Below, piece after piece: positions 1 through 35,223 of a stretch of 35,223 nucleotides of DNA (positions are counted from its first letter, which is position 1; each line of letters starts with the position of its first letter). This DNA is from an uncultured delta proteobacterium (GTDB lineage Bacteria; Myxococcota_A; Polyangia; Polyangiales; JADJMO01). The notes below the pieces were generated by a model. It did not search any database and was not told the DNA's origin. It was given only the letters and a program-made list of their open reading frames with translations. Position numbers and translations under genes: made by a program. The DNA lies in NCBI GenBank assembly GCA_903923175.1, contig CAIXWQ010000725.1, positions 1 to 35,223 on the forward strand. Reading direction: 5' to 3'.

Positions 1-69
1 AACGCCAACTCGATCACGCTCTCTTCGGGCTTCGATGCGTTGCTCATTCCAACGCTCTACGACGCGTGA
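1..69 (+). CDS. 3' end of an unknown protein (partial)
   Basis: Frame 1 is open from the window edge and ends at TGA 67-69. The 22 visible residues end in LLIPTLYDA and have ordinary globular composition. Only the C-terminus is present, so no function can be given. The support is that the stop overlaps a GTG start in a GTGA arrangement with the next ORF, as expected for two coupled genes. The fragment is short and could be chance. Confidence 0.45.
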   Translation, partial: NANSITLSSGFDALLIPTLYDA

Positions 70-260
70 TCCTCTCGCGCGACCGTCGCTACGCGACAAA
101 CGTCCCCGCGATCAAAGTGCCGCAGCGGTGGATCTGCACCCAACGCGATTGGATGCACGGCTGGTTCGACGAAGCAGACGAGCTCGACGCGGCGACGGTC
201 GCAGCGCTTCTGCTCGAGTGGAAAGCCAGGGACGCAGGGGTAGTCGATCCAAACCACTGA
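66..260 (+). CDS. 64-aa hypothetical protein, coupled to the upstream gene
   Basis: GTG at 66-68 overlaps the preceding TGA (GTGA), suggesting translational coupling. The product is 64 aa, rich in Trp, Asp and Glu (for example RDWMHGWFDEADELD), with natural globular composition rather than the Arg/Pro/Ala-rich look of antisense shadows. It has no signal peptide or membrane segment and I do not recognise the family. A short acidic protein coupled to a preceding gene could be an accessory or immunity-type partner, but nothing visible proves that. Downstream lies a frameshifted gene on the opposite strand. Confidence 0.5.
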   Translation: MILSRDRRYATNVPAIKVPQRWICTQRDWMHGWFDEADELDAATVAALLLEWKARDAGVVDPNH

Positions 261-269
261 TTCGTCCCA

Positions 270-854
270 CTCCATGCACGGAGGAACGGCACGCGAAGGC
301 GCGCCCGGCAGGCGACAGCCACACCTCCTCCTCGTCGCGGTACCCTCCCAAGTCACCCCAACAACCGCCCTCCAATCGCAACACGCTCAGCGTCCTGACC
401 GGGCGATCGATCTCCCAAGCGTATCGAGGACCGCGAGGACTCCGCGCGCCGAGTCGACCGAGAACACGTGCACGCTGCCGTTCGGCACCGGTGTGCCATC
501 GGCGTCGGTGGATCGGAGCTGCAAACGCCCGCAGCAGATTCCAGGGCGATTCGCGACATAGGGTGGCGAGCACGCAGCTCGAATCGGACGGAATCTCGCC
601 GCTCCTCCGCGCCCGCGCCTGCGCCCTCGTCGGCGCCCCGAACGCGAAGCCCGCGCGAACGACGCGGCGGGCGACGCGGCCTGCTTCGTCGTCGTCCGAG
701 GGGACGATGACGAGGTGGAACGATCACGCGGAGGGGACTTCGTCAGATCGACGCGCTCGGCGATGAGCGTCGACACCCACCGACGGCACGCCTCGACGGT
801 CGCGCGCCTGAACGAGTGGCGGCCCCTGGCTTCGCAGGCAAGAGCGCCTTCCAT
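270..854 (-). pseudogene. Frameshifted remnant of an unknown gene
   Basis: No single minus-strand frame is protein-like throughout, but convincing segments follow each other in different frames. About 854-745 reads RRWVSTLIAERVDLTKSP. About 725-575 reads HLVIVPSDDDEAGRVARRVV. About 570-415 reads DADGTPVPNGSVHVFSVD. About 410-270 reads LRLEGGCWGDLGGYRDEEE. The joins need about three single-base shifts, one of them at a GGG run near 414. It may be a decayed gene or one damaged by assembly indels. The sequence around VPNGSVHVFSVDS resembles a beta-rich extracellular segment; no family is recognised. Confidence 0.45.
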
Positions 855-880
855 GCGCTCAAGCGCGCTAGAGTGCCGCG

Positions 881-1159
881 ATGGGTCGCAGGCTGCTCGT
901 CGTCGTGCTGGTGCTGTCGGCCTTCGTCGGCGCTGTGGTTGCCTGCTCTTCGGACGGGGCGTCGCCCTGTACGAGCGGGCGCCCCACGCCCGTCGGCACG
1001 GTGGACCCGCGCGGCGAGAGTGGCGTCGACCCAGTCGTGCAGGACCCCCACGGCGGCCCGTTGTGCGACGCCTACTGCGATCAGCGAGCCACGACCTGCT
1101 GGCTCACTCAGCTCGGAGATGGGGCGCCGATGGTCCAGTGCGTCCACGAAGGCTGCTGA
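881..1159 (+). CDS. Small Cys-containing lipoprotein (92 aa)
   Basis: The ATG at 881 opens a classic lipoprotein signal: MGRR, then a Val/Leu-rich core, then lipobox VVAC with Cys at about residue 22. The mature part holds six more Cys, including CDAYC, TTCW, QCVHEGC at the C-terminus, so it is probably disulfide-bonded and attached to a membrane in the envelope. There is no clear Shine-Dalgarno. A -10-like TAGAGT (869-874) ends six bases before the ATG, so the mRNA could be leaderless. Function is unknown; Cys-rich short lipoproteins of this style are common in myxobacteria. It lies among decayed genes but is itself intact. Confidence 0.7.
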   Translation: MGRRLLVVVLVLSAFVGAVVACSSDGASPCTSGRPTPVGTVDPRGESGVDPVVQDPHGGPLCDAYCDQRATTCWLTQLGDGAPMVQCVHEGC

Positions 1160-1209
1160 CACGCAAGCGCGCGCTGGGGGGCGCATCGGGACTGCTTAGA
1201 CGCTGGCCG

Positions 1210-1395
1210 TCACGCCCGCCGACGTCGACGCACGAGCACTGGCACGGCCATCGCGATGCCGAGCGCACCGGCGAGCGGGCCCGTCCGCGACATGCCGCAG
1301 CCGCCGGAGCTTGGCGTGGAGCCGGGGCACGCGCTGGTGCCGCCGGTCGGTCCGGCGATCGGAACGATGGCGTGCGTGCAGACGACGGGCGGCAC
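1210..1395 (-). pseudogene. MYXO-CTERM-like tail fragment
   Basis: Read on the minus strand, the end of this frame is GGCGMSRTG, a hydrophobic stretch (PLAGALGIAMAVPVLV) and RRRRRA before the stop at 1212-1210. Gly-Cys, a membrane helix and an Arg cluster are the layout of the MYXO-CTERM sorting tail. No start codon, signal peptide or body of a protein is found upstream: the frame meets a stop near 1432. If real, it is the severed 3' end of a surface protein. It overlaps the plus-strand Cys-rich ORF, and chance resemblance cannot be excluded. Confidence 0.3.
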
Positions 1396-1549
1396 GCTGT
1401 GCGCGGCGACCGAGGCGACCGTGGCGTGTCACGGCGCTTCCCCCGCATCGACGCCTGCGCCGGCGACCGCCGCCGGCTGCCGGCCCGCCGCGACGCCCTC
1501 GGGCTCGGGCTCGGGCGCCGTCTTCTACTGTTGCCCCTGCGCGAAGTAG
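1256..1549 (+). CDS. Possible small Cys-rich protein (uncertain start)
   Basis: The C-terminal half (from about 1365) has spaced cysteines: ACVQTTGGTLCAA, VACHG, AGCRPA and a terminal VFYCCPCAK. This matches the Cys pattern seen at the end of small myxobacterial secreted proteins. The N-terminal half is Pro-rich and unconvincing, and there is no signal peptide, so the true start is unclear or the 5' part is lost. The opposite strand across 1210-1395 also looks coding, so the two calls compete over 1256-1395. Only the region after about 1365 is supported. Confidence 0.35.
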   Translation: MPSAPASGPVRDMPQPPELGVEPGHALVPPVGPAIGTMACVQTTGGTLCAATEATVACHGASPASTPAPATAAGCRPAATPSGSGSGAVFYCCPCAK

Positions 1550-1550
1550 C

Positions 1551-1916
1551 TCACTTCTTCACGAGCTCCACGCGCCGGTTTTTCGCGCGCCCCTCCGGCG
1601 TGGTGTTCTCCGCGACCGGCTTCGCCTGGCCGAGCCCGGCCTCGTCAGCCGCGCGGCCTCGACCTTGTGATCGACCAGCCACTTGCGCACCGAGGCGGCG
1701 CGCTTGTCGGAGAGCCTCGACGCCGAGGACCGCTCCCTTGTCGGCGCTCCCGAGACCGGCAACCCCGGCGTTCAACCCAACCGGCAGGAACCAGCCCGTT
1801 GGCGGGAGCGCTTGGAGCCCGTCGAGCCCGATGCCAACGGCCGAAGCCGACCGAGGAAGTGCGCCGAGCGCGATCAGCGGCAGGGTGAGGATCGCCGCCA
1901 GCCGCCCGAGCCGCAT
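1551..1916 (-). pseudogene. OmpA-family remnant, frameshifted and shortened
   Basis: The ATG at 1916 starts a good signal peptide (MRLGRLAAILTLPLIALGA, then SASA). The C-terminus, QAKPVAENTTPEGRAKNRRV, is the unmistakable end of an OmpA peptidoglycan-binding domain. The piece that should precede it, LSDKRAASVRKWLVDHKVEA, lies in another frame at about 1720-1650, so two compensating shifts are needed. The first half of the OmpA domain is missing between about 1760 and 1800, implying a deletion as well. Intact relatives tether the outer membrane to peptidoglycan. This copy cannot make a complete domain. Confidence 0.7.
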
Positions 1917-1975
1917 GGGGCAAGCGTAGGTTCAGCACGGCCGGATGCCACCCGAACCCGGTGAAGGAGAAGCTC

Positions 1976-2193
1976 GTGATCAACGGCGCCCACGTCACCG
2001 CCTACGTGCCCGAAGGCCGCGTCGCAGGTCGAGGAAGCGGCCGATCTTGAAGAAGCGCACGTACTCCCAACGGGTACGCCTTCCGAGAAGAACGTGCTCG
2101 TGCGCTTGCTCGCGGCCCCGGCGGGCTCGACGCTCTGCGCGGCCGGCGTGACGCTGTTTGGGCTAGAGCAACGTCGGCGAGAGACGGGACGGC
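1976..2193 (+). pseudogene. Frameshifted plus-strand remnant upstream of the histidine kinase
   Basis: AAGGAG (1964-1969) is spaced six bases from GTG 1976, a strong ribosome binding site. The frame reads INGAHVTAYVPEGRVA, then must shift by one base near 2027 to continue as QVEEAADLEEAHVLPTGTPS and NVLVRLLAAPAGSTLC. After the shift the frame runs without a stop straight into the histidine kinase frame. It is either an independent small gene damaged by one indel, or an old N-terminal part of the kinase. No family is recognised. Confidence 0.4.
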
Positions 2194-2195
2194 GC

Positions 2196-5100
2196 ATGAG
2201 CGAGAACGACGGCGAAGCCACGACCGCCAAGTTGGTTCGCGAACTCGAACAGCTTCGGGCGGAGAACGCCGAGCTGAAGCGGGCACGGCCCGCCGACCTG
2301 GCGACGAAAGACCAGCACCGCCTCATTCTCGAGGCCGCCTCCGACCTCGTATTCTCGCTGACGCAAGACGGTCGATACACCGACGCCAACCAAGCTCTCG
2401 CCGAGGCGTTCGGCAACGCGAGTGACGGCACCGTCCGGGAGGTCGTCCGCACCTTCGCAGACATCACCGAGTGGAAGCGGGCCGAGGAAGCTCGTCATCG
2501 GTCTGAGCTTGCCCTGAAGGCTAGTCAGCGGGTTGCCCACCTCGGAAGCTGGACCTGGTACATAAAGACGAACCTCCTCGAGTGGTCCGACGAGATGTTC
2601 CGCCTGTTCGGGATCGAGCCCCAGGGCTTCACGGGGGATCTCGCTGCCGTCGTCGACGCAGCCATCCATCCCGACGACCGAGAAGCCGTAGACCGCTCCA
2701 ACCGAGCGGTCGCCGAGGAGGGCAAGCCCGCGCCCCTCGAATACCGCGTCGTCTGGCCCGACGGCACCGTTCGCACGGTGTGGGCCGAAGCGGGTGAGCT
2801 GGTACGCGACGCAGAGGGGCGACCCTCGGTGTTGACCGGAATCGTGCAGGACATCACCGAGCGCAAGCGGGCCGAGAAGGCGCTGCGGGAGAGCGACGAG
2901 CGGACACGCACCCTCGTCGAGTGGATGCCCGATGCGACCGTCGTACATCGTGCGGGAAGGATTCTCTTCGTCAACCCCGCCGCCGTCAGGCTCTTTGGCG
3001 GCCAGTCCGATAGTGACTTGATCGGCAGGCCGGTCTTGGACCTGGTGGACCAAGAGTTTCGTGACGTCGTATTGGCGCGAATGGCAGCGACGATCGACAC
3101 CGGCCGACCATCCCCGGCTTTGGAACAGCGGCATCTCCGCCTGGACGGGACCGCACTCAGCGTCGAAGTCCAGGGCACTGCCATCCCCTATGACGGCGAA
3201 ACTGCGTTTCTCGCCATCGTTCACGACATCACCGACCGCAAGCGGGCCGAGGCCGCACACCGCGAGAGCGAGGAGCGCTACCGAACGATCGTCGAGAACA
3301 TCCCCGATGCGCTCATCGTCCATGACTTCGACGGCAACATCCTCGACGCGAACGATCGCGCCTGCGAACTCTACGGCTACGAACGCGACACTCTTGTCGG
3401 ACAGAACTTGCGCGTGATCTCTGTTCCCGAGCGCATGGAGCTCGAGACGTACCTGATGGACGTGCTGCGTGAGCGCCGAGAGGCTCGCTTCGAGGGGCTG
3501 TCGGTGCGCCGAGACGGGACCCGGTTTCCGACAGACGTGGTTGCCCGATTGGTTTCGATCGCGGGTCGTGGAATCGTGCATGGCTTCGTTCGCGACGTCA
3601 CCGACCGCAAGCGGGCCGAGGATGCATTGAGCGAGTCGCAATGGATGCTCAACGCAGTGCTCGATACCATCCCCGCGCGTGTCTTCTGGAAGAACCGGGA
3701 GTGCAGGTTCCTCGGGTGCAACGCCCTGTTCGCCGCCGATGCGGGCCTCGAGTCGCCCGCCGAGATTGTCGGCATGGACGACCATCAGATGAGCTGGCGG
3801 GCCGAGGCCGAGGCGTTCCGCGCCGACGATCGCATGGTGATGGACACGGGGGAGTCGAAGATTGGCTACGAAGAGCCACAGAGCACAACCAATGGGACGC
3901 GCTGGCTCCACACCAGCAAGGTTCCGCTGAAAGGACCGGACGGTAGGATACTCGGCGTGCTCGGGACGTACGAGGACATCACCGACCGCAAGCGGGCCGA
4001 AGACGCCCTTCGCGAACTCACCACGCGCCTTCACCTTGCCACGGTCTCGGCGAAGGCCGGGGTCTGGGATTGGAACCTCCAGACGAACGAGATGGTCTGG
4101 GATGACCGAATGCTGGAACTCTACGGACTCGACCGCGGGACCTTCCCCGGAGGGATTGAAGCCTGGGAGCGCGGGCTTCACCCGGAGGATCGTTCCAGGG
4201 CCATCGAGGAGTGCCAGGCTGCTTTGCGCGGAGAACAGGACTTCGACGCTGAGTTCCGTGTCCGGCGCCCTGATGGCACCGTGGGTCATCTCAAGGCGAA
4301 CGGACTCGTGCTTCGTGATGGGGTCGGAAAGCCAGTCCGAATGATCGGCTTGAACACAGACATCACCGATCGGAAACACGCCGAGCAGGAGAGGACCATG
4401 CTCGAAGCGCAGCTTCAGCAGGCGCAGAAGATGGAGTCTGTCGGCCGCCTGGCGGGTGGCGTCGCCCACGACTTCAACAACATGCTCGGAGTGATCATCG
4501 GGCACACTGAGCTGGCGTTGGAGCAAGTGGAGCCGACGCAGGCGCTTCGCGAAGACCTCCGGGAGATTCAAGGTGCCGCGAGACGTTCCGCCGACCTCAC
4601 GCGGCAACTGCTCGCGTTCGCCCGCAAGCAGACCGTCATGCCGAAGGTGCTGGACCTGAACGACATTCTGGCCGGCATGTTGAAGATGCTGGAACGGCTC
4701 CTTGGCGAGAACGTGCGGCTCGAGTGGTCGCCCTCCCGGAGCCTGTGGCCGGTGAACGCGGACCCATCCCAGATCGATCAGATCCTAGCGAACCTCTGCG
4801 TCAATGCGCGAGACGCCATCGGCGACGTCGGCACGCTGACCATCGCAACGGCAAACGTCTCGGTCGACCCAGCCCAGTGTGCTGCACGGCCGGGGCTTCT
4901 TCCTGGCGACTACCTGCAACTCGTCGTTCGCGACGACGGGTGCGGAATGGATCGCGAGACGCTCTCCCACATCTTCGAGCCCTTCTTCACGACCAAAGGG
5001 GTCGGCAAGGGAACTGGGCTCGGCCTGGCTACGGTCTACGGGATCGTGAAGCAGAACCACGGCTTCATCGACGTCGAGAGTGCCGTCGGGCGCGGCACCG

Positions 5101-5561
5101 CGTTCACGATCCTCCTGCCGCGGCATTTGCCCGTGGCTGCGGTCGTCCCCGACGCCGCCTCGGCCCGAGACTCCCGTCCGGGGCACGAGACCATCTTGCT
5201 CGTCGAGGACGAGCCCGCAGTCCTCCGGCTGACGAAGCGACTGCTAGGTGGGTTGGGGTACACGGTGCTGACGGCCAGCACGCCAGCCGAGGCCATCCGA
5301 GTAGCGCAGGCTTACGGTTCCCAGATCGAACTTCTCGTGACCGACGTGATCATGCCCGAGATGAACGGCAAGGATCTGGCGCGGAACCTCTCGTCCTCGT
5401 GCCCGCGCCTCCGCTACCTGTTCATGTCCGGCTACACGGCTGACGTCATCGCCCCCAAAGGGGTCGTCGAAGAGGGGACGAACTTCATTCAGAAGCCGTT
5501 CACCAAGGAGGCGCTGGCCGCCAAGGTGAGGGAGGCCCTGGAGCAAGAGCCGGATTGCTGA
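2196..5561 (+). CDS. Six-PAS hybrid sensor histidine kinase with receiver domain
   Basis: The product is 1121 aa from ATG 2196, chosen because a coiled coil (LVRELEQLRAENAELK) follows at once; the frame is open further upstream. Approximate domain order: truncated PAS 42-92, PAS 113-219, 239-344, 362-469, 486-595 and 612-724, HisKA with phosphorylatable His758 in GGVAHDFNN, HATPase with DDGCGMD, PFFTTK and GTGLGLATVYG, then a receiver at 997-1117 with Asp1050 (TDVIMPEMNG), SGYT and KPF. It has no membrane segment, so it senses in the cytoplasm and should pass phosphate from His758 to Asp1050. It has no output domain; a partner His-phosphotransfer or response regulator must be elsewhere. The first PAS is about half length, and each PAS ends in the repeated linker DITxRKRAE. 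Third positions are less GC-saturated than in neighbouring genes, hinting at separate origin. Confidence 0.93.
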   Translation: MSENDGEATTAKLVRELEQLRAENAELKRARPADLATKDQHRLILEAASDLVFSLTQDGRYTDANQALAEAFGNASDGTVREVVRTFADITEWKRAEEARHRSELALKASQRVAHLGSWTWYIKTNLLEWSDEMFRLFGIEPQGFTGDLAAVVDAAIHPDDREAVDRSNRAVAEEGKPAPLEYRVVWPDGTVRTVWAEAGELVRDAEGRPSVLTGIVQDITERKRAEKALRESDERTRTLVEWMPDATVVHRAGRILFVNPAAVRLFGGQSDSDLIGRPVLDLVDQEFRDVVLARMAATIDTGRPSPALEQRHLRLDGTALSVEVQGTAIPYDGETAFLAIVHDITDRKRAEAAHRESEERYRTIVENIPDALIVHDFDGNILDANDRACELYGYERDTLVGQNLRVISVPERMELETYLMDVLRERREARFEGLSVRRDGTRFPTDVVARLVSIAGRGIVHGFVRDVTDRKRAEDALSESQWMLNAVLDTIPARVFWKNRECRFLGCNALFAADAGLESPAEIVGMDDHQMSWRAEAEAFRADDRMVMDTGESKIGYEEPQSTTNGTRWLHTSKVPLKGPDGRILGVLGTYEDITDRKRAEDALRELTTRLHLATVSAKAGVWDWNLQTNEMVWDDRMLELYGLDRGTFPGGIEAWERGLHPEDRSRAIEECQAALRGEQDFDAEFRVRRPDGTVGHLKANGLVLRDGVGKPVRMIGLNTDITDRKHAEQERTMLEAQLQQAQKMESVGRLAGGVAHDFNNMLGVIIGHTELALEQVEPTQALREDLREIQGAARRSADLTRQLLAFARKQTVMPKVLDLNDILAGMLKMLERLLGENVRLEWSPSRSLWPVNADPSQIDQILANLCVNARDAIGDVGTLTIATANVSVDPAQCAARPGLLPGDYLQLVVRDDGCGMDRETLSHIFEPFFTTKGVGKGTGLGLATVYGIVKQNHGFIDVESAVGRGTAFTILLPRHLPVAAVVPDAASARDSRPGHETILLVEDEPAVLRLTKRLLGGLGYTVLTASTPAEAIRVAQAYGSQIELLVTDVIMPEMNGKDLARNLSSSCPRLRYLFMSGYTADVIAPKGVVEEGTNFIQKPFTKEALAAKVREALEQEPDC
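2461..4390 (+). repeat. Six dispersed copies of the PAS-linker sequence
   Basis: The linker after each PAS domain is nearly identical in DNA: GACATCACCGAnnGCAAGCG followed by GGCCGAG. Copies start near 2461, 2851, 3226, 3595, 3975 and 4360, the last being the most diverged. Protein conservation (DITDRKRAE) explains part of this, but the shared codons suggest duplication of PAS units inside the gene. These repeats could mediate loss or gain of whole PAS units by recombination. Confidence 0.7.
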
Positions 5562-5801
5562 CGAGCGGGTTGCAATGCCGACGCCGATTGCCGACGCACC
5601 CGATCCGTGCGGGCGGCGAGAGCCTTTGAGCCGGCCGGGCTATCGTCACGCTGAGCGAAGTCGTCTTGAACCGGCCCGACGATGGACGGAGCAGCACCGG
5701 CCCGCGCGCTCGAGCGCGCCGAGCGCGTGTCGTCACGCCACGTCGGCATCGAGGCCCTGCCGGGAGGCCGTCGCCGTTCACCCGCGCGCGGCTGCGCGCG
5801 C

Positions 5802-6155
5802 TCACCGCGCGGCCGCGTTCCCTCCCCGCTCTCCCGGCCCGTCCCGCTCTCCCCGCGCGCCGAGGAGCGAGGCGAGCGTGATCCCCATGAACGAGGTCGT
5901 CGCGATCACCGCGAGCGCGACCGTGCCGACGTAGCCGCTCACCGAATGCGCGGCGTTCGCCTGGAAGCTCGTCACGTCGGCGGCCTGCGCGGGCGTGGCG
6001 CCGTGCTCGCGCAGGTGCTGCTCGAGCTCGGCGCGGTCGCGCCGCATGCGCTCGTCGAACGCGTGGTCGGCGCGCTGGAGCGTGACGTACGCGATGCCGG
6101 CGAACGCGAGCGGCATCACCACGGCCAGCAGCCTGCTGCGGAGGTCGAGGGGCAT
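5802..6155 (-). CDS. Two-helix inner-membrane protein (117 aa), unknown function
   Basis: The ATG at 6155 gives a 117-aa protein. It has a short positive N-terminus, a first membrane helix at about 9-26 (VVMPLAFAGIAYVTL), a charged probably coiled-coil segment (DERMRRDRAELEQHLREHG) at about 33-55, and a second helix at about 76-98 (TVALAVIATTSFMGITLASL). The loop between the helices most likely faces the periplasm. I do not recognise the family; the shape recalls small sensor stubs without output domains. It is convergent with the histidine kinase, with 240 bases between that hold no evident gene, and divergent from the DUF523 gene. Confidence 0.75.
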   Translation of the reverse strand: MPLDLRSRLLAVVMPLAFAGIAYVTLQRADHAFDERMRRDRAELEQHLREHGATPAQAADVTSFQANAAHSVSGYVGTVALAVIATTSFMGITLASLLGARGERDGPGERGGNAAAR

Positions 6156-6220
6156 GCGTCGAGCGTACGCGAGCGCACCGGCGATTCGTCACGACGCCCC
6201 GCGCGCGCGACAATCGCCCC

Positions 6221-6862
6221 ATGCCCGCGCCGCGTCCCGATCGCCCCGCCGGCTTCGCGTGGTCGCGCCTTCAGGGCGCATGCCCCGAGGATCCGCTCCG
6301 CGTCCTCTTCAGCGCCTGCCTCCTCGGCCACGCCACCGGCTGGGAGGGGGGCCCTTACACCGAGCCGCTCGCGGTCCGCCTCGCCGGGCTCGCCTCGGTC
6401 CGCGCGATCCCCTTCTGCCCCGAGGACACCTCGCTCGGAACGCCGCGGCCGCTGACCACGCTCCACGGCGGCAACGGCCGCGACGCGCTCGCGGGCCGAG
6501 CGCGGGTGCTCGAGACCACCGGCCGCGACGTGACCGCCGAGCTCACGCGCGGCGCGCACGCGATGCTCGCGGCGGCGCGCCGGGGCCGCGCGGAGCTCGC
6601 CGTGCTGCTCGACGTCAGCGACTCGTGCGGCACCCACGTCGCCTACCTCGGGGCGCCGGAGGACGAGCGCTACCAGCGCGGCCCCGGCGTCGCCGCCGCG
6701 CTGCTGATCGACGCCGGCATCCCGGTGCTGGCCCAGCGCGACTTCGCCACGCTGCAGCGCCTCATGGCCGCGCTCGATCCGACCTTCGTCGGCGATCCCG
6801 CGGCGATCGACTTCGACGAGCACCCGTGGTTCCGCGGCTACTTCGGCGCGCGCGCGCCGTGA
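6221..6862 (+). CDS. DUF523 / TudS-like protein
   Basis: The product is 213 aa from ATG 6221. Family motifs are clear: VLFSACLLG (Cys33), IPFCPE (Cys66) with GTPRP just after, GRDVTAELTRGA, DSCG (Cys136), then GPGVAAALLIDAGIPV. DUF523 members characterised as TudS bind a [4Fe-4S] cluster through three Cys and remove sulfur from 2-thiouracil; Cys33, Cys66 and Cys136 are the likely ligands here. The usual Cys-Arg-Tyr-Asp-Gly after CLLG is replaced by ATGWEGG, so the active site differs from textbook members and substrate is uncertain. GACAAT (6209-6214) lies six bases before the ATG and no Shine-Dalgarno is seen, so a leaderless mRNA is possible. Confidence 0.85.
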   Translation: MPAPRPDRPAGFAWSRLQGACPEDPLRVLFSACLLGHATGWEGGPYTEPLAVRLAGLASVRAIPFCPEDTSLGTPRPLTTLHGGNGRDALAGRARVLETTGRDVTAELTRGAHAMLAAARRGRAELAVLLDVSDSCGTHVAYLGAPEDERYQRGPGVAAALLIDAGIPVLAQRDFATLQRLMAALDPTFVGDPAAIDFDEHPWFRGYFGARAP

Positions 6863-6952
6863 GTGACGCGCCCCTTCGAGCCGATCCGCGTCGAGGCTCC
6901 GGACGTCCGCGCCGACGAGCGGCACCGCCACGAATTCCCGCGCCCCGAGGGC

Positions 6953-6992
6953 CGAGGGATCAAAACCTCGGCCCCGCACCATTCCTGGAGTC
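6953..6992 (+). promoter_or_regulatory. Two-box promoter-like motif, copy A (sigma operon)
   Basis: CGAGGGATCAAA (6953-6964), eleven bases, GCACCATTCC (6976-6985), two bases, GAGTC (6988-6992). The same boxes with identical spacing occur at 8968-9007 before the neighbouring lipoprotein gene, while the spacers differ. Two conserved boxes at fixed distance upstream of an ECF sigma gene suggest the promoter recognised by that sigma factor (autoregulation). Which bases are -35 and -10 cannot be told by eye. Confidence 0.6.
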
Positions 6993-7009
6993 AGGAGGCC
7001 GTCCGACCG

Positions 7010-7201
7010 ATGCAACCACCCCGACTTCGACCGTGCGCGTGCCGGCTCTACGAGCACGGAGGGCACGGGCCCGCGTTTCTCCCGAGCGTGTGCGCAAGGC
7101 GGACGGTCGCCTGCGACGAGCTGCCCGATCGCGAGGACGCACCGCTCGCCGGCGACGAGGGCGCGCGGGACGACGGCGAGGCGCCGCGCGAGAAAAGGTA
7201 G
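7010..7201 (+). CDS. Possible 63-aa Cys/His-containing leader protein
   Basis: ATG 7010 lies 17 bases after the promoter-like motif and opens a 63-aa frame ending at TAG 7201, 24 bases before the sigma factor ATG. It has four Cys and two His in its first 40 residues (PCACRLYEHGGHG, SVCARRTVACDE) and an acidic tail, which could bind a metal. Upstream in-frame GTG 6863 is less likely. The opposite strand is also open and GC3 bias is ambiguous, so this may instead be the 5' leader of the sigma mRNA. Confidence 0.33.
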   Translation: MQPPRLRPCACRLYEHGGHGPAFLPSVCARRTVACDELPDREDAPLAGDEGARDDGEAPREKR

Positions 7202-7225
7202 GGCTCGCGCCGCGGAACGACGACG

Positions 7226-7792
7226 ATGCGCGCCGCCTCGATGCCGCCGCCCCTGGAGTCGAACGTACGTGCAGCTCCGGATCGCCTGCGGCGCTTCGTG
7301 GACGCGCGCTACGACCAGCTCTGGCGCGTGGTGCGGAGGCTCGGCATCGCCGAGGACCGCGTGGAAGACGTCGTGCAGGAGGTGCTGATCGTCGTGTCGC
7401 GCAGGCTCGGCGACATCCCGGACGGCTCGGAGTGGCCCTTCGCCTTCGGCACGGCGCGCCGCCTCGCCTCCGACGCTCGACGGCGCGCGCGGCGCGCCCC
7501 GGCGCTCGAGTCGGTCGACGCGACGCACGAGCTCGTCGATCCGAAGACCACCGAGGGCAGCGCGCCGCACGACGATCGAAGGCTCCTCGATCGGCTCCTC
7601 GATCGGCTGTCGGAAGACCATCGCGAGGTCATCGTCCTGGTCGAGCTCGAAGGGCTGACGATGGCGGAGGCCGGCTCGCTGCTCGCCGTGCCGATGGGGA
7701 CGATCGCCTCGCGCCTTCGACGCGCGAAGGCACGCCTGGAGGAGCTGGCCGCGGAGCTGCTGGCGCCGCAGCCGCAAGGAACGAACCCATGA
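7226..7792 (+). CDS. ECF-family RNA polymerase sigma factor
   Basis: The product is 188 aa. Region 2 lies at about 22-90 (RFVDARYDQLWRVVRRLG, then EDVVQEVLIVVSRRL). Region 4 lies at about 125-176 (LSEDHREVIVLVELEGLTMA, GTIASRLRRAKARLEELAAE), with the normal helix-turn-helix. Sigma regions 1 and 3 are absent, as in the ECF group. The stop overlaps the next ATG in ATGA (7789-7792), so the two genes are translated together. The start is uncertain: ATG 7226 or 7241, neither with a good Shine-Dalgarno. It should direct RNA polymerase to the two-box promoters at 6953 and 8968. Confidence 0.92.
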   Translation: MRAASMPPPLESNVRAAPDRLRRFVDARYDQLWRVVRRLGIAEDRVEDVVQEVLIVVSRRLGDIPDGSEWPFAFGTARRLASDARRRARRAPALESVDATHELVDPKTTEGSAPHDDRRLLDRLLDRLSEDHREVIVLVELEGLTMAEAGSLLAVPMGTIASRLRRAKARLEELAAELLAPQPQGTNP

Positions 7793-8817
7793 GCGACGAA
7801 CGAGACCTCCTCGCGCGCGCGCTGCGATCGGCGGAGGCGGACGCGCCGCCGATCGGGGCGAAGGAGCGAGCCCTGGCGCGCCTCGAGGGCGATCGTCGCG
7901 ACTTCGCGCGCGCACAGGGCGCGCTGGGGAGCGTGCCTCGCGCGCGCTCGCGTTCGGCGCGTCCGATCGCGATCGCGTCGATGCTCGCCTTCGCGGCGGG
8001 CGCGGTGTTCGTACTGATCGTCCGCGGGCGGTGGCTCGCCCAGCCTCGCCCCGAGATCGCCGCGGTGTCGGACTCCGACGCGCGCGGCGGCGTGGCGAGC
8101 CCCTCGAACTCCGCCGGCGCCTCGCGCGCGGTGCCCTCGGAGGCCACGAGCGGCGCGGCTCCGCTCCCCGCCCCGGACGCGAGCGCGCCCGCGACGCCGA
8201 GCGCATCGGCGCGCGCGCTCCGACACTGCGCCGGGCTGACGCGCCCCGAGTCGCCGCCGCGCAGCTGCGCGGTCCCTGGCGACCCCTTGCTCCTCGAGCT
8301 GGTGAACGACTGCGACGAGCCGCTCGAGCTGTTCTGGGTGAACGCGGAGTGTCGCGAGGTCTCGTACGGAACGCTCCTTCCCGGCGCGCACCGGTTCCAG
8401 GGGACCGTCGCGACGCATCCGTGGAGACTGCGAAGTCGGCAGAGCGGGGCGCTGGTGCGCGACGTCGAGCCCACGGGCACGCCCACCCTCGCGCCGACGC
8501 CGCGCGCAATCACGTTCACGGCGACGGACGCCGATCCGGCGCCGACGGACGCGCCGCCGACCACGTGCTCGGAGGTCGGGCACACCGTCGATCTGACCGT
8601 GACGAACGGGCGCTCGTCGGCGGTGGAGCTCGTCTTCGTCGACTACGACTGCAAGGAGGTGCCGAAGCGGCAGCTCGCGCCGGGGGAGTCGTGGCGCAAG
8701 AAAGAGTCCGACGGTCACCGCTGGCGGATGCGCGACGTCGCGACGAAGCGGCTCGTGCGCGAGCTGCAGGTGGAGGGCGCGGCGGCCGGGCGACGGCTCC
8801 GGATCGTGGTGCCCTGA
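7789..8817 (+). CDS. Membrane protein with two VHL-beta-like repeats, candidate anti-sigma factor
   Basis: The product is 342 aa, start fixed by the ATGA overlap with the sigma gene. The cytoplasmic N-terminus (about 1-58) is charged, with one membrane helix at about 60-82 (AIASMLAFAAGAVFVLIV), a Ser/Ala/Pro-rich linker to about 145, then two related beta domains. Domain one (about 167-226) has LELFWVNAECREV, LLPGAHRF and THPWRLR. Domain two (about 265-334) has VELVFVDYDCKEV, LAPGESW and GHRWRMRD. The pattern of Trp/Phe strand, Leu-x-Pro-Gly turn and His-Pro-Trp matches the von Hippel-Lindau beta fold. Gene position, coupling and topology suggest a transmembrane anti-sigma factor whose VHL-like domains sense something outside the membrane. 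The HxxxCxxC zinc anti-sigma motif is absent, so the role is inferred. Confidence 0.8.
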   Translation: MSDERDLLARALRSAEADAPPIGAKERALARLEGDRRDFARAQGALGSVPRARSRSARPIAIASMLAFAAGAVFVLIVRGRWLAQPRPEIAAVSDSDARGGVASPSNSAGASRAVPSEATSGAAPLPAPDASAPATPSASARALRHCAGLTRPESPPRSCAVPGDPLLLELVNDCDEPLELFWVNAECREVSYGTLLPGAHRFQGTVATHPWRLRSRQSGALVRDVEPTGTPTLAPTPRAITFTATDADPAPTDAPPTTCSEVGHTVDLTVTNGRSSAVELVFVDYDCKEVPKRQLAPGESWRKKESDGHRWRMRDVATKRLVRELQVEGAAAGRRLRIVVP

Positions 8818-8957
8818 GAGACCGTGAAACAGTCTCTCCGTGGGGTGGGGCCCCGACGAATCGCATTCGGCGGGGCGGTGCCGACCGCCCCGGTGGGCAG
8901 TGAAGAGCGCGGGATCTTTCCCGCGCTCCGAGGTCGCCCTCCGGCGCTCGGCGACCT
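8816..8957 (+). terminator. Cluster of four hairpins between sigma operon and lipoprotein gene
   Basis: Perfect inverted repeats follow each other. GAGAGAC 8816-8822 pairs with 8832-8838 and starts inside the stop region. CGGGGCGGT 8871-8879 pairs with 8884-8892 (loop GCCG). GAGCGCGGG 8905-8913 pairs with 8920-8928 (loop ATCTTT). AGGTCGCC 8931-8938 pairs with 8950-8957. There is no long T tract, so factor-dependent termination, mRNA protection or protein binding are all possible. They separate the operon from promoter copy B. Confidence 0.6.
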
Positions 8958-8967
8958 TCGTCCGACC

Positions 8968-9007
8968 CGAGGGATCAAACGGCGCTCGTCGCACCATTCC
9001 CAGAGTC
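8968..9007 (+). promoter_or_regulatory. Two-box promoter-like motif, copy B (lipoprotein gene)
   Basis: CGAGGGATCAAA (8968-8979), eleven bases, GCACCATTCC (8991-9000), two bases, GAGTC (9003-9007). Both boxes and spacings match copy A at 6953-6992 exactly although the spacers differ, as expected of a functional site. It lies 66 bases before the ATG of the lipoprotein gene, which would then belong to the same ECF regulon. Confidence 0.6.
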
Positions 9008-9073
9008 GGGACGGATCACGGCCTGGGCCGCGTGCCGACCCGACGGCGGATCGAAACGCGGCGGAGGACGACC

Positions 9074-9886
9074 ATGCGAACGGCGATGACGGCGATGACG
9101 GCGAAGACGGCGATGACGGCGCTGACGGCGACGGCGGCGGCGGCGGCGCTGCTGCTCGCAGCGGCTGGATGCGGTGCGACCCCGACGTCGCGAGCGTTCG
9201 CCTCGGGGGGCGACGACGGCGCCGTCTCCGAGGTCGATCCCGACGCCGCGCCTCCGAGCGTGGACCGCGTCTCGGTGATCGGCACCGTTCACGACGCCGT
9301 CACGACGAACACCGTCGCCGGCGCCACGATCTGCGTGTTCGAAGATCCGTCGCGGTGCACGACCTCCGCGGCCGACGGCACGTTCACGCTCGACGGGGTA
9401 CCTTCCGCCAGCTCGGGCGTCGTGGTCGACGCGTCGGGCTACGCGACCGGCCTTTGGGCGATGACCGCGAGCGCACCGCGCGTCGCCCTGGCGATTCGAC
9501 CGGCGGACCATGCGACCGCGTGGGCGCGAGCGTTGGGGACGACGTTCGATTCCACGTCGACGACGGGGGCGCTGGCCTTCTCGGTCGTCGACGGGGCGGG
9601 CGACCCTTTCGTGGGCGCGACCGTGACGACGACGCCTGCCGGCAGGATCGGGTTCTTCGCGGGCCCGGGCGGCGGCATCGATGGGACGCTGACGATGACG
9701 GCGTCGCCGGGCGGCGGGTGGGTCTACGATCTGCCCAGCGGCACGGTCGGCGTCGGCGTCACGGCTCCCGGCAAGACGTGCACGCGTCTGTCCGTGTTCG
9801 GCTGGGCGCCCACGGCCGCCGGCGAGACGCTCGCGGCGCCGGTGCGGGCCGGCGAGGTCTCGATCGTCCGCGTCGCGTGCGAGTGA
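9074..9886 (+). CDS. Lipoprotein with carboxypeptidase-regulatory-like beta domain
   Basis: The product is 270 aa. GGAGG (9063-9067) is well spaced from ATG 9074. The signal peptide is unusual: five Thr-Ala-x units, then an Ala/Leu core and lipobox AAAGC. The mature part has a segment at about 67-110 resembling the CarboxypepD_reg-like fold (GTVHDAVTTNTVAGATICVF, then ADGTFTLDGVPS), followed by a second beta-rich half with similar phrasing (FSVVDGAGDPFVGATVT). It is probably membrane-anchored, facing the periplasm or cell surface. Promoter copy B links it to the adjacent ECF sigma factor, so it may be the envelope component of that stress or signal response. The binding partner is unknown. 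Confidence 0.85.
   Translation: MRTAMTAMTAKTAMTALTATAAAAALLLAAAGCGATPTSRAFASGGDDGAVSEVDPDAAPPSVDRVSVIGTVHDAVTTNTVAGATICVFEDPSRCTTSAADGTFTLDGVPSASSGVVVDASGYATGLWAMTASAPRVALAIRPADHATAWARALGTTFDSTSTTGALAFSVVDGAGDPFVGATVTTTPAGRIGFFAGPGGGIDGTLTMTASPGGGWVYDLPSGTVGVGVTAPGKTCTRLSVFGWAPTAAGETLAAPVRAGEVSIVRVACE
9083..9136 (+). repeat. 9-bp tandem repeat coding the signal peptide
   Basis: Six units of consensus GCGATGACG run in frame from 9083 to 9136: two perfect, then GCGAAGACG, a perfect one, GCGCTGACG and GCGACGGCG. They encode the Thr-Ala-Met/Lys/Leu run at the start of the signal peptide. Slippage would change its length by three residues at a time without breaking the frame. Confidence 0.85.
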
Positions 9887-9940
9887 GCGTCCCAGGTCGA
9901 CGGGGCTCGCCTCCCCGGCAACGACCGCGCTACGCGGCCG

Positions 9941-12900
9941 TCACCGCGCGACGCGCGCGATGCGGAAGTCGCCGAAGATCTCGCGTCGCGCGACGAACGG
10001 CGTCTGCTGTCCTTCGCTCGCCATCGTGACCCGCTGCGTGACCGCGTCGAAGAGCTCCGAGAGCTGCACCTGGCCGTCCTGGTTCGAGTCGGTCTCCTTG
10101 CTCGTCAGCGCGCCGAGCAGCGCGCCGGTGAAGAAGCCGTGCTCGCCCGTGGTCGTGACCGGCCTCGGCGCCGCGGCGCCGACGCGCAGCCCCCGCGTGG
10201 CGTTCCCTTCGAAGCTCACCTGGCGCCCCTTCGAGGCGGCGAAGACGACGATCCCGGCGCGTCCGCCCGCGCCGAGCGAGCGCGCGAGCGCCTCGTTCGC
10301 CACCACGGCCTCGCGCGTGATGTCGCCCGAGTGACACGCGTCGAGCAGCACGACCACGCGACCGCGCAGCTTCTCGAGCAGCCCGCTCAAGGCGGTCCAC
10401 GCGATGGCGTCGTGCACCGCGCCGCCGGAGATCGACGACTCGGAGGAAAGGAACGACATCTCGCCCGCCGGCCCGGACTGCACGCCGTGCCCGGCCAGGA
10501 AGACGATGGCGAGATCCTCGGGCTTCATCGCCTGCATGTCGGTCAGCGCCTGCTCGATGGACGCGCGGGTCACCTCGCCGTCGGTGAGCGTCTTCACGTG
10601 CGCCTTGGCGAACGTGCCGGCCGACACCTGCGCCGACATGGCGGCGCCGATGGCGAGCGCGTCGGCGTCGGCGACGCGCAGCTGCTGGGCGGCGCCCAGC
10701 TTCGGGTACTGGCTCACGCCGGCCGCGAGCACCCAGACGTCGGGGAGGGTGGCGACGGAGCTGTCGACCACGTCGAAGACGCGGGCGTTGCCGGCGAACC
10801 CGGACGCGTCGAAGGGCTGGAGCGTCACGCGGTTCAGCCCCGAAACGAGCGGCACGTCGAGGTCGAGCTCGCCTCGGGCCGCGCACACCGCCTTGTCCGC
10901 GACTTCGCGCCCCTCCACCCAGACGCGCACGCGATCGACGCGCACCGGCGCCGAGACCACCGCGTGCAGGTGCGCGCTGCCCGCTGCCGGCTGCGTGACG
11001 TCGAGCGCGTCGATCTTCGGCGGCCGGTGCGTCCACGCCGCGGCGTCGACATCCTCTCCCTTCAGGCGCTTCTCCACCGTCGCCGGCAGGGAGAATCGCG
11101 CCTCGAACTGCCCGAACCCGAAGCGCTCGGTCGGATCCACGAAGACCCAGCCGATGCGCTCGGCGACCTCGCGCGTGCCGACGTAGGCGCCGCCGGGCGT
11201 GAACGCGACCTGCTCGTCGTCGGAGAAGTCCACGAGGGTCACCCGCGGCGAGAGATCCTTCTCGCGCCAGAGCCGGAGCGCGCCGTTGCGCCCGATGCTT
11301 GCCAGCAGCCCGGCGCTCGCGTGCGGCGTGATCCACTCGATCGTGCCGCCGTCGCCCGTCGCGCTCGCGTCGATCGCGCCTTCGCGGACACGCTGGAGCG
11401 AGCCGTCGAGCCCGCCGACCACGACCACGCCGGGCTGCGGCGAGGTGAGGCTGCGCGGCGAGGAAGGGAGCGTCAGCTGCCACTTCTTGCCGCCACCTCG
11501 CACCTCGAACGCCGCGAGCTCGTCGCCGTAGCCGACGTAGACGACGTCGTCGTCGCCGACCGTCGCCGTGAATGCGCCCGACATCTTCGACGTCGTCGTG
11601 AGGCCCCCCGACTCGGACTTGAGCACCACCGGGACCGAGTACGTTCCAGCGAGCTTCCCGGTCGCGGCTTCCCACACGGCGGCGCGGCCGAAGAGGCCGA
11701 ACCCGATGGTGGTGCCGGACACCCACTTCCCGTTCGACGAGAGCTTGGCCGTGAAGACTTTGTTCGCGTCGTAGTCGGCGAGGGCGGTGCGCGCGCCGGT
11801 CTTCACGTCGACGAGCGACGTCCCTTCGGAGTCCGAGACCGCGAGCACGCCGCGCTCGAAATCGACGTCGTCGAGCCGCTGCGCCTTCGCGAGGCACAGG
11901 TGCTTGGCCGCACCCCTCGGCGCGGGCCACGTCATCTTGGCGCGCTCTCGCTCCCGCGCGGCCGGATCGGGCTTGGCCGTCGGCGCGTTCGTCGGCTTGG
12001 CGGCGGTCGCGGAGCCGTCGAGGAGCATCGGCGGCGGCCGGTCGTCGTCCGCGGCGTCGGGGTCGCTCCCGGCCGGCGCGTCGAGGCCGTGCCAGCGCTC
12101 GATCGCGACCTCGAGCTCGTCGAACCGGCACGACGGGCGGAGCTCGCCGCTCGACGAGCCCCACGTCCTCGCGACCATCACGTCGCCGTGGTCCAGGCTC
12201 GCGAACGCGACCTGCGAGACGCGCTGGCGGCGCGCGACGGTGCCGGCGGGCAACGACCACTCCGCGAAGCGGCCCGCCTCGAGGGCGACGAGCGATCCGA
12301 GCGCGCCGCTCGACGACGGGACGAGGCCGACCCATCGGACCCCCATCGTCGGCGCGCCGAGCGCGGGCTCGCTGCGGCCGGTCTCGGCGCCGTACACGCG
12401 CAGCGCGCCGCCGTTCCCGCCGGTCACCACGCGCGCGCCGTCGCCCGAGAAGGTCACGCGCTTGTGCATCTCCTCGAGGTTGATGTTGGTGGACCTGCGC
12501 CAGGCGAGCGCCCGCTTGGCGACGCTCCAGACGACGACGTCGCTGGAGGTGGCCGCCGCCACGCGCTTGCCGTCGGGCGACAGCGCCACCCCTTGCGGAT
12601 GGTCGACGACGCCATCCAGCGCCTGGAGCGCCGTGGCGCCGTCGGTCGGGCCGATCCACACGCGCCCCGCGGGCACGCGCAGCGCGCCGCCGAACGAGGA
12701 CGGTCGACTCTCGCTCTTCGTGGCGACGACCGCGAGCTGCCGGCCGTCGACCGAGAGCGCGAGCGCCGCGATCTTCTCGGCGTCGATCGCGACGACGCGC
12801 GCCGGCGTGTCGGGCGCGCCGAGCGAGAAGATGGCCACCTGCTTCTCGCCCTCGGCGACCGCGAGCGTGGAGCCGTCGCGCGAGAGCGCGATCGCGGACG

Positions 12901-13486
12901 GGAAGTAGCTCCCTTTGACGCCGCTCGGCAGCGAGAACTTGCCGACCGCCTTCGCGTCGTCGCCCACCAGCACGGGGAGCCCGTCGCGCACGGAGAGCCA
13001 GCGTCGGGCGCCCGCCTGGGCGACCTCGGCGCGCGTCTCGCGCGGCAGCTTCTCGACGACGCGACCGGCGAGATCGATGGTGCGTGACGCCGCGGCCCCC
13101 AGGACGGTGAGCCGGCTCCCCTCGGCGTTCCACGCGAGCTCGCGGAAGCCGTCGAGGTCGGCGAGCGGGATCGTCCGCAACAGCGCGTGCTGCGCGACGT
13201 CCCACAGGCGGACCGTGCCGTCGCTCGACGCGGTCGCCAGGTAGCCACGAGGCGAGCTCGCCAGCGCGACGACCTCACCGGAGTGCCTGCTGTCGACCGT
13301 GAGGCTCGGCGCCTGCGCGAGGGCGGCCTCGGCGGGCGCGCTGCCCGGGCAGACCGAGGCGGTCGAGCTGGAGGGGGCGCCGGCGGGTGCGCTGGAGGGC
13401 GGCTTGGGCGAGGCGCCGCCGCAGGCGATCGCCAGGGCGAGGGGGAGGCCGAGGAGCGTGCCGAGTGGCAAGCGAGGGGTCCGCAT
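9941..13486 (-). CDS. Lipoprotein WD40-repeat caspase-like peptidase (C14) with EF-hand
   Basis: The product is 1181 aa. The signal peptide ends at a lipobox-like AIAC (Cys22). WD40-like repeats at about 65-440 include GYLATASSDGTVRLWDVA, LSPDGKRVAAATSSDVVVW and FSGDGARVVTGGNGGALRVY; more degenerate blades run to about 740. A caspase p20-like domain starts at about 920 (DVWVLAAGVSQYPKL). His1000 is in AGHGVQ and Cys1051 in LLDACHSGD, the complete catalytic dyad. A canonical EF-hand loop, DSNQDGQVQLSE, sits at 1133-1144 near the end, so calcium control is plausible. Prokaryotic caspases of this family cleave after basic or acidic residues; the substrate here is unknown. The lipid anchor puts it outside the cytoplasm, unlike most orthocaspases. 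The gene follows the PKD/FGE-like lipoprotein gene on the same strand. Confidence 0.9.
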   Translation of the reverse strand: MRTPRLPLGTLLGLPLALAIACGGASPKPPSSAPAGAPSSSTASVCPGSAPAEAALAQAPSLTVDSRHSGEVVALASSPRGYLATASSDGTVRLWDVAQHALLRTIPLADLDGFRELAWNAEGSRLTVLGAAASRTIDLAGRVVEKLPRETRAEVAQAGARRWLSVRDGLPVLVGDDAKAVGKFSLPSGVKGSYFPSAIALSRDGSTLAVAEGEKQVAIFSLGAPDTPARVVAIDAEKIAALALSVDGRQLAVVATKSESRPSSFGGALRVPAGRVWIGPTDGATALQALDGVVDHPQGVALSPDGKRVAAATSSDVVVWSVAKRALAWRRSTNINLEEMHKRVTFSGDGARVVTGGNGGALRVYGAETGRSEPALGAPTMGVRWVGLVPSSSGALGSLVALEAGRFAEWSLPAGTVARRQRVSQVAFASLDHGDVMVARTWGSSSGELRPSCRFDELEVAIERWHGLDAPAGSDPDAADDDRPPPMLLDGSATAAKPTNAPTAKPDPAARERERAKMTWPAPRGAAKHLCLAKAQRLDDVDFERGVLAVSDSEGTSLVDVKTGARTALADYDANKVFTAKLSSNGKWVSGTTIGFGLFGRAAVWEAATGKLAGTYSVPVVLKSESGGLTTTSKMSGAFTATVGDDDVVYVGYGDELAAFEVRGGGKKWQLTLPSSPRSLTSPQPGVVVVGGLDGSLQRVREGAIDASATGDGGTIEWITPHASAGLLASIGRNGALRLWREKDLSPRVTLVDFSDDEQVAFTPGGAYVGTREVAERIGWVFVDPTERFGFGQFEARFSLPATVEKRLKGEDVDAAAWTHRPPKIDALDVTQPAAGSAHLHAVVSAPVRVDRVRVWVEGREVADKAVCAARGELDLDVPLVSGLNRVTLQPFDASGFAGNARVFDVVDSSVATLPDVWVLAAGVSQYPKLGAAQQLRVADADALAIGAAMSAQVSAGTFAKAHVKTLTDGEVTRASIEQALTDMQAMKPEDLAIVFLAGHGVQSGPAGEMSFLSSESSISGGAVHDAIAWTALSGLLEKLRGRVVVLLDACHSGDITREAVVANEALARSLGAGGRAGIVVFAASKGRQVSFEGNATRGLRVGAAAPRPVTTTGEHGFFTGALLGALTSKETDSNQDGQVQLSELFDAVTQRVTMASEGQQTPFVARREIFGDFRIARVAR

Positions 13487-13564
13487 GCGAAACGCGTAGC
13501 ACGCGCCTCGTGCTCGTGGTGCGAAGAACGGATGAGGCGGATACCGGCCTCGCGGGAAGCGGCG

Positions 13565-13591
13565 CGGGGCGATCGACTTCGTCGATCACCC
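13565..13591 (-). terminator. Hairpin between the two large lipoprotein genes
   Basis: GGGG, then GATCGAC (13570-13576), loop TTC, GTCGATC (13580-13586), then CCCC (13588-13591): a stem of eleven pairs with one C/A mismatch. It lies 68 bases after the stop of the FGE-like gene and 79 before the start of the caspase gene. There is no T tract, so it may be a weak terminator or an mRNA stability element rather than a full stop. Confidence 0.45.
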
Positions 13592-13658
13592 CTTGGTTCC
13601 GCTCCGATTCCGGCGAGCGCGCGCCCCGAATCACCGGCACGCGAGCGCTCTTTGCGCC

Positions 13659-16031
13659 TCAGCTGGGCGTGCGCGCGCAGCGAGCGCCGTAGTTGCCGTA
13701 TCGGGCCGTCGGGAGATCCCACGCGCGAGCCCCGGTGACGAGGCCCGTGGCGCCGAAGTTGAATGCGCCGCCGCGCACCACTCGGTTCGTGTCGGTGGTG
13801 ACGTACGAGCAGTTCACGCAGCTCGTCTCGCTGTACGGGCTCTTGAACCAGTCGAGGTTCCACTCGAAGAGGTTCCCGGCGAGATCCGACTGACCCCATT
13901 TGCCGTTCCCGGCCGGGATCGAGCCGACCGGCGCGACGTTCCCGCCGAGGCAAGAGCCCGTCGAGTTGTAGTAGCAGCCGTAGTCGGCGAGGAGCGTGTT
14001 CGCGCCCGGCGCGGTGGAGCCCCAGGGGTACACGCGCTGCTCCGTGCCGCCCGCGGCCGTGTAGTTCCACTCGGCCTCGCTCGGCAGAAAGCCGCCATCC
14101 CAGATGCAGAACGCCTCGGCGTCGTACCAGTCGATGTTGTTGATCGGCAGCTTCTCGTTCGCGCCCGCGGTGGACGTCCACGTCGGCCAGCCGCCCGCGC
14201 GCAGGTTGGTGTCCCAGGTCGCCCGCGCCGTCGGGAAGTTCGTCGCCGTGTTCCAGCTCGCGTCCCACCCCGCCTCGAACCCGCCGCCGCTCGCCGCGAG
14301 GCCGCTGCCGCCGTTCAGGTGCTTGTGCTTGCCCGCGCCCGCAGGCGGCTGCCAGCCACCGACGACCGCGTCGACGTACTTGCGGAACCGGCCGACGGTG
14401 ACTTCGTACTTGTCGAGCTTGAAGTCGCTGACCTGCGCCTTGAACTGGGGAGACGTGTAGCCCGGGGTGACGCCGTCGTAGCTGCGGCTGAAGCTCGCCG
14501 TGGCGACGCCGGACACGAGGAGGCTCGCGCAGCAGCTGTCGCTCCCGCCGGGGCCGCAGTTCGACAGGCCGTCGCCGCTGCTCGCGCACGACGCGGGCGT
14601 CACGGTGCACACGCCGGCCAGGCAGCTGCCCGCGCACGTCACGCCGCAGGCTCCGCAGTTGTTGACGTTGGTGGCGATGTCCTGCTCGCAGCCGTCCGCG
14701 GCGTTGCCATTGCAGTCGGCGAGGCCGGGCGCGCACGCCGAGGCGGTCAGGCTCACGCTGAAGCTCTGCGTCGTCACGAGCCCGCCCGCGTCCGTGACCG
14801 TCGCCGTGATCGTGTAGGGCCCGCCGCTCGCCGGCGCCGTCCAGACGATCTCGCTGGTGCTCGCCGTCGAGGCGGCCGCTCCGAGCGCGCCGCCGCTCGA
14901 GCTCCAGCCGAAGGAGAGCGTCTGGCCGGCCGGATCGCTCGCCGCGACGTCGAGCGTCACGGTCCCTCCGGCGCTCACGCTCGCCGCGGACTGCGCGGTG
15001 GCGGTGACGACGGGCGCGAGGCCGACGCTCAGGGGCGCGCCGACCTGCTCGACGACGGTGCCGGTGGTGACGCCGCCGCGGCCGTCGGTCACCGTCACGA
15101 CGAGCGAGCAAGTCCCCGCCGAGGGCGCCGTCGCGGGCGCGGTCCAGGTTGGGTTCTGCGCCGCGGTGCTGCTGAAGTTGCCGCCGCAGCCGCCGTCGCT
15201 CCAGGCGTAGGTCAGCGCGTCGCCGTCCGGATCCGACGCGGCGGTCGCGAGCGTCGTGGGCTGGCCGACGTCGACGCGCCCCGGGGTCGCGAGCACGCTG
15301 GTCACCACCGGCCAGGTGTTGAACGCCGCCGACACGGCCGCCGAGCCACGCCCGTTGGCCGCGTGCACGTCGACGTTGAGCGTCAGGCTTCGCGTCGCGT
15401 TCTTGCTGTCCTTCACCGTGACCGTCAGCGCGTAGGTCCCCTCGGTCGCGGGCGCCGTCCACACCGGGTGCGTCGAGGTCGTGCTGTCGAACGCGCCGCC
15501 CGTCGTGGACCACGCGTAGGTGACCGTGTCGCCGGCGTCGACGTCGTGCGCCGCCACGTTGAGCGACACCGCATCGCCCGGCCCCACCGAGCTCGACGAG
15601 GCCGTGGCCGAGTCGATGAACGGCACGGTGTTCTTGAAGGGATCGGGCGCCGTCTTCTGCTGCAGCACCAGCACCACCGTCGCGGTCTGGTGGTTGGCGA
15701 TGGTCACGCCCGTCGCGTCGCCGGCGTAGATCACGTTGTTGCTGGCGTCGAAGACGTCCGCATGGAAGCTGCGGTTGGTGCCGGCGGGGATCTGGCCCAT
15801 CACGCCGCCCCACTGCCCGGCGGTCTTCTTGAGCGAATAGGTGATCGCCGACGTGATGCCCGTCCCGGTGACCGTCACCACCACGCGCGCGACGTCGTTG
15901 GTCGACAGCGCCTGGCCGGTCACGCCGATGGCGGCCTCGCCGTCGTCGCTCGACGCGGGAGCGGAAGAGACGCACGCGGGGAGCGCCAGCGCGGCTCCGA
16001 GAAGCAGGGACGAGACGACGAATCGGCGCAT
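13659..16031 (-). CDS. Lipoprotein with PKD/Ig-like repeats and a formylglycine-generating-enzyme-like domain
   Basis: The product is 790 aa. The lipobox LALPAC has Cys20. An N-terminal beta region is followed by three PKD/cadherin-like repeats at about 140-430, each with the phrasing DVDAGDTVTYAWSTTGG or SDPDGDALTYAWSDGGC and WTAPA. A Cys-rich segment at about 432-475 (DCNGNAADGCEQD, NNCGACGVTC) follows. The FGE-sulfatase/SUMF1 fold begins near 520 (FKLDKYEVTVGRFRKYVDAV, INNIDWYDAEAFCIWDGGFL, LPSEAEWNYTAAGG, RVVRGGAFNF, GARCARTPS). True formylglycine-generating enzymes oxidise Cys in sulfatases, but most bacterial relatives of this domain are binding or signalling modules, and no sulfatase is nearby. 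It likely acts at the cell surface, and its gene is upstream of the caspase gene on the same strand. Confidence 0.9.
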   Translation of the reverse strand: MRRFVVSSLLLGAALALPACVSSAPASSDDGEAAIGVTGQALSTNDVARVVVTVTGTGITSAITYSLKKTAGQWGGVMGQIPAGTNRSFHADVFDASNNVIYAGDATGVTIANHQTATVVLVLQQKTAPDPFKNTVPFIDSATASSSSVGPGDAVSLNVAAHDVDAGDTVTYAWSTTGGAFDSTTSTHPVWTAPATEGTYALTVTVKDSKNATRSLTLNVDVHAANGRGSAAVSAAFNTWPVVTSVLATPGRVDVGQPTTLATAASDPDGDALTYAWSDGGCGGNFSSTAAQNPTWTAPATAPSAGTCSLVVTVTDGRGGVTTGTVVEQVGAPLSVGLAPVVTATAQSAASVSAGGTVTLDVAASDPAGQTLSFGWSSSGGALGAAASTASTSEIVWTAPASGGPYTITATVTDAGGLVTTQSFSVSLTASACAPGLADCNGNAADGCEQDIATNVNNCGACGVTCAGSCLAGVCTVTPASCASSGDGLSNCGPGGSDSCCASLLVSGVATASFSRSYDGVTPGYTSPQFKAQVSDFKLDKYEVTVGRFRKYVDAVVGGWQPPAGAGKHKHLNGGSGLAASGGGFEAGWDASWNTATNFPTARATWDTNLRAGGWPTWTSTAGANEKLPINNIDWYDAEAFCIWDGGFLPSEAEWNYTAAGGTEQRVYPWGSTAPGANTLLADYGCYYNSTGSCLGGNVAPVGSIPAGNGKWGQSDLAGNLFEWNLDWFKSPYSETSCVNCSYVTTDTNRVVRGGAFNFGATGLVTGARAWDLPTARYGNYGARCARTPS

Positions 16032-16421
16032 GGTCGAGACTCATCTTCGGTGGCTACGCGGGCACACGACGGTGTCGCGCGCCCTCGAGGCACACGACTG
16101 GCTGTGATCGACGAATGCCAATCACGCCGCCGCGACGCGTTTGCTCGTGGTTAGTCCGGTTTGACCGGAGCGCGCGGAACCTAGTCGAGCGCGTCGCCGG
16201 CTTGCAAGCGCCGATTTGTCCGGTTGAGCCGCCGCCCTGTATCCTCGAAAGACCGCATTTCGCTCTCGCCGCGCTCGAGGCCTCCGCGTCGCCGACGCCG
16301 GTGCCGCGCTCGCGCTCGTGCTCGCGCTTGCTTAGGGGGTAGGGGTGTCGCCCCCGCGCCCGCCTTCGCGCCGCACGCGGCCGCGCTGGACGATCGCGCG
16401 CCGCGAGACGACCATCCGCGC
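16032..16421. other. 390-base divergent intergenic region with a small palindrome
   Basis: No convincing gene is seen between the FGE-like gene (minus) and the hydrolase gene (plus). A perfect inverted repeat TCCGGT-TTG-ACCGGA (16155-16169) lies in the middle, and its half-site TGTCCGGTT recurs near 16216. This could be an operator for either divergent gene. No good -35/-10 pair was found by eye on either strand. Confidence 0.4.
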
Positions 16422-18017
16422 ATGCGTGCGAAGCGGTCCTCCTCCCTCGTGTCCGTCGTCTCCGTCGTGTCGTTCGTGTCCTTCGCCGGGGTCGTCGCGG
16501 GCCTGCCCGTGCTCGGCAGCGGCTGCGCGAAGAAGGAAGAGTCGAAGGAGAGCCGCGCCTATCAGCCGGTCGAGAAGCCGGTCGGCAGCGGCGCGGGCTA
16601 CACGGCCGACACCTTCAACGGCCCGGTCAAGGGCGATCGCCTCGCCTCCGCGCGCATCCTGGTCGAGGACGTCGGCAAGGGCGACTTCGCCGGCGCGCTC
16701 ACGATGGTCAGCCCCGAGGTCCGCAAGGTCCTCGACGCGCCGAAGCTCGACGCCGCCTGGAAGGTCGCGTCCGCCGACGGCGGGGCGTACGTGCGCATCG
16801 GCTCCGCCGCCGTCGAGCCCGTCAGCAAAGGCAAATCGCGCGTGCACGTCCGCGCCCTCCTCGCGAAGGGGACGCTCGACGCGTTCGTGGCCTTCGACGA
16901 CGGCAAGGACGAGGCGACCGGCTTCACCCTGACCAAGGCCTGGACCACCCCCGCGGGGATCGACTTCCACGCCATCGAGGAGCGCGACATCACCATCGGC
17001 GCCGCGGCGCGCGCGCTCCCCGGCACGATCACGCGCCCCAAGAACGACGTGCTCGTCATGGGCAAGGCCAAGCTGCGCCCCGGCATCCTGCTGGTGCACG
17101 GCTCCGGCCCCAACGATCGCGACGAGAGCCTCCCCGGCGGCGCGCGCCCGTTCCGCGATCTCGCGCTCGGCCTCGCCTCGAAGGGGGCCATCGTCGTCCG
17201 CTTCGACAAGCGCACCTACGCCGGCTACGGCGAGGCGGTCGGCCTCACCAACGAGAACGTCACGCTCAAGAGCGAGTACCTCGAGGACGTCCTCGACGCC
17301 GCCACCGCGCTGCGCGCCACCGACGGCGTCGACCCCTCGCGCGTCTTCGTGCTCGGCCACTCGGAGGGCGGCTGGCTCGTGCCGATGTTCTTCGCGGCCG
17401 ATCCGCAGATCACCGGCGGCATCGTGCTCGCCGGCAACGCGCGCTCGCTCGAGGACCTGCTGCTGCCGCAGTACGAGTACCTCGCCGCGCTCCCCGGCGG
17501 CGCGGGCGGCGTCACCAAGGAGGTGATCGACGACCTGAAGAAGAAGCTGGATCGCGTGCGCGACAAGGGGCTCTCGACCAAGGTCCCGGCGACCGATCTG
17601 CCGCTCGGCATCGGCGCGACGTACTGGCAGGACGTGCGCCGCTACGACCCCTTCGCGGTGGCGAAACGCATCGCGCGCCCGATCCTCTTCCTGCAGGGCG
17701 GCCGCGACTACCAGGTCACCGAGAAGGACGACCTCGCGCTCTGGAAGCAGGCGCTCGAGTCGCGCACCGACGTGAAGTTCCTCACCTACCCGACGCTGAA
17801 CCACGCGTTCTTCGCCGGCGAGGGGCCGATCACGCCCGCCGAGTATCTGACCAAGCTCGGGCACGTCGACCAGAAGGTCATCGACGACATCGCCGCGTTC
17901 GTGTTCTCGCAGCTGGAGACCACCGTGATCGCGCCGCTCCCCTCGGCGAGCGCGCCGGCCCCCTCGGCCAGCGCCCCGCCGTCCCCCGCCGCGAGCGGCT
18001 CGGCGCCGACGAAGTAG
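16422..18017 (+). CDS. Lipoprotein alpha/beta hydrolase with N-terminal DUF3887-like domain
   Basis: The product is 531 aa from ATG 16422, chosen because it begins the signal peptide; the frame is open further upstream. The signal is Ser/Val-rich and ends in lipobox LGSGC with Cys35. A DUF3887-like segment lies at about 75-185 (KGDFAGALTMVSPEVRKVLD). The hydrolase core follows at about 215-500: GILLVHGSGPNDRDES (oxyanion region), nucleophile Ser314 in GHSEGG, Asp429 in GGRDYQV and His461 in LNHAFF, so the triad is complete. The C-terminus is an Ala/Pro/Ser tail. It resembles serine esterases of the dienelactone-hydrolase/YqkD type acting on small esters; natural substrate unknown. It is anchored outside the inner membrane. 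Confidence 0.88.
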   Translation: MRAKRSSSLVSVVSVVSFVSFAGVVAGLPVLGSGCAKKEESKESRAYQPVEKPVGSGAGYTADTFNGPVKGDRLASARILVEDVGKGDFAGALTMVSPEVRKVLDAPKLDAAWKVASADGGAYVRIGSAAVEPVSKGKSRVHVRALLAKGTLDAFVAFDDGKDEATGFTLTKAWTTPAGIDFHAIEERDITIGAAARALPGTITRPKNDVLVMGKAKLRPGILLVHGSGPNDRDESLPGGARPFRDLALGLASKGAIVVRFDKRTYAGYGEAVGLTNENVTLKSEYLEDVLDAATALRATDGVDPSRVFVLGHSEGGWLVPMFFAADPQITGGIVLAGNARSLEDLLLPQYEYLAALPGGAGGVTKEVIDDLKKKLDRVRDKGLSTKVPATDLPLGIGATYWQDVRRYDPFAVAKRIARPILFLQGGRDYQVTEKDDLALWKQALESRTDVKFLTYPTLNHAFFAGEGPITPAEYLTKLGHVDQKVIDDIAAFVFSQLETTVIAPLPSASAPAPSASAPPSPAASGSAPTK

Positions 18018-18039
18018 GCCCGCTTCGCGCGCGCCCTCA

Positions 18040-18063
18040 CCCCTCTCCGGGCGCGGAGAGGGG
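18040..18063. repeat. CCCCTCTCC palindrome, copy 1 (possible terminator)
   Basis: A perfect inverted repeat: CCCCTCTCC 18040-18048 and GGAGAGGGG 18055-18063, loop GGGCGC. It is preceded by CCTCA as in copy 2 at 28117-28186. It sits between the convergent hydrolase and kdd genes, where a bidirectional terminator would be expected. The shared core suggests a dispersed REP-like intergenic element. Confidence 0.65.
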
Positions 18064-18097
18064 AGAGACGCCACGCTGGCGCCGCGCGAAGGCTCCG

Positions 18098-19174
18098 CTA
18101 GCCGTAGCGCTTTTCGAATAGCGCCCGCACGGCCGGCAGCGAGCGGACGAGGCCGAGCGCGTGGTCCGCGTGCCCGGTCGCGTAGCCGTTGCCCATGACC
18201 AGCTCGATGTCCCGGCCGACCCCTTCGGCGCCGAGCGCCGCGCGGCCGAAGCTGGTCGACATCGAGAAGAAGTAGGCGCACCCGCGGTCGCGCACCGGCA
18301 GGATGGTCGCCATCTCCGCCCCCTCGACGTTCACGCAGCTGATCGCGAGGTCGACCTCGCGGTCGTGGTTCTGCGCAAGCGCCGCGCGGTGCACCGCGAG
18401 CGCGTCGCGCGCGTCGACCTCGAGCACCTCGTCGCAGATGCCGAGCGCGCGCAGATCGGCGGCGAACGGCGCGTACGACTCGATGCCGAGCAGGCGCCCG
18501 GACGGCCCGATCGCGCGCCGCGCCTCGGCCGCGCACAGCACGCCCGACTTCCCGCCCGCGCCGAGCACCAGCACCGAGTCGCCCGGCTTCGCGCGCCGCG
18601 ACACCTGGATGGCCGCGCCGGCGACGTCGAGCACCGCGAGCGCGAGCCGCTCGGGCATGTCGCTAGGCATGCGCGCGAACGGCGCGCCGGCGAAGATCGC
18701 CGCCTTGCCCACCACGTCGAGCTGCGCGCTCGCGCGCCGCACCGCGCGGATCTCGTCGAGCCGCAGCGGCGTCAGCGAGAGCGACACGAGCGTGGCGATG
18801 CGATCGCCCACCGCGACGTCGACCTTGCCGACGAGCGCCGAGCCGACGCGCGACACGCGCCCGAGCAGCATCCCGCCCGAGCCGGTCACCGGGTTGTGCT
18901 GCTTGCCGCGCTTCGCGACCGTCTCGAGCACCAGCCGCGCGACCCCCTTCTCCGCGTCCTCCCCAGCGGGGAGCGCCTCCTCCATCTGCCGGAAGCTCGC
19001 TGCGTCGACGTTCAGCGTCTCCACGTCGATGACGATTTCGTTGTCCCAGCCGACGTCGAAGCCGTTGTCGAGCCGCCACGCGGGCTGGGGGAGCGCCCCC
19101 GCCGGCTCCAGGACCCGGTGGGCCCCGAACGGCTGACCTCGTTGCTCGCGCGCACTTCCGTCGTGGTTCGCCAT
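18098..19174 (-). CDS. kdd: L-erythro-3,5-diaminohexanoate dehydrogenase
   Basis: The product is 358 aa from ATG 19174, with AGGA just upstream; the frame is open further upstream but family similarity starts here. Characteristic blocks run end to end: GAHRVLEPAGALPQPAWRLD, DNEIVIDVETLN, QHNPVTGSGGMLLG, DRIATLVSLSLTPLRLDEI, the Rossmann loop LGAGGKSGVLCAAEA, VNVEGAEMATILPVRDRG, YFFSMSTSFGRAALGAEG and MGNGYATGHAD. The enzyme uses NAD to convert 3,5-diaminohexanoate to 5-amino-3-oxohexanoate plus ammonia, a step of lysine fermentation to acetate and butyrate. Normally it is clustered with lysine aminomutases and the cleavage enzyme; none are in this window. It is cytoplasmic. Confidence 0.92.
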   Translation of the reverse strand: MANHDGSAREQRGQPFGAHRVLEPAGALPQPAWRLDNGFDVGWDNEIVIDVETLNVDAASFRQMEEALPAGEDAEKGVARLVLETVAKRGKQHNPVTGSGGMLLGRVSRVGSALVGKVDVAVGDRIATLVSLSLTPLRLDEIRAVRRASAQLDVVGKAAIFAGAPFARMPSDMPERLALAVLDVAGAAIQVSRRAKPGDSVLVLGAGGKSGVLCAAEARRAIGPSGRLLGIESYAPFAADLRALGICDEVLEVDARDALAVHRAALAQNHDREVDLAISCVNVEGAEMATILPVRDRGCAYFFSMSTSFGRAALGAEGVGRDIELVMGNGYATGHADHALGLVRSLPAVRALFEKRYG

Positions 19175-19362
19175 GGCGTCCTCGTCGTCTTCGAAAATCC
19201 TCGGGAAATTCGTCTCGAGAGCGGGCCCTGCGCACGCCTGGTTTCTGCAGGTCGGCGGTCGGACGCGCGGAGCATAGGCATGCCGGCGCGCCGGCGTGGT
19301 ACGAAGAGGTGCCCGGAAGGCGTTCGCCCTGCCACCACGTAGGTCGCCACGCTGCGGCATCC

Positions 19363-19392
19363 TTGACCCTCGCAGATCCAGGCCGCTAACCT
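19363..19392 (+). promoter_or_regulatory. Candidate promoter of the FHA gene
   Basis: TTGACC (19363-19368) and TAACCT (19387-19392) are separated by 18 bases, a reasonable housekeeping promoter, giving a start of transcription near 19399 and a leader of about 20 bases. A 14-base perfect palindrome GCCGGCGCGCCGGC (19282-19295) lies upstream in the same divergent region and might serve kdd or be incidental to high GC. Confidence 0.5.
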
Positions 19393-19418
19393 TCCAAGGC
19401 TTCCCCCCCGACCGATCG

Positions 19419-20390
19419 ATGGACACCTCGTCGCCGAAAACCGGAGCCCCGCCGGCGTCTGGGCAGCCCAAGCGCGCCTACGCGCTCCGCTTCATTTCTG
19501 GGAAGTATCAGGGGGGCGAGTTCCCGATCTATCCCGACAAGCCGATCATCGTCGGTCGCTCCAGCGATCTCGACATGGTGCTCGTCGAGGACATGGTCTC
19601 CCGCAAGCACGCGCGCATCGCGATGGGCGGCGAGGGGATCCTGATCGAAGACCTCGGCTCGACGAACGGCACGTTCGTCAACGGCGAGAAGGTCAAGAAG
19701 GCCAAGCTCAAGGAGGGCGATCGCGTCCTCATCGGCACGAGCATCCTCAAGGTCGTGGCCGCCGATCAGGCCGCCGGCGTCGTGCAGGGCGACGCCAAGG
19801 CGAACCTCGAGAACGTCGCCGCCGCGCGCCGCACCTCCCAGGTCCGCACGATGAGCGGCTCGCTGCAGGAGGTGCCGCTCCCCGACCTCCTCCAGCTGTT
19901 CGGCACGTCGAAGAAGTCGGGCGTGCTCGTGCTCCGCACCGACGAGCAGGACGTCGGCAAGATCTTCCTCCGCAAGGGGAACATCTACTTCGCGAGCATC
20001 AACGACAACGACGACGTCCCGCCGGTGAAGGCCTGCTACCGCATGCTCACCTGGGAGGCCGGTTCGTTCGATCTCGATCCGCCCGACGACCGCCAGTTCC
20101 CCGACGAGGTCGATCTGACCGTCGCCGAGGTGCTGATGGAGGGGATGCGTCAGCTCGACGAGTTCAACCGGCTCAAGAGCATGCTCCCCGCGCTCAACGC
20201 GCGCCTCGGCGTCGCCTCGCCGCTGATCCCGCCGCTGCGCGACCTCGCCCTCGAGGAGCTCGACGTGCTCCAGATGGTGCACAACTACGGCTCGCTCGGC
20301 TCGGTGCTCAACAAGTCGCTGGCGAGCGATCTGCAGACGGCGACCATCCTGCAGAAGCTGCTCAAAGCGAACTACATCGAGACCAACTGA
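19419..20390 (+). CDS. FHA domain protein with C-terminal DUF4388 (PATAN)
   Basis: The product is 323 aa from ATG 19419. The FHA domain lies at about 21-115 with the phosphothreonine-binding landmarks IIVGRSSDLDMVL (Arg47), SRKHARI and STNGTFVNG. After a linker, DUF4388/PATAN lies at about 143-245: MSGSLQEVPLPDLLQLFGTS, then KSGVLVL and GKIFLRKGNIYFA. It should read the output of Ser/Thr kinases by binding a phosphothreonine partner and relay this through the PATAN module, which in related proteins mediates protein contacts in signalling and surface motility. There is no enzyme domain. pgsA follows 75 bases downstream on the same strand, so they may be co-transcribed. Confidence 0.92.
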   Translation: MDTSSPKTGAPPASGQPKRAYALRFISGKYQGGEFPIYPDKPIIVGRSSDLDMVLVEDMVSRKHARIAMGGEGILIEDLGSTNGTFVNGEKVKKAKLKEGDRVLIGTSILKVVAADQAAGVVQGDAKANLENVAAARRTSQVRTMSGSLQEVPLPDLLQLFGTSKKSGVLVLRTDEQDVGKIFLRKGNIYFASINDNDDVPPVKACYRMLTWEAGSFDLDPPDDRQFPDEVDLTVAEVLMEGMRQLDEFNRLKSMLPALNARLGVASPLIPPLRDLALEELDVLQMVHNYGSLGSVLNKSLASDLQTATILQKLLKANYIETN

Positions 20391-20465
20391 GCTCGGTTCG
20401 GCTCGGCCGGCCCGCTTCGCGCCCCGCGCGCTGAAGTCCGGCCCGCGCAGTGATAGGGGACGCGC

Positions 20466-21200
20466 ATGGTGGACGGGGCGCGCGAGATCGGGACGGGGGA
20501 GGTCGCCGCCTCGCCGATGTCCAAGCGCGCGCTGCGCCGCGAGCGTCGGCGCAAGCTCACGCAAGACGCGTGGAACCTGCCGAACATCCTGACGTACCTG
20601 CGCGTCGTGATGATCCCGCTGGTGATCCTGCTCCTCGAGCGCGGCACCAAGCGCGACGCCATCTACGCGACGCTCGTGTACGCCGCGGCCGCGATCACCG
20701 ACCTCCTCGACGGCTTCCTCGCCCGCAAGCTCGGCATCGTCTCGGTCATCGGGAAGTTCCTCGATCCGCTCGCCGACAAGCTGATGGTCATGGCGTGCCT
20801 CGTCTGGATGACCACCATCGGTCGCATCCAGGCGTGGGCGGTCATCCTGCTCCTCGCGCGCGAGATCTCGATCACCGCGCTGCGCGCGATCGCCTCCTCC
20901 GAGGGGTTCGTCATCTCGGCGAGCGACTCGGGCAAGCAGAAGACCGCGCTGCAGATGATCGGGATCCTGCTCCTGATCCTGGCCTACCCGTACCACCTGC
21001 GCCTGCTCGGCATCGACCTCGGCGTCGTCGACCTCGTGCTGGTCGGGCGCGCGCTCGTGTTCCTGTCGCTCGTCATGAGCTTCCTCAGCGCCGCCGAGTA
21101 CGTCGCGCTCTTCGCGCGCGCGGTCGAGCACAAGGAGGCCCAGGAGGACGCGGAGGACCGCGCGGCCGAGGAAGCGGAGCGCGGGGCCGGCGCGAAGTAG
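20466..21200 (+). CDS. pgsA: CDP-diacylglycerol-glycerol-3-phosphate 3-phosphatidyltransferase
   Basis: The product is 244 aa; AGGGGA (20455-20460) is well placed for ATG 20466. It starts with a basic extension, then LPNILTYLRVVMIPLVILLL. The CDP-alcohol phosphotransferase signature is complete: TDLLDGFLARKLGIVSVIGK followed by FLDPLADKLM, with all Asp metal ligands. About five membrane helices follow and the C-terminus is a charged Glu/Ala-rich tail longer than usual. It makes phosphatidylglycerophosphate from CDP-diacylglycerol and glycerol-3-phosphate in the inner membrane, the committed step to phosphatidylglycerol and cardiolipin. It is convergent with the next gene. Confidence 0.93.
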   Translation: MVDGAREIGTGEVAASPMSKRALRRERRRKLTQDAWNLPNILTYLRVVMIPLVILLLERGTKRDAIYATLVYAAAAITDLLDGFLARKLGIVSVIGKFLDPLADKLMVMACLVWMTTIGRIQAWAVILLLAREISITALRAIASSEGFVISASDSGKQKTALQMIGILLLILAYPYHLRLLGIDLGVVDLVLVGRALVFLSLVMSFLSAAEYVALFARAVEHKEAQEDAEDRAAEEAERGAGAK

Positions 21201-21227
21201 CGGGCGCGAGGCGCGGGTGCGACGCCG

Positions 21228-22679
21228 TCAGCGCACCGTGACGGAGCTCTTCGCCCGCTTCACGTGCCGCGCAGGCTCGAGGTAGTCGAGCTGCAGCTCC
21301 ACGTTCGTCTCGATCGTGTGCACGCCGCCCGGGCGCCCGTCCTTGGTCGCGAGCTTGAGCACCTTGTAGAAGCCGCTCAGCTGATCGCCGGGCAGCAGCT
21401 CCGTCCCCGCCGGGAGCCCCACCATCACGACGGTGCCGACCGTGCGGTGCACCCGACGCGCCGTCGTGCACCGCTCCTCGTACTCGAGCGTGCCGTCGTC
21501 GCGCACGCGCGCGATCTTGTTGGTCTTCACGCAGCCGAGCGTCTCCATGTCCTCGGACTCGTGCTTCACCGTCACGAGCGCCTTGCCGCTCTTCGGATCG
21601 GCGGCCTCGAGCTTCTCGACCTTCTCGACCTTCTCGACCTTCAGCACGAGCTCGCCCGGCGTGCCCACCTCCGGCGCGTCGACGAAGCCCTTCTTGGCGG
21701 CGGCCGACGCGAACGAGGTCGACTCGATCGCCTTGGCGTCGGCCTTCGCGGGGAAGAGCTCCTCGCTCGCCGCGCGCGCCCCCTCGAGCTCGCGCTTGGC
21801 CCGCGCGAGCTCGTCTTTCGTGAAGAGCGGGCGCACGTGGTACGCGTCGCGCTCCTCGAACTTCTTCACGCCCTGGTAGCCGCGCTCGGCCGCCTTGCGA
21901 CAGAAGACGAGCTCCTCGACGTCGTCCTGAAGGCGCGGCCGCAGCTCGCGCACGATCTTGTCGGGGAGGGGCGCGTACGCGTACGCGTGCTTGCTGCCGA
22001 CGAACGCGCCGAGGATGCCGACCTCGAGCGAGTAGCGGCGGCCGACGAAGCCGAGGTACGGATCCGCGAACGCCTTCGCGTCGTCGTCGCGCAGCGCCTG
22101 TAGCGCCGCGACGCGCTGCATGAGGCTCGCGGCCCCCTTGGCCTCGTCGAGCTTCGCGCGCTGCTGCGCCTCCTCGGCCGCCCACTTCGTCGAGAGCGCC
22201 TTGAACGACTTGCCGCACGACCTGCGGAACGCCTTGCGCGCGGCGGCCTGCGAGAGCTCGGCGTAGACGGCGAGCACGTCGTCGTACGAGTCGCTCTTGC
22301 TCATCTGCTCCCAGCCCGGCAGCCACTCCGGGTCGAGGTTCTTCAGCTTCGCGCGCACGGGGTTGAACAGCCCCTTGGTGCCCGACTCGGTCTTGCCCGG
22401 CTTGATCCCTGCGCGCTTGCGCAGCTCCTCGCCGCACTCGGCCTTGTCCTCGCAGTCGGTGAGCCCCGACTCGTCGTAGGCGTCGGCCAGGGCGTCGCCG
22501 TCCGTGCCTCCTCCCGCGCCCGCGCCCGCGCTCGCGTCGTCGCCCTTGCCCGCCTCCGAGCCCCCCTTGCGCGCGCTCTTCGGCCCGCCCGGCAGCCCCG
22601 AGACGTTGACGACGCCGCAGCCCAGCTCGGCGGCGCACGCGATCACCAGCGCGCCGAGCACCAGGTTCGATCGAAGCAT
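21228..22679 (-). CDS. Secreted or lipid-anchored protein of unknown function (483 aa)
   Basis: The ATG at 22679 is followed by a short hydrophobic segment with two possible lipoprotein Cys (ALVIAC or AAELGC). A Gly/Ala/Asp-rich linker (GKGDDASAGAGAGGG) leads to a mostly helical charged body from about residue 100, rich in Lys/Glu/Ala (LDEAKGAASLMQRVAALQAL), then a beta-rich C-terminal part (TVGTVVMVGLPAGTELLPGD, VELQLDYLEP). A small 9-bp repeat codes KVEKVEKVEK. No family is recognised. It is the last gene of a minus-strand cluster, 31 bases after the Cys-motif small protein, so it is probably co-transcribed with it and the rRNA methyltransferase. Confidence 0.8.
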   Translation of the reverse strand: MLRSNLVLGALVIACAAELGCGVVNVSGLPGGPKSARKGGSEAGKGDDASAGAGAGGGTDGDALADAYDESGLTDCEDKAECGEELRKRAGIKPGKTESGTKGLFNPVRAKLKNLDPEWLPGWEQMSKSDSYDDVLAVYAELSQAAARKAFRRSCGKSFKALSTKWAAEEAQQRAKLDEAKGAASLMQRVAALQALRDDDAKAFADPYLGFVGRRYSLEVGILGAFVGSKHAYAYAPLPDKIVRELRPRLQDDVEELVFCRKAAERGYQGVKKFEERDAYHVRPLFTKDELARAKRELEGARAASEELFPAKADAKAIESTSFASAAAKKGFVDAPEVGTPGELVLKVEKVEKVEKLEAADPKSGKALVTVKHESEDMETLGCVKTNKIARVRDDGTLEYEERCTTARRVHRTVGTVVMVGLPAGTELLPGDQLSGFYKVLKLATKDGRPGGVHTIETNVELQLDYLEPARHVKRAKSSVTVR

Positions 22680-22710
22680 CCCGCCCGTCTTCTCCAGGCT
22701 CGCGCGGCGG

Positions 22711-22920
22711 TCAACCCTCGAATTCCTTGCAGAATGCGAGCTCGGCCCCCTCGCGGAGCAGCGCCTCGCGGTGCTCGCCCATGGGCCACGCGTTGCCGCA
22801 GGCGCCGCCCGCGCCGGGCGCGCCGCGCGAGGGATCGAAGTGCGCGCAGTGCTCGCAGGCCCAGCGCAGCGCGAATTCGCGGGCCTCGGCGAGCAGCTCC
22901 AGCGTGACGCGCGTGCGCAT
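22711..22920 (-). CDS. 69-aa protein with four conserved-looking Cys
   Basis: The ATG at 22920 follows the methyltransferase stop by 25 bases. Cys are at 22, 25, 41 and 64 (WACEHCAHFDP, GACGNAW, AFCKEFEG), a C-x2-C-x15-C-x22-C spacing able to hold zinc or an iron-sulfur cluster. It has a helical N-terminus (LELLAEAREFALRWA) and no signal peptide. Codon use and the purposeful Cys spacing support a real gene. Function is unknown; its place directly after an iron-sulfur RNA methyltransferase may be meaningful or simply an operon habit. Confidence 0.75.
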   Translation of the reverse strand: MRTRVTLELLAEAREFALRWACEHCAHFDPSRGAPGAGGACGNAWPMGEHREALLREGAELAFCKEFEG

Positions 22921-22945
22921 GGTGCTCCTGCCGCTCCTGCCGCTC

Positions 22946-24247
22946 CTACGCGCCCGGCGCCGCGCGCTCGCGTACGAGCGTCGCGACGACCTCCACGTGG
23001 CTCGTGCCGGGGAAGAGATCCACCGCGTCGAGCGAAGCGACCCGCAGGCCGGCGGCGAGGAGCGTCACGAGATCGCGCCCGAGCGTCGCCGGATCGCACG
23101 AGACGTAGACGACGCGCGCGGGGGGCTTCTTCGCGATGGCCGCGCAGGCGCCCCGGGCCCCGGCGCGCGGCGGATCGAGCACGACCACGTCGTAGCCGGC
23201 CGGCGGTCGGATCGCGTCGGCGTCGCCCGGCGAGAGCTTCACGTTCGTCGCGCCGCGATCGGCGAGGTTCGCGCGCGCGGCGCGGACGGCGGGCTCGACC
23301 GACTCGACGGCGGTGACGGCCGCGGCCTCGCGCGCGAGCGCCACGGTGAAGTTCCCGCTCCCGGCGAAGAGCTCCAGCACCTTCTTGCCGGCGGCCTCGG
23401 CGCGCGCGATCACCAGGCGCACCAGCGCCGCGTCGCCGACCTCGCTCGCCTGCGCGAAGCCGAACGCGGGGGTCGCGAGCGGCACGCCGTCGCTCGCCGT
23501 CGACAGCGCGCGCGGATCGCCGACGATCGCGGGCGCCGAGGCCCCGGCCAGCGCGATCGCGACGCCGGCGAGCTTCCCCTCCGAGACGAACCGCTCGCTC
23601 GCGGCGAACGCGCTCGGCGGCAGCACGGTGGGCCACTCGATTGCGAGCACCGGGAGCCCGCCGCTGCCGAGCGCGGCGCTGACCTCGCCGCCCCCGGTGC
23701 CCCCCGCGAGGATCGCCCGCGCGAGCTCGCGCGCGGTGTCGAGGCGCGGATCGAGCGCGATGCAGATCTGCGGCTCGACGATGACGTGCGAGGCGTGCGC
23801 GAGGTAGCCGACGAGGACCTTGCCCCCCGCGAGCGCCTTGGCGTGTCAGCGCGCGCGCGTGCGTCCACGCGCCGGCGTGGCGTCGTGGTGCTCGATCGCG
23901 AGCTCGCGCAGCGAGGCCGGCAGCGCCTCGCGCACGATCGACTCGCGCGCGCGGCGCTGGGCGGCCGGGGCGAGGTGCAGGAGCGCGCACCCGCCGCAGC
24001 GTTCGAGCTGCTCGCACGCGGGCGCGACGCGATCCTTCGACGGCGCCAGCACCTCGAGCAGCCGACCGCGGCGCGGCGCGCGCCCCGGCTCGATCTCGGC
24101 CATCACGCGCTCGCCCGGCGCCGTGCGCGGCACGAGCACGGCCCCGTCGTCGGTGCGCGCGAGCCCCGCGCCGCCGGCGACGATCTTCTCGATCAGGAGC
24201 TCGCGTCGCTCGGCGCGTCCACGCGCGGTCTTCTGCGGTGCGCTCAC
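22946..24247 (-). pseudogene. 23S rRNA (uracil-C5)-methyltransferase, RlmD/RumA type, broken by one in-frame TGA
   Basis: GTG 24247 overlaps the stop of the upstream gene (GTGA). A single frame runs to 22946 except for TGA at 23848-23846 (codon 134). Before it: a TRAM-like domain (LLIEKIVAGGAGLA) and cluster Cys78, Cys84, Cys87 (ACEQLERCGGC). After it: the fourth cluster Cys162 (PQICIALDP), SAM motif LELFAGSGNFTVALA, VVLDPPRAGARG, catalytic Cys384 in YVSCDPATLGRDL and the final THVEVV base. All catalytic residues are intact, and no frameshift is needed, only readthrough of one codon. Relatives use SAM and a [4Fe-4S] cluster to methylate U1939 or U747 of 23S rRNA. The stop may be a recent nonsense mutation (for example CGA to TGA) or a sequencing error. 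Confidence 0.88.
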
Positions 24248-24933
24248 GGGAAGTTCTGGGCCGGTCCGCCGCGCTGGTAGAAGAAGCTGAAGCTCCCGGA
24301 GATGGTGCCGAACTCGGTGCGCTGCGCGTCGGGCACGCTCGGATCGCCCTCGCGCGGATCGACGAGGTGCACGTTCTCGAACGTCCCCGAGATGCGCTTG
24401 GCGTTGGTGTCGCGCGTGTTGATGTCGCCGTTGAAGATGTTCGTGAAGGTGATCTTGCCGCTGACGGCGTGCATCACCAGCTGGATCTGATCGCCCGCCG
24501 AGTAGATCGGGGCGCCGCACGTGCCGCGCAGCGAGAGCGACATCTGCACGTCCGGAAAGGGGACCCACGGCGCCGAGCCGGGGAGCCGCTCGAGCTGCAC
24601 GTCGTAGGTCACCGACTTGGGCTGCCCGTCGGGCGGCGTGCTCGCCGCGATCTTGGCGAGCGTCCCCTGCACGTCGTGCACGAGGATGGTGAGGGCGTCG
24701 GCGTACTCCTGGAACCCGCCCCCCTGCTGGATGCGGATCAACAGCTGATCGCCGCTCGCCTCGGCGGCGAAGAAGTTCGCCCCCATGTCGTAGGCGCTGA
24801 GGTCCTTGTTGCAGACCGGCAGCGTGATCGAGCCGGTCACGTCGCCGCTCCCCTGGCCGACGGCGCACGCCATCGCGTTGGCGCCCGCGCCGGCGAGGAC
24901 GAGGAGCGCGGCGGCGAGGCGGAGCGGGCGCAT
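24244..24933 (-). CDS. Secreted protein of unknown function (229 aa)
   Basis: The ATG at 24933 starts a clear signal peptide ([20 protein letters not shown]) ending near AMAC, which could be a processing site or weak lipobox. The mature protein is beta-rich with several Cys ([23 protein letters not shown]) and phrases such as [20 protein letters not shown] and [11 protein letters not shown]. No family is recognised. It is the first gene of a four-gene minus operon; its stop overlaps the methyltransferase start. It is driven by the minus-strand promoter at 24969-24942. Confidence 0.82.
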
Positions 24934-24941
24934 CCACCAGG

Positions 24942-24969
24942 ATCCTAAGGTATTTCGGCGCGTTGACAA
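24942..24969 (-). promoter_or_regulatory. Minus-strand promoter of the secreted-protein operon
   Basis: Read on the minus strand: TTGTCA (complement of 24964-24969), 16 bases, TAGGAT (complement of 24942-24947). The -10 ends nine bases before the ATG at 24933, so the leader is very short. The -35 overlaps that of the rpsO promoter on the other strand. Confidence 0.5.
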
Positions 24970-24990
24970 ATCCGTGTCGCCGGCTAGTCT
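24963..24990 (+). promoter_or_regulatory. rpsO promoter
   Basis: A consensus TTGACA (24963-24968) and TAGTCT (24985-24990), spacer 16, give a start near 24997 and a leader of about 100 bases before rpsO. The perfect -35 box is what one expects of a strong housekeeping promoter in front of a ribosomal protein gene. Confidence 0.65.
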
Positions 24991-25002
24991 GCCCGCCCCG
25001 TT

Positions 25003-25068
25003 TGCGGATCCTCCGCACGCGGCCCGCGATCGCAGATTTCCCGGTGCCCGGCCCCTCGTATCCCGAGG
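25003..25068 (+). promoter_or_regulatory. Hairpins in the rpsO leader
   Basis: TGCGGA-TCC-TCCGCA (25003-25017) and CCTCG-TATCC-CGAGG (25054-25068) are perfect inverted repeats inside the predicted leader. S15 is known to repress its own translation by binding its mRNA leader in several bacteria, through structures that differ between lineages. A similar role here is only a suggestion. Confidence 0.35.
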
Positions 25069-25096
25069 TCGCGCTAGGCCCGCGGAGGACCAGAAC

Positions 25097-25366
25097 ATGC
25101 CCCTTCTCCAGGACAAGAAGTCGTCGCTCATCGAGCAGTTCCGCACGCACGAGTCGGACACCGGGTCGCCCGAGGTCCAGATCGCGCTGCTCACCGAGCG
25201 AATCACGTACCTGACCGAGCACTTCCGCACCCACGCGAAGGATCACCACTCGCGCCGCGGTCTGCTCAAGATGGTCTCGTCGCGCCGCCGCCTGCTCGAC
25301 TACCTCAAGCGTTCGAACCTCGACCGCTACCGCAAGATCGTCGCGAGCCTTAACCTCCGCAAGTAG
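25097..25366 (+). CDS. rpsO: 30S ribosomal protein S15
   Basis: The product is 89 aa, exactly the usual length; GGAGG (25084-25088) precedes ATG 25097. Family blocks are complete: [57 protein letters not shown] and a terminal [13 protein letters not shown]15 is a primary 16S rRNA binder of the small subunit platform and forms a bridge to the large subunit. pnp follows after 492 bases, the common rpsO-pnp order, but here pnp appears to have its own promoter. Confidence 0.97.
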
Positions 25367-25382
25367 GTCGAGCCCCGCCGTT

Positions 25383-25409
25383 CGCGCCCGACCCCGGGTC
25401 GCAGGCGCG
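25383..25409 (+). terminator. Hairpin after rpsO; intergenic region 25367-25858
   Basis: CGCGCC (25383-25388) pairs with GGCGCG (25404-25409), enclosing GACC-CCG-GGTC, a strong stem 17 bases after the rpsO stop. No T tract follows directly, so it may attenuate rather than end transcription. The rest of the 492-base gap holds no convincing gene: it carries GGGGGC/GCCCCC flanking a GTTTTG stretch near 25445-25470, the pnp promoter and the pnp leader hairpins. Confidence 0.4.
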
Positions 25410-25661
25410 AGCCAGCAACGCCCTCGTCACCGCCCACGCGGTCCCGGGGGCGTCGCCGTTTTGTGCCCCCTCTCACCGTGACGCCCGCGAGCGCTGCGGG
25501 GCGCCGTACGCCTCCGAGGTTGACCTGTGCCGTCCCTCCCGGCCTCGATGGTCTCGAGGTCGGCGCGGCGGCGAGGGCACGGCCGCGCTCGCGCTCGTGC
25601 GCACGCGGACCGCGCAGCCGAGGCCGCCCACCCCGCTGGCTGGCCCTCGCGGCGGGCGGCC

Positions 25662-25670
25662 TGCTACAAT
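25662..25670 (+). promoter_or_regulatory. Extended -10 promoter of pnp
   Basis: TGCTACAAT is an extended -10 (TGn plus TACAAT, one mismatch to TATAAT). No clear -35 lies 17 bases upstream, as is typical for extended -10 promoters. Transcription would begin near 25677, giving a leader of about 180 bases. Confidence 0.55.
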
Positions 25671-25726
25671 GCGCGCCCCCAGTCTCACAGAGTTCCCGCG
25701 CGGACGGTCCCAAAGTCTTCCTTCGC

Positions 25727-25850
25727 TCTTCGATCCATCTCCTCGAGCCCCTCCACGCGGAGCAGCGCTCGGCGCGATCGACCGGAGATCGAAGAACCTC
25801 GGGGCCCCAGCCGCGCGGCGTCGAGGGCGCACGCATGCGCCCCCTCGAGG
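25727..25850 (+). promoter_or_regulatory. Structured pnp leader with a hairpin touching the ribosome binding site
   Basis: TCTTCGATC (25727-25735) pairs with GATCGAAGA (25787-25795). A second stem forms from TCGAGGGCGC (25821-25830), loop ACGCAT, and GCG-CC-CCCTCGA (25837-25848, two-base bulge). Its right arm overlaps the only Shine-Dalgarno-like GAGG (25847-25850), nine bases before ATG 25859. In E. coli, pnp mRNA is autocontrolled through an RNase III-cut leader stem; this arrangement could play the same part. Confidence 0.45.
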
Positions 25851-25858
25851 TTTCTTTC

Positions 25859-28111
25859 ATGAATCAAGTCATCCGCGAGTCCGTGATGCTCAACGGCCGC
25901 CCGCTCACCCTCGAGACGGGCCGCCTCGCCAAGCAAGCGCACGGCTCGGTGCTCGTCTCCTACGGCGACAGCGTCGTGCTCGTCACGGCCGTCAGCTCGC
26001 AGGAAGAGCGCCCCGGCATCGATTTCTTCCCGCTGACCTGCGACTACATCGAGAAGACGTTCGCGGCCGGCAAGATCCCGGGCGGCTTCTTCAAGCGCGA
26101 AGGCCGCCAGCGCGACGAGGAGATCCTCACGAGCCGTCTGATGGACCGCCCGTGTCGCCCGCTCTTCCCCGAGGGCTACAAGAACGACACGCAGGTCATC
26201 GCGACCGTGCTCTCGGTCGACAAGGTCAACCCGACCGACGTCATGGCGCTCATCGGCGCCGGCGCCGCGCTGCACATCAGCGACATCCCGTGGAGCGGCC
26301 CGATCGTCGGCATCCGCGTGGCGCGCATCGAGGGTGAGCTCATCGCGAACCCGACGTTCGAGCAGATCGCCGCGAGCGACATCGACATCATCGTCGCCTG
26401 CTCGAAGGACGCGATCGTCATGGTCGAGGGCGGCGCCGCCGAGATCGGCGAGACCGACCTCATCGACGCGCTCATGTTCGCGCAGAAGTCGGCCGCGCCG
26501 ATCCTGAACCTGATCGAGCAGATCCGCGCCGCGGTCGGCAAGCCGAAGCGCACGTTCGAGGCGAAGGTCCTGCCGGCCGCGCTCAAGGACGCGGTCGCCA
26601 AGGTCGTCGACGACGATCTCCGCAAGGCCTCGCAGATCCGGCCGAAGCACGAGCGCTACGACGCGTACGGCGTCGCCAAGAAGAAGATGACCGAGCAGCT
26701 CAAGGCGCAGCTCGGCGACGCGGCCTACGCGGCCAACGAGAAGCTCCTCAAGGCCGAGGTCGAGGAGCGCAAGTATCACGTCGTCCGCGACCTGATGCTC
26801 TCGACGATGACCCGCATCGACGGGCGCGACAGCAAGACCATCCGCCCGATCTCGTGCGAGGTCGGCGTGCTCCCCCGCGTGCACGGCGCGGCGCTGTTCC
26901 AGCGCGGCGAGACGCAGGCGATCGTCACGAGCACCCTCGGCACCTCCAGCGACGAGCAGAAGATCGACGCGCTCATCGGCGAGCGCTGGAAGGCCTTCAT
27001 GCTCCACTACAACTTCCCCCCCTTCAGCACGGGCGAGACCAAGCCGATGCGCGGGCCGGGGCGCCGCGAGATCGGCCACGGCAACCTCGCCGAGCGCGCG
27101 CTGATGCGCGTGCTGCCGGACGCGGAGAATTTCCCGTACACGATCCGCGTCGTCAGCGAGACGCTCGAGTCGAACGGCAGCTCCTCGATGGCCGCGGTCT
27201 GCGGCGGCACGCTCTCGCTCATGGACGCGGGCGTCCCGATCAAGGCGCCGGTCGCCGGCATCGCGATGGGCCTCGTCAAAGAGGGCGATCGCATGATGAT
27301 CCTGAGCGACATCCTCGGCGACGAGGATCATCTCGGGGACATGGACTTCAAGGTGTGCGGCACCGCCAAGGGCATCACCGCCATCCAGATGGACATCAAG
27401 GTCGAGGGGCTCTCGCGCGAGATCCTCGAGGGCGCGCTGCGCCAGGCCAAGGAAGGCCGCCTCTTCATCCTCGACAAGATGCTCGCGACGCTCTCGTCGC
27501 CGCGCCCGGAGCTCAACAAGTGGGCCCCGCGCATCACCACCATCAAGGTGAAGCCGGATCAGATCCGCCTCGTCATCGGGCCGGGCGGAAAGACGATCAA
27601 GGGGATCGTCGACCAGACCGGCGTCGCGATCGACGTCGAGGACGACGGCACGGTGAACATCGCGTCGGCCGACAGCGAGGCCGTGAAGCGCGCCCTGGCG
27701 ATCATCAAGGGGCTCACCGCCGAGCCGGAGACGGGCACGATCTACAAGGGGACCGTCAAGCGGCTCACCGACTTCGGCGCGTTCGTCGAGATCCTCCCGG
27801 GGACCGACGGCCTGCTGCACGTCAGCGAGTTCGCCCACGAGCGCGTCGAGCGCCCGGAGGACATCCTCAAGGAGGGCGACGAGGTCGAGGTCAAGGTCCT
27901 CGAGGTCGGTCGCGACGGCAAGATCCGCCTCTCGCGCCGCGCGCTCCTCCCGCTGCCGGAAGGCCCCGCGGGCGAGGAGGCCAAGCGCCGCATGGAGTCG
28001 GCGCACTCGGGTGAGCGCGAGTCGCGCGGCCCGCGCGAGGGTGGCGGCGATCGCGGCGGTGACCGTGGCCGTGGCGGCGACCGCGGCGGTCGCGGCGGGC
28101 CGCGTCGGTAA
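25859..28111 (+). CDS. pnp: Polynucleotide phosphorylase
   Basis: The product is 750 aa from ATG 25859; upstream in-frame ATG 25835 is less likely because family proteins begin near here. Order: RNase PH 1 (about 14-145, LETGRLAKQAHGSVLVSYGD, FFKREGRQRDEEILTSRLMD), helical domain (about 240-315), RNase PH 2 (about 320-550, RVHGAALFQRGETQAIVTST, YTIRVVSETLESNGSSSMAA, DILGDEDHLGDMDFKVCGT), KH (about 555-615, IRLVIGPGGKTIKGI), S1 (about 626-694, YKGTVKRLTDFGAFVEILPG). It degrades RNA 3' to 5' with phosphate, giving nucleoside diphosphates, usually as a trimer in the degradosome. The C-terminal tail is Arg/Gly-rich (GDRGRGGDRGGRGG), which should add RNA or protein binding. Confidence 0.97.
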   Translation: MNQVIRESVMLNGRPLTLETGRLAKQAHGSVLVSYGDSVVLVTAVSSQEERPGIDFFPLTCDYIEKTFAAGKIPGGFFKREGRQRDEEILTSRLMDRPCRPLFPEGYKNDTQVIATVLSVDKVNPTDVMALIGAGAALHISDIPWSGPIVGIRVARIEGELIANPTFEQIAASDIDIIVACSKDAIVMVEGGAAEIGETDLIDALMFAQKSAAPILNLIEQIRAAVGKPKRTFEAKVLPAALKDAVAKVVDDDLRKASQIRPKHERYDAYGVAKKKMTEQLKAQLGDAAYAANEKLLKAEVEERKYHVVRDLMLSTMTRIDGRDSKTIRPISCEVGVLPRVHGAALFQRGETQAIVTSTLGTSSDEQKIDALIGERWKAFMLHYNFPPFSTGETKPMRGPGRREIGHGNLAERALMRVLPDAENFPYTIRVVSETLESNGSSSMAAVCGGTLSLMDAGVPIKAPVAGIAMGLVKEGDRMMILSDILGDEDHLGDMDFKVCGTAKGITAIQMDIKVEGLSREILEGALRQAKEGRLFILDKMLATLSSPRPELNKWAPRITTIKVKPDQIRLVIGPGGKTIKGIVDQTGVAIDVEDDGTVNIASADSEAVKRALAIIKGLTAEPETGTIYKGTVKRLTDFGAFVEILPGTDGLLHVSEFAHERVERPEDILKEGDEVEVKVLEVGRDGKIRLSRRALLPLPEGPAGEEAKRRMESAHSGERESRGPREGGGDRGGDRGRGGDRGGRGGPRR

Positions 28112-28116
28112 GCAAG

Positions 28117-28186
28117 CCTCACCCCGCGCGATCCCGCGCGGTCCTCCCTTCCCCTCTCCGCCAGCGGAGAGGGGCCAGGGGTGAGG
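28117..28186. repeat. Nested palindrome after pnp, copy 2 of the CCCCTCTCC element
   Basis: The outer arms CCTCACCCC (28117-28125) and GGGGTGAGG (28178-28186) are perfect complements. The inner arms CCCCTCTCCGC (28151-28161) and GCGGAGAGGGG (28164-28174) are also perfect, and CGCGCG-ATCC-CGCGCG (28125-28140) forms a third stem. The inner core is shared with 18040-18063. Its place just after pnp makes it a likely 3' mRNA structure or terminator, and a member of a dispersed REP-like family. Confidence 0.7.
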
Positions 28187-28247
28187 TTCTCGGTGGCGCC
28201 CTGCCCGACGGCGGGGCGCTCGCCTTTTTGTGCTACGAAGCCCTCCC

Positions 28248-28856
28248 ATGGCTCGGGTGCTGGTGCCGATCGCCCTCGCGGGCTGCGTGCTCGCGTGCGC
28301 GGCGCCCGCCGACGCGCGGCAGCAGATCGACCTGCTCGTCTCCGGCGGGATCTCGCCGCCGAGCAACTCCGACTACCGCGCGCAGACCAGCGAGCTCGGG
28401 TACGACACGCGCGGCAAGTCGCTGCAGTACGAGATCGAGGCCGCCGCGATGTTCGGCGTCGCGGTGGACGGCTGGCTCACGGTCGGGCCGCTCCTGCGCG
28501 CGTCGATCGGCCGGCTCGGCTCGCCCTACGACGGCGTGCAGCCGATCACGACCGACGCGGCGCTCCTCGGCGTGCGCGCCGAGGCCGCCGTCTTCGACTT
28601 TCCGCGCCTCTTCTTCTGGGGCGACACGGGGCTCGGCCTCACGTCGATCGGCCAGCCCGGCGGCTACTTCCACGGCGCCGCGTGGGCGGTGCGCGGCGGC
28701 GTCGGCATGCGCATCGGCACCGACGCGGGCGGCGCGCGCCTGCGCGTCGGCTACGGCACCATGCCGACGTTCTCCGGCGTGACCACGATCGGCAAGGGGT
28801 TCGACTTCGGCGGCTTCGTGCTCGCGATCGACGGGGTGATCCGTGTCCTGGGCTAG
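28248..28856 (+). CDS. Predicted outer-membrane beta-barrel-like protein (202 aa)
   Basis: The ATG at 28248 opens a signal peptide (MARVLVPIALAGCVLACAAP, then ADARQQ), cleaved probably after ADA. The mature part alternates polar and apolar residues with Gly turns (AAAMFGVAVDGWLTVGPLLR, LFFWGDTGLGLTSIG, FHGAAWAVRGGVGMRIG), as in eight-stranded outer-membrane barrels or their periplasmic relatives. No family is recognised and there is no terminal Phe. TACGAA (28234-28239) preceded by TGC lies eight bases before the ATG with no Shine-Dalgarno, so a leaderless mRNA is possible. It overlaps the next gene by 14 bases. Confidence 0.75.
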   Translation: MARVLVPIALAGCVLACAAPADARQQIDLLVSGGISPPSNSDYRAQTSELGYDTRGKSLQYEIEAAAMFGVAVDGWLTVGPLLRASIGRLGSPYDGVQPITTDAALLGVRAEAAVFDFPRLFFWGDTGLGLTSIGQPGGYFHGAAWAVRGGVGMRIGTDAGGARLRVGYGTMPTFSGVTTIGKGFDFGGFVLAIDGVIRVLG

Positions 28857-29376
28857 CCGTCTCGCGGCGACGCTCGCGGCGGTCACGGTCACGGTCGCGG
28901 CGCTCGCGGGCACCTCGTGCTCGGCGACGCCGATCCTCAAGGTCGACGAGGAGCTGCCCGTGATCGACCTCGAGTCGTGCGTCGCGGGCACCCCGCCGTG
29001 CGTGCGGCAGGGGACCGTGGTTCCGTTCAGCATCCTGCTCCCCGACGGCCAGCACGAGCTCGCGCTCCTGCCGGGCGGCTCGATCGAGGGGCCGCTCAAC
29101 CAGCCGAGCAAGCCGGGGCGCCTCGCCTACCTCGCGCTCGGGCTGAACGTCGACGCGCCGCCCCCGGGCTCGTCGGACGTCACCGCGCTCGAGGTCTCGA
29201 TCGTCGGCGACGACACCTCGAAGGTCATCGTCCAGCCGAGCCCCGGATTGCGGCGGATCGAGCTCGACATGCGCGAGTACGCCCCGAAGCCCGGTGCGCG
29301 GCTGCGTCTGCGCTGCGTCTCGGGCGGCGCGCTCTATTTCACCTACGCGATCGGCCGCTGGTTCTACGGCCAGTAA
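28843..29376 (+). CDS. Lipoprotein of unknown function (177 aa)
   Basis: GTG 28843 lies inside the end of the upstream gene, in another frame. The signal peptide is Ala/Val/Thr-rich with lipobox LAGTSC. The mature protein has paired Cys (LESCVAGTPPCV) and a beta-rich body (SIVGDDTSKVIVQPSPGLRR, LRLRCVSGGALYFTYAIG). No family is recognised. The overlap with the beta-barrel-like gene suggests the two act together in the outer membrane. Confidence 0.8.
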   Translation: MSWASRLAATLAAVTVTVAALAGTSCSATPILKVDEELPVIDLESCVAGTPPCVRQGTVVPFSILLPDGQHELALLPGGSIEGPLNQPSKPGRLAYLALGLNVDAPPPGSSDVTALEVSIVGDDTSKVIVQPSPGLRRIELDMREYAPKPGARLRLRCVSGGALYFTYAIGRWFYGQ

Positions 29377-29429
29377 CCTCGTTCGCGGACGCGTTTCCCA
29401 GGCCGCGCGCGCGCGCCTATCCTGCTCGG

Positions 29430-31049
29430 ATGCCGGAGCCCGGCGCTCGAATTCGTGGATACGAGGTCTGGGGTCGACTCGGCGAAGGAGGCATGAGCGA
29501 GGTGTGGCTCGCCAAGCACGCCGAGCTCGGCGTGCCGGTGGTGCTCAAGACGCTGCGCGCCTCGGTCGGTGAGGAGCGCACGCGCGGCTTCGCGCGCATC
29601 CTCCACGAGGCGCGGCTCATGGCGCGCATCCCGAGCCCGCGCGTGGTGCGCGCGATCGACGCGGGGGTCTGGTACCCCGGGGTCGGCGACGCCGATCTCG
29701 AGGCGCTGCGCGCGCAGGACGGCAGCGTCGCGTTCGGGACCGGCACCGAGGTCGAGTCGCACCCGCGCGGCGCGGTCACCGATCCGAGCGAGCTCGTGCC
29801 TTCGGCGCCCATGGGGACGCCGTACGTCGTGCAGGAGTACGTCGACGGCATCGATCTCGCGGAGCTGGATCGCGAGCGTCGACGCGCGCTCGGGGTCGGG
29901 CTGCCGCTCTGGTACGTCTGCCACACCATCGAGGAGGTCGCGCTCGCGCTGCAGGCCTCGCACCAGACCGGCGTCATCCACCGCGACGTCAAGCCGTCGA
30001 ACGTCTTCGGCTCGCCGCAGACCGGCATCCGCCTCGGCGATTTCGGCATCGCCGTGCAGAACGAGCGCTCGAAGCCCCCCGCCGAGATCAGCGGCACCTT
30101 CCGCTTCATGGCGCCCGAGCAGCTGCGCGGCGACGTCCTCGGCCGCGCGTGCGACGTCTACGGCCTCGGCGCCACGGCCTGCGATCTGCGCTACGGGCGA
30201 CCGCCGTACGTGAACGTATCGGCCGCGCTCGACGCGAACGTCGCGCCCAAGTTCCCCGAGCCGCAGAGCGCGTCGGAGGCGTATTTCCAGCACCTGCTCG
30301 GCGAGATGCTGCGCACCGACCCGGGCGCGCGGCCGCACAGCCTCGCGCTGCTCGCGCGCCACTTCCGCGCCCTCGAGGCCGCGCTGCGGCCGCGCCTCCC
30401 CGTGGTGCAGGTCGATCGCAATCGCATCCTCGTCGGCGAGTGCTCGGTGCGCTTCGAGGTCGGCGACATCGCCTGCGCGCGCGCCGACGCGATCGTCAAC
30501 TCGGCGCACGATCACATGCGCATGCGCACCGGCGTCGGCCAGGCGCTGCGGGTCGCGGGCGGCGACGAGATCGAGGACGAGGCGCTGCGCGGCGGCAACC
30601 GCGCGCTCGGCGCCTGCGTCGCGACCGGGGCGGGCAGGCTCGACGCGCGCTGGGTGCTGCACGCCGTCTCGGCGTGGAACGAGGTCTCGTGCGTCGGCCG
30701 CGCGGCGCACCGCACGCTCTTGCTCGCCGACGTGCTCGGCTTGCGCTCGCTCGCCATCCCCGCGCTCGGCACCGGCGCGTCGCGCGTCACCATGGAGACC
30801 GCCGCCGACGCGCTCGCGACCGCGCTGCGCTCGCACCTGCTGATCGGCGGCTCGCGCCTGCGCAGCGTGACCTTCGTGCTGCGCGACGAGACGCTGCTGC
30901 AGGTCTTCCGCGAGGTCGCGCTCGAGGCGCTGCGCGACGACGACGAGCTGCCGCCCGCCTACGACATGGGGCTGCAGGTCGAAGGGGGCGCGGTCGTCCC
31001 CGACGCGGCGACGTTCCTCGCGGCCTCGACGCCGGACGACTCTCGCTGA
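29430..31049 (+). CDS. Ser/Thr protein kinase fused to a macro domain
   Basis: The product is 539 aa from ATG 29430. The kinase domain (about 10-315) is complete: LGEGGMSEVW loop, Lys40, HRDVKPSNV with Asp186, GDFGIA with Asp204, RFMAPEQL. An insertion of about 45 residues (near 82-125, with VESHPRGAVTDPSEL) sits before the hinge EYVDG. The macro domain (about 340-490) shows GDIACARADAIVNSAHDHM with Asn357, GVGQALRVAGG, VLHAVSAWN and SLAIPALGTGASRVTMETAA, the ADP-ribose-pocket layout. The second Asn of the usual Asn-x-Ala-Asn motif is replaced. There is no membrane segment or extracellular sensor. It likely phosphorylates Ser/Thr and binds ADP-ribose or a related nucleotide, linking the two signals. 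TATCCT lies six bases before the ATG, so the mRNA may be leaderless. Confidence 0.9.
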   Translation: MPEPGARIRGYEVWGRLGEGGMSEVWLAKHAELGVPVVLKTLRASVGEERTRGFARILHEARLMARIPSPRVVRAIDAGVWYPGVGDADLEALRAQDGSVAFGTGTEVESHPRGAVTDPSELVPSAPMGTPYVVQEYVDGIDLAELDRERRRALGVGLPLWYVCHTIEEVALALQASHQTGVIHRDVKPSNVFGSPQTGIRLGDFGIAVQNERSKPPAEISGTFRFMAPEQLRGDVLGRACDVYGLGATACDLRYGRPPYVNVSAALDANVAPKFPEPQSASEAYFQHLLGEMLRTDPGARPHSLALLARHFRALEAALRPRLPVVQVDRNRILVGECSVRFEVGDIACARADAIVNSAHDHMRMRTGVGQALRVAGGDEIEDEALRGGNRALGACVATGAGRLDARWVLHAVSAWNEVSCVGRAAHRTLLLADVLGLRSLAIPALGTGASRVTMETAADALATALRSHLLIGGSRLRSVTFVLRDETLLQVFREVALEALRDDDELPPAYDMGLQVEGGAVVPDAATFLAASTPDDSR

Positions 31050-31084
31050 GGCGAGCGCGACCGCGCGCGACCGCGCGCCGCCAG

Positions 31085-31459
31085 CTAGTCCATGTCCTTC
31101 CAGTTCGCGAGCCCGACCGCGATCACGATCAAGGGCATCATCAGCGACTGCGGCGTCCACCAGTGGAAGCGCCAGAGCACGATCTGGTTGGCCGCCGTGA
31201 GCCCGAGGTAGAGCAGCACGCCCCAGCGCTTGAGCTGGAAGTAGCCCCAGAGCGCGCCGAGCCCGACCACCGTCGCCACGCCGATGTACGCGAGGTACCA
31301 GGTGCCGAGCGCGCGCACCTGCTGCATGAACGGCACGCTCGCGGCGCCGAGCACGGTGCCGATGACGGCGAGCGTGCACAACACGACGATCGAGAGCGGG
31401 CGCCTCTTTACGAGCTCGGGCACGGCGCGGACCCTGGTACGCCTCGCGGCGCGCGTCAC
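31085..31459 (-). CDS. Small integral membrane protein (124 aa)
   Basis: It starts at GTG 31459, ten bases after the dehydratase stop; a later GTG (near 31423, giving MPELVKRRPLS) is also possible. Four hydrophobic helices: about 24-42 (IVVLCTLAVIGTVLGAASV), 53-70 (TWYLAYIGVATVVGLGAL), 78-92 (RWGVLLYLGLTAANQ) and 106-118 (LMMPLIVIAVGLA). The N-terminus is strongly basic. I do not recognise the family. It is last in a three-gene minus operon and convergent with the kinase-macro gene. Confidence 0.75.
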   Translation of the reverse strand: MTRAARRTRVRAVPELVKRRPLSIVVLCTLAVIGTVLGAASVPFMQQVRALGTWYLAYIGVATVVGLGALWGYFQLKRWGVLLYLGLTAANQIVLWRFHWWTPQSLMMPLIVIAVGLANWKDMD

Positions 31460-31468
31460 GTGGCGCTG

Positions 31469-31792
31469 CTAGCCCGCGTCGTCGATCTTCGCGGCGAGCA
31501 CGAAATCGTTCTCGGTGAGCCCGCCCGCGTCGTGCGTGGCGAGGGCGAGCTCCACGTCGCGGTAGCGGATGGTCACGTCCGGGTGGTGGTCTTCGCGCTC
31601 GGCGATCGCCGCGACGGCGTTGACGAAGAAGATCGCGTGGCGGAAATCGGCGAAGCGGAACGAGCGGCGCAGCTCGCCCCCTTCGACGCGCCACGCCGGC
31701 AGCATCGCGCGCAGCGCTGCCAGGGTCTCGTCGTCGAGCTTCTTCGCGCCGCGCACGCAGCGGCGCTGCGCGAGTTCCACGCCTTCGATCAT
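31469..31792 (-). CDS. phhB: 4a-hydroxytetrahydrobiopterin dehydratase (pterin carbinolamine dehydratase)
   Basis: The product is 107 aa, the normal length; GGGGGGCGAC precedes ATG 31792. Family blocks: LAQRRCVRGAKKLDDETLAA, FRFADFRHAIFFVNAVAAIA and the active-site run EREDHHPDVTIRYRDVELAL with THDAGGLTENDF, holding the catalytic His pair. It dehydrates 4a-hydroxytetrahydrobiopterin to recycle the cofactor of aromatic amino acid hydroxylases. No hydroxylase is in the window, and many bacterial members may act in molybdopterin-related or other pterin chemistry. It lies 38 bases after the CAP protein gene. Confidence 0.93.
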   Translation of the reverse strand: MIEGVELAQRRCVRGAKKLDDETLAALRAMLPAWRVEGGELRRSFRFADFRHAIFFVNAVAAIAEREDHHPDVTIRYRDVELALATHDAGGLTENDFVLAAKIDDAG

Positions 31793-31830
31793 GTCGCCCC
31801 CCGGTCGGATCGTCGCGTTCGCGTCGCGTC

Positions 31831-33333
31831 TCAGCGACGGCGCCGCGAGCGCGCGAGGCCGAGCGCCGCGACCCCGAGTGCGATGCCGAGCCACGGCGTC
31901 GCGTTCCCCTCCTGGGTCGTCGCGCAGCCGTAGCAGCCGAGCCCCGACGAGGTGCCCGAGCCACCGCCCATGTCGACCGGGCCGCCGTCCGGGCCGAGGC
32001 ACGCGCCGCCCGTGCAGGTGCCGCTGCACGTGCTGCCGCACGCGCTGCAGTTGCTCGGATCCTTGGTGAGATCCACGCAGCCGCTGCCGCACTGCGTGAG
32101 CCCGGTGGCGCAGCCGCCCGCCTTGCACGCGCCCGCCGAGCAGAGCTCGCCCGTGCCGCACGCGTGCCCGCAGGTGCCGCAATTGGCCGCGTCGGCCTGC
32201 GTGTCGGTGCACGTCGCGCCGCAGGTCTGCTTCGGCGCCGCGCAGGTGGGCGCGGACGTCACGCACTGCCCGCTCGCGTCGCACGACTGCCCGCCGCTGC
32301 AGGCGCCGCACGAGCCGCCGCAGCCGTTGTCGCCGCACGCCTTGCCGCTGCACGACGGCGTGCAGGTGCAGCCGGCGCCGGCCGCCGGGCGCGTCGCGTC
32401 CCAGTCGGCGCAGGTGCCGCCGCCGGCGCCGAGCGAGCCGGTCGTCGGGTAGGTGACCTGCGCGCCGGCCGCGTCCTCGAAGATGAAGTAGTAGCGCTGG
32501 CAGCTGCTGACGGTGGCCTTGGCCGAGTACGCCGCGTTGCCGTCGGTGAGGCCGCGCGTCTTCGCCATCGGCTGGCAGCTGCCGTTCAGGTTGAGCAGCG
32601 CGAGCTTCGGCGCGCCCGCCGCGTCGAACCAGTTCGCCCAGAACTCGACGGCGCCGCTCGCCGGGTAGTGCGAGGCCGAGGGGATCTTGCCGGTCTCGGG
32701 GGTGCCGCCGAAGTCGCCGACCGAGGGGCCCTGCATGCCGTACCCCATCGCCCCTTTGATCGTGAGGATGTTCCAGCGGTGGCCGTTGTTGCTCGAGTAC
32801 GCGCAGGTGGTCGACGTGTTGTTCTCGTAGAGCCACTGGTAGAACGCGCCGTTCGGGTCCTGCCCGCTGGCGATGATCTCGCCCTGCGCGCCGATGCCGA
32901 AGAGCGAGAGGCGCGCGTTCCACGCGGTCGGCGTGCCGCTCGCCTGACACGCGCACGCGGCGCTGCCGTCGCAGCTCGCGGGGAAGAGCGTGGCGATGTT
33001 CGACACCAGCGCGCACTTCGAGTCGTGCGCGAAGAAGCCCTGCTTCGCCATCTCCGCCGAGTGGTAGCGCGCGGCGTGGTTCGCGCTCTGGTTCCAGTAG
33101 ATCGGATCGACCGGCTTGAAGCACGCCCCCTCGCCGCACGCCGCGCCGCACTTGCCCATCTCGAGCTGCGGATCGACGCGCGCGCGGTTGGTCCACTCGA
33201 GCATCACGCGCTCGGACCAGTTGGGGAACCCGTCGTGCCCCTCGCCGACGGCGGCGGCGTCGCCGGCGAGCGCGAACAGCGAGAGGCCGAGCGAGGCGGC
33301 GAGGCACGCCGGCAGCGAGCGGGGGAGGCGCAT
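31831..33333 (-). CDS. CAP-domain secreted protein with Cys-rich repeats and MYXO-CTERM tail
   Basis: The product is 500 aa from ATG 33333. The signal peptide ends near DAAAVG. A CAP/SCP-like domain at about 35-210: ERVMLEWTNRARVDPQ, WNQSANHAARYHSAEMAKQG, FAHDS, with extra disulfides (MGKCGAACGEGACF). A beta region follows, then Cys-rich repeats at about 325-450 (CSGKACGDNGCGGSCGACSG, ANCGTCGHACGTGELC, SNCSACGSTCSGTC). A Gly/Ser spacer leads to a MYXO-CTERM tail (GLGCYGCATT, helix, SRRRR). The tail should direct cleavage and surface anchoring in myxobacteria. CAP proteins are secreted binders or hydrolases; function here is unknown. Confidence 0.9.
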   Translation of the reverse strand: MRLPRSLPACLAASLGLSLFALAGDAAAVGEGHDGFPNWSERVMLEWTNRARVDPQLEMGKCGAACGEGACFKPVDPIYWNQSANHAARYHSAEMAKQGFFAHDSKCALVSNIATLFPASCDGSAACACQASGTPTAWNARLSLFGIGAQGEIIASGQDPNGAFYQWLYENNTSTTCAYSSNNGHRWNILTIKGAMGYGMQGPSVGDFGGTPETGKIPSASHYPASGAVEFWANWFDAAGAPKLALLNLNGSCQPMAKTRGLTDGNAAYSAKATVSSCQRYYFIFEDAAGAQVTYPTTGSLGAGGGTCADWDATRPAAGAGCTCTPSCSGKACGDNGCGGSCGACSGGQSCDASGQCVTSAPTCAAPKQTCGATCTDTQADAANCGTCGHACGTGELCSAGACKAGGCATGLTQCGSGCVDLTKDPSNCSACGSTCSGTCTGGACLGPDGGPVDMGGGSGTSSGLGCYGCATTQEGNATPWLGIALGVAALGLARSRRRR

Positions 33334-33498
33334 GCAGCCAGGGTAGCGCGACGGTGCACGCATTCACGACGCGACGCGCGCGCGCGCACCCGCTCACCTC
33401 TGCGCACGTTTCGCGCACGCCTCGCCCGCGGCGCACGGAACGCCCTCCTCGCGCGGGCGCCGTCGCCCCCCTGAAGGGTGGGTCGGCGCGTCCGCCAA

Positions 33499-33534
33499 CG
33501 TCGGCTCCAACGCCGACGGGTTCGGCGCTACCCT
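33499..33534 (+). promoter_or_regulatory. Inverted repeat and -10-like box before the 317-aa gene
   Basis: CGTCGGC (33499-33505), loop TCCAAC, GCCGACG (33512-33518) is a perfect palindrome. It is followed by TACCCT (33529-33534), a -10-like box eight bases before ATG 33543. The palindrome covers the -35 position, as a repressor operator would. No Shine-Dalgarno is seen. Confidence 0.4.
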
Positions 33535-33542
33535 CTCTGCCC

Positions 33543-34496
33543 ATGAGCTACGACGACGTCGCCCGGCGCATCGCGGACCCGAAGGCCATCGGCCTGACCG
33601 AAGAGCTGGCGAAGAAGCTGAAAATCAGGGATCCGGACGTCACGCGCGGCCAGCTGATGTCCGAGGCCGACGAGCGCGGGCACGTCGGCGTCTACTTCCT
33701 CGCGGCGTACGTCATCGACGACACCGACCTCATCGGCAAGGGCGAGATCTACTGGTGGAGCATCCCGGTGCTCGGCGACTCGGACGGGTCGGTCACCTGG
33801 AACGCCAAGCTCGGCTTGCCGAGCGGCGCGGCGCCCACCAAGTGCGGCGACAAGGAGTGGCTCAAGTCGCTCTCGCTCGCCGACCCGCCGCTGCTCGCGC
33901 TCATCCCGCCGGGCGACGAGTACGCCGCGTGCCTGATCAAGTTCGCGCTCTACGACGACGACGGCGCGGTCGCGGACGTGCCCAAGGCGATGACCGCGGG
34001 GCTGACGGCGCTCGCCGGGCTGCCGCTCGAGTATCCGCTCGGCAAGCCCGAGGCGATCTTCCAGCCGGTGCGCCACGCGATCTTCGAATCGCTCCGGGCC
34101 AAGCAGGACGACCTGCTGATCGAAGAGGACATCCGCCTGCTGCGCAACGACGTCTCGCACTACGGCGCGGGGATGATCTCCTCGCACATGAGCGCGCTCG
34201 CGCGCGTCTACCTGCTGGCGAAGGACGAGGTCCGCACGCAGGCCCTCGCGCCGGTCACGCTCGTGAAGGAGCAGGCGCACACCTTCAAGTTCGGCAAGCC
34301 GATCGCGCGCGGCGGCCGCGTCGCCGTCTTCGCGCGCGGCGAGGTCGACGCCGGCCGGCTCGGCACCCTCACGCTCGATCAGCCGTTCCTCAACCACATC
34401 GTCGTCGACGACGCCTCGGCCGCTGCGCTGTCGAACGGGATCACCGTCACGGCGAAGGGGAACGCCGAGGTCGTCGCGTTCTACACCTCGCCGTGA
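33543..34496 (+). CDS. Hypothetical protein (317 aa), unknown family
   Basis: The ATG at 33543 gives a protein without signal peptide or membrane helix, so it is cytoplasmic. The N-terminal two thirds is mixed alpha/beta with many aromatic residues (GVYFLAAYVIDDTDLIGKGE, IYWWSIPVLGDSDGSVTWNA). A helical stretch around 175-225 (LRAKQDDLLIEEDIRLLRND, VSHYGAGMISSHMSALARVY) leads to a beta C-terminus (HTFKFGKPIARGGRVAVFAR). No motif is recognised. Its TGA overlaps the GTG of the Cys-rich lipoprotein gene (GTGA), so the two are translationally coupled and probably related in function. Confidence 0.82.
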   Translation: MSYDDVARRIADPKAIGLTEELAKKLKIRDPDVTRGQLMSEADERGHVGVYFLAAYVIDDTDLIGKGEIYWWSIPVLGDSDGSVTWNAKLGLPSGAAPTKCGDKEWLKSLSLADPPLLALIPPGDEYAACLIKFALYDDDGAVADVPKAMTAGLTALAGLPLEYPLGKPEAIFQPVRHAIFESLRAKQDDLLIEEDIRLLRNDVSHYGAGMISSHMSALARVYLLAKDEVRTQALAPVTLVKEQAHTFKFGKPIARGGRVAVFARGEVDAGRLGTLTLDQPFLNHIVVDDASAAALSNGITVTAKGNAEVVAFYTSP

Positions 34497-34990
34497 AGCG
34501 CCGGCTCGCCGCGCGCGCGTTCGCCGCAGCCTCGATCGCGGTCGCGCTGGCCGCGCTGCGCGCGCTCGGCTGCAGCTCGTCGGGCTGCGACCTCGCGGGC
34601 TACTGCTGCTGCAGCGCGGACACGGTCGGCACCCCGGCCTGCGGCGCGTACGGCGCGACGTGCGGCCAGGGGCTCACGCTCTACAAGGGCGACGACTGCC
34701 ACGCGAAATGCCCTGGTGAGGGCGACGCGCAGTCCGACGTCACGTCCGAGACGGCGAGTGACGCGCCGGCCGACACGCAGCCCGCCAGCGAGGCCGGCGC
34801 GTGCAACGCCGGCGACGCCTGCTGCTGCCAGGGCGACGTGCTCGACTTCCCCGTGTGCATGGAGGGCGGGCAGGTCTCCTGCCGCTCCGGCTACGGCCTC
34901 TATCGCGGCGACGACTGCCGCTGCCTGCCCGATCGCAACACGCCGTGCTGCCTGCCCCATCCGCTCGCGGACGCCGCTGCAGGCGGGTGA
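34493..34990 (+). CDS. Lipoprotein with a duplicated Cys-rich module (165 aa)
   Basis: GTG 34493 overlaps the upstream stop. The signal peptide ends in a lipobox near RALGC. Two homologous Cys-rich modules follow: about 32-75 (CDLAGYCCCSADTVG, ATCGQGLTLYKGDDCHAKC) and about 104-155 (CNAGDACCCQGDVLDFPVC, VSCRSGYGLYRGDDCRC). Shared features are the CCC triplet and the G-x-x-LY-x-GDDC ending. An acidic Asp/Glu/Ser/Thr linker separates them. It is likely disulfide-rich at the cell surface; function unknown. The last codons and stop lie inside a 13-bp tandem repeat. Confidence 0.82.
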   Translation: MKRRLAARAFAAASIAVALAALRALGCSSSGCDLAGYCCCSADTVGTPACGAYGATCGQGLTLYKGDDCHAKCPGEGDAQSDVTSETASDAPADTQPASEAGACNAGDACCCQGDVLDFPVCMEGGQVSCRSGYGLYRGDDCRCLPDRNTPCCLPHPLADAAAGG

Positions 34991-35041
34991 AGCAGGCGGG
35001 TGAAGCAGCGGGTGGAGCAACGGGTGATGCAGGCGGGTGAA
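34979..35041 (+). repeat. 13-bp tandem repeat at the end of the Cys-rich lipoprotein gene
   Basis: Five units of GCAGGCGGGTGAA: 34979-34991 and 34992-35004 perfect, 35005-35016 and 35017-35028 twelve bases and diverged, 35029-35041 perfect. The first unit contains the lipoprotein stop TGA (34988-34990). Since 13 is not a multiple of three, repeat changes before the stop would alter the C-terminus. Confidence 0.85.
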
Positions 35042-35055
35042 GCGGGCCGGCGATC

Positions 35056-35223
35056 TCAGCGCCGACGGCGGGCGCCGACCATCGCGAGCGCGAGCCCCGC
35101 GAGCGCCGTGACGGCGAGCGTCGAGCGCGTGCCCGCGTCGGCGTGACGGCCGGGCGCGTCGCAGCTGCACGCGCTCGCCGGATCGTCGACCGGGAGCACC
35201 GTGCCGGTGGGCTTGCCGCTGTC
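35056..35223 (-). CDS. 3' end of a MYXO-CTERM surface protein (partial)
   Basis: The minus-strand frame is open from the window edge to TGA at 35058-35056, 55 codons. It reads GKPTGTVLPVDDPASACSCD, a short linker, then a hydrophobic helix (STLAVTALAGLALAMVGA) and RRRR at the end. This is a second clear MYXO-CTERM-type tail, although the Cys pair lies some 15 residues before the helix. The body of the protein is outside the window. It is convergent with the Cys-rich lipoprotein gene. Confidence 0.7.
   Translation of the reverse strand, partial: DSGKPTGTVLPVDDPASACSCDAPGRHADAGTRSTLAVTALAGLALAMVGARRRR

Follow-up and report, generated by a model that had tools for sequence, protein, structure and literature searches.

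A gene for an ECF sigma factor, lying in a 35,223-nucleotide stretch of DNA from an uncultured delta proteobacterium related to the myxobacteria (contig CAIXWQ010000725.1; this whole stretch is called the window), is coupled to the gene of a single-pass membrane protein that carries two domains homologous to the beta domain of the von Hippel-Lindau protein (VHL). ECF factors with a membrane-bound regulator are known; what is new is the presence of VHL domains in the regulator's presumed sensor part. The sigma-VHL system is probably a sensor, and we hold it moderately likely that it is an ECF switch that regulates itself and that the partner, whose VHL domains would read an extracytoplasmic ligand, keeps at the membrane. 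Sensing and anti-sigma activity are here read from the architecture. A literature search found no report of bacterial VHL-sigma systems.

The sigma gene and its membrane partner

The sigma gene (7226-7792, + strand) encodes a 188-residue protein with matches to Sigma70_r2 (E = 4e-7) and Sigma70_r4_2 (E = 2e-12) in Pfam and to TIGR02937, sigma70-ECF, in NCBIfam; it has regions 2 and 4 only, as expected of an ECF (group IV) factor. Its stop codon forms a 4-bp ATGA-type overlap with the start of the partner gene (7789-8817, +), which encodes 342 residues and occupies the anti-sigma position, an assignment based on the translation, on the overlap and on an ortholog in another genome described below. 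The coordinates given to the pair by the first-pass annotation were correct. G+C around the pair is 74%. Between a predicted promoter and the sigma gene there is also a possible small ORF of 63 codons (7010-7201, +), with a perfect AGGAGG Shine-Dalgarno sequence, a Cys/His-rich start and codon-position GC values of 0.81/0.59/0.83; related sigma modules have no space for a counterpart.

The partner consists, in order, of an N-terminal segment, a membrane helix, a linker rich in Ala, Pro and Ser, and the two VHL repeats. The N-terminal segment (residues 1-58; 7789-7962, +) is predicted to be cytoplasmic. The single transmembrane helix (residues 60-78; 7966-8022, +) has a Kyte-Doolittle maximum of 2.67 over 19 residues and is immediately preceded by four Lys or Arg residues, and all six Cys of the protein are C-terminal of it. 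Hydropathy and charge thus support the earlier proposal of one membrane helix with the VHL domains placed, by prediction, outside the cytoplasm. The zinc anti-sigma (ZAS, class I) motif HxxxCxxC is absent because the first 59 residues contain neither Cys nor His, and the earlier description of a non-zinc protein in the anti-sigma position stands. Neither Pfam nor NCBIfam recognised an anti-sigma domain in the N-terminus, which at 58 residues is short relative to known anti-sigma domains. Against Pfam the partner yielded the VHL matches and one sub-threshold chance match only, with no FecR or RsgI N-terminal domain, and a phmmer comparison of the partner with the PDB gave a single match, spanning the membrane helix and linker, and nothing useful.

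The short N-terminus without a recognised anti-sigma domain would also suit a partner that acts as a co-activator, or as a membrane tether without which the sigma factor could not respond; the VHL domains would be sensory in that case too. Positive regulators do exist among ECF partners, in FecR-like systems. We nevertheless think a co-activator or tether rather unlikely: the partner has no FecR domain match in Pfam, and its translational coupling and position suit an inhibitor equally well and so do not separate the two roles.

Homology of the repeats to the VHL beta domain is clear at the profile level. The partner as a whole matches Pfam VHL (PF01847) in two stretches at 27.9 bits (cut-off 21; E = 2.4e-6), and repeats 1 and 2, scanned singly, score 15.6 and 18.1 bits, under the cut-off. 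Against a profile of 24 bacterial VHL domains, which has the window's two repeats among its rows, repeat 1 (8266-8493, +) gives E = 2e-24 and repeat 2 (8563-8787, +) E = 4e-24. That profile retrieves human VHL from the PDB at E of about 1e-12, the next sequences having E of at least 0.01, and a profile made from the six sigma-linked domains alone still ranks VHL at the top of the PDB (E = 7e-4). The partner's two repeats are the sole PF01847 matches in the whole 10.7 Mb genome, and the matches are therefore not due to chance. Thus the VHL-like repeats that had been noticed from the letters alone reflect true homology, and nothing at the sequence level pointed to an unrelated fold.

Nor are VHL domains confined to this protein. 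Of 183 genomes of the order searched with PF01847, 24 have VHL genes, and 14 control genomes have none; the 24-domain profile found VHL domains in 28 of the 183 and in 41 of 377 sampled genomes of the phylum. The host proteins, assigned to families by reading their sequences, include lipoproteins, HExxH peptidases, caspase-fold, zinc-ribbon and coiled-coil proteins and, in two planctomycete-labelled contigs, prolyl-oligopeptidase-like proteins. In these bacteria, then, the VHL beta domain, found in such varied proteins and in many genomes, is a module both widespread and mobile. In the prolyl-oligopeptidase-like proteins the VHL beta domains lie in the N-terminal region (L203, 2128-2343; L204, 5025-5243) and have a full WYTHW pocket, and another VHL beta domain ends a secreted caspase-fold protein (L061, G051:C110, 5153-6178). 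A scan of contigs with the window partner's sequence alone detected no relative, a tighter alignment detected seven loci, and two scans of viral contigs detected no relatives. An Hsp70-like match (L072) was rejected as false.

Recurrence of the pair and the partner's exchangeable outer end

The gene-neighbourhood survey proposed with the first reading found an orthologous or closely related ECF sigma gene next to a two-VHL protein in two further genomes. The best match to the sigma factor among 177 genomes of the order (G112:C71; 49% identity, E = 7e-43, the next match having E = 4e-35) is from Myxococcales bacterium nzgw255 (locus L198, JAHFDX010000007.1). There the sigma gene (559-1125) is followed, after a 5 bp gap, by the gene of a 329-residue protein that has an N-terminal segment, a membrane helix and two VHL domains and is 34% identical to the window's partner. 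Local G+C at this pair is 58%, and the genome has another family code. In the third-best sigma match, G137:C181, a 1 bp gap separates the sigma gene from that of a 336-residue protein whose two VHL domains have diverged further. Both the G112 and the G137 partner have counterparts of the window partner's six ectodomain Cys. In the sigma tree the window and G112 are sisters (support 100/98), and a clade of these two with G137 is neither shown nor rejected (p-AU 0.54).

By a six-frame neighbourhood search, sigma-VHL pairs occur in 3 of the 28 VHL-bearing genomes of the order, in which VHL genes are mostly not near any ECF gene. The pairing is thus conserved yet rare, and its distribution is patchy, since the remaining genomes with the window's genus or family code gave no pair. 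One further locus, in G320, was rejected as an instance of the same system: its ECF factor is of another kind and about 1.5 kb off, with a FecR-like ORF between. At that locus (L179, G320:C207, 739-3999, - strand) a single strand carries the ECF gene, the FecR-like ORF and, beyond them, the gene of a two-VHL membrane protein; it is possibly an independent VHL-ECF link in a distant relative.

Genes of other close sigma relatives are followed by genes for single-pass proteins of 210-280 residues, with an ATGA overlap in most, and in the three partners scanned from these related modules the outer part is TPR/YfiO-like. The N-termini of TPR-type partners have a common motif, approximately LLxSAxxDxPxxxAxxRxLAxLG. 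A score matrix built from TPR-type partners only found this motif at the start of all three VHL partners (shuffle p = 1.5e-4, 1.5e-4 and 6.5e-4), the window's segment, with LLxSAxxDxPxxxAxxRxLAxL, being above its shuffles at p = 1.5e-4. Because the N-terminal region is of low complexity, a full HMM of it could not tell the VHL partners apart from shuffled controls. As the motif is common to VHL-type and TPR-type partners, the cytoplasmic end of the partner appears to go with the sigma factor, and the outer end to be exchanged. Such a pattern would be expected of a sigma-binding segment joined to a swappable sensor, and the VHL pair looks like a swapped sensor that replaces a TPR-like ectodomain on a common chassis.

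The same comparison bears on the possibility that the partner is an envelope protein which the sigma factor simply targets, with no part in sigma control. The partner does lie in the same operon behind the signature promoter described below, and VHL proteins elsewhere are plain envelope proteins. However, its N-terminal motif and membrane layout are common with those of the TPR-type partners found at the same place, and conservation of the cytoplasmic part therefore follows the sigma factor rather than the ectodomain. A role for the partner as target only is hardly probable.

A promoter-like signature and a predicted target

A putative ECF promoter, GGGATCAA-N15-CCATT, lies upstream of the sigma gene (6956-6983, +), and a second exact match follows the pair, ahead of the gene downstream (8971-8998, +). 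Nowhere else in the 10.7 Mb genome does the exact pattern occur, and the reversed pattern, used as a control, has no match. The G112 genome has a single exact copy, which is 14 nt before the start of its sigma gene. The pattern was chosen after these three sites had been seen, the window's two by eye and the one in G112, and the fair test is therefore the whole sigma group. In that group the core GATC-N17-CCAT was found upstream of 14 of 30 sigma genes (12.6 kb), the window and G112 being within the 14; the remaining 55.9 kb of the same strand has 5 occurrences, including the window's second site, and the opposite strand (68.5 kb) has 2. Related KGATC-N17-NCAT sites precede 18 of the 30 genes, and in many relatives there are related TGATCAA sites some 100 nt ahead of the sigma domain's conserved start. 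Of 183 genomes of the order, 10 contain the exact pattern and none contains its reversed control.

Five relatives have a second site directly after the partner gene, and a lipoprotein-like ORF starts within about 40 nt of it. Since the sites recur before the sigma genes and, in these five, after the partner gene, the module in the order would consist of promoter, sigma factor and membrane partner and, in several cases, a further promoter and a lipoprotein. In these loci (L081, L083, L097, L099 and L101), where the second copy of the signature lies between the partner gene and the lipoprotein-like gene, a V-x-L-G stretch a short way past the lipobox Cys is common to several of the lipoproteins. 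The window's predicted target is a 270-residue lipoprotein (9074-9886, +) with a lipobox-like LLAAAGC and a CarboxypepD_reg-like domain (PF13620, E = 2e-9 on the longer ORF of the gene). The promoter-like signature links the sigma-partner pair to this putative target. The signature was absent upstream of the sigma gene in G137, and no second site was found near the G112 locus.

Two neighbouring genes are recorded here. Adjoining the predicted target gene, 9941-13486 (-) encodes a lipoprotein-like protein of 1181 residues that contains WD40 repeats and has a caspase domain (PF00656) at its C-terminal end, with a match under cut-off to the NCBIfam EACC1-associated caspase family. On the other side of the pair, 2196-5561 (+) encodes a large histidine kinase-like protein which, by eye, has many PAS-like repeats and a C-terminal receiver-like part.

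The VHL pocket, the proposed switch and known systems

Animal VHL is a reader of oxygen-dependent proline hydroxylation, and in complexes with HIF peptides human VHL holds hydroxyproline through W88, Y98, S111, H115 and W117. The full pocket (W, Y, S/T, H, W) is present in 44 of 80 different bacterial domains, and the W88, H115 and W117 positions are each kept in 73 of 81 domains, human VHL included. Repeat 1 has WYTHW both in the window and in G112; repeat 2 is FKEHW in the window and WKTHW in G112, with Lys at the Tyr98 position in each. The two G137 repeats have WRSHF and RPCHF. The pocket thus appears to be under constraint in the family at large and in repeat 1 of two of the three sigma-linked proteins. 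In animals, as the first-pass annotation noted, this fold reads hydroxyproline. That the window's domains do so is no more than a possibility: the window's repeat 1 keeps all five pocket residues, its repeat 2 keeps two of the five, and in G137 neither pocket is full.

A search for prolyl-4-hydroxylase-type enzymes with PF13640 gave no match in the window's own genome (95.6% complete) or in that of G112 (86%), and gave two in the G137 genome. Because both of the former genomes lack a match, a hydroxyproline signal made by the cell itself seems unlikely by the test of this one family. A foreign ligand rich in proline or hydroxyproline is possible. That a VHL-type pocket outside the membrane recognises a polypeptide bearing hydroxyproline or proline, and so directly controls transcription through an ECF sigma factor, we consider improbable; were it so, the ligand may be an envelope protein of the cell or a foreign one such as collagen or a plant or algal wall protein.

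Cys residues are also conserved. The Gly93 position is Cys in 45 of 81 domains, including all six sigma-linked ones; a further Cys, where the domain starts, goes with it, and such pairs would fit disulfides formed outside the cytoplasm. It may be that the VHL domains are structural only, serving envelope anchoring or protein contact, for example with the adjacent lipoprotein, and that the signal is mechanical or proteolytic and not a pocket ligand. Repeat 2 and both G137 repeats have degenerate pockets yet retain the Cys pairs and H115, VHL domains are joined to many unrelated proteins (lipoproteins, HExxH peptidases, a caspase-fold protein), and the predicted target is itself the adjacent lipoprotein. 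Against this, the full pocket of repeat 1 in the window and G112, as in the 44 bacterial domains, suggests constraint by a ligand, and we regard a purely structural role as somewhat unlikely, if worth keeping in view.

In the switch that we favour, the short cytoplasmic N-terminus of the single-pass partner would bind the sigma factor, hold it at the membrane and inhibit it. Outside the membrane, two VHL beta domains, presumably braced by disulfides and standing in for the TPR-like ectodomain carried by the same chassis in related modules, would bind a ligand, which is probably a stretch of polypeptide. The sigma factor would be set free by this binding, or by proteolysis of the stalk, and would then transcribe its own operon and the adjacent lipoprotein gene from the GGGATCAA-N15-CCATT promoters. 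Here VHL-homologous domains with the same pocket residues occupy, outside the membrane, the sensor position of a bacterial sigma switch. One may ask what such a pocket recognises in a bacterium, and the sigma factor, its partner and the two predicted promoters offer a compact reporter system for that question. A chassis with exchangeable TPR and VHL ectodomains and a common signature, moreover, gives a testable regulon for a large ECF group of the order.

The window's repeats are homologous by profile to the beta domain of human pVHL, and repeat 1 keeps the W88, Y98, S/T111, H115 and W117 positions. Unlike pVHL, the partner lacks the VHL alpha domain and any ubiquitin-ligase context, its domains are in tandem, predicted to be extracytoplasmic and have Cys at the Gly93 position, repeat 2 is without most of the pocket, and the genome has no PF13640 match. 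A VHL beta domain within a bacterial protein is described for Litorilituus EMK97_00595 (PMC9002001); in the accessible part of that paper this is a single protein identified by annotation servers, with no sigma linkage, tandem domains or pocket survey. The TPR-type modules of the same order (L075-L102) resemble the window's in sigma group, N-terminal motif, helix, linker and promoter-like signature, and differ in having a TPR/YfiO-like ectodomain where the window has two VHL domains. A broader parallel is the clostridial SigI/RsgI system, in which RsgI senses carbohydrates through binding modules and has an autocleaving periplasmic domain (PMC12203970). As in the window, a sigma gene is there paired with a single-pass partner that has a short cytoplasmic N-terminus, and exchangeable outer sensor domains sit on a common chassis; in contrast, the window partner has, by Pfam, neither the autocleaving domain nor the RsgI N-terminus, and SigI is not an ECF factor of the window sigma's group.

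Follow-up and report, generated by a model that had tools for sequence, protein, structure and literature searches.

Many of the bacterial Hanks-type kinases that have been studied receive their signals through extracellular or protein-interaction sensors. ThsA has a macro domain that acts as its receptor of NAD-derived nucleotides (PMC11204291), and the macro domain of ALC1 inhibits its own fused motor, which provides a precedent for gating in cis (PMC8249414). In the SirTM/GcvH-L operon, a macro domain reverses the ADP-ribosylation of a GcvH-like protein (PMC4518038). A rule from the literature on hydrolysis by macro domains (PMC10221186) asks for Asn or Ser together with Gly in loop 1 and, in loop 2, for a hydrophobic-aromatic pair; macro domains 2 and 3 of PARP14 are readers for which no hydrolysis has been observed (PMC10499325).

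Here we describe a gene that joins a Hanks-type kinase to a macro domain, found in the window, i.e., the whole 35,223-nucleotide stretch of DNA analysed, from an uncultured delta proteobacterium, a soil myxobacterium. Both domains are well known, and their combination appears to be undescribed in the open literature searched: none of the papers that our literature search, partial in its coverage, returned deals with bacterial kinase-macro fusions, and the architecture may already have entries in sequence databases. Conservation of the fusion in at least 38 related bacteria suggests an undescribed switch from NAD-derived signals to protein phosphorylation.

Architecture and kinase domain

The gene is a single uninterrupted frame of 539 codons (window positions 29430-31049, + strand), preceded in the window by pnp and then two small envelope-like genes. 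Its features, with those of the two upstream genes, are as follows.

28230..29376, + strand: two upstream genes, for a 208 aa outer-membrane-like and a 177 aa lipoprotein-like protein (by reading)
29430..31049, + strand: kinase-macro fusion gene, 539 aa (frame, Pfam, scan of orthologues)
29430..30389, + strand: Hanks-type Ser/Thr kinase domain, residues 1-320 (Pfam, PknB match at Z 30.8, residue conservation)
29670..29807, + strand: insert ahead of the hinge, residues about 81-126, 46 residues, private to this protein (alignment, model confidence, codon-position GC)
30393..30941, + strand: macro domain with its N-terminal strands, residues 322-504 (Pfam, residue conservation, model, solved structures)
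30942..31049, + strand: C-terminal tail, residues 505-539, of low confidence in the model, with the stop codon (alignment, AlphaFold2)

A sequence-only reading of this DNA had proposed a kinase and a macro domain in one polypeptide, and Pfam bears this out, with matches to Pkinase (E 2e-34, above the curated cut-off) and Macro (E 2.5e-14, residues 356-461, 53.7 bits against a cut-off of 22). NCBIfam models of ADP-ribose-binding macro proteins match residues 335-503 at scores under those models' own cut-offs. Because Pkinase and Macro occur together in all 40 orthologues, each scanned singly, the fusion is not due to chance. An AlphaFold2 model of the full 539-aa protein, made with the 40 orthologues, reached a pLDDT of 87.1 and a pTM of 0.86; its low-confidence parts are the insert (roughly residues 99-124) and the C-terminal tail, in which a D-x-GL motif recurs in many of the aligned orthologues. 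As had also been proposed, the protein has no transmembrane sensor: no transmembrane stretch was found, the highest 19-residue hydropathy being 1.5, within the macro fold.

The kinase fold matches that of M. tuberculosis PknB (Z 30.8, rmsd 1.9 over 255 residues, 31% identity), and its motifs comprise the Gly loop G18-x-G20-G21, K40, E60, H184-R185-D186, K188, N191, D204-F-G206, and P229-E230. The residues by which Hanks-type kinases are recognised (VAIK Lys, HRD Asp, DFG Asp, and catalytic-loop Asn) are all present. H184, D186, K188, N191, D204, G206, P229, and E230 are invariant in the 40 aligned proteins, K40 (the VAIK Lys) is kept in 39, and E60 and R185 each in 37. The earlier description of the kinase as catalytically complete thus holds, with its catalytic residues intact and kept almost throughout the alignment, and kinase activity is to be expected since these residues are almost invariant.

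The extra segment ahead of the hinge, to which the same reading had drawn attention, is present in the window protein but is not a family trait, as it has no counterpart in any of the 39 other aligned orthologues. For the same reason it was rejected as a functional hallmark. Its codon-position GC pattern is that of the surrounding gene, which indicates coding sequence and not a frameshift, and it is mostly of low confidence in the AlphaFold2 model.

Distribution of the fusion

A survey of kinase-macro fusions, which had been suggested as a check, was carried out as a homologue search in the window's own myxobacterial order, to which Labilithrix also belongs; of the 145 genomes covered, 85 gave macro matches. 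The survey verified 41 full-length loci, window included, in 39 of the 145 genomes, and the architecture extends to a second class of the phylum. All 40 places fetched besides the window hold a full-length kinase and macro domain; matching frames in G064 and G067 were left out of both the alignment and the verified count. A phylum-wide draw of 379 genomes held no further genome of the order among the entries listed, which include just part of the genomes that gave no match. Main-group proteins are 44-65% identical to that of the window, and those of a divergent group about 38-41%; the fusion is distributed patchily over five family-level groups. In G001, the one further genome of the genus to which the window belongs (87% complete), the only macro match is weak and of stand-alone size.

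Another class of the phylum has more distant kinase-macro proteins in two of its families (L176-L179), and a further one is encoded by Sorangium cellulosum So0157-2 (L166). A genome_contigs scan with the full kinase-macro alignment, the patterns of which fell in the kinase, returned ordinary kinases only, with a macro domain at none of 80 loci. Among plasmids, no match covered 80% of the query, and those listed were kinase matches.

Several details of these loci may be recorded here. In the divergent fusion of S. cellulosum (L166, 349-1965), SSDD replaces the NAAN motif, and a stand-alone macro protein of the window genome (L081) has a similar SSDD motif. In the divergent group, a conserved same-strand gene for a protein of about 600-720 aa follows the kinase-macro gene (L074, L075, L077, L078), with a Cys/His segment that, by reading, resembles a putative SWIM zinc finger.

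Proposed mechanism and genomic context

We give roughly even chances to a reading, based on sequence and model, in which the protein would be a soluble kinase whose macro domain acts as a non-hydrolytic reader of an ADP-ribose-type ligand and alters kinase activity in cis. The macro domain would bind an ADP-ribose-type group, whether free ADP-ribose, O-acetyl-ADP-ribose, or an ADP-ribosylated protein; the bound ligand would change the activity of the attached kinase, and NAD+ turnover or ADP-ribosylation would thereby be converted into phosphorylation. In this scheme we infer the ligand, the regulation in cis, and the substrates of the protein. A more specific version, put forward tentatively, is a conserved one-component switch of myxobacteria: a macro domain that reads ADP-ribose would control a Ser/Thr kinase and, in some members of the clade, the glycine cleavage system would be phosphorylated in response to ADP-ribosylation or NAD+ state.

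The window genome encodes two sirtuins (SIR2 genes), both on contigs other than that of the kinase-macro gene. They are possible suppliers of O-acetyl-ADP-ribose, a point that argues only weakly for the proposed mechanism because sirtuins are common. Both carry the canonical HG motif, not the QG motif of class M; no class-M sirtuin was recognised in the window genome, and no sirtuin gene lies beside the kinase-macro gene. Neither TIR_2, the sole TIR model searched, nor DarT gave a match in this genome, and a Thoeris-like role and a DarT/DarG role are accordingly not favoured. The PARP search of the window genome says nothing either way, as its controls were silent. Defence-library matches to MADS6 and PD-T4-6 were not accepted as pointing to a defence role, because they span almost nothing but the kinase domain.

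Linkage to glycine-cleavage (gcv) genes was counted by tblastn; a neighbour cluster labelled gcvP included antisense shadow frames (L059) and was discarded for this count. In one family, f12, the kinase-macro gene lies less than 10 kb from glycine-cleavage genes in 13 of the 22 carrier genomes. It is directly downstream of a gcv gene, on the same strand, in eight f12 genomes. The gene directly upstream is gcvH in G100, G104, G125, G127, G130, and G140, a gcvPA-like gene in G080, and gcvP in G017, where gcvT and gcvH are on a different contig from the kinase-macro gene. One gene or a gap separates the two in G102 and G142, and gcvP is divergent from the kinase-macro gene in G120, G126, and G136. 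Six loci have intervals of 4, 12, 35, 39, 41, and 42 nt from gcv to kinase-macro gene, and the others have longer ones; the short intervals follow gcvH, gcvPA-like, or gcvP genes (L041, L043, L044, L050, L056, L061). At L042, a second kinase gene (2183-3226, + strand) is located between gcvP and the kinase-macro gene.

As the gcv-linked label needs only two changes on the tree, a single origin of the linkage is probable, followed by its retention while the gcv genes rearranged. The linked loci share ancestry and are for that reason not independent evidence of function. There are no gcv genes near the window's own kinase-macro copy. Partial synteny is confined to the two nearest relatives. The 208 aa gene has relatives at L039 and L040, so that the synteny of the upstream genes is family-level only. 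Within the one family, a functional tie of the macro-domain kinase to glycine cleavage is possible, and the glycine cleavage system is plausible as an output or input of the protein.

An equally simple reading is substrate targeting, in which the macro domain would recruit ADP-ribosylated proteins for phosphorylation without gating the kinase, like the reader macro domains of PARP14. Recruitment draws on the same pocket evidence as gating and on the position of the f12 gene 4-42 nt after gcvH or gcvP genes at six loci, GcvH-like proteins being ADP-ribosylation targets of a macrodomain operon in other bacteria (PMC4518038). However, the window copy lies away from the gcv genes, and its genome has only the two HG sirtuins and no recognised member of class M. 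On balance, we consider recruitment possible, if somewhat unlikely.

The macro domain pocket

Structure prediction of the C-terminal part, proposed earlier as a check of its identity, gave a macro domain: modelled alone, it has a pLDDT of 95.9, and comparison with solved macro domains gives Z 22-27. Macro domains that bind ADP-ribose are among the closest solved structures: macroH2A1.1 (Z 26.6), PARP14 macro domains 1-2 (Z 26.5), and PARP14 macro domain 3 (Z 25.0). TTHA0132 (Z 25.0, 32% identity) is also near. The pocket consists of D346, which we take to be the adenine-site Asp of macro domains, loop 1 (VNSAHDHMRMRTGVG, from residue 356), and loop 2 (ALGTGAS, 445-451). D346, A445, T448, and G449 are invariant in the 40 aligned proteins, and G447 is kept in 39, a pocket composition that would suit an ADP-ribose reader.

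Loop 1 of the window protein reads MRTGVG, and the GGG of hydrolases (GGGVD, with the catalytic Asp) is absent from all 40 aligned proteins, as is the loop-2 aromatic after GTG. A MacroD-type protein of the window genome, L079, has both features (NAANAMLMGGGGVDGAIH and STGVYGYP) and served as an internal control, from the same genome, for their absence. Since both are lost family-wide and present in L079, and since PARP14 offers reader precedents, the macro domain is more likely a reader than an eraser. The sequence-only reading had likewise suggested binding rather than hydrolysis, but from the lack of the second Asn, which is not the main ground. That position is indeed His360 in the window protein, and His also in its nearest relative, but 32 of the 40 aligned proteins keep the Asn. 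In the alignment, PARP14 macro domain 3, which was solved with ADP-ribose, does not have Asn there either. Because most relatives keep the Asn and no other aligned protein has the kinase insert, neither the loss of the one nor the presence of the other is likely to be a key to the mechanism.

His stands in place of the second Asn in the window protein and also in the relative nearest to it, and a handful of other proteins have Tyr, Arg, or Thr there. These replacements could also mean that nucleotide binding has been lost and that the macro fold is now a structural or protein-interaction module; retention of the adenine Asp and the GTG loop over deep divergence makes this rather improbable. 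A bifunctional kinase and ADP-ribose eraser, with the macro domain as hydrolase or deacylase, is very improbable: most relatives do have Asn at the second-Asn position and certain macro domains hydrolyse via other chemistries, yet the GGG loop and loop-2 aromatic are missing throughout the alignment while L079 has both, and several of the closest solved structures are readers.

Comparison with known systems

If a macro-domain reader does control the kinase in cis, a soluble, conserved kinase would form a direct bridge from ADP-ribosylation or NAD+ metabolism to phosphorylation, and the gcv-linked copies would offer a concrete candidate set of substrates. Kinase fold and motifs are common to this protein and PknB-type Hanks kinases of M. 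tuberculosis. However, the latter have a transmembrane helix and PASTA repeats, whereas the 539-aa protein has neither and carries a macro domain instead.

On the macro side, the fold and phosphate loop are shared with PARP14 macro domains 2 and 3 and with macroH2A1.1 (Z up to 26.6), but these are eukaryotic proteins with no kinase fusion and about 22-24% identity to the window macro domain. Of the natural solved structures, the bacterial TTHA0132-type macro domain is the most similar in sequence (about 32% identity), and it has a similar loop 1, also lacking GGG; unlike the 539-aa protein, it is a stand-alone domain.

The SirTM/GcvH-L/LplA2/macrodomain operon (PMC4518038) resembles part of the kinase-macro family in that a macro gene is linked to a gcvH-type gene. 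That operon, however, encodes its macro domain as a stand-alone hydrolase, and its other members include a divergent GcvH-L and a class-M sirtuin, whereas the kinase-macro family has ordinary glycine-cleavage genes and a kinase fusion. With both window sirtuins of the HG type and the window copy not linked to gcv genes, the parallel is suggestive only. In Thoeris, ThsA likewise presents a macro domain as a receptor for NAD-derived nucleotides, but its effector is a transmembrane module and not a kinase (PMC11204291). ALC1/CHD1L, finally, shares with the proposed mechanism the regulation of an enzyme in cis by a macro domain, the enzyme there being a chromatin-remodelling ATPase (PMC8249414).
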